Shown here: positions 1 through 64,000 of the stretch, in pieces
Layout: every line of letters begins with the position of its first letter
Position numbering within the stretch: the stretch's first letter is position 1
Source of the DNA: Phormidium tenue FACHB-886
Lineage (GTDB): Bacteria; Cyanobacteriota; Cyanobacteriia; Elainellales; Elainellaceae
NCBI RefSeq assembly: GCF_014764505.1
Contig: NZ_JACXWX010000002.1
Location: 248,001-312,000, forward strand
DNA length: 64,000 bases
Reading direction: 5' to 3'
The notes under the pieces: model-generated
What the model was told of the DNA's origin: nothing
Databases searched by the model: none
Seen by the model: the letters and a program-made list of their open reading frames with translations, nothing else
Translations under genes and position numbers: made by a program

Positions 1-18
1 GCTTTTGCGGATGCGCTC

Positions 19-912
19 ATGCAATTAGAAAATTTAACTTTAATGCCCCAGCTAATTGCTCAGTTGGCCTCACCGGGTCCAATTTTGCTGAAGTGGGGCC
101 CGATCACATTGCGATGGTATGGGCTGTTAATTGCTTCTGCTGTGTTGATCGGTGTCAGCTTGTCTGGTTATTTGGCAAAGCGGCGGGGGATAAACTCTGA
201 TCTGATTGGCGATCTAGCAATTTGGCTCGTGGTGGCAGCGATCCCCTGCGCTCGGCTTTATTATGTGGCGTTTGAGTGGAAAAACTATGTAGCTAACCCC
301 AGCGAAATTTTTGCGATTTGGCATGGTGGAATTGCGATTCACGGAGCTATTTTAGGCGGGTTAGTGGCAGCGCTAATTTTTGCACGGCTCAATAAAGTTT
401 CTTTTTGGCAGCTTGCCGATTTGGTTGCACCCTCGCTGATTTTAGGGCAGGCGATCGGACGTTGGGGCAACTTCTTTAACTCAGAGGCCTTTGGTCGTCC
501 GACCGATTTACCCTGGAAGCTCTATATTCCGCCTACGCAGCGTCCGATTGGCTATACCCAGTTTGAGTACTTTCATCCCACGTTCCTTTATGAATCGCTC
601 TGGAACTTAGGGGTCTTTGCCCTACTGATGGTGCTGTTTTTTCGAGGCTTACGATCGCAGCGCCTCAAAACGGGGACGCTGTTTCTGGTTTATCTGGTTG
701 GCTATAGTTTAGGACGGGTGTGGATCGAAGGCTTACGGACAGATAGCCTGATGTTAGGACCGCTGCGGATCGCTCAAATCGTCAGTTTGGTAGGAGTCGT
801 GATAGGAGTCGCAGGCTTAGTTTGGCTTTATGGGCTGCGGCGAGCTCTTCCTGGAGACTTTCGCCCACCGGAGAAGCAGTCTGCTGCGTCAGATGACCTG
901 ACTCCACCCTAG
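19..912 (+). CDS. lgt: prolipoprotein diacylglyceryl transferase
   Basis: Lgt transfers a diacylglyceryl group from phosphatidylglycerol to the lipobox cysteine of prolipoproteins in the plasma membrane, the first step of lipoprotein maturation. The 297-residue protein is polytopic, with about seven hydrophobic segments. It shows the family hallmarks: WYGLL near residue 35, [14 protein letters not shown] near residue 102, [13 protein letters not shown] near residue 147 (the Lgt signature) and HPTFLYES near residue 188. Length is normal for cyanobacterial Lgt. The start lies only 18 bases into the window; a second ATG at 43 is also possible. It probably serves several predicted lipoproteins in this window (for example those at 6187, 26921 and 33163). 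The nearest downstream gene, cobM, is separated by more than 300 bases, so lgt appears to stand alone. Confidence 0.95.
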
Positions 913-1229
913 AAGCACGGCTCAATGAGGCATGAAATTTTAGACACCACGTTCAAGCAAGCTCAACCTGAGTTCTTCATCATCAGTTGTCAGTCATAGG
1001 CTGAGAACTGGTGGAAAAGAAAAACCCTGGAGTTTCCTCCAGGGCTTGAATCAGGGTGCATCTACCATTCACTTTTACTCAAGATGAGGCAGATGTCCGG
1101 GTTTATGCCGGGAGTTCATAAACGTTTTACACTTCGGACGGGGTTTTAGAAGTTTTTGCTGAATCCGGACTATTACAGGGCATTGGGGTGGACATTCTCT
1201 CGTTAACTACGTATTTAGCCGAATTATCA
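913..1229. other. intergenic region lgt-cobM with one hairpin
   Basis: Apart from the hairpin at 1025-1044, no RNA or regulatory motif was recognised; in particular there is no recognisable B12 box ahead of cobM. The frame of cobM stays open upstream from 1122, directly after an in-frame TAA at 1119-1121, but this stretch has no good start codon with a ribosome binding site. Confidence 0.5.
1025..1044 (-). terminator. hairpin, terminator-like on the minus strand
   Basis: Perfect 8-bp stem CCCTGGAG / CTCCAGGG with a 4-base loop. On the minus strand the stem is followed by TTTTTCTTTT, a good U-tract; on the plus strand it is preceded by an A-rich run and followed by mixed sequence. It may end lgt transcription weakly or block antisense transcription entering lgt; no minus-strand gene immediately upstream is recognised. 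Confidence 0.5.
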
Positions 1230-2039
1230 ATGGTCAATTTTGTAGCAAAGGTATACATAGTAGGAGCTGGACCAGGCGATCCAGAGCTGCTGACTATCCG
1301 GGCACAAAAGCTACTCTCGGCAGCGGATGTTATTTTGTTCGCAGACTCCTTAGTACCAGCCCAACTCTTACAGATAGTGCGCCCTGATGCCGAAGTGATC
1401 CGCACTGCCGAAAAAACGCTGGAAGAAATTTTGCCGCTCATGATTGAGCGGGCGGAATCGAACAAGCTTGTAGTGCGGCTGCATTCGGGTGATCCAAGCC
1501 TTTATGGAGCAGTGCATGAGCAGATGAGCGCTTTGGCAGCGGCTGGTATCTCCTTTGAAGTGGTTCCGGGCATCAGTGCCTTCCAGGCAGCAGCAGCCAA
1601 GCTCAAGCTAGAACTTACGGTTCCAGGTCTGGTGCAGACAATCATTCTGACGCGGATTAGCGGGCGTACAGAGGTGCCAGCCGCTGAAGAGCTTGCCTCT
1701 CTGGCTGCTCATCACGCTAGCCTTTGCCTTTATCTGAGCGCTCGCCACGTCCGGTCTGCCCAAGCCAAATTACTGCAGCACTATCCATCTGATCTGCCGA
1801 TCGCTATTTGCTTCCGCTTAGGCTGGGAAGACGAAAAAATTTTAGTTGTGCCCTTAAGTCAAATGGCAGACACGACTGAGCAAGAAAATTTGATTCGGAC
1901 AACCCTCTATGTGGTTAGCCCTGCTTTGGCAGCAATGCAGGCAGGGATAGCGGCAGGAGAAGAAAAACGATCGCGCCTCTACAGTGCAGATCACAGCCGC
2001 CTTTTTCGTCCTCACTCCAATCTCCCTGAGCAGGCTTAA
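1230..2039 (+). CDS. cobM: precorrin-4 C11-methyltransferase
   Basis: CobM methylates C-11 of precorrin-4 using S-adenosylmethionine in corrin ring synthesis for (pseudo)cobalamin. The N-terminus carries the tetrapyrrole methylase SAM loop VGAGPGDPELLTIRA, followed by RLHSGDPSLYGAVHEQM near residue 90 and VVPGISAFQAAAAKL near residue 117, all typical of the CobM/CbiF branch. Length (269 residues from this start) fits the family. The ATG at 1230 (MVNFVAKVYIVGAGPG) puts the SAM loop at the expected distance; a GTG at 1188 would add 14 residues with no family support. It is monocistronic here, not in a cobalamin cluster, which is common in cyanobacteria. Confidence 0.93.
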   Translation: MVNFVAKVYIVGAGPGDPELLTIRAQKLLSAADVILFADSLVPAQLLQIVRPDAEVIRTAEKTLEEILPLMIERAESNKLVVRLHSGDPSLYGAVHEQMSALAAAGISFEVVPGISAFQAAAAKLKLELTVPGLVQTIILTRISGRTEVPAAEELASLAAHHASLCLYLSARHVRSAQAKLLQHYPSDLPIAICFRLGWEDEKILVVPLSQMADTTEQENLIRTTLYVVSPALAAMQAGIAAGEEKRSRLYSADHSRLFRPHSNLPEQA

Positions 2040-2058
2040 CAGCAGAAGCGGGAGATTA

Positions 2059-2460
2059 TTAAGGCTTTTGCGTGGCGATTGCGATTCGTACCCCTTCGAT
2101 TGCCCGCAGGCGATCCATTACCTGAATCACTACTCCATGAGTCACGCCTGCATCAGCATTGAGAATGACGACAGGCTGCTGTCCTGTTAAGGCAAGGGCG
2201 CGAATTTGAGCTTCTAGAGTATCTAACGTCATGGGCTGGCGATTGAGGGCGAGGTTGCCTTGAGCATCGATCGTCACCACCGTTTGAGTTTGGGGTTGCC
2301 CTTGGGAAGTGGCAGCCGTCGGCAAATTGACAGGCAAGCCTTCAGAGCGCGTCAGAAACAAGCTTGAAAAGATAAAGAAGGTGAGAATGGCAAAGACCAC
2401 ATCGATCATGGGCACGATGTTGATCTGATAGGGGGGTTCTGGATCTTCAGGCAGACGCAT
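2059..2460 (-). CDS. exbD: ExbD/TolR-family biopolymer transport protein
   Basis: Small inner-membrane protein of the proton-driven ExbB/ExbD (TolQ/TolR) motor. The 133-residue protein has a short cytoplasmic N-terminus, one transmembrane helix (residues about 14-36) containing the essential aspartate in NIVPMIDVVFAILTFFIF, and a periplasmic domain. The first 14 bases overlap the end of exbB (2447-3094), so the two are translationally coupled. No TonB or receptor gene is adjacent. A second, separate exbB-exbD-exbD set lies at 55.7-57.3 kb; the partner of this pair cannot be told from context. Confidence 0.9.
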   Translation of the reverse strand: MRLPEDPEPPYQINIVPMIDVVFAILTFFIFSSLFLTRSEGLPVNLPTAATSQGQPQTQTVVTIDAQGNLALNRQPMTLDTLEAQIRALALTGQQPVVILNADAGVTHGVVIQVMDRLRAIEGVRIAIATQKP

Positions 2461-3094
2461 GGGGAATTCCTCCGCGATCGTATCGCCGACGGTGAATCAG
2501 CTCTAGCTGCCCGCCGTACTCTTGAATTAGCGCTAGCTGCCGCTGGTAAAGCCCACGAAACGTGTTAGCAAACAGCAACGTAAAGATGGCAACGACCAGC
2601 CCGCTTGCCGTGGAAATTAGCGCTTCGCTGATGCCGCCCGTTACCCCTGCACTATTGGTGCCACCTACATCGCCGATTCTAAGGGAGGCGAAAGAGTTGA
2701 TCAAACCCAGCACGGTTCCCAACAGCCCTAGCAGTGGCGAAACGCTAATTACCGTATCAAACACGGTGTTAAACCGCTTCAGCAATGGAATTTCTGCTTG
2801 GGCTGCGCTCTCCAGCGCCAACCGAAATTCATCTGCACTAGCTTGCTCTAGCTCTAAGGCAGCTAGAAAAATGCGGGCGATCGGCAAGTTGGTATGCTGC
2901 TCCAGCTTTTGCATTGCTGCTTTTGTGCTGCGACGATATAGCCCCAGCGCCTCGCGCACCACTTTATCTTGCCGCCGCACCACCCGCCACCAAAACAGGC
3001 TCCGCTCTAGAATCAGCGCTACCGCCAGGATTGATAGTCCCAGCAGAGGAACCATGACGATTCCACCGAGGACAAAGAAGTTGACGATGGACAT
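2447..3094 (-). CDS. exbB: ExbB/TolQ/MotA-family proton channel protein
   Basis: Inner-membrane subunit that with ExbD forms a proton-driven motor energising outer-membrane or envelope processes. The 215 residues contain an N-terminal transmembrane helix (about 8-30), a cytoplasmic helical domain, and two closely spaced membrane segments with PLLGLLGTVLGLINSFASL near residue 120 and ISEALISTASGLVVAIFTLL near residue 155, the MotA/TolQ/ExbB signature. It is the first gene of a two-gene unit and its end overlaps the start of exbD by 14 bases. Confidence 0.92.
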   Translation of the reverse strand: MSIVNFFVLGGIVMVPLLGLSILAVALILERSLFWWRVVRRQDKVVREALGLYRRSTKAAMQKLEQHTNLPIARIFLAALELEQASADEFRLALESAAQAEIPLLKRFNTVFDTVISVSPLLGLLGTVLGLINSFASLRIGDVGGTNSAGVTGGISEALISTASGLVVAIFTLLFANTFRGLYQRQLALIQEYGGQLELIHRRRYDRGGIPHASA

Positions 3095-3239
3095 GGTGAG
3101 CCTCTCCGCCGCTTACATCCAGCTAACAGCATACTGCGATTGGGTAAAGCGATCGCGGTTCGCCTGCTCAAACTAACTGCTTCTCAGAGCATCTCAAAAT
3201 AAACGCTTCAAGCGCTTCCTTGTGTCTGAACCCCATCCG

Positions 3240-4034
3240 CTAGCGAGTACCAGGAAAATACTCGATCTGGGCATAGCCACTAAACACGAGCTGCTTGCCG
3301 TTCGTGTCCAAACGGTTTAACCGCAGTGTGACTCCATCCAGGTCAAAGCGATCAAGATCGACCATGCTATCTAGCACTTGGGCAAAGGCGATCGACAGCG
3401 TTTCTGCTAATCCGCGCACGTCTTCGGGAACGGCTTCCGCATCGAACTGGGGGTCTTTAAAGCTAACGCGGCGGCGCTTTTCAATGGTTAGCGTTGCCGT
3501 CAACCGGATTGGCACATCTTTTTTGTTGGGCAAATCTGTTTCAGCCTCAATTTTGACCAGGTTATCGGGGAGAAGCTGAACCTTCACTGCCCTGAACGAG
3601 ATAGGCTCGCCCCCTGACAAATTGGTTAGCTCAGGGCGATCGACCTTTTGCAGGCGCTGTTGTACCAAATCTGCCTCAAAGGCGCGGTTGATCGCTTCCT
3701 CGGAAAGAACTACCTGTGCTACGGCTTGAGTAGGCTGTTTCAAGCGCAGCTTGCCCCCCAAAACAGAGGCATAATCAATTGCCACTGCATCTGTTTCAAA
3801 GGACATTTCTTCAACTTCAAACTGTCGGCGGATCACCAGTCCCCGACCGCTCATTTTGAAATTGTCGATATTGCCCTGCAGCAGTTTGCTGGAGGGATAG
3901 CAGCGAATTGCCACATCCACAAATTCACTCTTGCTGAACAAGTGACGAATGGACTGAGCCGCAGCTGCGTTCAGCATGCGTTCGCCAAAGTCTGTTCCGG
4001 CTTGGTTTTGGGAGCCTAAAAAACTACCAAACAT
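3240..4034 (-). CDS. DUF2993 (LmeA-like) family protein
   Basis: About 264 residues with the DUF2993 pattern, a family related to mycobacterial LmeA and thought to bind phospholipid, common in cyanobacteria in several copies. The N-terminal half has the FVDVAIRCYPSSKLLQG region and a 'scaffold' of beta strands; the C-terminal half contains LSEEAINRAFEADLVQQRL and ends with FSGYAQIEYFPGT. No signal peptide or membrane segment is visible, as for most cyanobacterial members. The ATG at 4034 (MFGSFLGS) was chosen because it matches the typical MFG start; an upstream frame opens at 4073. It is divergent from nadK. The function in cyanobacteria is not established. Confidence 0.8.
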   Translation of the reverse strand: MFGSFLGSQNQAGTDFGERMLNAAAAQSIRHLFSKSEFVDVAIRCYPSSKLLQGNIDNFKMSGRGLVIRRQFEVEEMSFETDAVAIDYASVLGGKLRLKQPTQAVAQVVLSEEAINRAFEADLVQQRLQKVDRPELTNLSGGEPISFRAVKVQLLPDNLVKIEAETDLPNKKDVPIRLTATLTIEKRRRVSFKDPQFDAEAVPEDVRGLAETLSIAFAQVLDSMVDLDRFDLDGVTLRLNRLDTNGKQLVFSGYAQIEYFPGTR

Positions 4035-4357
4035 GCAGTTACTCGCGTACAGTCCCGTGTCTAGTTGTAACAAAGTGTGAAGGATTCTGGCAATAAAGAT
4101 TACTTTGGTAAAGGTTCAATAAATTTTATGAATCTACGACCGTTGCTTCTAGATCATAGGTCATCGCTCGATTAAGCACACTCCGCGTTAATCTATATAA
4201 AAAGCGTGACCAGTATTGGACTAGAAGCTGTTTCAGCCAGATTTGCAGCGCTTTACTTGACTTAAAAAGTGCTTTGAGAAGCAGAAGTGTTGCCCAAAGG
4301 CATAAGTTTAACTTCTCAAAACGTTAGGCAACTTTAATATTGAGATTGGATAGCCAA
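4035..4357. other. divergent promoter region DUF2993 / nadK
   Basis: About 320 bases between two divergent genes. It is AT-rich and probably holds both promoters, but no specific operator, riboswitch or RNA gene was recognised. An imperfect inverted pair GAGAAG / CTTCTC lies near 4276-4317. Confidence 0.4.
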
Positions 4358-5275
4358 GTGCCCAAAGCGGGGATTATCTACAACGACGTAAAGCCGATCG
4401 CCTGTCGCGTTGCTCAAGAGCTGCAAGACAAGCTAACGGCAAGAGGCTGGGAAGTTCGTCTTGCCAGCGGCATTGGTGGCATTTTAGGCTTTTCGCAGGT
4501 GGGTCGCCCCATTTGCCATACGCCAATTACGCAGCTTGTGCCGCCCGGATTTGATGAGGAGATGGAGTTTGGCATTGTGCTGGGGGGTGATGGCACGGTG
4601 CTTTCGGCATTTCGTCAGGTGGCAACCTGCGGGATTCCCCTTTTGACCGTTAACACCGGGCATATGGGTTTTCTGACCGAAGCTTATCTCAACCAATTGC
4701 CCCAGGCGATCGACGCTCTAATCGAAAATAACTACACAGTTGAAGAGCGCGCGATGCTCTCAGTTCAGATTTGGCGCGAAGAGGCTCTAGTTTGGGAAGC
4801 GCTCTGCTTGAACGAGATGGTGCTGCACCGAGAACCCCTGACTAGCATGTGCCACTTTGAGATCGAACTGGGTAGCCATGCGCCAGTTGACATTGCCGCT
4901 GACGGCATTATTGTCTCCACGCCCACAGGGTCTACGGCTTACTCTCTTTCTGCTGGCGGTCCAGTGGTTGCTCCTGGCGTTTCTACGCTCCAGCTTGTGC
5001 CGATCTGCCCTCACTCCCTTGCCTCGCGCGCTTTAGTCTTTGCGGATTGCGAACCTGTAACGATTTACCCTGCTAACTCTAATCCGCTGGTCTTAGTTGT
5101 AGACGGCAATGCAGGCTGTGCTGTTCTGTCTGACGATCGCGTTCGAGTCGAGCGATCGCGCTATTCTGCCCGCTTCATCCGCCTCCGTCCTAACGAATTT
5201 TTTCATGTCCTGCGTGAAAAGCTAGGCTGGGGGCTGCCGCATGTAGCAAAGCCAACGTCGGTGGAGCTGCCGTGA
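4358..5275 (+). CDS. nadK: NAD kinase
   Basis: NadK phosphorylates NAD+ to NADP+ with ATP or polyphosphate. The sequence has the family signature [12 protein letters not shown] (GGDGT near residue 75), then [19 protein letters not shown], and the substrate-binding segment [20 protein letters not shown]. Length of about 305 residues matches cyanobacterial NAD kinases. The start is GTG at 4358, giving (M)[12 protein letters not shown], the usual N-terminus; a TTG at 4340 would add six residues. The gene is directly followed by an NblR-type response regulator in the same direction, about 110 bases downstream. Confidence 0.94.
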
Positions 5276-5384
5276 AGCGTGAGGGATGAAGAGCAAGCTG
5301 AGGAGTGCTAATCAGACAATTTGGAAAGGCGAGCGTTAGAATTTAACTTAAATTTCTATTTCTGCTTTTTATTCCTGGTCCCTT

Positions 5385-6074
5385 ATGCTCTCTTCCTCTG
5401 ATTCTCCCCGCGTTTTGGTCGTTGAGACTGACGAACTGCTGGCGCAGCATGTCAGCTCTGATTTGCGTGAGTCAGGCTATGAGACATCGATCGCTTACGA
5501 TGCGGCAAGCGGGATGCGGCAGGTGAAGGAATTTCAGCCAGCGCTGGTGGTGATCGATCGTCTGCTGGCAGGCGAGTCTGGGCTGTCGCTGTGCAATCAC
5601 CTGCGGGCAGCAGGGGCGCAGATGCCGGTGCTGCTGATGATGGCAAAGGATGGGCTAGACGATCGGGTGGCTTGCCTGCAGGCAGGGGCAGACGATTATT
5701 TTCTAAAGCCTTACCGCAGCGATGAATTTTTGAAGCTGGTGCGGCTCTATTTGCAGTCGGATGTGACTAGTAGCGAGCAGCTACGCTTTGGCGATTTGAT
5801 GTTGGATCTGGCAACGCGGCGGGCAATGCGGAACGATCGCGTGATTGACCTGACGATGAAAGAGTTCGAGCTGCTGAAATATTTGATGGAGCATCCCCGC
5901 GAAGTGCTAACCCGTGAGCAGATTTTAGAGAATGTTTGGGGCTACGATTTTGTGGGTGAATCGAACGTGATCGAAGTGTATATTCGCTATCTTCGGCTCA
6001 AGATCGAACAGGAAGACGAGAAGCGGCTGATCCAGACTGTGCGCGGTGTTGGTTATGTTCTTCGGGAGACTTAA
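5385..6074 (+). CDS. NblR-like OmpR/PhoB-family response regulator
   Basis: A 229-residue response regulator with a receiver domain (residues 8-122) and a winged-helix DNA-binding domain (about 130-229) ending in EVYIRYLRLKIEQ and RGVGYVLRE, typical of OmpR/PhoB regulators. The receiver keeps D58 and K108 but is atypical: the acidic pair reads E14-T15 where PhoB has E-D, and the switch Thr/Ser position is Met (M86 in VLLMMAKD). NblR, the cyanobacterial regulator of phycobilisome degradation and nutrient-stress survival, is known as an atypical regulator reported to act without phosphorylation. The motif pattern and position after nadK suggest NblR, but the symbol needs a phylogenetic check. 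Confidence 0.8.
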   Translation: MLSSSDSPRVLVVETDELLAQHVSSDLRESGYETSIAYDAASGMRQVKEFQPALVVIDRLLAGESGLSLCNHLRAAGAQMPVLLMMAKDGLDDRVACLQAGADDYFLKPYRSDEFLKLVRLYLQSDVTSSEQLRFGDLMLDLATRRAMRNDRVIDLTMKEFELLKYLMEHPREVLTREQILENVWGYDFVGESNVIEVYIRYLRLKIEQEDEKRLIQTVRGVGYVLRET

Positions 6075-6186
6075 ACTCCGAGGTGAGGCAATCGAGCGTT
6101 GCCGGCGCAACTCCGCTAGAGTTTCCTGCGTCAAGAGGGCGGGGAGCTGTCCCCCCTTGTTTATTCATCATTTTTGTTTTTTATCC

Positions 6187-6696
6187 ATGGTTTTCTCTAT
6201 TGCCCCTGTTCTACTAGGGCTGAATCTACTCCTGCTAGGTTGCTCTCCTGCCGTGCCGCCTAGCTCCATTGCCCAAGCTTCTTCTGCTCCAACTCAAATT
6301 CCTACCACCGGAGGACAAGTGCTGCCCATTAAGGCTGAGGCTGAAGTTGCTGGTCAAACGATTCAACTGGAAGTTGCAGAAACACCAGAAGAGCAAGCAA
6401 TGGGGCTGATGTTCCGCCCACCCCTGCCTGACGATCGCGGCATGTTGTTTCCATTTGACCCGCCGCGTCAAGTTCGCTTTTGGATGGAAAATACGCCTTC
6501 GCCGCTGGATATGGTATTTCTGCGTCAGGGCGAAGTTAAACATATTGCGGCGAATGCGCCGCCCTGCACCCGCCAGCCCTGCCCCAGTTATGGTCCTTGG
6601 ACAGAGATCGATCAGGTGATTGAGCTACGGAGCGGTCGGGCGGCAGAGCTAGGGCTAAAGGTAGGGGATCAGGTGAATGTGCGCTTCTTGAACTAA
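6187..6696 (+). CDS. DUF192-family predicted lipoprotein
   Basis: A 169-residue protein whose N-terminus (MVFSIAPVLLGLNLLLLGC) is a signal peptide with a lipobox ending in LLGC, so it is predicted to be a lipoprotein. The rest matches DUF192: AETPEEQAMGLMFRPPLPDD, GMLFPFDPPRQVRFWMENT, PLDMVFL and an ALPPC-type turn replaced by NAPPCTRQPCPSYG, which contains two cysteines. DUF192 proteins are periplasmic or exported and of unknown biochemical role. The start at 6187 puts the lipobox in the right place; the frame is open further upstream, overlapping the response regulator, but without a credible signal sequence. Confidence 0.85.
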   Translation: MVFSIAPVLLGLNLLLLGCSPAVPPSSIAQASSAPTQIPTTGGQVLPIKAEAEVAGQTIQLEVAETPEEQAMGLMFRPPLPDDRGMLFPFDPPRQVRFWMENTPSPLDMVFLRQGEVKHIAANAPPCTRQPCPSYGPWTEIDQVIELRSGRAAELGLKVGDQVNVRFLN

Positions 6697-6719
6697 TTTA
6701 TGCAACTGTAGGGGGTGCG

Positions 6720-7400
6720 ATGTACATTGTGATTGGCGGTGCAGGGCTGATCGGGCTGAACCTTGCTCAAAAGCTGATAGATCTGGGACATACGATCGCC
6801 TTGATCGATATTGACCCTACAGCTTGCCGTTATGCTCGGGAGCAGCTGGGCGCTATGGCATTTGAGGGCAGCGCCGTCAGCACTGATACGCTACTGGAGG
6901 CGGGTATTCGCAAAGCTGAGGTGGCAGTAGCAGTGCTGCATGAAGATGCCCTCAACCTGGCAATGGTTGGTTTGGCAAAATACTATGGCGTGCCGCGTAT
7001 CCTGGTGCGGATGAGCCACCGCGACTTTGAGCAGCCCTACCGCATCGCTGGCGCAACTTCCATTGTCAGCACCACCGACCTAACTGTTTCAACCTTGGCA
7101 AATGCGATCGAATATCCCCAAGTTGAATCGATGATGCACTTTGAGCAAGACCAGATTGAAGTGCTAAAGCTGCCTATTCCTACAGATTCTCATATTGCTG
7201 GGCGCAGCCTCGCTGCGATCGCCCAAGATCCCTGCTTTCCGCAAGGCTCTCTCATCATTGGCTATCAAGCACACCCCCACGAAGACCTGATCATCCCGAA
7301 TGGCAATACGGTTGTCGAAGCAAATTCCACTATGCTAATGGTGACTAAACCAGGGTCGATGCATGCCGTAATTGATTTTCTCCAGGATTGCAAAGAGTAA
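6720..7400 (+). CDS. TrkA/KTN-type potassium channel regulatory protein
   Basis: A 226-residue single-KTN protein: a Rossmann RCK_N/TrkA-N domain (residues 1-120) with IGGAGLIGLNLAQKL as the nucleotide-binding glycine loop and ALIDIDPTACR as the following acidic strand end, then a TrkA-C domain (about 140-226) with the usual pattern. Such proteins bind NAD(H) or ATP and gate Trk/Ktr K+ transporters from the cytoplasmic side. The start has a strong GGGGG-type ribosome site at 6711-6715. No transporter subunit is adjacent, so it is likely an unlinked KtrA-like subunit; whether it serves a KtrB-type partner is not visible here. Confidence 0.85.
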   Translation: MYIVIGGAGLIGLNLAQKLIDLGHTIALIDIDPTACRYAREQLGAMAFEGSAVSTDTLLEAGIRKAEVAVAVLHEDALNLAMVGLAKYYGVPRILVRMSHRDFEQPYRIAGATSIVSTTDLTVSTLANAIEYPQVESMMHFEQDQIEVLKLPIPTDSHIAGRSLAAIAQDPCFPQGSLIIGYQAHPHEDLIIPNGNTVVEANSTMLMVTKPGSMHAVIDFLQDCKE

Positions 7401-7515
7401 GAATAGATTTTTTGTAGTCGTAAGATATTGCTCTAGCTAGATGTTAGGCTGCTGCCCAGCAGCCTATCTTGAGCTGAATATGCTAATTGCTATAAAAAAT
7501 TTTAGGGAGACAGCC

Positions 7516-8325
7516 ATGCGGCTATCCGCCGGGTGCAAGATTTCGTTTGAGGCAAGTACACCTACGCCTGTTATTTTGATGCTGCGCCCTCGCAGCGGCT
7601 ATGGACAATGGATTGTTAGTGAAGCCTATCTGCTCACGCCCAGCATTCCCGTTATTGAATACACCGATGGCTATGGCAACTTGTGCCAGCGTATGGTTAT
7701 CCCACCGGGGCAATTTCAGGTGAAGTCAACTGCCTGCGTTGAAACGGCAGATGCGATCGACGTTCAGCCCGGAGCGCCCTACGTGCTGGTCGAAAACTTG
7801 CCCGAAAGCGTCCTCCAGTTTCTTTTGCCTAGCCGCTATTGTCAATCTGACCACCCGCAGCTGAGCCAGTTGGCGATCGACATCACCCGCAACGCTGCCC
7901 CTGGCTACAACCAAGCTGAAGCGATTCGCAGTTGGATTCATCAATCGATTGAATATCAGTACGGCAGCAGCGATGCTTCGACCGCTGCGCTAGATACTGC
8001 CAATAGCCGCAAGGGAGTGTGCCGCGACTTTACCCACCTTGGGATTGCCCTGTGCCGCAGCCTTAACATTCCCGCGCGGATGGTGGTCGGCTATCTCTAC
8101 CAGCTTGACCCCATGGATCTGCACGCTTGGTTTGAGGCGTATGTAGGTGATCGGTGGTATACCTTTGATGCCACTCAAGACCAGCCGCGCGGCAACCGCA
8201 TTACGATCGCTTACGGGCGCGATGCTGCAGATGTGGCGCTTTCAACTCAATTTGGCGTTATGAAGCTGTTGGACATGCAGGTTTGGGTGGAAGAAGAGCA
8301 GAAAGAAGAAAAGAACAAGGAATAG
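7516..8325 (+). CDS. transglutaminase-like family protein
   Basis: About 269 residues with the transglutaminase-like cysteine protease core in the second half: catalytic Cys in SRKGVCRDFTHLGIALCRSL near residue 168, His in MDLHAWFEAYV near residue 203, and Asp in WYTFDATQ near residue 218. The first 120 residues form a beta-rich N-terminal domain seen in cyanobacterial and proteobacterial relatives. No signal peptide is present. The start at 7516 has GGGAGA at 7505-7510. Known relatives act as peptidases or in amide hydrolysis; the substrate is unknown. It is preceded by trkA (same strand) and followed by an unknown membrane protein. Confidence 0.85.
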   Translation: MRLSAGCKISFEASTPTPVILMLRPRSGYGQWIVSEAYLLTPSIPVIEYTDGYGNLCQRMVIPPGQFQVKSTACVETADAIDVQPGAPYVLVENLPESVLQFLLPSRYCQSDHPQLSQLAIDITRNAAPGYNQAEAIRSWIHQSIEYQYGSSDASTAALDTANSRKGVCRDFTHLGIALCRSLNIPARMVVGYLYQLDPMDLHAWFEAYVGDRWYTFDATQDQPRGNRITIAYGRDAADVALSTQFGVMKLLDMQVWVEEEQKEEKNKE

Positions 8326-8409
8326 AACTGGCTCAAGCGCTTGGCGGTTAGGCTAGACTCGTCAACAGATACCAATAATCCTGCGTCATCCTTCGTTTCT
8401 AGCGATCCC

Positions 8410-9069
8410 ATGTCTTCACCTTCTGTCCCCCCCACCATTCCTCAGTACCGCGTCAGCATTTGGGAGGGGATTGCGATCGCCGCTGGCGCAGTGTTGCTTG
8501 TGGTGGTTGGGGTAGCGGGATTGGGCATCAAGGCGCTGAACAATGCGTTTGATCCGCAGCGAGCTGAGGCGATCGCCCACAGCATGGCAGACTACGCGAT
8601 TCCAGGTGGCTCCAAAGGGCTGTTTGGAACCAACGTGGGAGGTGGCAGGATGGCAGTAGTGGGGAGTGACTCGACATTGAAGCTGGTGTCTCCTACCGCG
8701 TCAACGATGCCGGAGGTGGAGCTGTTGATCGCCCGCATTCCCATTCAGGCAGATACCGAGGCAGACGAGGATAATGACGACTGGGGGACAGAACTCTTCT
8801 TCTCTGGGTTTTCTTTCTCTAATCAAACGGTGGATGCCTTTCAGATCGCCACAACGCACACCGAGCAGATCGCCTTTTGTGGAGCGATCTCGCCTGTCAA
8901 GATTGAAGAAGGGAGGCTAGCTACCGCTGATCAAACTTCAGTTCCGGCGGTGCGCTATGAAACAAAGGTTTCGATTGAAAATGAGGATCATATTGCGATC
9001 GTTTCAGCGGTCGGTCAACGTGCTTCAGAAAAAGCAGAACTGGTCTTTCAGTCGATTAAGTGCAGATGA
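8410..9069 (+). CDS. membrane-anchored protein of unknown function
   Basis: About 219 residues, not assigned to a family. It starts with a short Pro/Ser-rich stretch, then one strong membrane segment (GIAIAAGAVLLVVVGVAGLG, residues about 20-40), followed by a soluble domain predicted outside the membrane. The soluble part has an acidic patch DTEADEDNDDWGTELFFSG near residue 118 and lone cysteines near residues 158 and 218. The start at 8410 (MSSPSVPP) is an inferred one; the frame is open upstream to 8341. It follows the transglutaminase-like gene by about 85 bases and may be co-transcribed with it. Confidence 0.65.
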   Translation: MSSPSVPPTIPQYRVSIWEGIAIAAGAVLLVVVGVAGLGIKALNNAFDPQRAEAIAHSMADYAIPGGSKGLFGTNVGGGRMAVVGSDSTLKLVSPTASTMPEVELLIARIPIQADTEADEDNDDWGTELFFSGFSFSNQTVDAFQIATTHTEQIAFCGAISPVKIEEGRLATADQTSVPAVRYETKVSIENEDHIAIVSAVGQRASEKAELVFQSIKCR

Positions 9070-9076
9070 GGCAGCT

Positions 9077-9751
9077 TCACGTATTTTCCTTCACCCAGCT
9101 TCTCAGTAGCCGGATGGCAGCAGCCAGGTTAATCGAATCGCTCTCCTGCAAAAATTGCTGGACTCGGTTAGCCGAGAGAAATGGAAAAACGCTGCTGAAA
9201 TTCGCCTCAGTGTAGCGATCGCCCTGGAGCGTGTAAATTAGCAGCTTTCCTTTGAGGATGTCTTCATCGGCAGTGGTGATGTAGCGCCACACTTCTGGGA
9301 TTTGCAGGGCAGTATAGAGCTGCAGTTTGTCCAGGTTACTCTTGGTCAGCGCCACTTCAATCAGCAGATCGGGCAGCGGGTCGTGGGGCAAAATGAGTTC
9401 AGCTCTGCCCTGCATCTGCTCTGCCTGAAGGTAATAGCAGGCATCTGGCTCGATGGCACAGCCCAGCTGGGGAGCTTTGAGCAGAACAGAATTTAGATTG
9501 GTAACAGAACTGTGTAGCTCTTCGGCTATGACGAAGATTAGCGACTCCAACAGCTTGTTGCAGCGCTCGTGAGCGGCGATTGGGGTCATTAGTTCTAGCT
9601 TGCCCCGATAATAGGTCAAGCGCGTCTGTCGTTCTGCCCCCAATTCTGCTAACAGCGCTTCAAACTTTTGCCAGGTCACGTCCGACAAAACCGTGCGCTT
9701 CTCGGTGGGCGGTGATTTTTTTGAGCTGCCAAAGAAGGAGGGGAAGACCAT
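9077..9751 (-). CDS. Uma2 family (DUF820) restriction-endonuclease-fold protein
   Basis: A 224-residue Uma2-family protein, a group greatly expanded in cyanobacteria with a PD-(D/E)xK nuclease fold and no settled role. It shows RGKLELMTPIAAHERCNKLL, IEPDACYYL, PDLLIEVALTKSNLDKLQLY (the D...E-V...K active-site pattern) and IPEVWRYI, all characteristic. The start ATG at 9751 is preceded on the minus strand by only weak ribosome site sequence. It is convergent with the unknown membrane protein at 8410-9069, leaving just 7 bases between stops. No toxin-antitoxin partner or mobile element is seen beside it. Confidence 0.85.
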   Translation of the reverse strand: MVFPSFFGSSKKSPPTEKRTVLSDVTWQKFEALLAELGAERQTRLTYYRGKLELMTPIAAHERCNKLLESLIFVIAEELHSSVTNLNSVLLKAPQLGCAIEPDACYYLQAEQMQGRAELILPHDPLPDLLIEVALTKSNLDKLQLYTALQIPEVWRYITTADEDILKGKLLIYTLQGDRYTEANFSSVFPFLSANRVQQFLQESDSINLAAAIRLLRSWVKENT

Positions 9752-10010
9752 GGGCGGCGGAGAAATGGTTTTTAAGGCGTGAGTTTAGTTTATAGCGCTT
9801 CGCATTTCCAAAAACAGGGTGCTGTGCTGGAGTTTAAGGCTGGAGTCTGAGCAATGGTAGCTTGATTAAATGGCGATCGCTTCAAGAAACATTGCTAAAT
9901 TGATAGAACCAGACCGTCCATCTGTGGATTTTGGAGATATCATCTCACTCAGCAAGCGGGTTTACTAAAGAGCCTTAAAAGACTCTTTGGTGATCCTGCT
10001 AGTGGCTAAC
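9752..10010. other. intergenic region upstream of the EamA fusion gene
   Basis: Divergent promoter region. It contains a small hairpin AAAGAG / CTCTTT at 9967-9972 and 9983-9988; otherwise nothing specific was recognised. The 16-base tandem repeats begin at its right edge. Confidence 0.4.
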
Positions 10011-10074
10011 GCGCCGAATATCGGATGCGCTAGATTACTGGAGCGCTGAATTACTAAAGCGCTAGATTGCTGAA
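10011..10074 (+). repeat. four 16-bp tandem repeats before the EamA fusion gene
   Basis: Four consecutive 16-base units, each starting GCGC, at 10011, 10027, 10043 and 10059. The last three share GCGCT..ATT.CT..A; the first is more diverged. They end 25 bases before the predicted ATG at 10100, so they lie in the 5' leader or promoter of that gene. Period 16 is not a helical multiple, which favours an RNA or slippage origin over stacked protein sites. Confidence 0.75.
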
Positions 10075-10099
10075 GCTAAGAGCGAAAGGTGGCATAGGC

Positions 10100-12100
10100 A
10101 TGGGGCGACTGGACGATCGACCTGAAAACGTTGAATTAGCGCTAGGCTCAACCCCTGGCTTAGAAACTGGCACTCCCGAGTCAGATGCGATCGACGCAAC
10201 GCTGCGATCGATGACGCAGGATTTGCGGAACTTGCAGCAAGACTTGGTGAGTCAGCTCCATCAGGATATCCGGCGGCTCCAGGCTGAAAAGTCGCGCTTG
10301 CTCAACGACGTTGAGAAATTACAGAACCAGCATCAGGCGATCCAGTCGCAGTATGAGGTAGCGCTCTCGCGGCAGCAGTTGGCACAGCAGCAGGCATGGG
10401 CAAAGCAGCTGGCGCTGGTGCTGGCAAACCATCTACAGGCAGCACTTAGCCAGCGCCTCAGTCAGGCAGAGTATCCCATGGCGGGATCGCCAAACCTCCC
10501 CCAAATTCGCGGGGCGGGTGACATTCAAGAAATTCAGGGATCAATTGCGTCACTGGATGACACAGTTAATCGCACCTTTGCCGCCCTTAGAAACGACCTA
10601 ACTAGCTATCAAAGCAACCTCTCGCAGCAGATCGACCGGATGCAGGCTTTAGGGCAGCAGGGCGAGGCAATTCTGGAAGTGCTGGTGAGCCGGATTAGTC
10701 AGCAGCTTCAGGCAGAACTCACGAAGCCAGCACCCGCACTAGGAGAAGCAGCGATCGGAGAAGCAGCGATCGCTCCTACGGCTCCGCTGGTACCCCCGCC
10801 TGACCTGTCTGCGTCTGCCCAAGCGTCCTCACCTGCCCAAGCGTCCTCACCCGCACCTCCGCCCAACCTATCTGCTCAAGTGGGGACGGCTGCACCGACA
10901 GCTGCTTCATTCGCCGCCGCCCCCGTGCAAATGCCTGCTATTTCCAAATCGCCTGCTGTTAGCCCACCTGAAGCTGCTGCAGGCAGTTCTTCTACAGCTT
11001 CGGAAAGTCCTGCTAACCCTGCCGCAACAGGCAACATGGGTGTAACTGCCCAGACCGCTGCGCCTGCATCTGTGCGATCGATGCTGCAGCCCCGGAGGCT
11101 TTCACAGTTTCAGGCGGGGCTGGTGCTGGTGCTGCTATCTACGCTGGCGCTCTCGCTGCACAACGTGGGGGTGTCGATTGTGGGCAATCCCAACAGGCTG
11201 TTTGGCATTGTGCCGATCGGTGGCTTCATGCCAATTCTTGGTTTTGGCAGCTCGCTGTTTATTTTGTGGATGCGGATGCTGATCGTTGTGCCGCTGATGG
11301 CATGGCTGGCTGGCATTCTTTATCCGGCTGCTTGGCGAGATGTGCGCTATTTCTTTGAGTCAAGAGATCGGCGGCTAATGGGCAGCGTCATTGGCAGTGG
11401 CTTCTTTCTGTTTCTGTCGCAGGTGTTGCTGTACCTTTCCATTAGCCAGATTGGCCCCGGGGTTGCTACGACAATTTTGTTTATGTATCCGCTTGTGACC
11501 TTGCCGTTGGCTTGGGTGCTGTTTGGCGATCGTCCTAATCGCTTTCGGGTGATTGTCATGGTGACTATTTTGTCTGGCGTGGTGCTGACGGCGCTGCCCA
11601 AAATTCGAGAAACGACCAACTTCACGGGCGGCGGCATCGTAGCTGCCATCCTATCGAGTGTGTTTCTTGCTTGCTACCTGATCTCAATGCAGATTAGCTT
11701 CCGCAAGCTGCATCCGGTTCCGGTGAGCTTAATTCAGTTTGTTGTAATGTTTATCCTCACCAGCATTAGCCTGATTGTGCTGGGGATCGAGGTGACCCCG
11801 AACGATCGCGGCGGGTTGATTATAGGTGGCTTGGTGCTGGGTGCGCTGACGCTAATTGGCTATCTGCTCAATAACTTCGGGGTGCGGCTGATGGGAGCAG
11901 CGCGGGCATCGATCATTGCTGCCAGTGGACCTGTCCTTACGGCGCTGTTGGGATTTTTCTTGATTCCGGGCAAGCTCACGGTGCTTTATCCAATTCAGCT
12001 CCTGGGCATTTTGGTTGTAACGCTAGGGGTGACAGCGCTTAGCTTCGAGCGGATTTTGATTCAAAATCGGCGAGAGGCGAGGCAGACACGTGAAAAATAA
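10100..12100 (+). CDS. coiled-coil plus EamA (DMT) transporter fusion protein
   Basis: A 666-residue protein with three parts. Residues about 20-220 are hydrophilic with a long predicted coiled coil (LQQDLVSQLHQDIRRL, AEKSRLLNDVEKLQNQ and so on). Residues about 220-330 are a low-complexity Ala/Pro/Ser linker with internal duplications (IGEAAIGEAA, AQASSPAQASSP). Residues about 335-655 are an EamA/DMT-type transporter with about ten membrane segments, including PGVATTILFMYPLVTLPLAW and a second repeat after ITGGGIV-like sequence. EamA proteins export metabolites; the substrate is unknown. The start ATG at 10100 has AAAGGTGG 8 bases upstream; a TTG at 10067 would lie inside the tandem repeats. 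Confidence 0.85.
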   Translation: MGRLDDRPENVELALGSTPGLETGTPESDAIDATLRSMTQDLRNLQQDLVSQLHQDIRRLQAEKSRLLNDVEKLQNQHQAIQSQYEVALSRQQLAQQQAWAKQLALVLANHLQAALSQRLSQAEYPMAGSPNLPQIRGAGDIQEIQGSIASLDDTVNRTFAALRNDLTSYQSNLSQQIDRMQALGQQGEAILEVLVSRISQQLQAELTKPAPALGEAAIGEAAIAPTAPLVPPPDLSASAQASSPAQASSPAPPPNLSAQVGTAAPTAASFAAAPVQMPAISKSPAVSPPEAAAGSSSTASESPANPAATGNMGVTAQTAAPASVRSMLQPRRLSQFQAGLVLVLLSTLALSLHNVGVSIVGNPNRLFGIVPIGGFMPILGFGSSLFILWMRMLIVVPLMAWLAGILYPAAWRDVRYFFESRDRRLMGSVIGSGFFLFLSQVLLYLSISQIGPGVATTILFMYPLVTLPLAWVLFGDRPNRFRVIVMVTILSGVVLTALPKIRETTNFTGGGIVAAILSSVFLACYLISMQISFRKLHPVPVSLIQFVVMFILTSISLIVLGIEVTPNDRGGLIIGGLVLGALTLIGYLLNNFGVRLMGAARASIIAASGPVLTALLGFFLIPGKLTVLYPIQLLGILVVTLGVTALSFERILIQNRREARQTREK

Positions 12101-12665
12101 GCGCTAGTCGATCTGCAATCGTCCTCCCCAATTTGTAGATTTAAAGCTACATTAAGCAAAATAAGCGAATTCCCTAGTATTGCTAGGGGCATTCAAAATC
12201 CGAATCGAGATCCAACTTCGTCTCTGTCCTGCTCAGTTTTTGGCTTCAAAAACCGGGCGAATGCTTCATTAAAAGGATTGCTGCGGGTGGAGTTGGGTAT
12301 GAAAAATCCTAGTTTTAAGGGCGCTTGCAACCCTGAGGCTGTTTTGTCAAAGCCTGCTGATACAGGCTTTAAGCTCTGGAGTCTGTTGAGAACTAGATTC
12401 TCTTCTGCAGGCTGTTTTTGCATAGCTGTTCCGCTTTTATCCAATTCCCAACAAAGCAGCCTGATGCTGCATTTTGCCGTTTCCCCCGGCGGTTTTTTAG
12501 CAAACCCTTTTGAGTTGCGCTCGTCACTTATCTTCTGCGCTGACTTGTACTGTAGGTAATATTTCGGATAGTACTAAAGCAGTATCTTGGTCAGCGTCGG
12601 TCGTTGAAAAACAGTTTTCCTCGATCGTCAATTACCATACTTTATTTTCTATTTAAGAGGTTGTC
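12101..12665. other. intergenic region with two hairpins
   Basis: About 565 bases. A small hairpin CCCTAG / CTAGGG at 12172-12188 follows the EamA gene and may assist termination, though it lacks a T-run. A second, AAAGCCTG / CAGGCTTT at 12349-12370, lies in the middle. Open frames exist on both strands (12193-12444 minus, 12278-12559 plus) but neither is supported by ribosome sites or recognisable domains. The right end should hold the promoter of the adenosine-deaminase-like gene. Confidence 0.45.
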
Positions 12666-13697
12666 GTGGCTTTATACGCAGAATTACACCGCCATTTGGG
12701 AGGTTCCGTTGTTCCCCGTGTGCTGTGGCGCTACTTTCAGCGCAGCCAAGAAGATTTGGCGCAGCAGTTTGAAACTTATGAAGCGTTTGAAGACTTCTAC
12801 ACTCGCCCTCGCAAAACGCTCGATGAGTATTTGGAACTGCATACGCTGGTAGAAAAAGTTCAAACCAACGAAACGCTGCCTTACTTTATCTATCGCCTGA
12901 TCCGGGGTGCTTATGTCTTTGAGAACTTGGCATATTTGGAGCTGCGCTATACTCCTTATCTACGCACACCAGAACATTTGAGCCAAACCGCCCGAATTGA
13001 CCAAATGGCAGCGATCGTAGAAACAGTCGGGCGAGCTAGCCGAGCGGTTGAATATCCGATCGTCACCAGCCAAATTTTGTGTATGCACTCCAAGCTGCCC
13101 TATGAAGTGAATCGGGCGATCGTGGAGCTGGCAGCCCAAACAAGGCAGCATGTCTGCGGCATTGATGTGGCAGGGGGTGACGGCTACTACGGCAAGCGCC
13201 TAGAAGAATTTGTGGAGCTGTATGCTTACGCTCGATCGCTAGGGCTCAATACAACCGGACACCTATACGAAACCACCGAGGGCTGCTATTCAGAGCTGCT
13301 GCCCTACCTGATGCGGATTGGGCATGGCATCCAAATTCCGTTGCGTTATCCAGAACTGCTGCCGCAGCTCGCGCGGGAAGGGCAATGTCTGGAAGTTTGT
13401 CCGACAACCTACACTAAAACAGGGACGCTAGAGAGCATTCAGCAGCTCAAGCTGGTGTTCGATCGCTGTTTTGATGCGGGTGTAGATATTGCGATCTGCA
13501 CTGACAATGCCGGGTTGCACAACGTTCGGCTGCCGTTTGAGTACGAAAATCTGCTGACCCACGACATTATTGGCTTCGAGGAGCTACAAGCTTGCCAAGA
13601 TGCCGCATTCCGCCACGCGTTTGCCTGGAAGCACGAACAGCGTCCGGCTTCCATTCTGGAGGAAATCTTGCATCCGGAGCTGCATTTGGTGGGCTAG
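12666..13697 (+). CDS. adenosine deaminase-like amidohydrolase
   Basis: A 343-residue metal-dependent TIM-barrel hydrolase of the adenosine/AMP deaminase family. Zinc ligands are seen in ELHRHLGGS (H8, H10), in GHLYET (H199, with E202 in the proton-shuttle position), IGHGI for the next His, and CTDNAG (D280). The residue after the zinc Asp is Asn281 where true adenosine deaminases have a second Asp that contacts the purine, so the substrate may differ. The start is GTG at 12666 with AAGAGG just upstream; no good in-frame ATG exists nearby. Length is typical. It is monocistronic, with about 230 bases to the convergent gene downstream. Confidence 0.85.
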   Translation: MALYAELHRHLGGSVVPRVLWRYFQRSQEDLAQQFETYEAFEDFYTRPRKTLDEYLELHTLVEKVQTNETLPYFIYRLIRGAYVFENLAYLELRYTPYLRTPEHLSQTARIDQMAAIVETVGRASRAVEYPIVTSQILCMHSKLPYEVNRAIVELAAQTRQHVCGIDVAGGDGYYGKRLEEFVELYAYARSLGLNTTGHLYETTEGCYSELLPYLMRIGHGIQIPLRYPELLPQLAREGQCLEVCPTTYTKTGTLESIQQLKLVFDRCFDAGVDIAICTDNAGLHNVRLPFEYENLLTHDIIGFEELQACQDAAFRHAFAWKHEQRPASILEEILHPELHLVG

Positions 13698-13925
13698 CAG
13701 GCAAGACGCAAATACAAGCAATCTAAGATGAAAATCTGATTCTGTAGCTGATTCTGTAGCTGTTGCCATTGTGCTGTCCTACCTGCTGTGGTGTTTCTGC
13801 TATGGCGTTGCTATGCCGCTAAGCACCTAAGTTGAAATTTTTTGTGCGAAAGTCCTGTGTGGCACGACTCTATCAAAAAAGCTCTTAATTTAGATGCGTA
13901 GCGGCACATCTGTACCGTAGTGAAA

Positions 13926-16565
13926 TTAGTTCAACGTCTCGTCGTTGAATAGCTGATAGAAATCTAGCGCCACATGCGGTAGCGATCCGCTCGTTAAGCT
14001 GGCACTACCGTGATTGCCGTTGCTTCCCCCGCCGTTACTGCCATTACTTCCTCCAGAGCTGCGGTTCGTTGGGGTAAACCGAGTGGCGATCGCCCCAAAA
14101 TCTGGGGGAGTCCTTTCGGGACTCAGCTTTTTGGGTTGTTCGTCCTGAGTCACAGCTTCACGATTGAGCTGTGCCAGCAAGTTACGTAGTTTTGTCAGGC
14201 TTTTCTGGGCTTTTTGGGCGTTGGTGCTGCTGCCCTGTTCCGCAAACAGGCTTGTAGCCGCTTCTAGGTCAGCGATCGCGCCCTGGTAGTTTCTCAGCTT
14301 TTGTCCTGCCAGTCCGCGATAATAATGTGCCACTGCAGAGTCGGGGGCAAGATAGATCGCCTCCCCATAGTCACCAATTGCTTCTTGATAGTTCTCTAAC
14401 TTCTGCCAGGCCATGCCGCGATAGAAATAGAGGATTGCCCAGTCGGGTTGGTTCTGTAGCGCTTGGGTGTAGTCTGCGATCGCCGCCGCTGGATCGCCCT
14501 GCTCAAAGCGAATAAATCCCCGATTACAGTAGGCAACGGCTTGCTGCGGGTTGAGATGGATGGATTGGCTAAGGTCGGCAATGGCAGCGGCAATATTTCC
14601 TGCTTCGTAGTAGGCGCTGCCCCGGTAGTTGTAGGTAATGAAATCATTGGGATCAAAACTGAGAATTTGGCTGTAGTCGGCAATTGCACCTAGTTTGTCG
14701 CCCAAGTCGTGCCGCGTCACGCCACGATTCCAGTAAGCAGGAAGATCGTCATGATCCAAAGTTGGATGATCGAAGCAGTTAGTTAAGCGCTGAATCACTT
14801 CCGGTTCTCTAGTCTTCAGCTTGAGCTGGAGTTCAGAAAAGGCAGTATTGGTTCTGAGGGTGTCGGCAATGCCCAAAACAGCGAAGGCTTGATCGGAAAC
14901 TAGAAAATTCTCGCTAGTTCCCAAGATTTTGAACTGGAAGGTTTGTGGATAGGTACGCTTTAGCTGCAGTAATTGGTGCAGTGTGTTCTGTATCGGGTCA
15001 GGCTGTGAAGAACTCCAGCCCCGCCTCATTTTCTTCAGCAGTCTTTCTTCATTGCGATCGGCAAGCTGGCACCAGCCAATGTGTAGCTGTTTTCCTTGAT
15101 TGAGAAATGCCTCTAGCCTTTGCAGCAGAGCAGCATCCAGGGTGCAACAATCTGACCAAGGCAAAATCAGGATCAGGCGATTTTGGGTAGAGTCTAGCGT
15201 TTCTTCTAAGATGGCGCGGCTTCCTGCCAACGTACTTGCCGTGAGGCTGGGGCTAGTTTCTGGTGGCGAGTTTAGATCAAATACGAATTCGTAGCTGGGC
15301 GTAGCCGTGGTTGCCTGCAGTTGCTCGGTAATAAACAACAATTCCTGTTGGATCACATCCTGAATCCGGTTGCGGAAGGTGTCTAGGGTTGTTTCGGCGG
15401 CTGGGATGCGTTGGGCTAGCGCTTGAAGTTGTTCTTGCAGCCTTGCTACATCTGGGTGTGTGGGCAACTGATCGAGCTGAGCTTGGAGTTCTTGGTGCTG
15501 GGCAGCGAGGCTTTCAGTAAAAGTTTGAACGGTTGCTAGCTGCGATCGCAAGTGCGTCAGATAGTTTACCGCTTCCGATTGAATAGACTTCAGCTCAGCA
15601 GCGCTATCCGTGGCAGGGTCTGTTGGGCTGTCTGAGGGCTGGGCTAAAACTGGATCAGGCTGCTGGGCTAGCTGTGCTGCTAACAAGGCTGCCTCCTCGG
15701 CGTTAGGAGCTTGGGAATTAGACGGCGGGCGGATGGAGCGAATGGCTGCCGTTTCGATCGCCTCTACTGAGCGCTTCAGCCGCTCTTGTTGGCGGTGAAG
15801 CTCGCGAACCTCATTCACTAGCGCTAATAGATCGCGACGAGGCACTAATTCTGAAATGATCCGGATCAGCTCACCCACTTCCTGCTTGAGCGAGGTGAGA
15901 TCGACTGGCGGGGGCAGTTTGCCGAGCTGCCGATCTAGCCGGGAAATTTGCTCCTGCAGCGAGGCGAGATTTGGCTTGGTTTGGTTAGAGAGCGTGTCGA
16001 GGTTGTGTTGCAGATTAGCAACACCCGACTGAAGCTGGGCGATCGCCTCCTGGGAATTGGTGGATTGAGCTAACGTTTCTAGCAGCCGTAGATCCACACC
16101 GAGATGAGCAATTGCTTCTGAAAGCTGGTTGTATTGTGCCCCTAGCTGATTTAACTCCTGCCGAGTAGAGGTTAACCCCTGCTGCTCCAGGGGATGCAAC
16201 CGTTGGTTCAGCTCTTGCTGAAGGGCAGTAATTTCAGAATAGAGCCGCCTTGCGACTTCGCGGTCTTTTAAAATAAGACCTTGCCGCGTCTGCTGTATCA
16301 TGTCAACCGTAGGCAGGTTGGCAACATGCTGGATGACGGCTTCTAAGCGGTTGGATAGCTTTTGATCCGTCTCCGCAAGAGAAATACTGCGGCGGTGGCT
16401 TTCCTCTTCAAAGCGGCGGCGATCGAACAGCCCCAGCACCATCAGCAGCGATAGCGGCGTAGTGGTGTAAAGAATCTCCTTTAAGACAATTGTCGCGATC
16501 GAGCCAACCCCTAGTCCTAGCAGTGATACATTCTCTAGGACACCCAACCAAGACTGCTTTTTCAT
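13926..16565 (-). CDS. membrane-anchored coiled-coil / PLD-like / TPR protein
   Basis: A long protein (879 residues from the ATG at 16565; 915 from the ATG at 16673). It begins with MKKQSWLGVLENVSLLGLG and one or two hydrophobic segments (residues about 10-45), then some 350 residues of Gln/Leu-rich coiled coil, then a domain with ILEETLDSTQNRLILILPW and KILGTSENFLVSDQAF that resembles phospholipase-D-like scaffolds without an HKD motif, then five or so TPR units (YWNRGVTRHDLGDKLGAIAD, AYCNRGFIRFEQGDPAAAIA), and a Gly/Ser/Asn-rich tail. TPRs mediate protein contacts. Conserved cyanobacterial architecture is likely but the role is unknown. Confidence 0.85.
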   Translation of the reverse strand: MKKQSWLGVLENVSLLGLGVGSIATIVLKEILYTTTPLSLLMVLGLFDRRRFEEESHRRSISLAETDQKLSNRLEAVIQHVANLPTVDMIQQTRQGLILKDREVARRLYSEITALQQELNQRLHPLEQQGLTSTRQELNQLGAQYNQLSEAIAHLGVDLRLLETLAQSTNSQEAIAQLQSGVANLQHNLDTLSNQTKPNLASLQEQISRLDRQLGKLPPPVDLTSLKQEVGELIRIISELVPRRDLLALVNEVRELHRQQERLKRSVEAIETAAIRSIRPPSNSQAPNAEEAALLAAQLAQQPDPVLAQPSDSPTDPATDSAAELKSIQSEAVNYLTHLRSQLATVQTFTESLAAQHQELQAQLDQLPTHPDVARLQEQLQALAQRIPAAETTLDTFRNRIQDVIQQELLFITEQLQATTATPSYEFVFDLNSPPETSPSLTASTLAGSRAILEETLDSTQNRLILILPWSDCCTLDAALLQRLEAFLNQGKQLHIGWCQLADRNEERLLKKMRRGWSSSQPDPIQNTLHQLLQLKRTYPQTFQFKILGTSENFLVSDQAFAVLGIADTLRTNTAFSELQLKLKTREPEVIQRLTNCFDHPTLDHDDLPAYWNRGVTRHDLGDKLGAIADYSQILSFDPNDFITYNYRGSAYYEAGNIAAAIADLSQSIHLNPQQAVAYCNRGFIRFEQGDPAAAIADYTQALQNQPDWAILYFYRGMAWQKLENYQEAIGDYGEAIYLAPDSAVAHYYRGLAGQKLRNYQGAIADLEAATSLFAEQGSSTNAQKAQKSLTKLRNLLAQLNREAVTQDEQPKKLSPERTPPDFGAIATRFTPTNRSSGGSNGSNGGGSNGNHGSASLTSGSLPHVALDFYQLFNDETLN

Positions 16566-17346
16566 TACAACCCACGCACATGCTCTGATGGACTGCCATC
16601 TTCTACGGCTTCGCTGATCCGGCGATCCCCGTTCTGCCAATGCACAACCTGTAAGTAGGCTAACCTGGTTCATCGTCTAGCTAGCGGTCGTGTTTCAAAA
16701 GTGATTCAGTTCTGGAAGCAGACGAGTGCGCTTTTTCCAAAATTGAATATCAACTCCAGTACATTACCTACCTAGATGAGGGAAGGCAGAGGGCAGAAGG
16801 GCTGGTCATCCTTCTTCTGCCCTCTGCCTCTTCAAAACCGATTTGGTTAGCTTGTCCTACTTGAATTTTGCTCTAAAGAGAATAGTCTCAATGAAGCTAA
16901 GAAGGGCTTATTCTATTGTTCCAGCCCAGCCTCCTTGAATCAGGAAATTCTGCGGTGAGAGATTTTTCCAATCTCCAGGGGTATACAGGCGCTTTAAAGG
17001 GACATCTGATAAGACTATTTTCAGCCGTTAAGTTGTTCGATCCGCCTAAATTCTCCTACTTTCTGGGAAGGCAGAGCTAGAAAAGGAAATTTTGAACGGT
17101 TTCCCGTTTTCAGGCTGGTAGGGCACTCTGCAATTTCAGGTGTAAAAGCAGCTTTTTAGACATTCCTTAAACTGCGTTTGAGTATGGTTTCTTATCAGTA
17201 AGGAGATCTTCGCGCCTCTTTTTAATCAGAAATCATGCTCCAGTTAAGCAATGCCAGAATTGCTATAGTTCGAGTGGTGAACTAAACCGCTGACAGCAGG
17301 TTCATAGTATTACCGACAGTATTGAGGACAAGCTTACGGTCTGATT
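16566..17346. other. intergenic region upstream of DUF423 and the TPR gene
   Basis: About 780 bases between divergent genes. Holds the hairpin repeat at 16785-16828. The 107 bases next to the TPR gene may be coding if the upstream ATG at 16673 is used. Otherwise only AT-rich promoter-like sequence was seen. Confidence 0.45.
16785..16828. repeat. inverted repeat, 15-bp arms
   Basis: GGCAGAGGGCAGAAG at 16785-16799 is perfectly complementary to 16814-16828, with a 14-base loop. GGCAGAGGGCAGAAG-like sequences are a familiar intergenic repeat in cyanobacterial genomes, so this is probably one copy of a dispersed element rather than a terminator; no T-run follows. Confidence 0.7.
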
Positions 17347-17724
17347 ATGGTGCAAGTATTTTTGGCGATCGCTGCGCTTTGCGGCGGACTTTCGGTGGCA
17401 GGCGGGGCATTCGGTGCCCATGCATTACAGGGCAAGCTGACTGAACGCGCTCTTGAAACCTTTGAAATTGGCGTTCGGTACCAGATGTATCACGCACTGG
17501 CGCTGCTGCTGGTTGCCTTGTTGCTGAGCCGTGCCGAGGTAAATCAGCCGTTCCTAACCACAGCAGGCTTTGCGTTTATCGCAGGAATTTTGATCTTTTC
17601 TGGCAGCCTCTACGCCCTCAGCTTTTCTGGAATTAAATGGCTAGGGGCAATCGCGCCGCTGGGCGGTTTGGCCTTCTTAGTCGGCTGGGGCTGTTTGGCG
17701 ATCGCAGGCTGGGGCTACAAGTGA
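17347..17724 (+). CDS. DUF423 family small membrane protein
   Basis: A 125-residue protein with four predicted membrane helices and the DUF423 (YgdD-type) hallmarks: AGGAFGAHALQGKL near residue 21, FEIGVRYQMYHALALLLVAL near residue 40, FSGSLYAL near residue 86 and GAIAPLGGLAFLVGW near residue 100. The family is widespread and functionally uncharacterised; a role in membrane stress has been suggested only loosely. ATG start at 17347. It converges with the GH13 gene, with a hairpin in the 77-base gap. Confidence 0.92.
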   Translation: MVQVFLAIAALCGGLSVAGGAFGAHALQGKLTERALETFEIGVRYQMYHALALLLVALLLSRAEVNQPFLTTAGFAFIAGILIFSGSLYALSFSGIKWLGAIAPLGGLAFLVGWGCLAIAGWGYK

Positions 17725-17738
17725 TGCAGTTGGAATAT

Positions 17739-17769
17739 GCGGTAGGGAGATAAAATATCGCTCCACCGC
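17739..17769. terminator. hairpin between convergent genes
   Basis: Imperfect hairpin with GCGGT / ACCGC and GGAG / CTCC arms around an AT-rich centre, placed between the convergent stops of the DUF423 gene and the GH13 gene. It probably works in both directions, though T-runs are short. Confidence 0.5.
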
Positions 17770-17801
17770 TTGACTTCCTCCCTTTTGCCTTACAGCCTCT
17801 G

Positions 17802-19268
17802 CTACCCCAACACAATCCCGGTTCGCGCTGGGATGCCCAGAAACAAATTATCTGCCGTCCAAACCACCTGACTGGTATCGTACTCGCCAGTGCTATACAG
17901 CACTCGGCTGGGCTGAGCATGTAGACGAGTACCGATCGCATCCAAATCGATCTTGCCCAAGGTTTCCCCAGCGTTGATTGCCACGATCAGTACATCTCCC
18001 TCCCAAATCCGAGCGAAGACATAGAGATGATCTTCTGCGCCCAGCAGCCGATATTCGCCAATCCGCAGGGATAAGCGGCTGTGACGGAGGGCAATTAGAC
18101 GGCGGTGGCAAGCCATAATCTCTGGATGCCAATGCTCTCGCGCTGGGAAGCTGCGCCGTGAGTCTGGATCGAGTGCCCCTTCCAGCCCCACCTCATCGCC
18201 ATAATAGATGCTGGGCGCACCGGGGAAGGTCATCATCATCAGCGTTGCCAATTTCACCGTTTCTACATCGCCGTTAGCAATCGTCAGCAGTCGAGCTGTA
18301 TCGTGGCTTGCTAACAGGTTCATTTGCGCGAGCTGAATGTCCCAGGGGTAGGCATGGAGCAAGAGCTGAATTCTGTCCGCATAGGTTGCTGCATCGATCG
18401 CTGGGTAAGCATCATAATCGCGATCGGCAATATGCTCCGGGTTAAGGTGGGCACCACCTGTGAAGGCGATCGTTGCTCCGGTGAATGGATAGTTCATTAC
18501 TGCATCAAACTGAGTGCCATCCAGCCATTTGCGGGCATCACGCCAGATTTCGCCCACGATATAGGCATTGGGGTTAATCCCTTTGACGCGATCGCGGAAC
18601 TCTTGCCAAAAGCCCGGCTCGTTAATGCAGAAGGGTACATCTAGCCGCCAACCGTCAATCCCCACTCGCAGCCAGTGTTCTGCCACCCGCATAATGTACT
18701 CTCGCACCGCAGGATTCGCATGGTTGAACTCTGGCAGCGCTCGGTTGCCGTACCAGCCTGTGTAGTTGGCGGGGCGATCGCCATCATAAGCCGACAGGGG
18801 CCACCCTTCTATCTTGAACCAGTCGATCCAGGGGGAGTGAGGTCCATTCTCCAAAATGTCATTGAAGAAGAAGAAGCCACGCCCGACATGGTTAAATACA
18901 CCATCTAGCACTACTTTAATGCCACGCCAGTGTGCTGCCTCCAGCAAACGATAGAGCGCTTCATTGCCGCCCAGCAGCGGATCGATCTGGTAGTAATCCT
19001 GCGTGTGATAGCGATGATTGCAGGTCGATTGAAAAACGGGCGTAAAGTAAATTGCGTTAAAGCCTAAATCTTGGATGTAATCGAGTTGTTCTATAACGCC
19101 CCACAGGTTACCGCCCTTATAACCTTGCAGGGTCGGCGCAGCCTCCCATGCTTCTAGCTGTGTCGAGGCATCCATTATCTGAGAAGGATGTCCTCCCTTA
19201 GCGAAGCGATCGGGAAAAATTTGGTAAAAAACGGCGTGTTTAACCCAGTCCGGTGTGTAGATCGGCAT
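17802..19268 (-). CDS. GH13 alpha-amylase / neopullulanase-like enzyme
   Basis: A 488-residue family GH13 glycoside hydrolase acting on alpha-glucans such as glycogen or maltodextrins. Conserved regions are VVLDGVFNHVG (region I), GWRLDVPF with the nucleophile Asp (region II), IVGEIW with the acid/base Glu (region III) and LLASHDTARLL with the transition-state Asp (region IV). The N-terminus WVKHAVFYQIFPDRFAKG is typical of neopullulanase/cyclomaltodextrinase types, but the usual extra N-terminal domain of those enzymes is missing, so it is likely cytoplasmic and compact. The ATG at 19268 has AGGGAG just upstream; the frame is open to 19331. It likely takes part in glycogen turnover. Confidence 0.9.
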   Translation of the reverse strand: MPIYTPDWVKHAVFYQIFPDRFAKGGHPSQIMDASTQLEAWEAAPTLQGYKGGNLWGVIEQLDYIQDLGFNAIYFTPVFQSTCNHRYHTQDYYQIDPLLGGNEALYRLLEAAHWRGIKVVLDGVFNHVGRGFFFFNDILENGPHSPWIDWFKIEGWPLSAYDGDRPANYTGWYGNRALPEFNHANPAVREYIMRVAEHWLRVGIDGWRLDVPFCINEPGFWQEFRDRVKGINPNAYIVGEIWRDARKWLDGTQFDAVMNYPFTGATIAFTGGAHLNPEHIADRDYDAYPAIDAATYADRIQLLLHAYPWDIQLAQMNLLASHDTARLLTIANGDVETVKLATLMMMTFPGAPSIYYGDEVGLEGALDPDSRRSFPAREHWHPEIMACHRRLIALRHSRLSLRIGEYRLLGAEDHLYVFARIWEGDVLIVAINAGETLGKIDLDAIGTRLHAQPSRVLYSTGEYDTSQVVWTADNLFLGIPARTGIVLG

Positions 19269-20404
19269 GGCTCCCTGTTCACAGTTACGCAAAAGATTGT
19301 AACGCTGAACCTCAAAAAGACAAGTTGCCAATTTTACGGCTGCCTCTGGAGTAACAGCAACTGAGCCAAAAGCTTCCTACTCCGGCAGTAAATAATTCAC
19401 AGCTTTCGGAGAATATTGAGCTGCTATGCAAGAACTGTTGGAAGTATGGATGAACCTTTCGTTCTCAACAGTTATTGCAAATCTGAGGCTACTATTTACT
19501 TCGCCTATTTACTTTACAAAGCCGGGAACAATAGAGCGCTGCAATTCGTCTACAAAAACCTTATTTCCTAATAGCAGCTTAGCTACTTTAGGAGCTACAG
19601 CGATCGCCTCTCAATCTCATCTCAATCTCATTAGCCTCAATTAAGAGGGCGCTTTAGCGGCGTGCTGATCGATCAACCGCAATGCTATTTCTTCTTTAAT
19701 CCCAGCTGCAGACTTCGGTAATAAGCGGGATAGAGCAGTTTTAAGCGTGCAACAAAACCAACTGCTGTTTAGCACAATCTATCCTCATCAATAAACTTTA
19801 AGAGTTTTCTGCTGGAGGAAATTGCTGGGTAAAGCTAACTCATTATTTCAACTAAAGCTGCTTCCCTAATTAGGGTAATCTTTTGAGTTAATGCCATCAG
19901 CCGATTAGATAACCCTCAACTCTCTTCACGTTTTTCCTATTAAAAAGTTCCTAAATTTGTGACAGTTAAAGAACAGACCATCACTGGGTTAACTGCTTTT
20001 TCGCCACGCTATAAATGAGATATCAGAGTTCAGTGAACCGCAATTCAAAGATGATGGTTAAAACTAAAGAGCTGTAAACCTGGTTAGGCAAATTCTCAAG
20101 CTGTTGCTAACAACTTTTCCGGCAAAGAGATCTAGCAAACTCTTAGCGTTGATTAGCAATTCACCTGCAAACGAATCGTCAAATCCTTAATGAAGAGCGA
20201 TCCCTCGTTACGAAAAGCCTGACAGCGCAACTGCTAAAGCACAGTTCTAAAATGCAAACCGCTCTAAATTGCAAATCAATGATTGCTTCAATTGCTCCAA
20301 TTTCTATTAGAAATTGTGACACACAAAAGCGATCGTTCATCGAATTTCTGAGACTGTTTCACACATGCATTGCACTCTTCGCAACGAAAGAAAGGTTAGG
20401 AACT
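19269..20404. other. long intergenic region, no gene recognised
   Basis: About 1.1 kb between divergent genes. A 72-codon open frame at 19426-19644 lacks a ribosome site and recognisable features. A short repeat, TCTCAATCTCA followed by TCTCAATCTCA, lies near 19610-19632. The rest is AT-rich; it probably includes a long 5' leader for the outer-membrane-like gene at 20405. No known small RNA was recognised. Confidence 0.4.
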
Positions 20405-20935
20405 ATGAAATTCTCTCTGAAATCTACAGCTATTTTGTCTGCTCTGGCTATGTTGATTGCTTCACCCTTTGCAATGGCAGGTTCTGCCTCGGCTCAGCCC
20501 GTTCCCGCTAGAGGAATGAATGGCAGCTACTTGGGCGGTGGCGTGGCAGGCGGTGTCAGCACGGCTGACGGCAACGACACCTCTGTCGGTGGCAATATTC
20601 AAGCCCGCTTCAATGACAATCGTACGCCTGTGTCTCTGCGAGCTGCAGCACTGGTGAATGGAGATGGCGCTGCTGTGATGCCAATGGTGACCTATGATGC
20701 ACCGATCGCTCGCAACACCAACCTGTATGCAGGAGCAGGCTACTCGCTCGTGACTGACGAAGGCAGCGCTTCTCCGCTAGGCGACAAAAACTCTGTGGTG
20801 CTAACTGCAGGCGTAGAGACCGCCGTTCAGCAGAATGTTGCGCTGTATGGCGACGTGAAGCTAGGTCTGGATGCGTTTGAAAATAGCAACGATCCAGCAG
20901 TTGGTGTTCAGCTTGGTGCAGCCTACCGCTTCTAA
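20405..20935 (+). CDS. small outer-membrane-like secreted protein
   Basis: A 176-residue protein with a clear Sec signal peptide (MKFSLKSTAILSALAMLIA, cleavage after an ASAQ-like site near residue 31). The mature part is a run of alternating polar/hydrophobic strands (SYLGGGVAGGVS, NIQARFND, VSLRAAALVN, NLYAGAGYSLV, VVLTAGVETAV, VALYGDVKLGL) and ends in GAAYRF, whose terminal Phe is typical of outer-membrane beta-barrel proteins. It likely forms a small barrel. The start at 20405 has AAAGGTTAGGA upstream, and a strong terminator follows at 21016-21059. No close family was recognised. Confidence 0.8.
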   Translation: MKFSLKSTAILSALAMLIASPFAMAGSASAQPVPARGMNGSYLGGGVAGGVSTADGNDTSVGGNIQARFNDNRTPVSLRAAALVNGDGAAVMPMVTYDAPIARNTNLYAGAGYSLVTDEGSASPLGDKNSVVLTAGVETAVQQNVALYGDVKLGLDAFENSNDPAVGVQLGAAYRF

Positions 20936-21015
20936 GCAACCGCTTCTGAAGCGCTGCTTCTAGCTCAACCGGGGAGTAGATAGCTGCTCCCCTTCCCAGC
21001 CATAGGTATCCCGTG

Positions 21016-21059
21016 AAACCCGTCCTGTCAATGCTCATCAGCATTGGGGACGGGTTTTT
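21016..21059 (+). terminator. intrinsic terminator
   Basis: Ten-bp stem AAACCCGTCC (21016-21025) and GGACGGGTTT (21048-21057), with a further inner CAATGC / GCATTG stem, followed by T5 (21055-21059). It lies about 80 bases after the outer-membrane-like gene and close to the convergent pth. Confidence 0.85.
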
Positions 21060-21101
21060 CTGTTGAAGGGTTGGGTCAACCTATCGAAAAGCCTTTGTAC
21101 T

Positions 21102-21749
21102 TCAAACGTTTGGCGGTGGAGCTTTAAGCTCTACCGAGCGGTTGTTATAGAGGCTCATGGCTTTGGGGATGCCTTGCTTAAAGCTGAGTTCGATTGCATC
21201 TGTCACTAGTTTCAGCACCTCTTCCATGACTTTGGCTTCTGCTTGTGAGAAGCGACCTAGCACATGCGAGATGACTTCGCCATTGCCTGCTGCCTTATCT
21301 CGGGGGACACCAATCCCAATTCGCAATCGGGGGAAGTTTTGGCTGTTGAGATGGGCGATCGCAGATTTCATGCCGTTGTGCCCACCTGCCGAGCCAGACT
21401 GCCGCAGCCGAAGCTTGCCTACGGGCAAATCCATCTCATCGTAGATTACCAGCACTTCTTCGGGCGTTAGCTTGTACCAATCTACGACAGCCCGGATCGC
21501 CTGCCCAGACAGATTCATGAAGGTGGTCGGCTTCAACAAATAGACTTTTGTGCCTTTGACGGCAATTCCTTCCCCTGCCACTCCCTGGAATTTCCGATTC
21601 TCGGAAAGGTTAATTTGCCAGGTACGGGCGAGGGCATCGATCGCCGCAAAGCCGATGTTGTGTCTCGTTTGCTCGTACTTAGCCCCAGGATTACCAAGCC
21701 CTACAATCAGTCGCGGTATTACCAGGGCGTTGGAGTCGGAATTGCTCAT
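21102..21749 (-). CDS. pth: peptidyl-tRNA hydrolase
   Basis: Pth frees tRNA from peptidyl-tRNA that has dropped off the ribosome. The 215-residue sequence has LIVGLGNPGAKYEQTRHNIG with the catalytic His, KPTTFMNLSGQAI, VIYDEMDLPVGKLRLR with the catalytic Asp, and GSAGGHNGMKSAI, all diagnostic. Length is slightly long because of a C-terminal basic tail. It lies 57 bases downstream of tatA on the same strand and is likely co-transcribed with it. Confidence 0.95.
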   Translation of the reverse strand: MSNSDSNALVIPRLIVGLGNPGAKYEQTRHNIGFAAIDALARTWQINLSENRKFQGVAGEGIAVKGTKVYLLKPTTFMNLSGQAIRAVVDWYKLTPEEVLVIYDEMDLPVGKLRLRQSGSAGGHNGMKSAIAHLNSQNFPRLRIGIGVPRDKAAGNGEVISHVLGRFSQAEAKVMEEVLKLVTDAIELSFKQGIPKAMSLYNNRSVELKAPPPNV

Positions 21750-21806
21750 GGTGCTAAGAGAAATTTGTCTTCAGGATACGCCTGCGAAGGCTGGCTGCCT
21801 GCTGGG

Positions 21807-22163
21807 CTAGCTCTGCTGAGAAGGCGCGACGGTTTCTGATTCAATCACTTCTTCAACGACTTCAGCCGTCTTTGCCTCATCTGGGCTGGGTTCTGTCTCG
21901 GCTGCAGCGAGCGCTTTGGGTTCTGGTGGCTCTAGCGTGGCTTTCATGGGAGGCTCGCTTTTCGCAGGCTCATTCACCACTTTTTCCAGGCGCTCGGCTT
22001 CTTTTTTAAACTCATTCTCAAATTCTTTTGAGGCTTCCTGGAAGCCGCGAATCGCCTTGCCTAGGCTGCGACCAATCTCAGGAAGTTTCTTGGGACCAAA
22101 CACCAGCAGTGCCAGCACCATGATCAACGCCATCTCTGGCAAACCGATTCCAAAAATATTCAC
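21807..22163 (-). CDS. tatA: Sec-independent translocase TatA/B-type subunit
   Basis: A 118-residue TatA-family protein: one N-terminal membrane helix (IFGIGLPEMALIMVLALLVF), the FGPKKLPEIGRSLGKAIRGF hinge and amphipathic helix, then an acidic/Pro-rich tail. FGPKKLPEIG is characteristic of TatA. It forms the pore of the twin-arginine system, which would export the Tat-type multicopper oxidase at 31992. The start is GTG at 22163 with a strong AGGAGG ribosome site about 9 bases upstream; an ATG nearby is out of frame. Cyanobacteria often use one TatA-like protein for both TatA and TatB roles. Confidence 0.92.
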   Translation of the reverse strand: MNIFGIGLPEMALIMVLALLVFGPKKLPEIGRSLGKAIRGFQEASKEFENEFKKEAERLEKVVNEPAKSEPPMKATLEPPEPKALAAAETEPSPDEAKTAEVVEEVIESETVAPSQQS

Positions 22164-22338
22164 AGTTCATATCCTCCTGAAAACGATCGCACCAAGCGGG
22201 CGGTTCTTTTTTACTTTAATACGTCTGGCAGAAGGCGACCTGCTCCCCCGCCTAACCTAGCCCACCTGAGAACAGCTCAGCGTGCTCAAAGCAGAAAGAC
22301 GCACTTCTATACAGTTTAGGACTGACACAAGTCCTCTA

Positions 22339-22368
22339 TTCGTAGCGCATTTTTTCGTAGCGTATTTT
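22339..22368. repeat. two 15-bp tandem repeats
   Basis: TTCGTAGCGCATTTT at 22339-22353 is followed at once by TTCGTAGCGTATTTT at 22354-22368, one mismatch. They lie in the 290-base gap between the psbH terminator and tatA, in the likely tatA promoter region. Confidence 0.8.
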
Positions 22369-22454
22369 ACTTTACAGCAGGGTGGGTGAAGGCTACTGCC
22401 TCTGTGCGGAATAGCATGAACCGACTATTCTGAGATTTTGTAATATGACTTAAT

Positions 22455-22480
22455 AAAAATCCCCGGAACGTCCGAGGATT
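22455..22480 (-). terminator. psbH terminator
   Basis: On the minus strand, stem AATCCTCGG / CCGGGGATT (one mismatch) with a 5-base loop is followed by TTTTTATT. It lies about 70 bases after the psbH stop codon and separates psbH from tatA. Confidence 0.8.
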
Positions 22481-22547
22481 CGCTCTATAGGCTTGTTTCT
22501 AGGCTTTCGGCTTGAGCAGGCAAAGTCAATTTGCCTTGCTGACCTCT

Positions 22548-22751
22548 TTAGCTGCCGAGGCTCGACCAGTCTACGTTCACCCCTTCCAAAATTAGAGAAG
22601 AGTTGTAGATTTGCAGAATAATTAGCAAGAACACAAAAAATAAGCCCATAAAGACCGCCATTAGCGGCGTTGTTCCCCAACCAGGCGCAACCTTGCCATA
22701 CTCTGAGTTCAAAGGCTTGAGGACGTCTCCCAACCGAGTTCGTTGTGCCAT
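22548..22751 (-). CDS. psbH: photosystem II reaction center protein H
   Basis: PsbH is a single-span thylakoid protein of the photosystem II core needed for assembly and quinone-site function. The 67 residues read [20 protein letters not shown] at the stromal N-terminus, then [18 protein letters not shown] as the membrane helix start, and end near [10 protein letters not shown]. Length and composition are standard for cyanobacteria, which lack the plant phosphorylation extension. It is divergent from psbN across a 79-base gap that must hold both promoters, and has its own terminator. Confidence 0.97.
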
Positions 22752-22830
22752 AAGTGACCCTTTATCGCTCTCTAAAGATTTTAATGGTTCGTAATATTAT
22801 AAGAATAATACTATTCGTGATTTCTCTGAC

Positions 22831-22998
22831 ATGGCACTTGCAACAGTTCTTAGCATTATCAACGTCTCTGAGCCAGGAGCGGTGATTGGTATTACGATCG
22901 CGGCATTTTTAATCATTCTGACCGGCATCACGGTTTACCTATCGTTCGGTCCACCCTCCAAAGAACTGGCAGATCCATTTGAAGACCACGAAGACTAA
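22831..22998 (+). CDS. psbN: PsbN protein (photosystem II assembly)
   Basis: A 55-residue single-span protein, too short for routine gene lists. It matches PsbN by its C-terminal part, with a membrane helix (ITIAAFLIILTGITVYLSF) followed by GPPSKELADPFEDHED, the diagnostic tail. PsbN is not a subunit of mature photosystem II but is needed for assembly of its reaction centre and for recovery from photoinhibition. It is divergent from psbH, the classic arrangement. The N-terminus (MALATVLSIINVSEPGAVIG) is about 12 residues longer than the common 43-residue form. Confidence 0.93.
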   Translation: MALATVLSIINVSEPGAVIGITIAAFLIILTGITVYLSFGPPSKELADPFEDHED

Positions 22999-23015
22999 TT
23001 CTATGGTGCTCTGCG

Positions 23016-23122
23016 CCTGAATAACATATTTGTGTGAAAACTGCACATCGCGTGGCTTTCACACAGATGTGTTTGTTCCAACGTACGCACCTAATGCGGA
23101 AAAGGTAGGCGTGTTATTCAGG
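23016..23122. repeat. nested inverted repeat, 107 bp
   Basis: Outer arms CCTGAATAACA (23016-23026) and TGTTATTCAGG (23112-23122) are perfect complements. Inside, TGTGTGAAA (23031-23039) pairs with TTTCACACA (23057-23065). The element fills most of the gap between psbN and the pentapeptide gene. It could be a small non-autonomous transposable element or a structured RNA end; no target-site duplication is evident. Confidence 0.7.
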
Positions 23123-23155
23123 TTCTAAATGCAGACGAAGCGCTTCAGCTAGCGG

Positions 23156-23635
23156 CTAAAGCGGTGGCTCTTGAACGGAGCTTACCAGCGTTCCGTCTGG
23201 CATAATTGTTTGGCAAAAAATGGCGTTGCGGAGATCGGCATGGGTGAGGTCAGCCCCGCGCAGATTGGCTTCGCTCAAATTTGCGCCAACGAGTTTGGCT
23301 TCGCTCAGATTTACGCGTGTTAGTTGGGCTTTGCTCAAGTTGGCATAGCTCAAGTCGGCTTTGCACAAATCAGCACCGTTTAGGTTGGCATGAGACAAAT
23401 TGGCTTCTCTGAGATCAGCAAGCCGGAGCTGTGCGCGACTGAGATTACAGGCTTTGAGGTTTGATTTAGTTAGCCCAATTTGAAACAGACAAGCCTGACT
23501 CAAATCGGCTTTTTCGAGATTAGGCGCAACAATTTGCAGTTCCCCTGCCTGCATTACAATCCGGGTGAAGGTTCGCTTGCCTTTAGCGTACTCTTGTAGC
23601 AGCTGTGTTGAGGGCGAATCGTAGAAGCTTTGCAT
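23156..23635 (-). CDS. pentapeptide repeat protein
   Basis: A 159-residue protein. Residues about 1-40 form a non-repetitive start (MQSFYDSPSTQLLQEYAKGK and a beta strand VMQAGELQIVAPN), and residues 42-145 are about 20 pentapeptide units of A(D/N)LXX type (LEKADLSQACLFQ, LREANLSHANLNG). Such units fold into a right-handed square beta-helix. Cytoplasmic, no signal peptide. Pentapeptide proteins are abundant in cyanobacteria, mostly without known roles. It is the gene next downstream of the STAS protein on the same strand, but two large palindromes separate them. Confidence 0.9.
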   Translation of the reverse strand: MQSFYDSPSTQLLQEYAKGKRTFTRIVMQAGELQIVAPNLEKADLSQACLFQIGLTKSNLKACNLSRAQLRLADLREANLSHANLNGADLCKADLSYANLSKAQLTRVNLSEAKLVGANLSEANLRGADLTHADLRNAIFCQTIMPDGTLVSSVQEPPL

Positions 23636-23708
23636 TGCAGCCTGAGGGATGAACTACACCTGATTATTCAGATTGCAGCCAGGCGATCCGGTTATTGCCG
23701 TTAAGTCA

Positions 23709-23762
23709 AAATACGGAAGTTTTACACTGCCTCTGGGGGGCGAGTGCAAAACTTCCGTATTT
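23709..23762. repeat. inverted repeat, 20-bp arms
   Basis: Arms at 23709-23728 and 23743-23762 are complementary over 20 bases with one mismatch; the core is AATACGGAAGTTTT and its complement. The loop is 14 bases and G-rich. It sits between the STAS gene and the pentapeptide gene, 20 bases from a second, perfect palindrome. Confidence 0.8.
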
Positions 23763-23781
23763 CTACTGCAGACAAATTTTT

Positions 23782-23819
23782 TGCCTCGCGGCGTTCTTAG
23801 CTAAGAACGCCGCGAGGCA
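23782..23819. repeat. perfect 38-bp palindrome over the STAS gene stop
   Basis: Each 19-base half (one half is TGCCTCGCGGCGTTCTTAG) is the exact complement of the other, with no loop. The last codons and the stop of the STAS gene (stop at 23797-23799) lie inside it. A T6 run is at its left on the plus strand, which is the wrong side for a terminator of the minus-strand gene. Confidence 0.9.
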
Positions 23820-24156
23820 GTCCTTCAAGGGCTTCTGCTTCAGTCTCAAAAATCTCAAAGACCGAATCCATCATTGTCACCTCAAACACGAGCTTGGCTT
23901 CTGGGTGGACGTTGCAAATTCGGAAGCTGCCATTGACTTTATCGGCATCGCGCATTCCCGCAACTAGAGAAGTTAACCCAGAACTATCAATGAAGTTCAC
24001 TTGACTGAGATTAACCACAATGTGCGGGCTGAGCTTAGAGATACACTCTTGCAGCTTCAAGCGAAACTGCCAGGCGGTTGTGATGTCGAGCCGTCCGGTG
24101 GGGGTCAGAACAATAACGGTTTTGCCATCCTGAGTAGTGTGAATTTTTTGCTCCAT
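23797..24156 (-). CDS. STAS-domain anti-sigma-factor antagonist
   Basis: A 119-residue single STAS domain protein. It begins MEQKIHTTQDGKTVIVLTPTGR, then LDITTAWQFRLKLQECI and the diagnostic VNFIDSSGLTSLVAGMR, where the serine of DSSG is the usual phosphorylation site controlling binding to an anti-sigma kinase. The Ser is retained, so partner-switching regulation is likely. No kinase, phosphatase or sigma factor gene is adjacent. The end of the coding sequence (GLPRGVLS) falls within a perfect palindrome, so the C-terminus may have been altered when that repeat formed. Confidence 0.92.
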   Translation of the reverse strand: MEQKIHTTQDGKTVIVLTPTGRLDITTAWQFRLKLQECISKLSPHIVVNLSQVNFIDSSGLTSLVAGMRDADKVNGSFRICNVHPEAKLVFEVTMMDSVFEIFETEAEALEGLPRGVLS

Positions 24157-24800
24157 TGTGGATGTCTATCCTTGTTATAGGACTTATGCAGTGGTTAAAC
24201 CAGTCGAGCAGTACGCCAAAAGTATCGATTGACAAGTAGAAACCATAGCGCTAGCCGCTCAGATAAATCTAATTTGTTAGAAACTGCAACCTGCACGGTT
24301 TGTAACAAGATTTCGTCCTACCTTAGATGGCGATTGCTATGCTAATGCGGCAGATCTCCATTGCTTAATATCTGCGCGATCGCTGTTTATACTCGAACAA
24401 CTTCAGCACAACCTACTCAATACTACTTAGAGTGCCCCTGCACCATCAAGTTCTCTCAGGGCTGCAGGTTTTTTGATAGTACACTCTGCCGATCCAATAG
24501 TTTAGTGCGCTACGTCAAAAAGTCTATTGAGCCAGTGGGCGATGGAGCAATGTTGTGACATAGCCCTGTGCGGCTAGATTGAGATTTGTTTTGCGTGAAA
24601 CTCCGGGCTGCAGGACTTACACAGGCATATTTGCCTTCATGTAGGCGGTATAGCGCTACAGGATTTGCGTTGATTGGAGCGCATTGATTAGAACGGCTGG
24701 TCACCCTACAAAAAAAGGCAGGAGATACCTGCCCTACGTCAACTCAAGTGAAGTTCAAGTTTTAGCAAGCTATTGTTTTTTACACTGGCGCACTTCCTGC
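24157..24800. other. intergenic region with copies of a short dispersed repeat
   Basis: About 640 bases without a credible gene. Includes ATAGGACTTATGCA at 24177-24190 (also present at 35388) and a related AGGACTTACACA at 24612-24623. A short stem CCTGCA / TGCAGG at 24437-24468 followed by T6 could be the end of a small transcript on the plus strand, but no promoter or RNA family was recognised. Confidence 0.45.
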
Positions 24801-26921
24801 TTAAAACTTGGGGAAGAAAGAAAGCGCACCCAACAGCGGATTAAGTTGAGGAAGCGATCGCATCGCAGTTGCAGTGCCGTTAGTGCGCTGTACCAAGATT
24901 ACATCGTTATTTTGCAGCGCTGGATTTGTTTCGTCGTCGCTTCCTTGGGTGGGATTGAGCGTGATCGATCGGCGAGCAACTGTGCCATTTGTGTTAAGGC
25001 GAATGAGTTCTGCCTGCTGTGCCTGCTGCTTGAAGCCACCCGAAGCTAGAATTGCCTGGCTCGCAAAAGCATCAGGCGGCAGCTCTAGCCGACCGGGATT
25101 GTTTACTTCACCCACAACGCTGACCTCAATTCGGTCTGTGATAGGAGTAGCTTGGCTATCTGCTGCAGCTGTCGGTGTTTCAGCTGCTTTGGGGATGGCG
25201 ATCGTATCACCGGGTTGCAGCACAGTATCTTTGCTCAAATCACCTGTTTGTAAAGTTTGCCAGAGGTTGATGGTCAGCGGTTGATCTGCTCCTCCGGCTC
25301 GCCGCACTTGGATCTGTCGGATATCTGCCGCAGGCGTAATGCCCCCCGCCCGCTGAATTGCCTGCATGAGCGTTGGTTGCCCATTGGCAGCATCTGTATT
25401 GCTAAGGCTATAAGCACCAGGGCGAACTACTTCACCCGTTATGGATACTATGACGGTTGAGCTAGGCTGTGCTTCTGCCTGGACGCTGGAAATAGGAGAG
25501 GCAGGAGCAGTAGCCATTGGGTCAGCTTGAGCAGGTGCGGTTTGGGCAGGCTCAGGTTGGGCAGGTGCTATCGGTTCGGGTTCGGCCTGAGCAGGGGCTG
25601 TCGGCGTAGGAATGGCTGGCGTGGGTGTAGCCTCCATCCGGATAACCTCTGGTCGCATCACCTCCGGCGTTGCAAGTTCTAACGGAGCAGGTCGGGGGAT
25701 GGGAGCTGTTTGAAGTTCCGGCGCAGCGGCTGGAGTTTGAGCCGCTTGAGGGGTAGGTTCTGGGGTTGGGACAGTCGCTGTAGCTGAATTACTTGCTTCA
25801 GGCTGGAACTGAGGAGCGATCGCAGCTTGATTAGCCTCGCGATTGGGAAGCGTAGGGCTAGCGGGAATTGTTGCCTGTGCTGCTGGAGTAGCTGCCGGGG
25901 TGGAAGGCTGTGCTCCATCTGGAAGGGGCATCGATTGGCTAGCAACCAGCGTACTAAGTGGAGCTATTCTGCCCTGATCTGCCAGCGCTTGATAGATTAC
26001 CTTAGCGGCTTCAGCTCTAGTCATGCCAGGGGTAAGGCGAATCAGCTCCGGCTGAATTTCCTCATCTGGAAACGCCTTTTGCACCATTGCCGTGAATTGC
26101 GGCTGGGTGATCACTTCGTCTGGATAAAATAAGCCATCTGGGAAGCCTTGAATGATGCCAGTATCGGCTAGAGTACTGACCATTTGCTGAGACCAATGCC
26201 CCTGCAAATCAGTAAAGGCAGACGGCTGAGCCGATTGGCTGCTCGATTGCCCGATCGTTTGTCCGCTGTAGGTGATCGGTTCCACCCCACCAGGCAAAGT
26301 GGAGGACTGCGATGAATAAGTTTGCGGAGAAGTGGCTGTTGCAACCGCTGCCGGAGTTGGGCTAGGTGTTGGACTAGGGGCTGTAGAGGCAGCAGCTGCA
26401 CCGGATGGAGTTTGTGAATTCGCAAGCGCTGCTGCTCTGGATGCTGCTATCCAATTGGTGAGGTTGGTCTGTTGCTGAGCTGGGTTAGCTATAGAACTTC
26501 CAGGCACATCCACATTGGGCATCTGGGTTGGTGTGCTGCTGGCAGCAGGACTGGTGGGTGCAGCAGGAGCCGTCCGGGGAGGTTGCCAAGTTGATCGGGT
26601 GGGGAGGGGTAGCCTGGAGGTAAGGCGGGACAGGCTGCTCTGGGAGGGCAGGGGGGGCAAGCCACGATCGCGCAAAGTTGGCAAGTCGCCCATTGAGGTG
26701 CTGAGACCTGAGGACTCAGGGCGGCTAACTTCAGGGCTGACTTCGGGGCGGCTTGCCTCAGCGGTTCCCCGATCACCTGTTCGAGAGCGATTTGAGGCAG
26801 TTTCAGGCTGATTATCGGGAGCATCAGAGTCTAGCTGATTCGTAGAGCTAAATTGCTCACAGGCAGTTAGAGTTGCCAATGCACAGAGTGCAATCGCGGA
26901 AGCACGAGCAGAGCTTTGCAT
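24801..26921 (-). CDS. SLH- and SLBB-domain lipoprotein
   Basis: About 706 residues. The N-terminus is a signal peptide with a lipobox ending LATLTAC, so the protein is a predicted lipoprotein. A long Pro/Ser/Ala-rich region follows, then one S-layer homology domain (FTDLQGHWSQQMVSTLADTG, IIQGFPDGLFYPDEVITQPQ), another Pro/Ala-rich stretch, and two SLBB-type domains (VSITGEVVRPGAYSL; VSVVGEVNNPGRLELP), each with the ...GDTIAIP or NDVILVQ ending. SLBB occurs in Wza-type polysaccharide exporters, SLH in proteins that hold outer membrane to cell wall. The combination suggests a surface polysaccharide or wall-linked role. GTG at 26951 is an alternative start. Confidence 0.85.
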   Translation of the reverse strand: MQSSARASAIALCALATLTACEQFSSTNQLDSDAPDNQPETASNRSRTGDRGTAEASRPEVSPEVSRPESSGLSTSMGDLPTLRDRGLPPLPSQSSLSRLTSRLPLPTRSTWQPPRTAPAAPTSPAASSTPTQMPNVDVPGSSIANPAQQQTNLTNWIAASRAAALANSQTPSGAAAASTAPSPTPSPTPAAVATATSPQTYSSQSSTLPGGVEPITYSGQTIGQSSSQSAQPSAFTDLQGHWSQQMVSTLADTGIIQGFPDGLFYPDEVITQPQFTAMVQKAFPDEEIQPELIRLTPGMTRAEAAKVIYQALADQGRIAPLSTLVASQSMPLPDGAQPSTPAATPAAQATIPASPTLPNREANQAAIAPQFQPEASNSATATVPTPEPTPQAAQTPAAAPELQTAPIPRPAPLELATPEVMRPEVIRMEATPTPAIPTPTAPAQAEPEPIAPAQPEPAQTAPAQADPMATAPASPISSVQAEAQPSSTVIVSITGEVVRPGAYSLSNTDAANGQPTLMQAIQRAGGITPAADIRQIQVRRAGGADQPLTINLWQTLQTGDLSKDTVLQPGDTIAIPKAAETPTAAADSQATPITDRIEVSVVGEVNNPGRLELPPDAFASQAILASGGFKQQAQQAELIRLNTNGTVARRSITLNPTQGSDDETNPALQNNDVILVQRTNGTATAMRSLPQLNPLLGALSFFPKF

Positions 26922-27362
26922 AGCCGATCGAGTAAAGGAAGTTCTGAACACAGTCAGGCAGAGTCCGACTACTCCCTAACTCCTACAATTCTCTTGATCG
27001 TCCGGAACAAATTTTTTGAAGTTTGCTTCACAAAAATGCTAACCGACCGCTTCAATGGTTCACAGATTTTGTCCTGACCGTTTCAAGACATTTCTGTAAC
27101 CGTTACAGAGAGCCTGTTAAACGCTAATTACAGCAAACTTCAATTTGCGAATGTCTTTCGTTGGATCAAGAAGCTGTGTCTTGAGAGCAACAATGCTTGG
27201 CATTCCTCAGCGTCTCATTCACCTTCGGCTATTAAACATCAATCAACTCTGCATGTTTCAACTGCTGCGGTCTGTACGCTTGCTGCTTTCGCTACTGGCG
27301 ACTTGCTGCATCAGGCGATTGCCCAACCCGCTGCTGCATCCACAATCGATCAAACTGCCCTG
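26922..27362. promoter_or_regulatory. promoter region of the SLH/SLBB gene with repeated sites
   Basis: Contains two direct repeats GACCG(C/T)TTCAA at 27045-27055 and 27076-27086, 31 bases apart (about three helical turns), and a 15-base palindrome CTGTAAC-C-GTTACAG at 27094-27108. Both lie 120-190 bases upstream of the SLH/SLBB gene start, in a suitable place for regulator binding. No known consensus was matched. Confidence 0.4.
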
Positions 27363-27536
27363 ATGAAAGAGAGACGTGAACCGATGCAACATCCCAGCTC
27401 TAAAAAATTGCCGCGCCAGCCGCTGCCCCATCGGATCTGGCAAATTTCAGGTGGCGATCGCTTTATCCTGACGCTGGTTGGCAGCGCTATCATGCTGGTG
27501 CTGGCGGCAAATGCTGCTGCTGCTCAATCAATCTGA
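27363..27536 (+). CDS. possible small membrane protein
   Basis: A 57-residue open frame with a basic Pro-rich N-terminus (MKERREPMQHPSSKKLPRQP) and one C-terminal membrane helix (FILTLVGSAIMLVLAANAAA). Codon use resembles the neighbouring genes and a HIP1-type site lies inside, but there is no clear ribosome site and no family was recognised. It may be a genuine tail-type small membrane protein or a chance frame. The frame is open upstream to 27303. Confidence 0.4.
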   Translation: MKERREPMQHPSSKKLPRQPLPHRIWQISGGDRFILTLVGSAIMLVLAANAAAAQSI

Positions 27537-27949
27537 CAACACAGACGCGTATTCACTATTGATCAATCTAAACCAATAATGGGATTCAAAACATGGTGAA
27601 TGCTAGCGTTACCTACAGCGCTTTGTACTGAAACAAAACCAAATCATTTTCTGGAAACCGCTTTAAACTGAGATGATGCGGGTTCGCTGATGATTATGCA
27701 GCTAGAGGAAGATCAAGACTTTGATCATTTCTTTGATGATTTCATTTTGCGAGCACGTGGGCATATCGCTTGCATCACCGAACCGATTACCGATGAGAAA
27801 CGCTATTGAGAAACGCCATCTCATAAAAAACACAGTTGCTTCTGGCAGGTTACTGCACTGTTCCAGAAACAACTGTGGGACGGTTCGTCAAACGGAAACT
27901 AACTTATAGCGATTCATAATCGCCTGAGTTAATCACATGAGGTACAAAT
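27537..27949. other. intergenic region, nothing recognised
   Basis: About 410 bases between the possible small membrane protein and the giant GDPD gene. No RNA, operator or gene was recognised; a 62-codon open frame at 27721-27909 has no support. Confidence 0.4.
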
Positions 27950-27988
27950 CTTTGTTATGTGCTGCGGGAAGTGCAGCACATAACAAAG
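27950..27988 (-). terminator. hairpin just after the phytase/GDPD gene
   Basis: Perfect 16-bp stem CTTTGTTATGTGCTGC (27950-27965) with its complement at 27973-27988 and a 7-base loop. It lies 10 bases beyond the stop codon of the minus-strand gene; a weak ATTTGT follows. Likely an end-of-transcript hairpin. Confidence 0.65.
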
Positions 27989-27997
27989 GCTCTTCAC

Positions 27998-30900
27998 TTA
28001 GCCCAGCCCATAAGCCGCAGAATCACCCAACGCGATCGCGCTAGCCCCTTTAGAAAGTGGATCTGCAGAGGTGCGTTCCAGCCCTGCTAAGCCAACTCGC
28101 TCATCGAGGTGCAGCGGTTTTTCTAGCTTCAGCGTCACGATCTCAGTATTGTCGATTGCTGGCGGACGACCAATCGAGAACGGATAGTTGTTGTCGTTAG
28201 CAACCAGAATCGTCTCTTTGTCGAGTACCAACACATCTTCGATCGTCTGGAACGGCATTCTATACGTGGTGTTGCCGTCTTTGTTGAGGTCATCGGGATC
28301 TTGGATATTCAGCAGATCGGCAATTTCCTCTTTGGCAACAAAACCATTGGCATCTTTGTGGGATAGATCGACTTTGTAGATCTTTTTGAATTTAGCAGCA
28401 TCGGCTTGGTTGTTATCTCGCTCAATCACTAGATACTCATTGGTATTGATAACTGCCATATCACCGATCGCATTCGCGGCATTCTCAAGTTTGTAGTAGC
28501 CTTTTAGCCCGGTGAATTCTCGGCTTGCCACATCAAACTCATTGATCCGCAAAGCATTGGTGGGATCGCCTGTCACTGCTCCTTCCAGCAGCGCATAGAT
28601 TGTTTGGCGATCGGGACTGATCGCCACTCCCTCAAAACCTCTAGATCCACCCAAATTAGCGACTACGGGTGGTTCGATAAAGGTGCTGCGAGCATCTGCT
28701 CCAGTGCCAGGAAAATCGGTAAAGAAGCCATCTACCCCCAGCTCGATCAGCTGCTTAAACTCTGCGATTGGATCGCCGTTGTAGCTGGCAGGCAAAAAGA
28801 AGCTTTCATTCCGCAAGGTGTAAGGATGGACAAGCAGCCCGGCTGTGTGGGCATCTTGTACCAATGTGGTGGGTGTGCCTGTAACGCGATCGCCATCGCT
28901 AATCTGTCCGTCGCCATTCAGGTCATCCGGACGACCATCGTTGTTCTGATCCACCGGTGAGAGGGGCACAATCCGCTGCTTGTTAGGTCCAATTCCTGCC
29001 GCATAGGTGGCGATTTCGGTTAGCCCTGCTGGAGTGGATAGGTCCGTGTAGGTGCGGGTGTCGCCGCTCACCACAAAATCGTAAGGACGACCGGAAGCCC
29101 CAAATAGCTGCACCAAAGGAATGTCGATGCCTGCATTAGGCATTAGCGTTGTATTCAGCTCCTTCAGGTTCCCTACTTCAAAGGACTGGATGAAGACGCG
29201 CGTCGGATCGGTAAATTGCTTCTCAGTCAGCGTATTCACCAGGAGCTGGCTGGTGTTGTAGCCTTGAGCAGCAAAGAAGGTGGGGTGTTTGGTCTCAGGA
29301 TAGATGCCGATCTTGCGTCCGGTTTCTTGTTCAACCTGCTGCACCAGATCGATCACTTCTGCCAGAGTCGGCACTTTTAGCCCGTCATTGTTGAACTGCG
29401 TGCCGCGCAGCGCAGGCAACCGTTCGATCGCATTGACGCTCTTGATCTCTTCCAGGGTAAAATCTTCGGCAAACCAGCCCGTCACCGAAACTCCATCCAA
29501 AACCTTGGTGGTTTTGCGATCGGCAAATTCAGAACGGAGATAAATATCGGTGCTGGTGTCGGTCATGTTGACTGTGCCATCCGCATTCAGCACTGCCAGC
29601 ATTGGCTCGTGACGAGCGATCAGCACCCCATCTTTGCTGACGACCAAATCCGGTTCGATGAAGTCTGCTCCATCCGCGATCGCCTTTTTGTAGGCAGCCA
29701 GCGTGTGCTCCGGTCGTTCGCCGCTTGCGCCCCGATGCCCAATCACGATCGGTGCTTTGCCCTCCAGGGTGTTGAACGTTGTGGTGTTCAGAACATCGGG
29801 ATTTTGGGGCGATCGGACAAATTGTCCGGTGATCTGGTCGCGCACCAGATCGCCTGTGCCAGGAAAGTCGGTGAAGTAGCCATCTACACCCAGATTAATG
29901 AACTGCTTAAACTCGGCAGCCGGATCGCCTTTGTAGTCGGAAGCGAGGTAGCGGTCCTCGTTGCGGAAGGTGTAAGGATGCACCAGAAGATTCGCGGCAT
30001 GGGCATCTTGGACGAGCGTAGTGGGTGAGGTGGTCACCTTGTCGGCATCGTTGATTGTCCCGTCACCATTTAGATCATCCGCTTTGCCGTCGCCGTCCGC
30101 ATCTACTTCTTTAACAGAAACGATCATCCGCTTCCAGGGACCAATACCGTCTGCATAGGTGGCAATCTCTTGCAATCCTGCTGGAGATCGTAGATCGGCA
30201 TAAGTGCGCGAGTCGCCGCTGACCACAAAATCATAGGGGCTGATTTCGATCAGGGAGCCGTCCGGATTGACATCAAACGCATCCAGGAGCTGTACCAGCG
30301 GAATGTCTGTTTTCTGGTTTAGCTCCTTGAGATTGCTGACCTCGAAGGACTGGATGAAAATGCGGCTGAGATCGTTAAATTCAGTCTGTTCCAGCGTCGC
30401 CAGCAGGGGCTCTTCAAGCGATAATCCCAAATTGTCGTGGAAGGTAGGATGTTTGGTTTCCGGGTAGATTCCGACTTTCTTACCCGTGTCTTTCTCAACC
30501 TGTTTCACCAGGTTAATCACTTCTTCAAACGTCGGAATTTCAAATACGCCATTAAATGCCTGAGTCCGGAAGCCCTGTGGCATGATCGCCCGTAGCGTCT
30601 TAATCTCTGCCAGGGTGAAGTCAGAAGCAAAATAATCTTCAACTTCTACACCATCGAGGATTTTCTTGGTTTTGCGATCGGCAAATTCGGGACGGCTCGC
30701 CACATCTGTTGTACCTCCCAGCATTGGCTCATGACGGGCGATCAAGACGCCATCTTTAGTAGAAACCAGGTCGGGTTCGATGAAGTCAGCGCCTCGCTCG
30801 ATCGCCAGCTTGTATGCCTCCAGCGTGTGTTCGGGCAGTTCGCCGCTTGCGCCCCGGTGTCCAATTACAATCGGCGGTTTGCCGTCGATCGTGTTGGCGT

Positions 30901-31414
30901 TGTAGTAGTTAGGCGTGGCAATAGGCGCGTCTAGCAGTTTGCCTGTGCTGTCGAAGTGCAGCAGATAGGGTCCAAATTCGTCGCCAATCCACAGCGTGCC
31001 GTCTTCAGCAATTACCAGCGATTCAATGTCAAAGTCTGCTCCTGTTAAAAGGCGATCGCTCGTATTGTCGTTTGTGATCTTGAACGGTGCTTTTTTGTCT
31101 GGATCAGCAAGCTGAATAAATTCGTCGAAAATCTTAATGCTGCCGTCGCCGCCTTCAGCGGATTGGAAGTTGGGATCGACACGATACACCCTTAGTAGAA
31201 AGTCAGAGCTATTGTTCTTTGCGCCATAGCCGTTGTCAGGCATGAACCAAAACGTGTTGCCATCAAAAAATTGGACGGCGCTGAACCCTTGAACGGGCTG
31301 ATCCTGGAAAGGACCTGTACGTCCGTTGGCAGACACGTCTTTGCCAGAGGACGGACCTGCCGCGAAGGTATCGGCAGGCAGTGACGCAAAACCGGTTAGT
31401 CTTGGACTTGTCAT
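27998..31414 (-). CDS. phytase-like esterase with two inserted GDPD domains
   Basis: An 1138-residue protein. Residues about 1-170 match the start of the phytase-like esterase family ([40 protein letters not shown]), which resumes after residue about 910 ([20 protein letters not shown]). Between them are two similar glycerophosphodiester phosphodiesterase domains (about 176-530 and 551-905), each with [34 protein letters not shown] and a calcium-loop-like insert ([15 protein letters not shown] and [15 protein letters not shown]). Both GDPD domains keep His and Glu catalytic residues. No signal peptide is visible, as in many cyanobacterial exported RTX-like proteins. A role in using phosphodiesters outside the cell is inferred. 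Start ATG at 31414. Confidence 0.9.
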
Positions 31415-31991
31415 AAGGGTTCATGAGAATGATAGAGACCAGGGGCTTGCAATTTCCCCTTCACGAAATTCCCATGACAACATTAAGAACTAGCGATCGA
31501 TTGCTAAAGAATAGATTTAGAAGTTTGAAAGACCTCTACAGGCTTGCTCTAAAGGAAACTCAAGCCCTACTAGGGTTACAGAATTTCATACTTTCAAGTT
31601 TTGATGAAGCATTGCGGCTAGGGTTTGCACTCTTAGATGCAATCTGCTAAACGGAGAGATTGCCTTTCACCCCGTTGAAATTCTGGTTCATAAACCTGAT
31701 AGGATCGCCCTTTAATCCTGTGAGCTGCGGGTGGGATGGCGATCGCAAACTAAAGCTCTAATCTCAAGAATTGAGATATTCTCAATCCATTAAAGCTGAG
31801 GGCTGGGTTTAGAAAAGTCAATCGTGATACCCAATCTGCTGCATCCCTCAACGAGCAACCGCGGACGCCCTAACCGCAGCAGGCTACAGCGGACGAGTCC
31901 TGAGTTGTTGCAATCAACTCTCAAAAGCGCGATGCTATTCTAGCAACAGAAGATCAGAACTCTTCGCAATAGCCGATCGTGCTCATTGATC
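31415..31991. promoter_or_regulatory. divergent regulatory region GDPD gene / oxidase operon
   Basis: About 577 bases between divergent genes. Contains the triple-hexamer element at 31762-31785 and a GAGTTG / CAACTC inverted repeat at 31902-31920, about 90 bases before the oxidase start. A 75-codon open frame at 31423-31650 is not supported. Confidence 0.5.
31762..31785. promoter_or_regulatory. candidate operator of three alternating hexamers
   Basis: TCTCAA (31762-31767), then TTGAGA (31771-31776), then TCTCAA (31780-31785), with 3-base spacers GAA and TAT. Adjacent hexamers are exact inverted complements, giving two overlapping perfect palindromes with 9-base spacing. The arrangement resembles operators bound by dimers of winged-helix regulators such as Fur. 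It does not match the Fur consensus GATAAT. Confidence 0.55.
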
Positions 31992-32996
31992 ATGCCTGAT
32001 TATTCAACTCTGAAAATGACTCCTTGGAGTCGGCGACGATTTCTATACTGGGGGCTAGCTGCAGCCGGAATTACCGGGGCATCTGTAGCGGTGCAGCACT
32101 CCCAGCGCTCTACGTCACAGGCGCAAATTCCTCCGTTTGAGAAAGATTTGCCTACCTATGGCAATGGCATCAGCCCGATGCAGGTCTGCCGCGATTTTGA
32201 TTACGGCACGATTAAACAGGAAAACGGACGCACAATTCGCGAATTTCAAATTACCGCGAGTTCTACAACGCTGCAACTCAATCAAGTCGTTTCCTACCCC
32301 ACTTGGAACTACAACGGACGGGTTCCCGGCCCAACCCTGCGGGCAACCGAAGGCGATCGCGTCCGAGTTGTTTTTCTCAACGAAGGTGGACATGCCCACA
32401 CCATGCATTTTCACGGCATCCACCCCTCTGACGTAGACGGGGTTAAACCTGTCCGCAACGGCACCGCCACCATCTACGAATTTGACGCCATTCCCTACGG
32501 GCTTCACCTCTATCACTGTCACATTGCGCCCGTTGCTCGCCACATCGGCAAAGGGCTGCATGGAATGTTCATCATTGATCCAAAACAGGGGCGCGCCCCT
32601 GCCGATGAACTCGTGCTGGTGATGAACGGCTACGACCTCGACGAAAACAACCAGAATGAACTCTACGCCTTCAACGGCATCCCCAACTACTATAGGCAAA
32701 ATCCAATTTCGATCTACCAGAACCAGTTGGTGCGAGTATATCTACTCAATGTGATCGAATTTGACCCAGCCGTCACGTTTCATCTGCATGCCAACTTTTT
32801 TCGGCTGTATCCCACGGGCATGACAACCGCGCCCACTATGGAAACTGACGTAATAACAATGGGCACTGCCGAACGCCACATCCTGGAGTTTGCTTATCCT
32901 TATGCGGGCAAGTATATGTTTCATCCGCACCAAGACGCAATCGCTGAGTCAGGCTGTATGGGGGTGTTTAACGTGCTGCCGTCTAAACCTGCTTGA
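31992..32996 (+). CDS. Tat-exported two-domain multicopper oxidase
   Basis: A 334-residue copper oxidase with a twin-arginine signal (SRRRFLYWGLAAAGITGAS). It has two cupredoxin domains. Four copper motif pairs of a trinuclear centre are seen: HTMHFHGIHPS near residue 136, YHCHIAPVARHIGKGLHGMF near 174, FHLHANFF near 263 and FHPHQDA near 310. The type-1 copper ligands (HCH...H...GLHGMF) are only in the first domain; the second has HPH without Cys. Oxidases of this type may oxidise Fe(II). The gene heads an operon-like set with a helix-hairpin-helix/EfeO-like protein and an FTR1 permease, so a ferroxidase role is inferred. ATG at 31992 was preferred over TTG at 31986. Confidence 0.9.
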   Translation: MPDYSTLKMTPWSRRRFLYWGLAAAGITGASVAVQHSQRSTSQAQIPPFEKDLPTYGNGISPMQVCRDFDYGTIKQENGRTIREFQITASSTTLQLNQVVSYPTWNYNGRVPGPTLRATEGDRVRVVFLNEGGHAHTMHFHGIHPSDVDGVKPVRNGTATIYEFDAIPYGLHLYHCHIAPVARHIGKGLHGMFIIDPKQGRAPADELVLVMNGYDLDENNQNELYAFNGIPNYYRQNPISIYQNQLVRVYLLNVIEFDPAVTFHLHANFFRLYPTGMTTAPTMETDVITMGTAERHILEFAYPYAGKYMFHPHQDAIAESGCMGVFNVLPSKPA

Positions 32997-33162
32997 ACTG
33001 CTCTATTTGCAAAAAATTGCAGGCAGCTTGCTCAAAAAGCATACTATTTAATTGACAGAAATTCTCAAAAGCGGGATGATGAGTGTCTTGTGATCCAAAC
33101 GAAGCAACCCCCTCCTCAAAGTCGGGTTGTCTTAGTAACAAATTCAAATTTTGTAAGCGCTT

Positions 33163-34203
33163 ATGTCTATTCCTCGCTCCATCTTTCGATACCTGCTGGT
33201 TGCAGTCACCATCGCCTGTTTAGCCATCGGTCTGAACAACTGTGCGCCTTCCTCGCCGACTGCCTCTTCGCCTGCTGCCGATACTGCTGCCAGTAGCCCT
33301 GCTGCTGATGCTGCCTCCACCACTACAGCCAGCGGCGATCGCAAGATCAACATCAATACTGCCATTCTGTCTGAGCTGGATAAGCTAGAGGCGCAGTTGG
33401 GCGTTCCGGCCCTCTCCAACAAAATCCAAGCCGCTCGTCCTTATGGCAGCCCTGAAGATCTGGTCAGCAAAAAGGTGGTGACTCAGGCGCAGTTCGATCA
33501 AATTAAAGACCAAGTGACGATTGAAGATATCGTCTTGACGGGCGAAGCGAAGGACGTGGACTATCTGACCAAGCTCGGTCTGATGAAAGGTCACATGATT
33601 GTGGCTGGGGAACTGTTGAGGCTGAATTTGCCGGAGCAAGCCGAGCCACACTTGGGACATCCGGTTGAAGAGATCTATGTAGATGTGCAAGAGCAGCTTC
33701 CAGAGCGCAATGTGGCAGAGTTCAGCGACACGCTCACCAAAGTCCAAGACTTGGTGAAGTCAAAGCCGACCGATCCAGAGGTGCAATCTGCATACAATGA
33801 CGCCATGACTGCCATTGATAAAGCGATTGCCGCGCTGCCTGCCGATCAGCTCAAGAATCCTTCCTTCGTGCTGCAATCTGTCAATGAAATGCTGGATACT
33901 GCTGCTGCTGAATATACGGCTGCCATCAGCGACGGGAAAATTAGCGCAGAGATTGAATATCAAGACTCGCGCGGTTTTGTTGCCTATGTCAAAGACAAGC
34001 TCCTGAAAGATATTCAGCCCCAGCTTGCCCAAGAAAACGCTGGACTGGACAAAGATCTGGTCAGCAAGGTTGACACCCTCTACACGGCTTGGCCCGAACC
34101 TGTGCCACCCCAAGCCCCAGTTAAATCTGCAGATGAAGTGGCAAATCAAGTCAAGGCGATCGAACAAGCCTCTGCCCCAGCAATTAAACCTACCGCATCA
34201 TAA
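33163..34203 (+). CDS. helix-hairpin-helix and EfeO-like periplasmic protein
   Basis: A 346-residue exported protein. The N-terminus is a signal peptide (IFRYLLVAVTIACLAIGL) with a Cys that could be lipidated, though the lipobox is atypical. After an Ala/Ser linker there is a ComEA-type helix-hairpin-helix motif (KININTAILSELDKLEAQLG, residues about 64-115). The rest is helical and contains KGHMIVAGELL and EPHLGHPVEE, a His/Glu-rich pattern like that of EfeO/EfeM, periplasmic partners of ferrous iron permeases. Placed between a multicopper oxidase and an FTR1 permease, it probably passes iron between them. The DNA-binding reading of the HHH motif is therefore unlikely. Confidence 0.8.
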   Translation: MSIPRSIFRYLLVAVTIACLAIGLNNCAPSSPTASSPAADTAASSPAADAASTTTASGDRKININTAILSELDKLEAQLGVPALSNKIQAARPYGSPEDLVSKKVVTQAQFDQIKDQVTIEDIVLTGEAKDVDYLTKLGLMKGHMIVAGELLRLNLPEQAEPHLGHPVEEIYVDVQEQLPERNVAEFSDTLTKVQDLVKSKPTDPEVQSAYNDAMTAIDKAIAALPADQLKNPSFVLQSVNEMLDTAAAEYTAAISDGKISAEIEYQDSRGFVAYVKDKLLKDIQPQLAQENAGLDKDLVSKVDTLYTAWPEPVPPQAPVKSADEVANQVKAIEQASAPAIKPTAS

Positions 34204-34341
34204 AATCACTTGGGGATGGGAAAGACCTGTCCCCAAGAATCTTTGTAGGCTCTAGATCTGCTGTTGATAGTTTGAAAGGCGCTTCCGTAGACTGCAACAA
34301 TCAACAGCAGCTGTGAAACACCACGCTCTTCTCTTGCACCG

Positions 34342-35292
34342 ATGGACTTTTCTTCTATTTTGCCCACGTTTGTAATCACCCTACGCGAAGGGGTGGAAGC
34401 AGCACTGGTGACGGGTATTGTGCTGGCTTGCCTTGCCAAAGCCAATCGATCGCAGCTAAATCGCTGGGTTTATCTGGGAGTGGTGGCGGGGATTTTGGTC
34501 AGCGTTTTGATTGGCTTTTTGTTTGCCTGGATTATTCAGCTTTTAGGAGCTGTCAGCCCTGCGGCAGAACCCCTGCTAGAAGGAGTTTTCAGCTTACTGG
34601 CAGTAGTGCTGCTGAGCTGGATGTTAATTTGGATGACCCAGCAGGCGCGGTCTATGAAAAGCCAGGTAGAAGGCAGCGTGGCGGCAGCCCTCAAGAGCGG
34701 TGGCGGCTGGGGCATCTTTATGCTGATCTTCATTGCGGTGCTGCGAGAGGGTTTTGAAACGGTGGTGTTTATTGCTGCCAAGTTTAATGAAGGCTTGCTG
34801 CCTGCGATCGGTGCACTGGCGGGTTTGGGGATAGCGGTAGCGATCGGCGTGCTGCTGTTTAAGTGGGGCGTAAAGCTAAACTTAAAGCAATTCTTCCAGG
34901 TAATGGGCGTGCTGCTGCTGCTGGTAATTGCAGGACTAGTGGTCACAGCGCTAGGGCATTTCGATACGGTGATGCAAACGCTAGCAAGCCAAGATCGGGC
35001 ATCCGAGTCGCTGTGTTTCTACTACGAGCGCTTCACACGCAATCCCTCTTGCATCTTGGGTCCAGCCGTTTGGGATCTTTCAAAAGTGCTGCCCGACGAT
35101 CGCTTTCCGGGGTTGCTGCTTAGCGCCTTGTTTGGCTATACGCAAAAACTCTATCAGGTGCAGGCGATCGCCTATGTGCTGTTTTTGCTGACGATCGGTG
35201 CGATCTATTTTCAGAGCTTGGCAGGCAAAGTTTTTTTTGCAAAACCCCCATCCGATCAAAAGTATCCAGCGACAACTAAGCGCGATCGTTAG
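34342..35292 (+). CDS. FTR1-family iron permease
   Basis: A 316-residue membrane protein with seven or so helices and two copies of the FTR1/EfeU hallmark REGxE: TLREGVEAALVTGIV near residue 13 and VLREGFETVVFIAAKF near residue 133, whose Glu residues carry iron across the membrane. FTR1 permeases import Fe(III) produced by a coupled ferroxidase. The loop near residue 215-240 has two Cys (SLCFYYERFTRNPSC). The start ATG at 34342 has no strong ribosome site. Only 138 bases separate it from the preceding periplasmic gene. Likely the transport step of the iron cassette. Confidence 0.93.
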   Translation: MDFSSILPTFVITLREGVEAALVTGIVLACLAKANRSQLNRWVYLGVVAGILVSVLIGFLFAWIIQLLGAVSPAAEPLLEGVFSLLAVVLLSWMLIWMTQQARSMKSQVEGSVAAALKSGGGWGIFMLIFIAVLREGFETVVFIAAKFNEGLLPAIGALAGLGIAVAIGVLLFKWGVKLNLKQFFQVMGVLLLLVIAGLVVTALGHFDTVMQTLASQDRASESLCFYYERFTRNPSCILGPAVWDLSKVLPDDRFPGLLLSALFGYTQKLYQVQAIAYVLFLLTIGAIYFQSLAGKVFFAKPPSDQKYPATTKRDR

Positions 35293-35694
35293 CTCAATCA
35301 ACCTGTTTGCGGTCTGCATAGCCCCTTTAGGTTTGGTCTTCCTAACTCATAGCGGAACTATTTTTGAGGGTTGCGTTCTGCAGAATCATAGGACTTATGC
35401 AATGTGGAGGTGGGCTAAGCCCACCTCCACATTGCATTACAGGGGTAAGGACTTTTGTAAGCCTTATCTCAAAAAATTCTGCATTCTTTTTAGTTGAATT
35501 CGGCAAATAAAAACTTTAGATGAGAACTTCAGAGGAATAGAACTATCTGAGCAGCAGAAGGGCTAAGCTGTCTTACAGCGCAAAGCGCTGAAACAAAATG
35601 CGGCTGCTGCGGGCTGCATTGCGATATTGTCCAAGCAGTATAGCAAGACAAAAATTCAGCAGAGACTCAGCGATATTTCAACGTGCCTCGCCCA
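35293..35694. other. intergenic region with 14-mer repeat and palindrome
   Basis: Contains ATAGGACTTATGCA (35388-35401) leading into a 39-base palindrome at 35398-35436. No gene or known RNA was recognised; the right part likely holds the promoter of the pentapeptide gene. Confidence 0.45.
35398..35436. repeat. 39-bp palindrome next to a dispersed 14-mer
   Basis: TGCAATGTGGAGGTGGGCT (35398-35416), a single central A, then the exact complement (35418-35436). The left arm begins inside the 14-mer ATAGGACTTATGCA at 35388-35401, which also occurs in the same orientation at 24177-24190, where it is followed by a weaker palindrome TGGTT-A-AACCA. Confidence 0.85.
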
Positions 35695-36777
35695 ATGACT
35701 CAGCCACCGTTCCCCGACTCCTCCCACCGCCGCTCACAGCATAGCTGGCGTATGTTCGCCGGGTTGCGCGTTCGTCTTAGCATTTGGCGAGGTGACAAAA
35801 ATTTTAGCGGCATCAATCTGCATCGGGTCGATCTGAGTCGGGCAGATCTAATCGGGACGCTCCTGCTGTGGGCAAACTTTGTTTGGGCAATTTTGCTCTG
35901 GACAACCCTCAGCGAAGCCGGAGCGCTAGGCATTGTCTTGATTTGGGCAAATCTGATCTGGACAATCATGGTGTGGATCAATCTGCGAGAGTCTAGCCTG
36001 CGCTACTCCGATTTACGCAGCAACCTGCTGCGAAATATTGTTTTGATCGGCATCGGTTTAATTTGGGCAATTCTAATCTGGGCGATCGTGGTGGGCACAA
36101 GTTCCAACCATAACGTCGTTTTACTCTGGGCAAATCCCAACATCCTTTTCATTCTTTGGGCAGTCCTCAGTCGTGTTGATCTGAGCGATGCCAACTTCAG
36201 CCAAACAAACCTCAGCCGCGCTAACCTCAGCCGCGTTGACTTGCGCGATGCCAACCTGACCAATGCCGATCTGCGCGGGGCTAACCTGCGCGAAGCCATT
36301 CTGCGCGGTGCCAATCTCAGCAACGCCGATTTGCGTGGGGCTAATCTGCGCGACACCGACCTACGCGAAGCCATTCTGCGCGGGGCGGATCTCAGCCAGG
36401 TTGATCTCAGTAATGTGGCACTGAGTGGGGCTGACCTGCGCGATGCTCAGCTGATTGCAGCCAACCTCAGCGCCGCTGATCTCAGTTGGGCAAAACTCAG
36501 CCGCGCTAACCTGACTGAAGCAAATCTAAGCTGGGCCAACCTGAGCAGCGCCAAACTCAGCGGTGCCAATCTCAGCAACGCTGACCTCGATGGAGCCGAT
36601 TTCCGTGAAGCGCTGCTCAATGGCGTTAACGTTACCCAGGTCGACTTCAGCGTTGTTTTAGTCAAAGGCGCAAAGTTTGGTGGTAACACAGGCTTGAGCC
36701 CAGGCGATCGCGTTAACCTCAAAGCCAGAGGTGCTATTTTGGATGACTTTCCGGGGTCAATGATTCGATCGCGGTAG
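35695..36777 (+). CDS. pentapeptide repeat protein with membrane segments
   Basis: About 360 residues. Residues 30-50 and 155-345 are classic pentapeptide repeats (LSRVDLSDANFSQTN, LREAILRGANLSNAD). Between them, residues about 55-155, the five-residue rhythm continues but the side chains turn hydrophobic and Trp-rich (LLLWANFVWAILLW, LIWANLIWTIMVW, LIWAILIWAIVV), predicting two to four membrane spans. The C-terminal tail (GNTGLSPGDRVNLKARGAIL) is non-repetitive. Start at 35695 (ATG) or 35683 (GTG). Function unknown. A hairpin at 36794-36826 follows. Confidence 0.88.
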   Translation: MTQPPFPDSSHRRSQHSWRMFAGLRVRLSIWRGDKNFSGINLHRVDLSRADLIGTLLLWANFVWAILLWTTLSEAGALGIVLIWANLIWTIMVWINLRESSLRYSDLRSNLLRNIVLIGIGLIWAILIWAIVVGTSSNHNVVLLWANPNILFILWAVLSRVDLSDANFSQTNLSRANLSRVDLRDANLTNADLRGANLREAILRGANLSNADLRGANLRDTDLREAILRGADLSQVDLSNVALSGADLRDAQLIAANLSAADLSWAKLSRANLTEANLSWANLSSAKLSGANLSNADLDGADFREALLNGVNVTQVDFSVVLVKGAKFGGNTGLSPGDRVNLKARGAILDDFPGSMIRSR

Positions 36778-36793
36778 AAGTCTTTTATCAAAC

Positions 36794-36826
36794 CCCGCCT
36801 GATGTCATTATCTCCTAGCAGGCGGG
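36794..36826. terminator. hairpin after the pentapeptide gene
   Basis: CCCGCCTG (36794-36801) pairs with CAGGCGGG (36819-36826), 17-base loop, in the 103-base gap before the lysozyme gene. It could be a weak terminator or attenuator; there is no long T-run. Confidence 0.5.
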
Positions 36827-36880
36827 AACATTAAACCACAGCACTCAGCCAAAGTGCTTAGATCCAAGTGGAGAATTACC

Positions 36881-37921
36881 ATGCCATACGCAGTTAGAAC
36901 AGTTTTAGATACTTGGCTGAAGGGTAGCACAGGGCAAGGATCTGCCCTCCCAGAAGACCAAAAGCAATTTCTCAATTCAGGCATGACACTGCCGATCTCA
37001 GGCTTTGAGACGATCGAAGATCACCTCAAAGTAACACTAGGGCGGGACTCCCAAGGCAGGCAAATCTTTTTTAAGGGCAAAAATACCTGGTATGTTTACC
37101 GTCCGGCAGTGCAAATTCTTAGGGATGGACAGGTTGCCGTCATTCCGCAGCCTCCAGCGAAGCCAGTTTATGCCGTGAAAACGGTACTAGATACCTGGTT
37201 TAAAACCGGCACGGGGCAAGGCTCGAGCCTGCCCAGCAACCAAAAACAATTTGTTAGTGCCAACACTGTACTGCCGCTAGAGAGCTACAGCCAAGCCGAT
37301 AATGACCACCTTAAACTAACGCTGGGAAAAGATGCCCAGGGCAAGCAAGTCTTCTTTAATGGTCGCAACACCTGGTATGTATACCGTCCTGCCGTGCAGC
37401 TCTTTAGAGACGGCAAAGTTATTGTTCTGGCGTCGCCTACGGTCAATCCATTTGGGGAACCAGGCAATGCGACGAGGGGCATCAACGCTAAAGGATTGCG
37501 GCTGCTCAAATCTTTCGAAGGATTGCGGCTGACAGCTTATCTTGATCCAGTTGGCATTTGGACGATCGGCTATGGCACTACTTCTGGCGTTGGGCCGGGG
37601 ATGCAGATTACCGAAGCTCAAGCTGAAGCCTTTCTAAAGCGGGATCTAGCTAGGTTTGAGAATGCCGTTGCCAACCTGGTTGAAGTGCCGCTCAGTAGCG
37701 ATCAGTTCTCAGCACTGGTTTCGTTTGCCTATAACGTGGGTGAAGGGGCGCTAGCCAACTCAACGCTGCTGCGGCTGCTAAACCAGGGTGACTTTCGCGG
37801 TGCTGCCGATCAGCTCTTGCGCTGGAATAGAGGAGACAGCGGCGAGCTACCCGGTTTAACCCGCCGCCGCAGGGCTGAGCGAGCGTTGTTCTTGGGTGAA
37901 GACTTTACTGCATTTCTATAG
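36881..37921 (+). CDS. GH24 lysozyme with two N-terminal repeats
   Basis: A 346-residue protein. The last 145 residues are a phage-type lysozyme (GH24): SFEGLRLTAYLDPVGIWTIG carries the catalytic Glu, then Asp nine and Thr fifteen residues later as in T4 lysozyme, with FSALVSFAYNVG and LTRRRRAER following. Residues about 3-88 and 96-184 are two copies of an unfamiliar module (start YAV(R/K)TVLDTW, GQGS.LP..QKQF; then DHLK.TLG.D.QG.Q; end NTWYVYRPAVQ). No signal peptide is visible. The start at 36881 has GGAG 8 bases upstream. Not surrounded by prophage genes, so likely a host cell-wall hydrolase. Confidence 0.9.
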   Translation: MPYAVRTVLDTWLKGSTGQGSALPEDQKQFLNSGMTLPISGFETIEDHLKVTLGRDSQGRQIFFKGKNTWYVYRPAVQILRDGQVAVIPQPPAKPVYAVKTVLDTWFKTGTGQGSSLPSNQKQFVSANTVLPLESYSQADNDHLKLTLGKDAQGKQVFFNGRNTWYVYRPAVQLFRDGKVIVLASPTVNPFGEPGNATRGINAKGLRLLKSFEGLRLTAYLDPVGIWTIGYGTTSGVGPGMQITEAQAEAFLKRDLARFENAVANLVEVPLSSDQFSALVSFAYNVGEGALANSTLLRLLNQGDFRGAADQLLRWNRGDSGELPGLTRRRRAERALFLGEDFTAFL

Positions 37922-37956
37922 CTGCATTTCTATAGCTGCCCGTTATGCAGTGCTCA

Positions 37957-39282
37957 TCACACGTTGATGTATTGCCCCAGCTCCCAGGAGGTCACTTCTG
38001 CGCTATAGGCATCCCACTCCTGATATTTAAAGTCTAAGTAGGTTTTGGCAGCTTGCTCTCCTAAAGTCGCCAGCAAGAGTTCGTCTGCTTCAAGATAGCG
38101 GAGCGCCTCCAGCAGGCTCGTTGGCAGTGTCTTTAGATCAGAGAACTCCGAGCCACGCACGAACATATTTTCGTCAATGCGATCGCCAGCCTGCACCTGC
38201 TTGGCAATGCCATCTAGCCCCGCCGCCAGCAGCCCTGCCTGCGCCAGATAGAGCGTTGTGGAGCCATCAATTAAGCGGCACTCAAACCGTCCTTTGTCGG
38301 GAATGCGAATCATGTGGGTGCGGTTGTTGCCGCCATAGGAGAGGTAGCGTGGACTCCAAGTGCTGCCAGAGCTAGTCGTCGTTGCCCCAATGCGACGATA
38401 GGAATTAATGGTGGGAGTGCAAAGCGCCGCCAGCCCTTGCGCGTGTCCGAGAACGCCGCCCAAAAACTCATAGCCCAAGCTAGACAGCCCCATTTCATTG
38501 CTTTCGTCCAGGAAGGCATTGCTGCCGTTGTTCCAGAGGCTGAGGTGGACATGAGCACCATTGCCCGTGAGGTGGCTGAAGGGTTTGGGCATGAAGGTGG
38601 CAGTTAGTCCACGCTGTTCTGCCAGGGTTTTTACCATGTATTTGAAAAAGACATGGCGATCGGCAGTGGTCAGGGCATCGCTATACGTCCAGTTCAGCTC
38701 AAATTGCCCATTGGCATCTTCGTGGTCGCACTGGTAGGGCTCCCAGCCGAGCTGCTCCATATAGCGGACGATCGTTGAGATGAAGTCAAATTGCCGCATC
38801 AAGTTGAGCTGGTCATAGCAGGGGCGAGCTGCCGTATCGAGCGTATCTGCGATCTGAAAGCCCTGATCGGTTTTCTTGAGCAGAAAAAACTCTGCCTCCA
38901 CGCCTGTCTTCAAGCTATAGCCCAACTGAGCGCATTGCTCTAACACCCGCTTAAAGATGACGCGCGGAGCGGCCGCAAACGGCTCGCCGTTCATATAAAC
39001 ATCGCTTGCCACCCAGCCTACATTCGTCTGCCAAGGTAGCACAATCAGGGAGCTGGGATCGGGAACGGCAGCGATGTCGGGCGCATCAGGTCCTAAGCCC
39101 AAATTTGAAGCAAACGGTGCAAAGAATGCCCCTTCTGTCTCAACGGAGGCGATCTTACTGGCAGGGACAAGCTTCGCACGGGTGCCGCCCAGCAGATCGG
39201 TGTAAGAAACTAGGAAAAATTCTAAACTCAGCTCTTTGGCTTGCTCAACCAGGGTTTTTGCCTGAGACAGCATCCCAACCAT
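37957..39282 (-). CDS. glnT: type III-like (GlnT) glutamine synthetase family protein
   Basis: A 441-residue glutamine synthetase-fold enzyme of the GlnT type, which ligates ammonia or an amine to glutamate. The N-terminus matches GlnT: FFLVSYTDLLGGTRAKLVPA, AFFAPFASNLGLGP, AVPDPSSLIVLPW and VGWVASDVYMNGEPF. The C-terminal catalytic part has GVEAEFFLL, ANGQFELNW, GNGAHVHLSLW and NRTHMIRIP. It is shorter than GSIII (GlnN). Cyanobacteria usually also have GlnA; this copy may use a different amine. ATG at 39282 has GGAGA 7 bases upstream; an ATG at 39273 is an alternative. It is convergent with the lysozyme gene. Confidence 0.85.
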   Translation of the reverse strand: MVGMLSQAKTLVEQAKELSLEFFLVSYTDLLGGTRAKLVPASKIASVETEGAFFAPFASNLGLGPDAPDIAAVPDPSSLIVLPWQTNVGWVASDVYMNGEPFAAAPRVIFKRVLEQCAQLGYSLKTGVEAEFFLLKKTDQGFQIADTLDTAARPCYDQLNLMRQFDFISTIVRYMEQLGWEPYQCDHEDANGQFELNWTYSDALTTADRHVFFKYMVKTLAEQRGLTATFMPKPFSHLTGNGAHVHLSLWNNGSNAFLDESNEMGLSSLGYEFLGGVLGHAQGLAALCTPTINSYRRIGATTTSSGSTWSPRYLSYGGNNRTHMIRIPDKGRFECRLIDGSTTLYLAQAGLLAAGLDGIAKQVQAGDRIDENMFVRGSEFSDLKTLPTSLLEALRYLEADELLLATLGEQAAKTYLDFKYQEWDAYSAEVTSWELGQYINV

Positions 39283-39610
39283 AATCGAATCTCCATTTTG
39301 CTTCCCAGTAAAACAAGCCTGTCGGGGTAGTTTTGTATGTCTTGATACAAAGAATCAGAGCAATTGGGTTGGGCACTGGTTGGGTACTACTGGGGCAGCA
39401 GGTTCCTCGTCTCTAGACAGCAGGCTCAAATGTAATAAAAAGAAGGCAAGCCTTAAATCTTTCTCAACAGGCGAACTGCCGCTGCAACTGGAAGGTAGAC
39501 TCAAACGTATAACAAGAAAGCAAGGTTGGTTGCGATAAACTGAGAAAACCTTAAACTGAAAAAACCTTAGATCGCAACAGGCTTCGGAAAGTCATTCTTT
39601 TTGCCAGCAA
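39283..39610. other. divergent region glnT-type gene / histidine kinase
   Basis: About 330 bases. Imperfect repeats AAACCTTAAACTGA-like near 39543-39570, and two related segments near 39421 and 39496 sharing a CTCAAAYGTA core. No operator or RNA was recognised. Confidence 0.35.
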
Positions 39611-41026
39611 ATGCCTCAGCCTCCGTTTTTCGATTGCGACTGCCCCACCTGTTTCCCCGATACCGTGAGCCAGCCCCCGAACAAGATGGAATTGCCGTAC
39701 GAGTGGACAAGTGGCGTGGCTGCTGACTGGACTGCCCCTCAGCCCTTAAGCAGCGGGCGATCGTGGTGTTCGGAGCAGCAGATTTTGGAGGTGCTGTCTT
39801 CGCTGAGCTACCGAGCCGGTGAATTGGAAAGCTATCTCAGCCAAATTGCCTGTGGGGTAAGTCGACTGCTGGGGGCAGATTGGGCAGTCTTGACGCTGCA
39901 CAGCAATGGCGAAGAGCAGGTGATGGCAAGCAGCCATACTTCGCAGACGTCCAGCCAGCTTTATTCGTTGGCTGGCTCGCTAACCCGTATCGTTATGGAG
40001 ACAGGGCAATTCTCAGTGGGAGAAACTGCTCCAACGCTGGCGCTCGAAACGGCGATCGAAACGACACTGGCGCATCCAGACTACGAAATTGCTGCTCTAG
40101 GCTGTATTTCTTACTTGGGCGTGCCGCTGCGAACGGCACACCTGGAAGTAATTGGCGCAATTTGCTGTTTTTGTAAATATCCGCATCCGTTTGGGCAAGA
40201 GGAAATCCGGACGGCAGAGCTATTTGCAGAACGGGCTGCCACCGTGATTGATAATTACTTGCTCTACCAGCAGCAGCGCCGGTTTAATGAGCTTTTGGAA
40301 GCAGAAGTTGCCAAGCGCAGCGAAGAACTACAGCTTGTTACGCGGCGGCTTATCGAGCGGGAACGGCTAGCTGCAATCGGTGAATTTGCGGCAATGATCG
40401 TCCATGAGATTCGCAACCCAGTGACAACGATTCGCTTGGGGCTAAACCACTTTCACCGCAGCAGCGGTCCCCGCGATCGGGAACGGGCAGAGCTGGCGCT
40501 AGAAGAAGCTGAACGGCTAGAGCGGATGCTAGAAGAAGTGTTGCTTTATGCAAAACCGCAGATCCTCCAGGCTACAGCACTAGAGGTGAATGAGCTAATC
40601 CAAGACTTGCTGCCGTCGCTGCGCCAGATGCCGGAAGCTGCCGATCGCCGCCTCCAATATCAGCCGCTTGCTGCTGGGGTGCATGTAATGGGCGATCGGG
40701 ACAAGCTGAAGCAGGTGTTGATCAATTTGATCCGCAATGCCTGTGAAGCAATTGCGCCCCAGGAAACGGTGACGCTACGGATTGGCGGCGCGACGCGTCC
40801 GGCACATGTTCAAATCCAAGTTCACAATGGGGGCGACCCCATTCCTGCTGCCGTGCTGGCGCGCTTAGGCGAACCTTTTTACTCAACGAAACCGAGTGGC
40901 ACTGGGTTGGGGCTGGCGATCGTCCGGCGGATTGTGGAAGCCCATGGCGGCATGTTCTCAATTCAGTCATCAGCGGAAGCTGGGACAATGGCAAGCGTGG
41001 AACTGCCGTTTGCCAGGGTCGAATAA
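39611..41026 (+). CDS. GAF-domain sensor histidine kinase
   Basis: A 471-residue soluble kinase. The first 30 residues have a CDCPTC motif that may bind metal. A GAF domain spans about 55-215 (ACGVSRLLGADWAVLTL, LGVPLRTAHLEVIGAICCF). A coiled linker leads to the HisKA dimerisation helix with the phosphorylated His in MIVHEIRNPVTTIRLGLN (near residue 263) and to the HATPase domain with NLIRNACEAI (N box) and GTGLGLAIVRRIVEAHGG (G boxes). The NtrB-like HisKA suggests a cytoplasmic sensor. No cognate regulator is adjacent. Its stop directly abuts the stop of the next, convergent gene. Confidence 0.93.
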   Translation: MPQPPFFDCDCPTCFPDTVSQPPNKMELPYEWTSGVAADWTAPQPLSSGRSWCSEQQILEVLSSLSYRAGELESYLSQIACGVSRLLGADWAVLTLHSNGEEQVMASSHTSQTSSQLYSLAGSLTRIVMETGQFSVGETAPTLALETAIETTLAHPDYEIAALGCISYLGVPLRTAHLEVIGAICCFCKYPHPFGQEEIRTAELFAERAATVIDNYLLYQQQRRFNELLEAEVAKRSEELQLVTRRLIERERLAAIGEFAAMIVHEIRNPVTTIRLGLNHFHRSSGPRDRERAELALEEAERLERMLEEVLLYAKPQILQATALEVNELIQDLLPSLRQMPEAADRRLQYQPLAAGVHVMGDRDKLKQVLINLIRNACEAIAPQETVTLRIGGATRPAHVQIQVHNGGDPIPAAVLARLGEPFYSTKPSGTGLGLAIVRRIVEAHGGMFSIQSSAEAGTMASVELPFARVE

Positions 41027-41602
41027 TCAAGCAGACAACAGGCTGCGCACATCGATCGACCGCATCCCCGCTCGCCGAGCCGCTTCCAGTCCGCCATCGC
41101 TATCTTCGTAGACCAAACAGGCAGCAGGTTCCACGCCCAGCCGCTCTGCTGCCAGCAGAAACAGGTCAGGGGCAGGCTTGCCTCTACTGACATCGTTGAT
41201 CGTGACGATCGTTTCAAACAAGTCTCTCAGCCCCACCGCTTTGAGCGTTGTCTCAACATTGATGCGGCTGCCGCCAGAGGCAACGGCGATCGGCATTTTG
41301 CCGACATGAGACCGCGCTACATCTGCAACGACCTGAATTTCTTCGACGGTATGAATTAGCGCATCAAACAGCTGCCGCTGTTCTGCACGAATCGCAGGCA
41401 GATCGATCTGGTAGCCAAACTGCTCCTGAAGCCGCTGCAGCATTTCTGCGCCAGATAAACCACAGTGCTGCTGATACCACACCTCAGAAAAGCCCGTGCC
41501 CCGCTCCTGCAGAATGGTAGACCAAACACGGAAATGGACGGGCAGCGTATTGGCTAGAGTGCCATCGCAGTCAAAGATGATGGCGCTGTAGGGCAAATTC
41601 AT
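41027..41602 (-). CDS. HAD-family beta-phosphoglucomutase-like phosphatase
   Basis: A 191-residue HAD-superfamily hydrolase. Motif I is IIFDCDGTLANT (nucleophile Asp and acid/base Asp), motif II is AVASGGSR, the Lys is in GKPAPDLFLLAAERLGV, and motif IV is CLVYEDSDGGLEAARRAGM, typical of beta-phosphoglucomutase/sugar phosphatase types. The cap has one helical bundle (type C1). The ATG at 41602 has AAGGAG 9 bases upstream; the frame is open to 41695 but without a site. Its substrate is likely a small sugar phosphate. It ends at the very base after the histidine kinase stop. Confidence 0.9.
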   Translation of the reverse strand: MNLPYSAIIFDCDGTLANTLPVHFRVWSTILQERGTGFSEVWYQQHCGLSGAEMLQRLQEQFGYQIDLPAIRAEQRQLFDALIHTVEEIQVVADVARSHVGKMPIAVASGGSRINVETTLKAVGLRDLFETIVTINDVSRGKPAPDLFLLAAERLGVEPAACLVYEDSDGGLEAARRAGMRSIDVRSLLSA

Positions 41603-41867
41603 CGGAATGCACTCCTTCGACGGTAGGCTGAGGCGAGCAGCCAAATCCAACCTTACTATAGAACTCCTTACGATAGAACTACAGAAGAATGGCACCTGTG
41701 GAGGTTATTCTGAGGAGGCCCCGTCCTACAGCGTTTTCTATCGCGCTTCTCAACCAAGTTGAGATTTTTTGTAAGCGCCCTACCTAGCGCTATGGCAAGC
41801 ACCGCCGAAATTTTGACGAGGAGCGGTACGATCGAAGCTGAGATGTATCGTTTAAGGAGCGACGATC

Positions 41868-42449
41868 GTGGCGAGAACTGCCTCTACGATGCTGGCGTTA
41901 GGGACTCCAGCTCCCGATTTTCGACTGCCGGATGTGGTGTCAGGAGAGACGATCTCTCTGGCAACCTTTGCGGGCAAGAAAGCGCTGCTGGTGATTTTTC
42001 TCTGCGAACACTGTCCATTTGTGAAGCATGTCCAGGTGGAGCTAGCCAAATTGGGTCAGGATTATGTCAATCGCGGCGTAGGGATTGTGGCAATCAGCGC
42101 CAACGATGTGGCAAACTATCCTGCTGATGCGCCGGAGTACCTCCAAGGCATGGCAAAAGCCTTGGGCTTTCCGTTCCCGGTGTGCTACGACGAAAGCCAG
42201 GAAGTTGCCAAGGCATACACTGCCGCCTGTACGCCAGATTTCTTTTTGTTTGACAGCAGCTTTAAGCTTGCCTACCGCGGGCAGCTCGATGACAGCCGAC
42301 CGGGGAACGACAAGCCCGTCACCGGGCAAGATTTGCGATCGGCGATCGATGCTCTCCTGACCGAGCAGCCCATTAGCTCAGACCAGAAGCCAAGCATTGG
42401 CTGCAACATTAAATGGAAACCCGGAAACGCGCCTGCTTATTTTGGGTAG
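41868..42449 (+). CDS. thioredoxin-fold redoxin (AhpC/TSA-like)
   Basis: A 193-residue thioredoxin-fold protein. After LGTPAPDFRLPDVVSGETIS it has VIFLCEHCPFVKHVQVELAK, a CxxC active site of redoxin type, followed by VGIVAISANDVANYPADAPE and AYTAACTPDFFLFD with the cis-Pro. This pattern matches the thioredoxin family proteins of about 190 residues common in cyanobacteria. It is predicted cytoplasmic, without a signal peptide. The start is GTG at 41868 with AAGGAG at 41854-41859. The downstream terminator at 42538-42572 ends the transcript. Confidence 0.9.
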   Translation: MARTASTMLALGTPAPDFRLPDVVSGETISLATFAGKKALLVIFLCEHCPFVKHVQVELAKLGQDYVNRGVGIVAISANDVANYPADAPEYLQGMAKALGFPFPVCYDESQEVAKAYTAACTPDFFLFDSSFKLAYRGQLDDSRPGNDKPVTGQDLRSAIDALLTEQPISSDQKPSIGCNIKWKPGNAPAYFG

Positions 42450-42537
42450 TTCGAGTAGTGGAGGCGACAAACCTGATTAAGGCAAAACCTGTCTGCCTCA
42501 AAAATTAATATCAAAACTCCAAATTACCGTTTAGACT

Positions 42538-42572
42538 AAATCGCTATCTCTACTATAGGTAGCGATTTTTTT
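42538..42572 (+). terminator. intrinsic terminator
   Basis: AAATCGCTA (42538-42546) pairs with TAGCGATTT (42560-42568) and runs into T7 (42566-42572), about 90 bases after the redoxin stop. Confidence 0.85.
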
Positions 42573-42711
42573 GCATTTAGTAAGGGAAATCCGCTAGGTG
42601 TAGCATAAGAACCGCCATAGCGGTTAGAACAGGGACATTTTTGGGGTGCGCTCGATCCACCGCATAGATGCCCAAGCGTAATGGCAACAACTATGTAGCT
42701 GAAAGGAGTTT

Positions 42712-44532
42712 ATGGCACATTCTGCTTCAACTCGTGCTTCTCGAGCTTCGTCAGGCTTTTTCAATTCATCGTTTCAACTGGATCGCGCCTTGCGTCTATC
42801 GATAGGCGAAGCGACAGGGGCAGGGGCGATCGCCGACTTTAACAACGACAACAATCTCGATCTGGTCTTTACCCTGTCAAACGCAACGCTCAGCGATAAC
42901 GTTATTGTGCGGTTGGGCAATGGTAAGGGCAGCTTTGGCACGGCGCAGACCACGGCTGCCAACGGCAACAGCCCGATTGCTCTTGCCACAGGCGACTTCA
43001 ACAACGACGGCAATCAAGACATTGCCACGGCAAACATTAACTCAAACACAGTTTCTGTGCTGCTGGGCACCGGCACCGGCACCTTTCGCACTGCAGAAAC
43101 GTTTCGAGTGGGGAATCAGCCCAATTCGATCATCACGGCTGACTTGAACCGCGACGGCAGGCTCGACATTGTCACGGCAAACGCTAATTCGCAGGCGGGC
43201 AGTCTCTCGGTGCTGCTGGGCACGGGCAACGGCGGCTTTCAGGTCAATACCATTAGCGATCGATCGCCTAGAGCAGAGCCTTTTGCGGTTGCCACAGGCG
43301 ATTTTGACAAAGATGGCAGGCTGGATCTGGCAACGGTAGAAGCGGAACGCGGAACGCTAACGCTGCTGTTTGGCGATGGTAGAGGCGACTTTGGGGATGC
43401 CAAAACCTTTAATCTTGGTAATATTCAGCCCGTGGCTTTAGCGGTCGGCGACTTTGATACAGATGGCGAGCTAGATATTGCACTCACCAACCTTGTCAAC
43501 TCTACTCAGAATGTAGGGGTGCTGTTCGGCGATGGCGATGGCGGTTTTGAGCGAAGCACTTTCATAACAACCAACCTGCGCGGAAACGCGATCGCTGCTC
43601 AAGACCTAGACGGAGACGGCAACCTAGACATTGTGACCAGCAGCCGAGATGCGGGTCAAGTTGCTGTAGTGCGGGGCGATGGCAAAGGCAGCTTTAGACG
43701 ATCTGTGAGTGTTGCGGTGGGCAGGCTTCCCAATAGCCTTGCGATCGGCGATCTAAACCGCGATGATAAGCCGGATCTGGTGACTGCTCATCTGGGTGAA
43801 ACGGATGCAGCGATCGTGCTAAATCGATCGGCTTTTGTCTTATTTCGGGAGCCATCGGACGGTAACTCCGGGATAGTGGATGCCTCTAAAGAAACTAAAG
43901 TCTCGATTACTGCCGATTTAGCCAAACAAACGCTGATAGTGAATCGATCGTCTTCACTGCGATATCGTCTGGTTAATTATCGGGAAGTTTCTGGAACGCA
44001 GATGAGAGATACGCTCACGGGCAGCGGCGAAACCGACACGCTGACGGGCAACAACGGGGCAGATACGCTCACAGGCGGTGGCGGCAATGACAAACTGTCT
44101 GGGGGTGAGGGCAGCGATCGGCTGAGCGGCAGCACGGGCAACGATGACCTCAACGGTGGACGCGGCAACGATATGCTGACGGGCGATCAGGGCAGCGATC
44201 GCTTCTTGTTCAGCACGGGTGCTGCTTTTAGGCAATCAGACGGCAGCGATCGGATAACGGACTTCAAACGAGGCGAAGATAAGATCGTGCTGGCACGGAA
44301 GACCTTTTCAGCGTTAGGCAGGCGCGGCAGCTTTTTGACGGTAGCAGATCGCGCCGAAGCGCAGACCAGCCGAGCGCTGATTACCTATGTCCGGTCGAGC
44401 GGGCAGCTATTTTACAATGCCAACAGCGCAGCCGCAGGCTTTGGAAACGGTGGAGAATTTGCCACGATTGCCCAATCAAACTCTCCAAATGGAGCGCTGG
44501 GCAGCTCAGATTTTTCAGTATCGCTGTCCTGA
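42712..44532 (+). CDS. FG-GAP/VCBS repeat protein with RTX calcium-binding tail
   Basis: A 606-residue predicted secreted protein. Residues about 30-380 carry seven or so FG-GAP/VCBS units, each with a calcium-loop core such as GDFNNDGNQDIATAN, GDFDKDGRLDLATV and GDLNRDDKPDLVTAH, forming a beta-propeller. Residues about 425-490 are RTX nonapeptide repeats (GGGGNDKLSGGEGSDRLSG), followed by the usual type I secretion C-terminal domain (FLFSTGAAFRQSDGSDRITD). It has no N-terminal signal, as expected for type I export. The start at 42712 has AAAGGAG upstream. The role (adhesion, surface or extracellular matrix) is inferred only. Confidence 0.9.
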   Translation: MAHSASTRASRASSGFFNSSFQLDRALRLSIGEATGAGAIADFNNDNNLDLVFTLSNATLSDNVIVRLGNGKGSFGTAQTTAANGNSPIALATGDFNNDGNQDIATANINSNTVSVLLGTGTGTFRTAETFRVGNQPNSIITADLNRDGRLDIVTANANSQAGSLSVLLGTGNGGFQVNTISDRSPRAEPFAVATGDFDKDGRLDLATVEAERGTLTLLFGDGRGDFGDAKTFNLGNIQPVALAVGDFDTDGELDIALTNLVNSTQNVGVLFGDGDGGFERSTFITTNLRGNAIAAQDLDGDGNLDIVTSSRDAGQVAVVRGDGKGSFRRSVSVAVGRLPNSLAIGDLNRDDKPDLVTAHLGETDAAIVLNRSAFVLFREPSDGNSGIVDASKETKVSITADLAKQTLIVNRSSSLRYRLVNYREVSGTQMRDTLTGSGETDTLTGNNGADTLTGGGGNDKLSGGEGSDRLSGSTGNDDLNGGRGNDMLTGDQGSDRFLFSTGAAFRQSDGSDRITDFKRGEDKIVLARKTFSALGRRGSFLTVADRAEAQTSRALITYVRSSGQLFYNANSAAAGFGNGGEFATIAQSNSPNGALGSSDFSVSLS

Positions 44533-44542
44533 CTCCACCGCT

Positions 44543-46081
44543 TCACCCGCCGATCGCCCACTGCACGATTGCCTCTGTTAAACCTGGCAGCGTATAGGCT
44601 TGCGCTTCAATGTCGACCCGTCCAAAGCACTCCAGACAGTCTTTGGAGGTTTGCGGCCCGATCGAGGCGATGCGAATCTGTGGCGGCAGCGGTGTGCCGG
44701 CGGGGTGGATGGTTTGCCACAGCTGAGCAAAACATCTCACGGTTTTGGAGCTGGCAAAGGTGATGACATCAATTTTGCCTTGGCGCAGTGCATCGATCGC
44801 TTCTGGGGTCATGGCTTTGGCGCAGCCAGACTCGTAGGCCGCCACTTCAACCACCGTTGCCCCTTGCGCCATAAATTCTTTGACCAGCACTTCCCGCCCG
44901 CCTGTTTCCACTCGGGGGAACAGCAGCTTCAGCTGCGACAGGTGACTGCGGTCTGGGAAGGTTTCGATCAGCGAATCTGCGACAAAGTTAGGCGGCACAA
45001 AATCAGGTTGAATACCCCGCTGCTCAAGTCTGACAGCGGTTTTTTGTCCCACGACAGCAATCTGGATGCCTGCAAGGGCGCGAGCATCTTTGCCCTGTGC
45101 CGTCAGGCGATCGAAAAAATAGTTTACGGCATTTGTGGAGGTGAGGATCAGCCAGTCGAACGTTTGCAGTGCCGCGATCGCCTCATCTAATTTTTCCCAG
45201 CTAGAGGGCGGATAAATTTCTAGCGCAGGCATCTCAATTACCGTTGCACCCTGCTGCCGCAAGAGCTGAGAAAACTGGCTAGCTTGCCCGGCAGCACGGG
45301 TTGTCAGGAGAGTTTTGCCTGTAAGGGGGAGCGGTGGATGGGTCATAGGGGGCGCAGGCGATTGCAGATAGGGACGGAGGTTGACCACTTCGCCGATCAC
45401 AATGATGCAGGGCGAGAGGAATTGACGGCTGGTGTGTTGAACGATCGCTTCTAAGCTGTTGATCCAGAGTTGCTGCTGCGGATGCCCTGCCCAGCGAATG
45501 ATGGCGATCGGCGTTTGGGGCGATCGTCCGTGGGTTAGCAAGCGATCGACAATTTCAGCTAGAGTTCTGCCGCCCATCAGAATTACAAGCGTCTCTAGGT
45601 GGGCGAGGTTTTCCCAGTCCAGCGCTTCTGGCTCATGGGCACTCAGGACGGTAAAAGAACGGCTTAGTACCGGATCGGTGAGAGGAATGCTTGCCAGCAG
45701 GGGAGCCGCCAGCGCTGAAGACAGACCGGGAACCACCTCAAACGGACAGTCAGCGGCGATCAGCGCTTGAATTTCGGCAGTGCTGCGCCCAAACACAAAC
45801 GGATCGCCGCTTTTTAGCCGCACCACCTGCTGTCCCTGCTGACAGTGGGTCACTAGCAGTTCGTTAATCTCGGCTTGAGAAGCGCTAGGCTGACCGCCAC
45901 GCTTGCCCACATTTAGCTTGAGGCAAGCCTCCGGGGCAAGCTGCAGCAGCTCTGCATCTACCAAGGCATCGTAAATTAACACCTCGGCAGTGCCGAGAAG
46001 CTGCTGTGCCCGCAGCGTCAGATGGGCAAGACTGCCCACGCCTGAGCCAACCAAGTAAGCTGTACCAATGCGATGGGTCAT
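44543..46081 (-). CDS. cobA-hemD: uroporphyrinogen-III C-methyltransferase / uroporphyrinogen-III synthase fusion
   Basis: A 512-residue bifunctional enzyme. The first half (1-250) is the SAM-dependent methylase that makes precorrin-2 for siroheme and cobalamin: AEVLIYDALVDAELLQL, VGKRGGQPSASQAEIN, VRLKSGDPFVFGR and CPFEVVPGLSSALAAPL. The second half (about 265-505) is uroporphyrinogen-III synthase: LLTTRAAGQASQFSQLLR, LILTSTNAVNYFFDRL, AVVGQKTAVRLEQRG, LLFPRVETGGREVL and VITFASSKTVRCF. The N-terminal SAM loop reads VGSGVGSLAHLTLRA rather than GAGPGDPxLLT. The ATG at 46081 has GAGGGAG upstream. It converges with the RTX gene, 10 bases apart. Confidence 0.93.
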   Translation of the reverse strand: MTHRIGTAYLVGSGVGSLAHLTLRAQQLLGTAEVLIYDALVDAELLQLAPEACLKLNVGKRGGQPSASQAEINELLVTHCQQGQQVVRLKSGDPFVFGRSTAEIQALIAADCPFEVVPGLSSALAAPLLASIPLTDPVLSRSFTVLSAHEPEALDWENLAHLETLVILMGGRTLAEIVDRLLTHGRSPQTPIAIIRWAGHPQQQLWINSLEAIVQHTSRQFLSPCIIVIGEVVNLRPYLQSPAPPMTHPPLPLTGKTLLTTRAAGQASQFSQLLRQQGATVIEMPALEIYPPSSWEKLDEAIAALQTFDWLILTSTNAVNYFFDRLTAQGKDARALAGIQIAVVGQKTAVRLEQRGIQPDFVPPNFVADSLIETFPDRSHLSQLKLLFPRVETGGREVLVKEFMAQGATVVEVAAYESGCAKAMTPEAIDALRQGKIDVITFASSKTVRCFAQLWQTIHPAGTPLPPQIRIASIGPQTSKDCLECFGRVDIEAQAYTLPGLTEAIVQWAIGG

Positions 46082-46200
46082 GAAGCTCCCTCTAGGTTTA
46101 TCTTTGATCAAACCAGATCAGGAGGGCAGCTGGATGAGATGCGGCTTTGTTCTGCAGGTATGCAAAAGGTTTTGTCGGGGTTGGCACCTGCCTTGCCGCA

Positions 46201-47175
46201 CTAGCTGTGCCAGCTGCAGGCGATCGGGAAGATCAGGTACTCTAAGTAGAACAGCTTCCAAATGAACTGGTAGAAGCGGGCGATCGCAGCTCGGTCTTGC
46301 AGATCAACACCCAGGCTCATTGCCCAAAAGACGGCTAGGGGTAGGGCATGGGTGGCAATTAGAAAGAAATTCATTCCCGGTATAACCAGCCCCACGACGA
46401 TTATGCCGAGATAGCAGAGCGTCAGCACCCAGCGCGCCAAGTTAAATACGGCTTTTTGCCCCAGCTGCAATGTAAACGTTGTGATGTGGTAAAGCCGATC
46501 GCCTTCTGAGTCGGGAATGTCTTTAAAGATGGCGATCGCAAAGGTAAATCCCAAAATAAATAAAGTTAGCGCCCAAACGATGACCGGAATTTGCGGCGGC
46601 TGCCCCAGCTGCTGGTTGAAATGTAAAAACAGACCTAAGTTAACGATCGCCCCCCGTACGGAAAAGATACAGAGCGATGCCCACACAGGAAACCGCTTTA
46701 GGCGAATCGGCGGCAGTGAGTAAGCCGTTCCGATCAACAAGCTCGACCACACGGTCGCCAGCAAAAACAGCCCTCCCCACGCCGACAACAGCAACGCCAA
46801 AGTGCCCGTTGTCAGAACGATCGCCCAGCCCTGCTGCTTAGAGAATTCTCCAGAAGCGAGCGGCAAGTGGGGTTTATTGATGCGATCAATCTCTATGTCT
46901 TCGAGCTGGTTCAACCCGACGATGTAGACATTGCCGCATAGACAGGCTAAGAGGGGCAGAATTAAAGATACAAAGTGAAATTGCTCTCCTGCCCCATGTC
47001 CCCACCCACCTACTCCCCAAGACACGCCTGCCAACCCCAACACGCTTAAACTTGTACCAATCACAGTATGGGGGCGGCAAAACTTCCAGAAGGCATAGAG
47101 CCAGTGGGAGCGTGGCGCTGCGGAATGAATAGAAGATTTGGGGGAAACGGAACGGTTTTCAGAAATTTGGCTCAT
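46201..47175 (-). CDS. homogentisate phytyltransferase
   Basis: A 324-residue UbiA-family prenyltransferase with eight or nine membrane helices that joins homogentisate with phytyl diphosphate in tocopherol (vitamin E) synthesis. It shows KFCRPHTVIGTSLSVLGLAG at the start, the first Asp-rich motif NQLEDIEIDRINKPHLPLAS and the second near FKDIPDSEGDRLYHI. Both are typical of the homogentisate phytyltransferase group, as in Synechocystis slr1736. Start ATG at 47175 is preferred; a frame is open to 47193. The next gene, the RTX protein at 47551, is divergent, with about 375 bases between. Confidence 0.9.
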   Translation of the reverse strand: MSQISENRSVSPKSSIHSAAPRSHWLYAFWKFCRPHTVIGTSLSVLGLAGVSWGVGGWGHGAGEQFHFVSLILPLLACLCGNVYIVGLNQLEDIEIDRINKPHLPLASGEFSKQQGWAIVLTTGTLALLLSAWGGLFLLATVWSSLLIGTAYSLPPIRLKRFPVWASLCIFSVRGAIVNLGLFLHFNQQLGQPPQIPVIVWALTLFILGFTFAIAIFKDIPDSEGDRLYHITTFTLQLGQKAVFNLARWVLTLCYLGIIVVGLVIPGMNFFLIATHALPLAVFWAMSLGVDLQDRAAIARFYQFIWKLFYLEYLIFPIACSWHS

Positions 47176-47550
47176 AGATGCCTCAACGAACAATCCGGCT
47201 CAATCTTTAGCAATTATCAGATCATTGGTAGAACTATCTGAGGAAAGAAATATAAAACCCTCAGTAAAACATTTACAGCGCCGAGTGCTTAAGCAATTGA
47301 AAATTGTAGATTTCATGCAAAGCGAATCATTAAAGACAAAAGCCTTTATCTTTAGAAGCTGTTGAAATTTGTTCTTTTAAATCACTGACAGACGACCAAC
47401 CAAAAGTTTGTAAATTCCTGGGGAACGTCTGGAAACTTTCCGCCGTCATGGCGAAAGTAACCCACCCCAAGCAACACTCTCCTCCGGCGTAGTCTGTTGA
47501 ATCAAGCATTCTACCCCCTCGAAGCACAGAAGGAATTGAGGCACAGAACT

Positions 47551-48585
47551 ATGGAAAGCTCACAAAATACACGATTTTTTGATTTGGATCTAGGCGGTCT
47601 TCTAAGCAGTCTTGACGTCGGCAACATTGTAAGCAACCTGCTTGGCGGCGGCGTTTTGGACTTATTTAACCTTAGTGATATTTTTGACTCGCTGCTTGGC
47701 AGTAACAATATCTTTGATAGCGTCAATTTGGGTGACGTCTTTGGCGATCTAGGTGTTGATAGCTTATTTGGCTCAATTGATCTGACTGATATTTTTGATA
47801 CGTTAGGCGATATTGGTCTTGATGCAGGAGTTTCGATCGATGATTTGGTCAGCGATTTAGGAGATCTATTCGGCAATGTGGATCTAGGAGATATCTTTGG
47901 TGGTCTAGATGATGACTACTACTATATCTTTGACAAGCTATCTGCCGATGATTTTGTCAGCGGTTTGGGTCAAATTAGCGGCTTGACTGGTGCCGACAAG
48001 AAGCTCAACGTTAAAGACGTCGATCTGCTAGATGGCTTTGGCTCGGTACTGAACCTGCTGGGTGAAACCGACTTGCTTAAGGGACTCTCGATCCAAGATA
48101 TTTTCTCAGGTGACCTCAAAGGCAATCAGCTTAAGGGAAATAGCAGAGACGATCTGCTGCTGGGGCGCAAAGGAAACGATCGGCTGCTTGCCCTCAAAGG
48201 CGATGACCTGGCAAACGGCGGCGAAGGAAACGACTATCTCGACGGCTGGACGGGTAAAGATGTCCTGGTTGGCAATTTGGGTAACGACGACCTGAACGGC
48301 GGCACAGGCGATGACATTCTTGCGGGCGGTGTGGGCAACAACAAGAGCAGTGGCGGCAAAGGCGATGACTTCTTCCTGCTGCAGTCCAAAGGCAACACGC
48401 TAATCCGCGACTTTAACACCCGCGATGACAAGCTGATTGTGCTGGGCAACGTTAGCTTTGATGATCTGCAGATCAGCCAGCGGGGTGACAGTGCGATCGT
48501 CAGCCTTGGCGGTAAGCAGCTTGCTACGCTGCAGGGGGTTAATGCCGATCGGCTCACCGAAAGGGCTTTTTCAACGCTCGGTTAA
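47551..48585 (+). CDS. RTX-type protein with Asp/Leu/Phe-rich amphipathic repeats
   Basis: A 344-residue acidic protein. Residues about 10-150 consist of repeated short units of the type (V/I)(D/N)LGD(V/I)FG, for example VNLGDVFGDLGVDSLFG and VDLGDIFGGLDDDYYY, giving an Asp/Leu/Gly/Phe-rich region predicted to be amphipathic. Residues about 205-275 are RTX calcium-binding repeats (GNSRDDLLLGRKGNDRLLA, GGTGDDILAGGVGNN). The end resembles the type I secretion C-terminal domain (FFLLQSKGNTLIRDFNTRD). The start at 47551 has a GAGG element 12 bases upstream. It has a strong terminator. Function is unknown; an extracellular calcium-dependent structure is inferred. Confidence 0.85.
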   Translation: MESSQNTRFFDLDLGGLLSSLDVGNIVSNLLGGGVLDLFNLSDIFDSLLGSNNIFDSVNLGDVFGDLGVDSLFGSIDLTDIFDTLGDIGLDAGVSIDDLVSDLGDLFGNVDLGDIFGGLDDDYYYIFDKLSADDFVSGLGQISGLTGADKKLNVKDVDLLDGFGSVLNLLGETDLLKGLSIQDIFSGDLKGNQLKGNSRDDLLLGRKGNDRLLALKGDDLANGGEGNDYLDGWTGKDVLVGNLGNDDLNGGTGDDILAGGVGNNKSSGGKGDDFFLLQSKGNTLIRDFNTRDDKLIVLGNVSFDDLQISQRGDSAIVSLGGKQLATLQGVNADRLTERAFSTLG

Positions 48586-48610
48586 GTTACTCCATCCAAA
48601 AGATCCTGTG

Positions 48611-48644
48611 TGCTGTTGCTGCATGGCAGCAACAGCATTTTTTT
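48611..48644 (+). terminator. intrinsic terminator
   Basis: Perfect 12-bp stem TGCTGTTGCTGC (48611-48622) with complement at 48626-48637, a 3-base loop, followed by T7 (48638-48644). It ends the RTX gene transcript just before the convergent lipoate ligase gene. Confidence 0.92.
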
Positions 48645-48652
48645 AAGCGCAA

Positions 48653-49390
48653 TCAAGCGGAAAGTGCTGTAACGGCTTGCCATTCGTCTTCTGTCAAAGG
48701 CTGACTCACCAACGGGGCACCCAGCCGATCGCCCAAGGCTTGAGTCAGCGTCTCAATCACCGTTTGTATAGCGGCAGCCTCACCTAAACCCGACGGCAGC
48801 TCGATCGGCTCTAGCTCAATGCCAAACACCTGCTGAAAGAGCTTGGCATCAGGATTGAGCCGGATGGAACCATGCTGCAGAATGGCGTTACCTTGCCGCA
48901 GTTGGGCGCTGCCGATCAGCTTGGCTCCATTGGGCAGCACCAAATCGGCAGCGGTGGCAGTGCCAAAGCAGTTGGCGTTGTGGATGTAGCCCCGTCCCGC
49001 TTCACCATAGCGCAGCTCAACGCCGAGCGCGCGCCAACCCGCAATCAAAAACTCGCAAATGGTTTGATATGCCTGCATTCGGCTTCCAGGTAGACCTGAT
49101 GTCACCACAGCGTAGGTCAGATCTCCCTGGTGCAGCACTGCCCGTCCGCCGCTGGGACGCTGCACTAAGTCGATCGGCTGCCCCTTCCAGGTCAACTGCT
49201 GCCAGAACTCCGGATATCGCCGCTGGTGATAGCCCAATGAAATCGCCGCAGGTTGCCAAGTGTAGAACCGCAGCGTTGGTGGATGAAGTCCCTGGCAGTG
49301 ACGGTGGATTAGCCAGCGATCGATCGCCATCTGCGCCGAGCCGCTAGCCTCCAACAGTGGAATCAGCCGCCAGTACTCAAATTCTTTCAA
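48653..49390 (-). CDS. lipoate-protein ligase A family protein
   Basis: About 245 residues of the BPL/LplA/LipB fold that attaches lipoate (or octanoate or biotin) to carrier lysines. It shows GSAQMAIDRWLIHRH, LRFYTWQPAAISLGYHQ, the conserved VQRPSGGRAVLHQGDLTYAV and GTATAADLVLPNGAKLIGSAQ with the catalytic Lys. The C-terminal accessory domain of LplA is absent. The start is likely TTG at 49390, with GAGG eight bases before; a TTG at 49408 is also possible. It is cytoplasmic. It does not seem to be in an operon; it lies between a strong terminator and a hairpin. Confidence 0.85.
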   Translation of the reverse strand: MKEFEYWRLIPLLEASGSAQMAIDRWLIHRHCQGLHPPTLRFYTWQPAAISLGYHQRRYPEFWQQLTWKGQPIDLVQRPSGGRAVLHQGDLTYAVVTSGLPGSRMQAYQTICEFLIAGWRALGVELRYGEAGRGYIHNANCFGTATAADLVLPNGAKLIGSAQLRQGNAILQHGSIRLNPDAKLFQQVFGIELEPIELPSGLGEAAAIQTVIETLTQALGDRLGAPLVSQPLTEDEWQAVTALSA

Positions 49391-49435
49391 AGAGCAGACC
49401 TCAAACAAAAAGCCAATTCAGATAGGGAGCTAATA

Positions 49436-49470
49436 TAGAGCGCCAGAACCCTACGGGCACTGGCGCTCTA
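49436..49470. terminator. hairpin between pst operon and lipoate ligase
   Basis: TAGAGCGCCAG (49436-49446) pairs with CTGGCGCTCTA (49460-49470). It follows the end of the DUF3493 gene, the last gene of the pst block on the minus strand, and could end that transcript; the downstream U-tract is poor. Confidence 0.55.
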
Positions 49471-49568
49471 CTAGTATTCACAGGGATTTATGGCTAGGGT
49501 CTTTATATTGGCTGACCCCATTTGAACTGTATTAAGTGTGACAGAAAAATTTGAGAGAGGCTCAGTTT

Positions 49569-49859
49569 TTAATCTTTCCTTAACTTCTCTAATTCGGTAC
49601 TTTTGATGCTAGCGCGCCGCTCGATCCGAAACAGCCACACCATCAGCGCTAAAACGCCCACCTGAAGCGCAAAGTTGGGTAGCGCGGTTGCCACCTCTCG
49701 CCCCGCCAGCAGCTGTGCCAAAAAAATAACGGCTCCAATCAAGCCAGAAGCACCAAAGCCAAGGTAGACAAATTGCCGGAGCCCTCGATAGGGGGCTTTG
49801 GCTTCGGCTCTGAGCTGAGCATAGAGTTCGGGGTCAAGTTTGCGTTTGGAATCAGGCAT
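49569..49859 (-). CDS. DUF3493 family membrane protein
   Basis: A 96-residue protein with two membrane helices (YLGFGASGLIGAVIFLAQ and ALQVGVLALMVWLF) and the DUF3493 pattern KLDPELYAQLRAEAKAPYRG at the N-terminus and a charged tail. Homologues in plants (LPA3) help photosystem II accumulate; the cyanobacterial role is less clear. The gene is 34 bases downstream of pstB on the same strand, so it is probably transcribed with the pst operon, but a functional link to phosphate uptake is unproven. Confidence 0.8.
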   Translation of the reverse strand: MPDSKRKLDPELYAQLRAEAKAPYRGLRQFVYLGFGASGLIGAVIFLAQLLAGREVATALPNFALQVGVLALMVWLFRIERRASIKSTELEKLRKD

Positions 49860-49893
49860 GGGGATGGGGGATAGCTGAACTCAGGCGCTCTGC

Positions 49894-50727
49894 CTAGCCA
49901 AATCGCCCTGCTACATAGTCGCGGGTCCGTTGATCGACTGCGCTATTGAAAATTTGGGCGGTCTCTCCAAACTCTACCATGCGGCCGATCTGGCTTTCAT
50001 CCGTGCTGAAGAAGGCAGTGTAGTCAGAGATGCGGGCAGCTTGCTGCATGTTGTGCGTCACGATCGCAATCGTCAAATCATTTCGCAGCGAGTGGATTAG
50101 CTGTTCAATCTTCATAGTGGCGATCGGGTCGAGCGCTGAGCAAGGTTCATCCATCAGCAGCACCTTGGGCTTAACGGCTAGTGCCCGCGCAATACAGAGC
50201 CGCTGTTGCTGTCCGCCCGAAAGCCCAAAGGCAGACTTGAAGAGATGGTCTTTGACTTCATCCCAGAGGGCCGCATCAACTAGCGCAGCTTGCACGATCT
50301 CGTCTAGCTGCGATCTGGAGGGGCGATCGGCAATACGAATGCCATAGGCAACGTTTTCGTAGATGCTCATAGCAAACGGGTTGGGCTTCTGGAACACCAT
50401 ACCAATCTGCCGTCGTAGCCGATTGAGATTGACGCGGGGGTGATAGATATCTTGCCCAAAGAAGTCTACGCGCCCTTTGATGCGAACTTCTGTTTCTAAC
50501 TCGCCAATGCGGTTTAAGGCTTTGACAAAGGTAGATTTGCCACAGCCCGACGGACCAATAATCGCGGTGACGCGCCGCTGTGGGATGGCTAAAGTTACGC
50601 CTTCCAGCACTTTGCGAGCGCCATAAAAGAAACCCATATTGATCGCCTGCATGGCTGGAACGCTTCCAATATCTAATGCAGCTTTAGAGTTGAAATAGGT
50701 TTTGGGATTGGGGTTGAAGGAGGTCAT
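49894..50727 (-). CDS. pstB: phosphate ABC transporter ATP-binding protein
   Basis: A 277-residue ATPase of the high-affinity phosphate importer. It has Walker A GPSGCGKSTFVKAL, the ABC signature FGLSGGQQQRLCIARAL, Walker B VLLMDEPCSALDP and the switch VTHNMQQAARISDY, all typical of PstB. It ends a pstS-pstC-pstA-pstB unit transcribed leftwards; spacing to pstA is 14 bases. The ATPase drives uptake of phosphate bound by PstS through PstC/PstA. Confidence 0.97.
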   Translation of the reverse strand: MTSFNPNPKTYFNSKAALDIGSVPAMQAINMGFFYGARKVLEGVTLAIPQRRVTAIIGPSGCGKSTFVKALNRIGELETEVRIKGRVDFFGQDIYHPRVNLNRLRRQIGMVFQKPNPFAMSIYENVAYGIRIADRPSRSQLDEIVQAALVDAALWDEVKDHLFKSAFGLSGGQQQRLCIARALAVKPKVLLMDEPCSALDPIATMKIEQLIHSLRNDLTIAIVTHNMQQAARISDYTAFFSTDESQIGRMVEFGETAQIFNSAVDQRTRDYVAGRFG

Positions 50728-50741
50728 TAGCTCAGGGCAAG

Positions 50742-51626
50742 TCAGCTTGATTTACGAGTGACAAGGCGCGAGAAGATGTTGATGGTGAGAATGACTGCTA
50801 GAAGTACCAAGGCTGCCGTCCAGCCCATAGCGTTCTGTTCAGGAAAGGGCGAGTTTGCGTAGTTATAGATTAGAACGGAAAGAGAAGCTGTGGGGCTATT
50901 GAGGCTACTGAGCCAGTTGTCGCTGGAGAGGGCGGTAAAAATCAGCGGAGCCGTTTCGCCTGCTGCCCGGGCGATCGCCAGTAAAATCCCAGTGACAATT
51001 CCCGGCAGAGCCGTCTTCAATACAATTCGCCAAGTGGTTTGAAACGGATTTCCACCCAGCGCTGCAGAAGCCAACCGCTGTGAAGACGGAACCAGCAGCA
51101 AGGCAGACTCAGTGGATAAAGTGACGATCGGCAGCATGATAATTGCCAGCGCAAAGCTACCTGCCCAAGCCGAAAACTCTTTGGTGGAAAGCACAATCAC
51201 ACCATAGGCAAACACACCCACCACAATCGAAGGAACGCCGCTGAGAATGACAATAATAAATCGGACAAAATATGCTAACCCAGAGGACTGCCCAAACTCT
51301 GCCAGATAGATTGCTGTCATCACTCCAAACGGAATGCTAATCAGCGAGGCCATGCCCACTATGACCACGGTGCCCACGATCGCGTTAGCAATTCCGTTGG
51401 TAACATCAGTCATGCCCATGGGTGCGGGCAATGAGGTGAGGGTTTGCCAACTCAGCTGCGGCAACCCTTGCTGCAGAATGGACAGCAGCACAGCAAACAG
51501 CGGCACTAGCGCCAATGCCGTCAGGCTGGTGACGATCGCTGTCATTAGATAGCCAAAAATTTGTCGTCTCAGGGGTAGAGTGCCTTGTAAATCAATAAGA
51601 GAAGCTTCAGGAATAGAGCCTTGCAT
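50742..51626 (-). CDS. pstA: phosphate ABC transporter permease
   Basis: A 294-residue permease with about six membrane helices. It has LPQLSWQTLTSLPAPMGMTD, NAIVGTVVIVGMASLISIPFG and the EAA-like loop ALGGNPFQTTWRIVLKTALPG, matching PstA. It pairs with PstC to form the channel. ATG at 51626 was taken in place of the upstream TTG at 51632. It is 22 bases downstream of pstC. Confidence 0.95.
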   Translation of the reverse strand: MQGSIPEASLIDLQGTLPLRRQIFGYLMTAIVTSLTALALVPLFAVLLSILQQGLPQLSWQTLTSLPAPMGMTDVTNGIANAIVGTVVIVGMASLISIPFGVMTAIYLAEFGQSSGLAYFVRFIIVILSGVPSIVVGVFAYGVIVLSTKEFSAWAGSFALAIIMLPIVTLSTESALLLVPSSQRLASAALGGNPFQTTWRIVLKTALPGIVTGILLAIARAAGETAPLIFTALSSDNWLSSLNSPTASLSVLIYNYANSPFPEQNAMGWTAALVLLAVILTINIFSRLVTRKSS

Positions 51627-51648
51627 AATCAATAGAGATATTTTTCAG

Positions 51649-52611
51649 TTACGGATTATCCATACCGCGTGACTGGCTCAAAGACTCAATAATGTAACTC
51701 GCCAGAATGTTGACGCCCAGAGTTAGAACAAACAGAATCAATGCTAAATACATCAAGGCGCTAATGTGCAAATCATCAAGCGCTTCAGCAAATTGATTTG
51801 CCAGGACTGCCGGAATCGTGCTGCCCAAATCCAGCAGAGAAAGGCTGAGTTGAGTGGAGTTGCCAATTACCATAGTGACTGCCATCGTTTCACCCAGTGC
51901 TCTACCCAAACCCAACGTTACCGCACCCAAAATACCCGGAGTTGCCATTGGCAAGATAATCCGAAATAGCGTCTCCCACAGAGTCGCCCCCAGCGCTCTA
52001 GAGGCGGCTTGCAGCTCTCGCGGTAAGGCTAGCAGCACTTCCCGACTGATCGCCGCGATCGTCGGCAGGATCATGATCGCCAAGATCACGCCTGCTACTA
52101 GCGTTCCAGCGCCAATCGGCTCAGTGCCAAATAGCGGCAGCCAGCCAAAGGATCTAAATAACCATTGCTGCACCGGCACCAGGAACGGGATTAGCACAAA
52201 AATGCCCCATAGCCCAATGATGACGCTGGGAATAGCCGCAATCAGCTCTATGAGAATGGCTAGGGGCGATCGTAGCCAGCGCGGCAGAAAGGTTTCGCTC
52301 GTCACCAGTGCGACCGCGATCCCCACGGGAACGGCTAGAAGGACGGCGATCGTGGAAGTTACCAGGGTGCCGTAGATGTAGGGCAAACCGCCAAAGACAA
52401 GCTCTCCAATATTCCAGTCTTGGCTCCAGAGAAATCCCAGCCCAAACTGCCGCATGGCAGGCAGCGCAGCCATCAAAATTACGCCGATCATCCAAAACAG
52501 CACGATCATTGAACCAATGGCAAACGCTTGGGTAGCCCAGCGAAATCCTTGGTTGAGCGACTCTGCTCTGTTGTTGGCAGTGGACAAGTCTAGGTCAGTG
52601 CGATCGAACAT
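51649..52611 (-). CDS. pstC: phosphate ABC transporter permease
   Basis: A 320-residue permease with about six membrane helices and the PstC features WSQDWNIGELVFGGLPYIYG, AIPSVIIGLWGIFVLIPFL and the EAA-like loop ALGATLWETLFRIILPMATPG. It partners PstA in the phosphate channel. It follows pstS by about 130 bases and is followed closely by pstA. The start is ATG at 52611. Confidence 0.95.
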   Translation of the reverse strand: MFDRTDLDLSTANNRAESLNQGFRWATQAFAIGSMIVLFWMIGVILMAALPAMRQFGLGFLWSQDWNIGELVFGGLPYIYGTLVTSTIAVLLAVPVGIAVALVTSETFLPRWLRSPLAILIELIAAIPSVIIGLWGIFVLIPFLVPVQQWLFRSFGWLPLFGTEPIGAGTLVAGVILAIMILPTIAAISREVLLALPRELQAASRALGATLWETLFRIILPMATPGILGAVTLGLGRALGETMAVTMVIGNSTQLSLSLLDLGSTIPAVLANQFAEALDDLHISALMYLALILFVLTLGVNILASYIIESLSQSRGMDNP

Positions 52612-52743
52612 TGAATTGAAACAAAAAATTAAATAAAGAGAGATTTAAAGATACTTGGTGAAGAACTAGATAGAGAAAGTGGGGTGTGCGTAAGTACACC
52701 CCAAAGCAGCGCGTGATAGGTGACAGTGGTCTGAGAAGACGAT

Positions 52744-53787
52744 CTACTGCCCCACGGTGATTTCGCTGTTTACTACTTCTAGTGCCCGTTCGGCCACAGG
52801 GGCTGGAATTTGGGTGTAATCAAGTGAGTTGTTGATCTGCTGCCCATCCGTCAAGATCCATTGCAATAGCTGCTTCACGCCATCTGCCTCTGCTTGAGTG
52901 GGATAGCTCTTATAGACCATAATCCAGGTCAAGCCTGCGATCGGGTAGCCTTGATCGGGATCGTTGACAAAAACACGGAAGTTATCGGGAAAGGTGAGGC
53001 TGGACAACGCTGCCTCAGCGCCTTCTACAGAGGGCGTAACATACTCACCGGCTTTGTTTTGCACCGCCGCTGAACTGAGACTGTTGGACTTAGCATAAGC
53101 ATATTCCACATAGCCGATCGCCCCCTGAGTCCGCTTCACTTCAGCCGCAACCCCTGCATTACCCCGACCTCTGACGGGGTTAATTGTCCAGTTGGGTGCT
53201 GTGCCCACACCGATTCTGCCTTTGAAGTAAGCGTCGATTGCACTCAGGTGGTTGGTGAAAATGAAGGTTGTGCCGCTGCTGTCTGCCCGCACTACAGAGC
53301 GGATGGGCAGATCGGGCAAAGTTACTCCAGGGTTATCTGCGGCAATTTTGGGATCGTTCCAGCGCGTAATTTGTCCAGAGAAGATGGCAGGCAATGTAGT
53401 CCGAGATAGCTTGAGATCGTTGACTCCAGGCAGGTTATACACCACAGAGACGGCACCACCCGCCGTGGGCACTAGCAGCACACCGCGCGAGACCTGCTGG
53501 ATCTGCTCATCGGTCATGGCTGCATCGCTGCCGCCAAAATCGACGGTGCCTGCAATCATCTGGCGGATACCTGCACCGCTGCCGACCGCTTGATAGTTGA
53601 CGTTAATACCGCTCGATTGCCGAAACTCGTTAAAGTACCGCTGATACAGGGGAGCCGGAAAGGTTGCGCCTGCGCCATTGAGTTCTAGCGTTTGGGCAAT
53701 TGCAGACAAAATTGGCGCAACGGCAATAGCTGCACCAATGGCTGAAGCAGCGATCGTTCGCCTGATAGCACGGGTTGAAAGAAGCAT
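52744..53787 (-). CDS. pstS: phosphate ABC transporter substrate-binding protein
   Basis: A 347-residue periplasmic phosphate binder. It has a signal peptide (TIAASAIGAAIAVAPILSAI, cleaved near residue 31), then ELNGAGATFPAPLYQRYFNE, YQAVGSGAGIRQMIAGTVDF with GSD nearby, and RADSSGTTFIFTNHLSA, the anion-binding segments. It is the first gene of the pstSCAB operon. In cyanobacteria pst operons are controlled by the SphS/SphR system under phosphate starvation; a possible but unproven set of phased TTAA sites lies upstream at 54226-54262. Confidence 0.96.
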   Translation of the reverse strand: MLLSTRAIRRTIAASAIGAAIAVAPILSAIAQTLELNGAGATFPAPLYQRYFNEFRQSSGINVNYQAVGSGAGIRQMIAGTVDFGGSDAAMTDEQIQQVSRGVLLVPTAGGAVSVVYNLPGVNDLKLSRTTLPAIFSGQITRWNDPKIAADNPGVTLPDLPIRSVVRADSSGTTFIFTNHLSAIDAYFKGRIGVGTAPNWTINPVRGRGNAGVAAEVKRTQGAIGYVEYAYAKSNSLSSAAVQNKAGEYVTPSVEGAEAALSSLTFPDNFRVFVNDPDQGYPIAGLTWIMVYKSYPTQAEADGVKQLLQWILTDGQQINNSLDYTQIPAPVAERALEVVNSEITVGQ

Positions 53788-54575
53788 GGCAGATATCCTT
53801 ACACAAGACTCAATAGGTGAACACTAAAGCAAGACAACAGGAAATTAGTGGAAATTAACAAAAATAGCTGACAGGACAGCAAATGACGATAGATTTTGCT
53901 AGAGATCGAAGCTATATGAAAAATTAAGAAAACTACGATCGAGATATTTTCTATTGCCATTCTTTGGACTATTTTTGCTCGGAAATGACACCACAAATTT
54001 GATTCGCAGCTATAGCCAAATTTGGATCAACTCGGCATTCATTCTAGAGATAGAGGTGAGAACTAAATCGCAGCCTTTAAATTTACAAAGAAATATTCCA
54101 CTGCCAAACATGCCAGCCTGCGTTGTAACTCGCTCTATCGCAGATTGAAAAAGTTGTTAATCGCAAGCTTTAGCGGCTGGTTAATCTCTTCAAATCAACC
54201 AATGATAAACGTACTACTATTTCAGTTAAAACAAATTAATATGCAGATTAACTAAGCGTTAAAACCATAAAAGAATCATACAAATTCCTAATCTTTTCTG
54301 TTTGGGCAATCGAAAGATTATCAGTGAAATAAGCAGCAATTAAATCTTGTTTAAGCACTTACTTTATAGATTGAACAAGCGGTTCTAAGCTGGAATTTTT
54401 TTGGGAAATATTCAGCCTATTTTTGTGCTTTCTGAACTTCTAAAGTTTGGTTTTTAGATACCATTAGTGAAGAGAAGCAATCAGATCTGAAAGATATCTC
54501 GATTTCTAATGACGCTTCTTGGCGAGCTTTTTAGTGGAATAGGCTTCGGCTACTCCCAGAGATAAAACACAAACA
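53788..54575. promoter_or_regulatory. divergent regulatory region pstS / TonB-like gene
   Basis: About 790 AT-rich bases. Four TTAA motifs at 54226, 54236, 54248 and 54259 are spaced 10, 12 and 11 bases, as for a Pho-box array, though flanking bases fit the (C/T)TTAACCT consensus poorly. TGGTT / AACCA at 54178-54201 forms a short inverted repeat. No gene or RNA was recognised. Confidence 0.4.
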
Positions 54576-55703
54576 ATGGCACTCTCGTATCCTGCAAACC
54601 GCAAAAAATTTCAAATTCCCTGGAAGTCGATCGTTCGTCCGATGCTGCTTGCTTCTTTAGGGCTGCACGCCTTATTTTTGCTTTTCCCTTTATCTGCCGA
54701 TCAGCCCATAAAACCACCCGAACAAAAACCCGAAGAGAAGATCTCGCTGACTCAACTTCCTCCCCAAGAAAGCATTCTAAAGACACCTGCTTCCCCAAAT
54801 CCTCAAGTCCAGCCCTCACGCGTTACTCCTCGCGTGACCCCACGTGTCACGACCGTCCAACGGACCCCTGCTGTTCCTCGCCCCTCGGTAGCAGTTGCGC
54901 CGGCAGCGGCGCCTAGCCCGCCTGCTGCTCAACCCAGCCCTGCCGCATCTCCCGTTGTTGAGAATACCGCTAGCGCCGCCGATCCCTTTGCTGCAGATTT
55001 TCCACAGTATCCCAATGACCAACCCGGTTCTTTTGGGCTACCCGCTGCCTTCGATCCCTTTAGCCGCAAAACAGCCGACTCGATGGAGCAGGTAAGCGGC
55101 TGGTTTCAGAGCCAGATGCAGGCGACAGGGTTCTTGGCTCAGCCTGTGACTCAGGCTGGACGCACGGTGTATCAGGTGTCTAAAGATGGTAAAAGCAAAT
55201 TCTTGAGTTTGATTCCGAATGCCCAAGGCGCGGGAACCAGTATTATTCTCAGCGATCAACTGTTGCCTGATGATTTGGGCAGCAGCAACGTGGTCAGCCC
55301 TGAAGAGCAAGCGTTCTACCAGAACCTAGCTGAAATTATTCAAGATGCAAATCCGGACAGTGCATGGCAGGATCTAGACAACCCGCGAATTTTGCCGGAG
55401 CCCTCTGCATTTTATGCCCGGGTGGTCAGCGAGCAGGAGTACTTGTCTGGCTCAATATCAGAACTGCAGCCCGGCATTGAGCGGAAGGTCGTTCATGTGG
55501 GGCAGACCCCAGAGGCTCTGTTTGCAGATATTGCTACGATGATGCAGACTGCTGAAATTGAGGTTGCACCTCAAGGAACCTACGGCGATGGAGCGCTCTA
55601 TCAGCTAAGCCGCGATGGGGTTACGCGCTTTCTCAGCCTCGTACCGACGCAGGATGGCAATACAGCTATCTTTATCTGGACAAACTCTCCAAACGAAGGT
55701 TAA
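54576..55703 (+). CDS. TonB-like anchored protein with duplicated C-terminal module
   Basis: A 375-residue protein built like TonB: a cytoplasmic basic start, one membrane helix (MLLASLGLHALFLLFPLSA, residues about 23-41), then a long Pro-rich stretch (residues about 45-130), then a periplasmic part. The C-terminus lacks the usual TonB YP motif. Instead it has a duplicated module: residues about 169-225 and 312-370, sharing YQ(V/L)S(K/R)DG.(S/T)(K/R)FLSL(I/V)P. It faces an exbB-exbD-exbD operon and ends 17 bases from exbD, so it is probably the motor's transmitting arm. Its outer-membrane partner is unknown. The start ATG is at 54576. Confidence 0.75.
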   Translation: MALSYPANRKKFQIPWKSIVRPMLLASLGLHALFLLFPLSADQPIKPPEQKPEEKISLTQLPPQESILKTPASPNPQVQPSRVTPRVTPRVTTVQRTPAVPRPSVAVAPAAAPSPPAAQPSPAASPVVENTASAADPFAADFPQYPNDQPGSFGLPAAFDPFSRKTADSMEQVSGWFQSQMQATGFLAQPVTQAGRTVYQVSKDGKSKFLSLIPNAQGAGTSIILSDQLLPDDLGSSNVVSPEEQAFYQNLAEIIQDANPDSAWQDLDNPRILPEPSAFYARVVSEQEYLSGSISELQPGIERKVVHVGQTPEALFADIATMMQTAEIEVAPQGTYGDGALYQLSRDGVTRFLSLVPTQDGNTAIFIWTNSPNEG

Positions 55704-55720
55704 AGGCAGCCAGCGGTACA

Positions 55721-56161
55721 TCAACCTTGCTGTGAGATCGACAGCGAAACCCGATCGCCGCCTATATCTCGCATAGTTTTGAGCAAGTCTTGCACAGCCC
55801 TAAAGTCTAAGCCGCGATCGGCTTTAAGGATTACCTGTCCGTCAGGGTTTTGGTTGAGGAAGGTGACAAGGCGATCGGCAAGCTCGTCTGAGCTGAGTTG
55901 ACGCTCGTCCATCATGATCTCGCCCTGCGGATTGAGTCCTACTACCAGCTGATTGGCAGTATTCCTTTGCTGACTCTGCACCCCTTCCCCTTCAGTTCTG
56001 GGCAGGTTAATGCCCGCCATTATCTGCGCGTTAAACGTCATTGAAACGATGATGAAAAACGTTAGCACCGTCATCAACACATCCATCATTGGCACCAGGT
56101 TCACTTCTGGCATCTGATTTGGGTCAGGTCGATTCCTGCGGCTGCTAAATCTACGGGTCAT
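55721..56161 (-). CDS. exbD: ExbD-family protein, second copy
   Basis: A 146-residue ExbD/TolR protein. Basic N-terminus, then EVNLVPMMDVLMTVLTFFII with the proton-carrying Asp in the membrane helix, then a periplasmic domain ending in GDRVSLSISQ. It is the third gene of exbB-exbD-exbD; 41 bases separate it from the other exbD. It differs from the neighbour in the segment after the helix (FNAQIMAGINLPRTE). It converges with the TonB-like gene. Confidence 0.92.
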   Translation of the reverse strand: MTRRFSSRRNRPDPNQMPEVNLVPMMDVLMTVLTFFIIVSMTFNAQIMAGINLPRTEGEGVQSQQRNTANQLVVGLNPQGEIMMDERQLSSDELADRLVTFLNQNPDGQVILKADRGLDFRAVQDLLKTMRDIGGDRVSLSISQQG

Positions 56162-56202
56162 AATTTCGGTTGTGGATGAATCGCTAAAAGTTATTTAGCT
56201 TG

Positions 56203-56613
56203 TTATTCAATGGCTAGTGAGATGCGATCGCCGCCGATCGCTTTCATCCCTCCCAGAAGAGTAATAACTTGTTCGTAAGGCACATCTGGCGCAGCTTGCA
56301 GCACAACCACACCTTTGGGATTTCCAGCCAGATAAGTTCTAATCTGCTGCATTAGCTGTGTTTCTGCAACTGGTCGATCGGCAACAGTTAAGCCTTGAAG
56401 CGCTAGCTTGGCGATCAGTGGGTCAGGGTTTGCTTCAGCGGGCGTGTTTTGCTGAGAGCTGGGCAGTTGAACTTCTATCCCCTGCTCTATGCCTAGCGTC
56501 ATGGAAACGATGATGAAAAACGTCAGCACCGTCATCAACACATCCAGCATGGGAATCAGGTTGACTTCAGGGGGGCGCTGGTGGGCGTTACGTCTATCTC
56601 TAAAGCGCGTCAT
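56203..56613 (-). CDS. exbD: ExbD-family protein, first copy
   Basis: A 136-residue ExbD/TolR protein with EVNLIPMLDVLMTVLTFFII in the single helix and a periplasmic domain ending GDRISLAIE. The ATG at 56613 overlaps the stop of exbB in an ATGA arrangement (4 bases), implying translational coupling; upstream in-frame sequence to 56658 would overlap exbB much more. Two different ExbD proteins with one ExbB may form a mixed motor. Confidence 0.92.
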   Translation of the reverse strand: MTRFRDRRNAHQRPPEVNLIPMLDVLMTVLTFFIIVSMTLGIEQGIEVQLPSSQQNTPAEANPDPLIAKLALQGLTVADRPVAETQLMQQIRTYLAGNPKGVVVLQAAPDVPYEQVITLLGGMKAIGGDRISLAIE

Positions 56614-57275
56614 AACCGCTCTCGATCGCCTGTTGGCAGCAACGTTTTTTCGTACCAATACTGGCGATAGATTAGCTCTAGCTCTGCGCCCACTTCTGCG
56701 AAATAATCCATTTGGCGGGCTTGCAGCGTCACTAGCGATCGAAAGATAGCCAGGGCAATGATGGCGACGATCATGCCGCCTGCGGTTGTAATCAGCGCTT
56801 CTCCAATTCCGGCAGCCGCTCTGGTGGTGCTTTCAGCAGAACCCCCGCCGCCAATATTCAGGTTGCTGAAGGTGGCAATCAAACCCGTCACCGTTCCCAG
56901 TAGCCCCAGCAGCGGTGCAACTGCCACAACGGTTTCTAGAAGTTTGTCCCCCTTTCGCATCTGGGCAAATTCTTTATCGCCCACTGCCTCCATCGCTAGC
57001 CGAAACGTTTCTGGTGTAGGACGGTGCAGCCGCAGCGGCGCCAGCAGATACCGACCGATGGGCAAGCCGATCGCCCGTTCTGCAACAACACGGGCTTCCT
57101 CTAAGTCATAATGGGCTGCTTCTAGTACATCATGCACAATCCGGTCTTCCTGGCTTGTCAGCTGATACCAAAACCAAGCCCTCTCCAGTCCGCAGGCGAT
57201 CGTGGCAACCGATAGCCCCATCATTGGGATCATCGTCGGACCACCTTTTATCACCAAGTCAAGTAAATTGGACAT
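56610..57275 (-). CDS. exbB: ExbB/TolQ-family proton channel protein
   Basis: A 221-residue ExbB. N-terminal helix (GGPTMIPMMGLSVATIACGL), cytoplasmic domain, then VVAVAPLLGLLGTVTGLIAT and GIGEALITTAGGMIVAIIAL, the paired membrane segments with channel-lining Thr residues. It leads an exbB-exbD-exbD unit coupled by a 4-base overlap to the first exbD. It differs from the other ExbB at 2447-3094, so the two motors are not recent duplicates. Start ATG at 57275, GTG at 57281 being an alternative. Confidence 0.92.
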   Translation of the reverse strand: MSNLLDLVIKGGPTMIPMMGLSVATIACGLERAWFWYQLTSQEDRIVHDVLEAAHYDLEEARVVAERAIGLPIGRYLLAPLRLHRPTPETFRLAMEAVGDKEFAQMRKGDKLLETVVAVAPLLGLLGTVTGLIATFSNLNIGGGGSAESTTRAAAGIGEALITTAGGMIVAIIALAIFRSLVTLQARQMDYFAEVGAELELIYRQYWYEKTLLPTGDRERL

Positions 57276-57641
57276 GACCACCGAGCTTGAATCTGTAAAA
57301 GTGAGAGATCAAACGCTTATTCAAGCGCTTATTCAAATTCTAGAATGCTCTGGACACACCGATCAAAGCGATTTAGCGGAGCTACCCTCTCGACAGGATA
57401 GTGCAGCCGTAGAAGGGTTCTGATCGATTGAAAGTAGTCAAAATACTAACATCAGGATACTAACATCAGGTTAAGCCAGCAGAACTGACGCATTTTGTAG
57501 GAGTGTATTTCTCCAAGGGGCAACTGTGTCGGGCAGGGGTTTTTGTTGTGTGCGAAGCGCTACAGAGGGCTTGCGTCAGTCCTGAATTTGGGCGGAAGAT
57601 CGGCTTAGAATAGCTAAATGTCCTGATGGTGTACCTGATTT
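57276..57641. other. divergent region exbB / hisB
   Basis: About 366 bases with a 14-base perfect tandem duplication at 57443-57470. A 49-codon plus-strand frame at 57274-57423 overlaps the exbB start and is not supported. The right part should hold the hisB promoter; no riboswitch or His leader peptide was recognised. Confidence 0.4.
57443..57470. repeat. perfect 14-bp tandem duplication
   Basis: ATACTAACATCAGG at 57443-57456 is repeated exactly at 57457-57470, about 170 bases upstream of hisB. Two copies only. Confidence 0.85.
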
Positions 57642-58298
57642 ATGCAGACTCGTGATTTCCGAGACGATCGTGCCGCGTTGTCCCCGTTCAATGTCAATCT
57701 GGAGGTTCCGGCGCGGGTAGCTTCGGTGCAGCGTACGACCGGCGAAACGGATGTGTCGGTGACGGTGAATCTAGATGGGCAAGGTCAGTGCAACGTCAAG
57801 ACGGGAGTGCCATTTCTAGATCATATGTTGCACCAGATCTCCTCACATGGCTTGATAGATCTGGATATTCAGGCGACGGGTGATATTGAAATTGACGATC
57901 ACCACACGAATGAGGATGTAGGGATCACGTTGGGGCAAGCCTTGGCTAAGGCACTGGGCGATCGCAAAGGCATTGTTCGCTTTGGGCATTTTCACGCGCC
58001 GCTTGATGAAGCGCTGGTGCAGGTGACGCTCGATTTCTCTGGTCGTCCTCATCTTAGCTATGGCTTGCAGATCCCCACAGAACGGGTAGGAACTTACGAC
58101 ACGCAGCTCGTCCGCGAGTTTTTTGTAGCGGTGGTCAACCATGCTCAGCTAACGCTGCACATTCGCCAGCTCGATGGCATTAACTCGCACCACATTATTG
58201 AAGCAACCTTTAAGGCGTTTGCGCGGGCGTTGCGGATGGCGACCGAGATCGACCCGCGTCGGGCACATCTGATCCCTAGCTCCAAAGGGGTTTTGTAG
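57642..58298 (+). CDS. hisB: imidazoleglycerol-phosphate dehydratase
   Basis: A 218-residue HisB, the dehydratase of histidine biosynthesis that forms imidazole-acetol phosphate. It has the manganese-binding motifs [37 protein letters not shown] and [20 protein letters not shown], with all metal histidines kept. It is the monofunctional form, without the phosphatase half of enteric HisB. The first 20 residues are an extension seen in cyanobacteria. A GC-rich hairpin follows at 58324-58366. Confidence 0.96.
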
Positions 58299-58323
58299 CG
58301 CTACGCGCCTAGATTAAAATTCT

Positions 58324-58366
58324 TTTTTGTGTAAAAGCTCCGCGTAGCAGGGCTTTTACACAAAAA
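58324..58366. terminator. hairpin between hisB and ppk1
   Basis: TTTTTGTGTAAAAGC (58324-58338) is complementary to 58352-58366 over 15 bases, with a 13-base GC-rich loop. It lies between convergent hisB and ppk1 and probably serves as a terminator in both directions. Confidence 0.65.
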
Positions 58367-58393
58367 GTCTGTCCTAACGGGAATGGCTACGGC

Positions 58394-60565
58394 TCAAACT
58401 TTAACCTCGTTTGCCTGCAGGGTTTTTTCCATCAATATTTTTTGGGCGCTGCGCTCTGGCTCTTTATCTTGAGGACGGCGTTGTACATAGGAGCCATCCG
58501 ACTGCAAATCCCAAGCTTGGCGATTGTCATTCATCATAATCGCCATAATTTCTTTGAGCTGAGCTATTAACGCCGGGTCTTCTACCGGAGCCACGGCTTC
58601 GACCCGCCGATCGAGGTTGCGAGTCATCCAATCGGCGCTGCCAATGTAAACCTCCTCTTGCCCACCGTTCTCTACATCGTTCCCAAAGTAGAAGATGCGG
58701 GAGTGTTCCAAGAAGCGACCGACAAGGCTGACGATGCGAATATTCTCGCTGACCCCCTTAACACCAGGACGCAAACAGCAAATTCCCCGCACGATCACAT
58801 CGATCTGTACCCCCGCCTGAGAGGCTTCATAGAGGGTTTGGATGATGATTGGATCGACCAAGGCATTCATTTTGGCAATGATACGACCTGATTTACCATT
58901 TTTGCAGTGCTCGGCTTCGCGGCGGATCAGGGCAATCATTCGTTCGCGTAGGTTCACCGGAGCAACCAGGATTTTGCGATACGATCGCTGGCGCGAAAAG
59001 CCTGTCAGGTAGTTAAACAAATCAGTTAAATCTGCCCCTAGATCATCGCGGCAGCTCAGCAAGCCCAGATCAGTGTAAAGATTGGCGGTTTTGGGGTTGT
59101 AGTTGCCCGTGCCAATGTGGACATAGCGGTGGATGCGATCGCTCTCTTGCCGCACCACCAGCACTACCTTGGTATGCGTCTTCAGCTCAACAACGCCATA
59201 GACCACATGCACCCCAGCCTGCTCTAGCTTGCGTGCCCAGTTGATGTTATTTTCTTCGTCAAATCGGGCCTTCAGCTCGATCAGTGCCGCCACCTGCTTG
59301 CCGTTTTCAGCAGCGGCGATCAGCGCTTTGACGATCGGCGAATCCCCAGAAGTCCGGTACAGCGTCATTTTCAGCGCTTGCACCTTGGGGTCATGGGCAG
59401 CTTCGGTGATAAACCGCTCTACCGAAGCGCTGAACGATTCGTAGGGATGATGCACCAATATATCGCCCTGTCGAATAATCGAGAAGATTTCTCCTTCTTC
59501 TACTTCCGCATCATGCAGCAGACGCAGACGGGGAGGCGTCATCGGCGTCCAGAGTTCGTCTTTCTGGTCTGGCAGCGGCAGCGACATCAGCGACATCAAA
59601 TCTTTGAGATTCAGCAAGCCGTCTACTTGATAGACATCCGTTTCGCTCAGCTCCATCTTCTCCAGCAGCATTTTCCGCACGGGGGCAGAGGTGGAGGTTT
59701 GCAGCTCTAGCCGCACCACCGATCCACCAAATCGCCGCCGTCGGAGCTCTTGCTGAATCACCATCAGCAGATCGTCTGCCTCATCTTCTTCAACTTCTAG
59801 GTCGGCATCGCGGGTAATGCGGAATGGGTAATATTCCTGGATCAGCATTCCAGGAAAGAGCGCCTCCAGGTTATGGGCGATTACCTGCTCTAGCGGCACC
59901 CCGATCCAGAGGCAAGGTTTGCCGTTGTGCTGCCGCAGCTCCGGCGGGAAGGTGATAAAGCGCGGTAAAATATCGGGCACTTTGACTCTGGCAAACCGCT
60001 CAATGCTCGTTTCTGGATGCTTGACCGTCACCACCAGATTCAGACTGAGGTTAGACATCAGCGGAAACGGGTGGCTAGGATCATAGGCAAGCGGGGTAAG
60101 TACCGGAAAAATTCGATCTTCAAAGTAGCGTTGCAGGAAGACGCGCTGTTCTTTGCTGAGTTCACTGTAGTTTGTGATGTGAACCCCAAGCGAGGCTAGC
60201 GCTGGACGTAGGGTGGCTTCAAAATTCTGATGCACTTCCTCTACCATCGGACGCAGGAGCTGGCTGATCGCGTCGAGCTGCTCTTGGGGCGATCGTCCAT
60301 CTGGCGGCAGTGCAGTCACCTGTGCCTCTACCTGCTCTTTCAGCACTGCCACCCGCACCATAAAAAATTCATCCAGGTTGGAGCTGAAGATGCCCGTAAA
60401 TTTGAGCCGCTCCAACAGAGGTGTCCGCGGATCCAGCGCCTCATGCAGCACCCGCCGATTGAACTCTAGCCAGCTCAGTTCGCGGCTGAAGTAATATTGT
60501 GGATCAATCAGATTAATCTTTAGTGGATCGACCTCAGGAGAAGAAGTCTGCTTGGCTTTTGGCAT
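58394..60565 (-). CDS. ppk1: polyphosphate kinase 1
   Basis: A 723-residue PPK1, which makes polyphosphate from ATP. The N domain starts YYFSRELSWLEFNRRVLHEA. The catalytic domain shows LKTHTKVVLVVRQESDRIHR with the phosphorylated His, HIGTGNYNPKTANLYTDLGL and, near the end, the second His region around IRIVSLVGRFLEHSRIFYFG. Length is normal. It lies about 5 kb from pstSCAB and probably stores imported phosphate. The start ATG is at 60565. Confidence 0.97.
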   Translation of the reverse strand: MPKAKQTSSPEVDPLKINLIDPQYYFSRELSWLEFNRRVLHEALDPRTPLLERLKFTGIFSSNLDEFFMVRVAVLKEQVEAQVTALPPDGRSPQEQLDAISQLLRPMVEEVHQNFEATLRPALASLGVHITNYSELSKEQRVFLQRYFEDRIFPVLTPLAYDPSHPFPLMSNLSLNLVVTVKHPETSIERFARVKVPDILPRFITFPPELRQHNGKPCLWIGVPLEQVIAHNLEALFPGMLIQEYYPFRITRDADLEVEEDEADDLLMVIQQELRRRRFGGSVVRLELQTSTSAPVRKMLLEKMELSETDVYQVDGLLNLKDLMSLMSLPLPDQKDELWTPMTPPRLRLLHDAEVEEGEIFSIIRQGDILVHHPYESFSASVERFITEAAHDPKVQALKMTLYRTSGDSPIVKALIAAAENGKQVAALIELKARFDEENNINWARKLEQAGVHVVYGVVELKTHTKVVLVVRQESDRIHRYVHIGTGNYNPKTANLYTDLGLLSCRDDLGADLTDLFNYLTGFSRQRSYRKILVAPVNLRERMIALIRREAEHCKNGKSGRIIAKMNALVDPIIIQTLYEASQAGVQIDVIVRGICCLRPGVKGVSENIRIVSLVGRFLEHSRIFYFGNDVENGGQEEVYIGSADWMTRNLDRRVEAVAPVEDPALIAQLKEIMAIMMNDNRQAWDLQSDGSYVQRRPQDKEPERSAQKILMEKTLQANEVKV

Positions 60566-60961
60566 GGCGATCGCGGTGGGAGTACAGAAAATTCTCTCAG
60601 AAAGATAAAGTTTTGAGTAGTATTGTGGGCAACATGCAGCAGGCAGAGAGAGAGGAGCAGATGAGGGAGAGCCGTGGTGTTATTCTGCTCTAGTTAGTAT
60701 TTAGCATTTGTTGGCGATTCATGAGTGCGCTGGGCAAGCCAGAAAAAATAAGATCATTCTTTGGAGAGGTTTTGCTGCTTCTCTGAAACGGATTGATTGT
60801 AATCGTCGTCCTTCATGCAACTGCTTCGTATTGCTGTTTTCGTACCCTTTTTAGTAACAGTGCTTTTTTAGTAACAATGCTTTAACAATGTTTTACTGAA
60901 GCAAATTACATCCCTCACCCCCTTCCTTACCCCACGTCCCTCAACCCTCTATCCCTCCTTC
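60566..60961. other. divergent region ppk1 / membrane protein
   Basis: About 396 bases. Imperfect tandem repeats TTTTTAGTAACAGTGC (60848-60863) and TTTTTTAGTAACAATGC (60864-60880), with a shorter third part to about 60891, lie 70-115 bases upstream of the membrane-protein gene. No other feature was recognised. Confidence 0.45.
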
Positions 60962-62743
60962 ATGTCCATTTCTTCTCTTCGCCGCTTTCTTACTGCACCG
61001 ATCGCCAAAGTCCCTCGATCAACGGTGATTTTTTGGTTTGTGCTGAGTTTGGCGTTTGCCGTGATATTTGGCTGTCTGGGTCTGCAGCAGGCATTTCGGG
61101 CGGAGTATGTGGTGCAGGATGATGCCCGGCAGCATGTGTTTTGGATGCAGCGCTACCTTGATCCAGAACTGTTTCCCAATGATTGGATTGCCGATTACTT
61201 CCAGTCGATTGCTCCGGCTGGGTTTGCTGCGCTCTATCGGATTCCGGCGGCAGTGGGCATCAATCCATTGCTGTTTAATAAGTTTTTGCCGATGGTACTG
61301 GGGCTGGTTACAACTGTCTATGCTTTTGGCATTTCCGTTCAGCTGCTGCCAATCCCATTGGTCGGTTTTGCGGGCAGCTTAATTTTGAACCAAAATCTTT
61401 GGGTGCAGGATGATCTGGTTTCGGGGACGGCGCGATCGTTTCTTTATCCTTGCTTTCTAGCCTTTCTCTATTATCTGCTGCGGAGCGGGGGAGCGCGTCC
61501 ACTTTGGCAAACGTTGGTTCCGTGTTTAGTGGCGATCGGACTACAGGGGCTGTTTTATCCGCAGTTCGTCTTGATTATGGCGGGCATACTGGTGCTGCGG
61601 CTGGTGGAGTGGCAGCAGGGTCGGCTGCGGCTGGTTAGCGATCGGCGAAGGCTAGCTGTGTCGATCGGGGGGCTGGCGGTGGCAGTGGCAATGCTGCTGC
61701 CCTATGCGCTGGAGGAGTCGGTTTACGGCGGCGCAATTTCGGGGGCAGTGGCGCAGACGATGCCAGAATTTGCCATGAAAGCGCGATCGGCTTTTTTCAC
61801 GGATAATTTTTGGACGTATTGGGTGTTTGGCAGGCGCAGCGGCTTGTTTTTCTGGATGATGCCGCTTTCAGTGCTGGCGCTGGGGCTGTTTCCCCTGATG
61901 GTGGCGCTACGGTTTTCAGCGATAGACGCAGCCCGTCTATCGCTGATGCAGCAGGTTCGTCATCTCAGCCTGTTTGCTCAAGCTGGAATCACTTCTTTGT
62001 TCTTGTTTTTTGCGGCTCATGCGTTATTGTTTCGGCTGTATTTGCCTGGTCGCTATACGCAATTTACAATTCAAATTTTCACCTCATTTGCAGCGGCGAT
62101 CGTGATTGTGGTGTTGATTGATGCTGTTTTGGGTTGGGCAGAGCAGCCGCGTGCTGCTGAAGCATTACGCCGACGGCTGGCGATCGCGTTTGTGGTTTTT
62201 TGCGGTATCGTGCTGCTGCTGTCGCCAAAGCTCTATATGTTTCCTAAGCTGTCCTATGTTCGGGGTACTGCTCCTGACCTGTATGAGTTCTTTGCACAGC
62301 AGCCCAAGGATATCTTAGTAGCGTCGTTGGCTAAGGAAGTTGATAATATTCCTTCTTTTTCGCAGCGGTCAATTTTAGTGGGTAGAGAGTATGCGCTGCC
62401 CTATCAACTTGGATACTATCAGCCGCTTCGCCAGCGGATTACCGATTTGATTCGTGCCCAGTATAGTCTTAAGTCCTCTGAGGTGCGTGAGTTTGTTCGT
62501 CAATATGGAATTGATTATTGGATGATCGATCGCCGCTATCTCTCAACGCTAGAGGTCGATGAGTATCATCAAATCCCAGTTAACGACTGGCTGCGGCAGT
62601 TTAAACCAGAAATCACGGAAGCAGCCGATCGCATTCGGCAGGGGGAGAACTTTGCTATCGCAAAGTTCTTTCGCAGATGCAAGGCAGCAGAAGAAGATGA
62701 GCTAATTGTGCTGGATGGCAAATGCATTTTGGATGAGCAGTAG
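60962..62743 (+). CDS. polytopic membrane protein, GT-C-like, function unknown
   Basis: A 593-residue integral membrane protein with about 10-12 membrane helices in the first 430 residues and a soluble C-terminal domain of about 160 residues. The first loop has acidic residues in VVQDDARQHVFWMQRYLDPE, and DPELFPNDWIADYF follows, a pattern reminiscent of GT-C glycosyltransferases that use lipid-linked sugars, but no certain motif was found. The soluble tail contains YGIDYWMIDRRYLSTLEV. It probably acts in cell-surface glycan or lipid processing. Start at 60962. Confidence 0.7.
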   Translation: MSISSLRRFLTAPIAKVPRSTVIFWFVLSLAFAVIFGCLGLQQAFRAEYVVQDDARQHVFWMQRYLDPELFPNDWIADYFQSIAPAGFAALYRIPAAVGINPLLFNKFLPMVLGLVTTVYAFGISVQLLPIPLVGFAGSLILNQNLWVQDDLVSGTARSFLYPCFLAFLYYLLRSGGARPLWQTLVPCLVAIGLQGLFYPQFVLIMAGILVLRLVEWQQGRLRLVSDRRRLAVSIGGLAVAVAMLLPYALEESVYGGAISGAVAQTMPEFAMKARSAFFTDNFWTYWVFGRRSGLFFWMMPLSVLALGLFPLMVALRFSAIDAARLSLMQQVRHLSLFAQAGITSLFLFFAAHALLFRLYLPGRYTQFTIQIFTSFAAAIVIVVLIDAVLGWAEQPRAAEALRRRLAIAFVVFCGIVLLLSPKLYMFPKLSYVRGTAPDLYEFFAQQPKDILVASLAKEVDNIPSFSQRSILVGREYALPYQLGYYQPLRQRITDLIRAQYSLKSSEVREFVRQYGIDYWMIDRRYLSTLEVDEYHQIPVNDWLRQFKPEITEAADRIRQGENFAIAKFFRRCKAAEEDELIVLDGKCILDEQ

Positions 62744-62774
62744 CAAAGGCAAAAGGGGAACTACAGCCGATCAC

Positions 62775-63452
62775 TCACCATTTTTTCTGAATTTCTTCGC
62801 GGATCGACGCCAGATCGGTATAGCGATCGGCAACGTTAATTAGTAGATCGCTAGTCATGGAGTGGAGGCTAACAACCTCTACCTGAACTCCATGATAGGT
62901 AATGGCATTGACCGCATAGGCCAAATCGCCATCACCGCTAAGCAAGACCATTGTGCTGCAATAGCTGGAGAGCATCATCATATCGACAGCGATCTCCACA
63001 TCCAGATTGGCTTTTTTAGAGCCGTCGGTGTGCTGAATCAGGTCTTTGGCAACTACACGGTAGCCGTTGCGCCGCATCCACAGCAGGAAGCCCTGCTGCT
63101 TTTCGTTGGTGCGATCGACTCCTGTATAAAAATAAGCTCTTAGCAGCCGTCGCCCTTGCGTTAGCTTGCAGAGTAGCTTGGCATAATCAATTTCAATATT
63201 GAGATGGAGCGCTGCATAAAATAAGTTGGAACCGTCGATGAAGATGGCGACCCGCTGCTGCTTGTCTTCAATTGGGTCACGCTGCGCCATCCCCTCTCGG
63301 TTCCGGTTAACTGCGGGCGGTTGAATCAGGAGAAGAGAGTTAGGATCGACCGACGGCTCAACCGCTTTACCATTAGTTTCTTTGCCGTTGTCATCACTAT
63401 CCTTACTGGTGTCTTTTCCTTTGACATGCTTTTTGGGTGGTAACAACTGCAT
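62775..63452 (-). CDS. LabA-like NYN-domain protein
   Basis: A 225-residue NYN (PIN-like) protein. After a charged 60-residue N-terminal tail, the domain has RVAIFIDGSNLFYAALHLN with the first catalytic Asp, ANLDVEIAVDMMML and VLLSGDGDLAYAVNAITYHG with further acidic residues of the nuclease site. The pattern matches LabA of cyanobacteria, which affects circadian output, and other DUF88 members. The enzymatic activity is presumed RNA cleavage. The ATG at 63452 has AAGGAG 9 bases upstream. Confidence 0.85.
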   Translation of the reverse strand: MQLLPPKKHVKGKDTSKDSDDNGKETNGKAVEPSVDPNSLLLIQPPAVNRNREGMAQRDPIEDKQQRVAIFIDGSNLFYAALHLNIEIDYAKLLCKLTQGRRLLRAYFYTGVDRTNEKQQGFLLWMRRNGYRVVAKDLIQHTDGSKKANLDVEIAVDMMMLSSYCSTMVLLSGDGDLAYAVNAITYHGVQVEVVSLHSMTSDLLINVADRYTDLASIREEIQKKW

Positions 63453-63680
63453 CGTCTAGCTTCTCCTTCAATAGCAACAGTTCTCGCCGACAACTTAAAC
63501 CCAAGCAACTTTAAGCCACAATCATTCTGAGGTCAGAGCCATCATGCCAGAGGGAAGGAGGGTTTGTAGGGGCTTGTTAGGCCTTGCCCAAAACACAGCC
63601 AACCCTGGCAACATTGTTAGAGTGTGCGAGGGAACTAGGTTTCTCTCAAGGAGAAGCCGCTTGCTGCAGCATCAAAGTGA

Positions 63681-63908
63681 CTAAGCCACTCGTGCTTCCG
63701 CCAAATCGCGGATTAGCGAGAGCTTAGGTTGGAGATAACCTGTTACCTTACCAGCTTCCTCGCTGCTGAGAACTTTCCGGCGGTGAAGCTGATTAAGCAG
63801 TTGCTCAATCAGTTCTCGATCGCCAATAGTCAACAGATCGGCAGCTTGCGTCGCTTCAACAATGCTCCACAGCAGCCTTAAGGTCGCAGGGTCAATCAAT
63901 GCTTCCAC
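63681..63908 (-). CDS. small helical protein, unknown function
   Basis: A 75-residue soluble alpha-helical protein (MEALIDPATLRLLWSIVEAT, IGDRELIEQLLNQLHRRKVL). No membrane segment or recognised domain. Its even hydrophobic spacing and codon usage look coding, and it resembles small conserved cyanobacterial proteins, but no family could be named. It lies about 230 bases upstream of the LabA-like gene on the same strand; no partner is implied. Confidence 0.6.
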   Translation of the reverse strand: MEALIDPATLRLLWSIVEATQAADLLTIGDRELIEQLLNQLHRRKVLSSEEAGKVTGYLQPKLSLIRDLAEARVA

Positions 63909-64000
63909 TCCAAAATCTATCCAAACTTCAAAATGTAAGATTTGCTTTAGATTTGGTTCAGATCCTAAAACTTAGCTAATAGGTAAGTAAAGAGGTCATA

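Follow-up and report, generated by a model that had tools for sequence, protein, structure and literature searches.

A multicopper oxidase, a helix-hairpin-helix lipoprotein and an FTR1 permease form a candidate iron-import locus in cyanobacteria

The window, a stretch of 64,000 nucleotides from an 8.9-Mb cyanobacterial genome, contains three neighbouring genes on the forward strand (31992–35292) that encode a multicopper oxidase, a lipoprotein and an FTR1 permease (Table 1). A check of the sequence bears out the earlier note on this DNA, which had described three same-strand genes with small gaps: 166 bp separate the oxidase gene from the middle gene, and 138 bp separate the middle gene from the FTR1 gene. 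We considered a single transcript for all three genes and set it aside, as it is without direct support; the middle gene has a putative operator of its own.

Table 1. Features of the locus, in positions of the window.
Feature	Position	Strand	Basis
Two-domain multicopper oxidase, Tat-type signal, type-1 Cu in domain 1 only	31992..32996	+	PF07732/PF07731; 3gdc; ligands in 66 aligned relatives
Lipoprotein, 346 aa: lipobox Cys27, HHH module, candidate metal-site C-terminal domain	33163..34203	+	profile, model, alignment
HHH_3 domain, aa 60-119	33340..33519	+	PF12836, 30.9 bits
Helical C-terminal domain, aa 121-346, common to HHH and HHH-less versions	33523..34200	+	alignment A3; model
Candidate metal site H144...H163xxH166PxEE170; E265/D268 further on	33592..33672	+	conservation
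FTR1 iron permease, two REGxE motifs	34342..35292	+	PF03239, 204 bits; seven long helices in model
FTR1 TM6-TM7 loop insert C225-FYYERF...C237	35014..35052	+	84 linked vs 21 unlinked sequences
Fur-like site TGACAGAAATTCTCA, 10/14, 5' of middle gene	33053..33067	+	pattern scoring
Triple half-site TCTCAA-N3-TTGAGA-N3-TCTCAA, 5' of oxidase	31762..31785	+	single copy in genome

The oxidase has the hallmarks of a two-domain multicopper oxidase, namely two cupredoxin domains, four HxH motifs and type-1 copper in domain 1 only. Pfam matches both Cu-oxidase domains (PF07732 and PF07731), the HxH motifs are HFH 139–141, HCH 175–177, HLH 264–266 and HPH 311–313, and the type-1 set C176/H184/M192 is confined to the first domain. 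Among 66 aligned oxidases M192 is kept in 98% and the remaining copper ligands in 100%, and all 66 carry a twin-arginine RRx signal. Two domains, not three, were matched, and no hydrophobic C-terminal segment was found in the sequence. Pfam and the alignment hence confirm the two-domain architecture, the complete set of HxH motifs and the restriction of type-1 copper to the first domain, as had been read from the letters. The closest PDB chain is 3gdc (E 2e-89).

The middle protein is a lipoprotein whose lipobox cysteine, Cys27, is kept in 104 of 105 relatives. The helix-hairpin-helix (HHH) that had been noticed in it is a real HHH_3 domain (PF12836, residues 60–119, 30.9 bits against a cut-off of 27). 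The C-terminal domain is almost wholly helical in the predicted model, which has a mean pLDDT of 86, is good in the folded parts and exceeds 90 for most of this domain. The window protein contains the motifs KGHM and EPHLGHPVEE, and the C-terminal domains of HHH versions share invariant GH, HxxHPxEE and EYQDS motifs. Eight residues (H144, H163, H166, E169, E170, E250, E265 and D268) are invariant in all 105 HHH-carrying proteins, a set pooled from two collections and including near-copies. Most are also kept in 17 HHH-less proteins (H144 in 15, H163 in 16, H166 in 15, and E170, E265 and D268 in 16 each); the HxxE glutamate E169 is present in just 12. The nearest relatives of the window protein are found in Oculatellaceae and Leptolyngbyaceae.

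The third protein is unambiguously an FTR1 permease with both REGxE motifs, as first described (PF03239, 204 bits against a cut-off of 25.3; REGVE and REGFE in the translation). No solved chain matched it by sequence; its predicted model has seven long helices and a TM6-TM7 loop at low confidence. This loop probably lies outside, as judged from the basic residues in the other loops. We compared 84 FTR1 sequences that are linked to an HHH protein with 21 that are unlinked. Linked FTR1s carry an F-Y-Y-E-x-F insert between two conserved cysteines of the TM6-TM7 loop; R219 is invariant among them, and they have E76 where unlinked permeases mostly have K. The loop pattern is intact in all 26 linked rows that were left in the tree after the 84 had been thinned by similarity, and in 1 of the 21 unlinked sequences; three unlinked FTR1s have decayed versions of it, and the second FTR1 of the window's own genome has a short loop. 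Linked FTR1s form essentially one clade in the FTR1 tree, hence shared descent is an alternative explanation for the insert. Two FTR1s within this clade have no partner, and one of them keeps the loop. A count of independent events yields 2 pairs only and is not significant.

The gene order is kept elsewhere in cyanobacteria, which the earlier note had proposed as a check. In 78 relatives that we fetched from named genomes and scored for locus content, FTR1 follows the middle gene on its strand, at most 1.2 kb downstream, in 77. The sole relative without it, in Oscillatoria sp. SIO1A7, also has no HHH domain. The oxidase is found at most 700 bp upstream of the middle gene in 62 of the 78 and 1.8–3.8 kb away in 4; it is absent from the locus in 12, of which six are not judgeable because the contig starts less than 300 bases from the match. 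In 52 of the 78 relatives a ferritin-like gene, an addition of Nostocales loci, separates FTR1 from the middle gene. This recurring order is not a product of chance.

A broader sample shows how the parts of the locus travel. We drew 386 cyanobacterial genomes and dropped six weak or partial matches out of 73 to the middle protein, which leaves 67 genomes with the middle protein, 69 with the oxidase and 65 with both (Fisher p 3e-66, a value that ignores relatedness). Just two genomes, G054 and G118, have the domain without the oxidase; both have lost the histidine motif. FTR1 lies no more than 4 kb from the HHH version in 46 of the 47 genomes that carry one, always downstream and on the same strand, and the one exception (G048) is near a contig end. 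None of the 20 genomes with an HHH-less version has FTR1 this close; 11 have it elsewhere, and in 17 the oxidase is at most 4 kb away. From the HHH counts and the retention of the oxidase it follows that the C-terminal domain is the partner of the oxidase, and that the HHH travels with FTR1. Because 17 of the 20 HHH-less versions keep the oxidase without FTR1, whatever the oxidase and the domain do together needs no neighbouring FTR1. To judge from these sequences, the main partner of the C-terminal domain is the oxidase, and the HHH is an optional module, a division missed in the earlier note. The middle protein therefore consists of an oxidase-associated C-terminal domain and an HHH module gained with the linkage to FTR1. 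The strict coupling of HHH and FTR1 also fits the earlier guess that the HHH motif has been reused as a protein contact.

The coupling goes back to few evolutionary events. In a tree of the C-terminal domain with 76 rows, the HHH state changes three times: one gain and two losses (G305 and G027), both in loci without an FTR1 neighbour. In a second tree, built with fewer distant rows and with L109 added, G305 is still nested among carriers, and G027 and L109 are basal. L113 was considered as a second loss and rejected, since it is nested in one tree and not in the other; only G305 is a firm loss. In G305, nested among carriers, the loss of the HHH coincides with a missing FTR1 neighbour. Hence, roughly a single origin and between one and three losses underlie the link between HHH and FTR1, and not 66 independent cases.

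Both the C-terminal domain and the oxidase have relatives beyond cyanobacteria. Among 72,556 plasmid records searched with the two, we found three relatives of the domain. In Indioceanicola the next gene encodes a di-haem peroxidase that has a cupredoxin domain, in Roseovarius it encodes an Fe2+-dependent dioxygenase, and in Deinococcus taeanensis the relative lies directly 5' of an FTR1 gene. Relatives of the oxidase, for which 3gdc is the best solved match, occur on 139 plasmids. In the records from other phyla that were opened, the next gene encodes a ZIP-type or "metal transporter" protein and not FTR1 (5 of 5), and 3 of the 5 have a divergent metal-dependent regulator. These neighbours allow Mn or Zn as the metal.

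Parts of the trio resemble known iron-uptake systems. Ferroxidase–permease systems are known in yeast and algae (sections of PMC7676907 and PMC7247011). Yeast Fet3p-Ftr1p, like the trio, joins a multicopper oxidase to an FTR1 permease with REGxE motifs. Its oxidase has three domains and is membrane-anchored, whereas the window oxidase has two, is Tat-exported and is without a C-terminal membrane anchor; in the window a third gene, for a candidate metal-site lipoprotein, stands between the genes for oxidase and permease. The bacterial EfeUOB/M systems (described in part of PMC9174327) share with the trio an FTR1-type permease and an exported helical protein that possibly binds iron. They differ in that the window protein is without an M75 match, has a multicopper oxidase beside it and carries an HHH module. 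FtrB of the FtrABCD system is a cupredoxin without a trinuclear oxidase site, and the remaining FtrABCD components are other proteins than those of the trio. In Brucella, FtrABCD resembles the trio in that an FTR1-type permease works with a periplasmic copper-type protein (PMC11966278). Among cyanobacteria, the FTR1 of Synechocystis (cFTR1, slr0964) is a counterpart: ftr1 is induced by iron deficiency and tied to the iron regulator IutR1, and the passages that treat the permease describe it without an oxidase or HHH lipoprotein (PMC7676907, PMC11221513). FTR1 also appears among the uptake genes listed for non-pico cyanobacteria (in part of PMC3475125). No description of the trio itself was found in the full-text literature searched, mostly outside subscription journals, in agreement with the earlier remark that such a system is little described. 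The trio is therefore a variation on the ferroxidase–permease theme for which we found no earlier description.

One could argue that the middle protein has diverged from EfeO/EfeM (M75) proteins, which would make the trio an EfeUOB system with the oxidase in place of the peroxidase EfeB. The earlier note had called the protein EfeO-like and asked for a comparison with EfeO/EfeM profiles. No family model backs this identity: the window protein has no match to Pfam M75 up to E 0.1, and a search of its own genome returned no M75 protein at E≤1. More sensitive comparisons do find some likeness. With alignment A3 against 12 cyanobacterial M75 proteins, hhalign gives a probability of 88% and an E of 3e-6, but it covers just 54 columns, and alignment A1 gives 20%; PF09375 matches 4 of 27 members (best E 0.0015). 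EfeM contains two four-helix bundles (PMC9174327). A fold comparison gives Z 7.0 for EfeM and 6.7 for EfeO, but these values are within noise for helical bundles, and the highest-ranking matches are to designed helical bundles, vinculin and talin. Because the arrangement is common among bundles, we dropped a family assignment from the fold search; a search of solved structures returned no PDB match at E≤0.001. The patchy retention of E169 in HHH-less members also speaks against an M75 protein. At best, the C-terminal domain may be a very remote relative of M75/EfeO, and we consider it unlikely that the trio is a modified EfeUOB. A role of the protein in DNA uptake or binding, with the HHH part as a DNA-binding module like that of ComEA, is far less plausible still. 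Among solved structures the HHH part matches ComEA-related 2duy best (E 0.33), but PsbU matches it about as well. The GIG hairpin of 2duy is GVP in the middle protein, with P82 in 95 of 105, which argues against DNA binding, and the genetic setting of the gene is metal handling. PsbU is a subunit of photosystem II and a precedent for the HHH as a docking module.

A different objection concerns FTR1. The oxidase and the lipoprotein could be a stand-alone periplasmic pair for detoxification or handling of a metal (Fe(II), Mn(II) or Cu(I)), with FTR1 nearby since both answer to metal status, and the HHH would have no role at FTR1. The HHH-less versions that keep the oxidase near and have no FTR1 neighbour are what such a pair would look like, and the transporters and regulators next to the plasmid oxidases point in the same direction. 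However, the presence of FTR1 next door in nearly all HHH forms and in no HHH-less form speaks against such a pair, and a relative of the C-terminal domain adjoins FTR1 in Deinococcus as well. We regard a stand-alone pair as rather improbable.

In the reading that we prefer, the trio works in the cyanobacterial periplasm as an iron importer that depends on copper; we hold this to be somewhat probable. The Tat-exported oxidase would oxidise Fe(II) with O2, as its family and setting suggest, and the C-terminal domain of the lipoprotein, which pairs with the oxidase even where FTR1 is not near, would bind the iron through its invariant His, Glu and Asp residues. The HHH module, gained in one lineage, may dock the lipoprotein on the outer face of FTR1, as the co-occurrence of the two suggests, with the conserved CFYYERF loop that joins TM6 to TM7 as the probable site. 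Docking would pass newly oxidised iron straight to the permease, which would import it, and in Nostocales the ferritin-like protein from the same cluster could store it.

A wider proposal is more tentative, and we offer it as a possibility that is short of probable. The C-terminal domain may found an undescribed family of periplasmic iron relays that link varied oxidases (a multicopper oxidase in cyanobacteria, a di-haem peroxidase–cupredoxin in Indioceanicola) to varied partners. In one lineage an HHH adaptor and a matching Tyr/Glu-rich CFYYERF loop of the permease would have made the handover channelled, with the HHH as a membrane-protein docking domain like that of PsbU. How iron is delivered to bacterial FTR1/EfeU permeases is unclear, and the conserved trio, with an unstudied lipoprotein as the possible carrier of oxidised iron between oxidase and membrane channel, makes a direct handover testable. 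The adaptor module is separable and could be removed as a domain, and the matching loop of the permease could be swapped. The trio would also couple iron uptake to the supply of copper in cyanobacteria that are filamentous, often fix nitrogen and have a high demand for iron.

Upstream regions add to the iron context. We scored a Fur-like 7-1-7 pattern over 14 positions in non-redundant loci, with a threshold of at least 11/14; the 7-1-7 arrangement is the Fur consensus. Of 43 loci examined for the oxidase, 24 have an upstream site at this threshold (shuffled mean 2.3); the middle gene has one in 27 of its 42 loci (shuffled mean 1.9), and FTR1 in none of 41. In the window itself no Fur site was found upstream of the oxidase, where the best match is 8/14, and neither this match nor the one at the middle gene (10/14) is significant by itself. 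By analogy with its relatives, the window trio may be regulated by iron through Fur. With FTR1, the ferritin-like neighbour in relatives and these Fur-like sites, an iron-related setting, as the earlier note had it, is well supported. Neither palindrome of the triple half-site recurs in any other of the 65 upstream regions. A TTGCA dyad is present in 14 of 43 upstream regions.

The genome that carries the trio of oxidase, middle protein and FTR1 permease also holds a second FTR1 gene (L111; identity 63%), whose TM6-TM7 loop is of the short form. Within the 16 kb surrounding this gene, no match to the oxidase or to the middle protein was found.

Around the trio itself lie several short sequence elements (see table). 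The triple half-site upstream of the oxidase occurs as a single copy genome-wide, even when up to one mismatch is allowed, and the palindrome beyond FTR1 may act as a terminator or else be a repeat element.

Features in the window, in the same genome and at loci of relatives
Feature	Location	Remark
Second FTR1 gene (L111)	G000:C190:49402-50253	same genome as trio
Triple half-site TCTCAA-N3-TTGAGA-N3-TCTCAA	window 31762-31785	upstream of oxidase
Inverted repeat, 15 nt, 93%	window 34258-34310	between middle gene and FTR1
Perfect palindrome, 20 bp	window 35397-35437	beyond FTR1
Large gene, two GDPD domains between phytase-like parts	window 27998-31414	
Gene with phage-lysozyme domain after N-terminal part containing two similar repeats	window 36854-37921	
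Iron(II)-dependent dioxygenase-like gene	L116 3671-4336	
Iron(II)-dependent dioxygenase-like gene	L118 2934-3605	
Iron(II)-dependent dioxygenase-like gene	L129 within 3075-4148	
GGEGGEGGEG-type linker	L116, L118, L119, L122-L124, L127-L129, L145	HHH-less middle proteins
GGEGGEGGEG-type linker	L133, L134, L138-L141	cyanobacterial M75 proteins

Middle proteins that lack the HHH module have linkers of the GGEGGEGGEG type in common with cyanobacterial M75 (EfeO/EfeM family) proteins. At three loci, HHH-less oxidase pairs are adjoined by dioxygenase-like genes, an assignment made by family check at L116 only and by eye at L118 and L129. As for oxidase relatives in other phyla, a ZIP-type or metal transporter gene follows the plasmid-borne oxidase in all five records opened (L148-L152).
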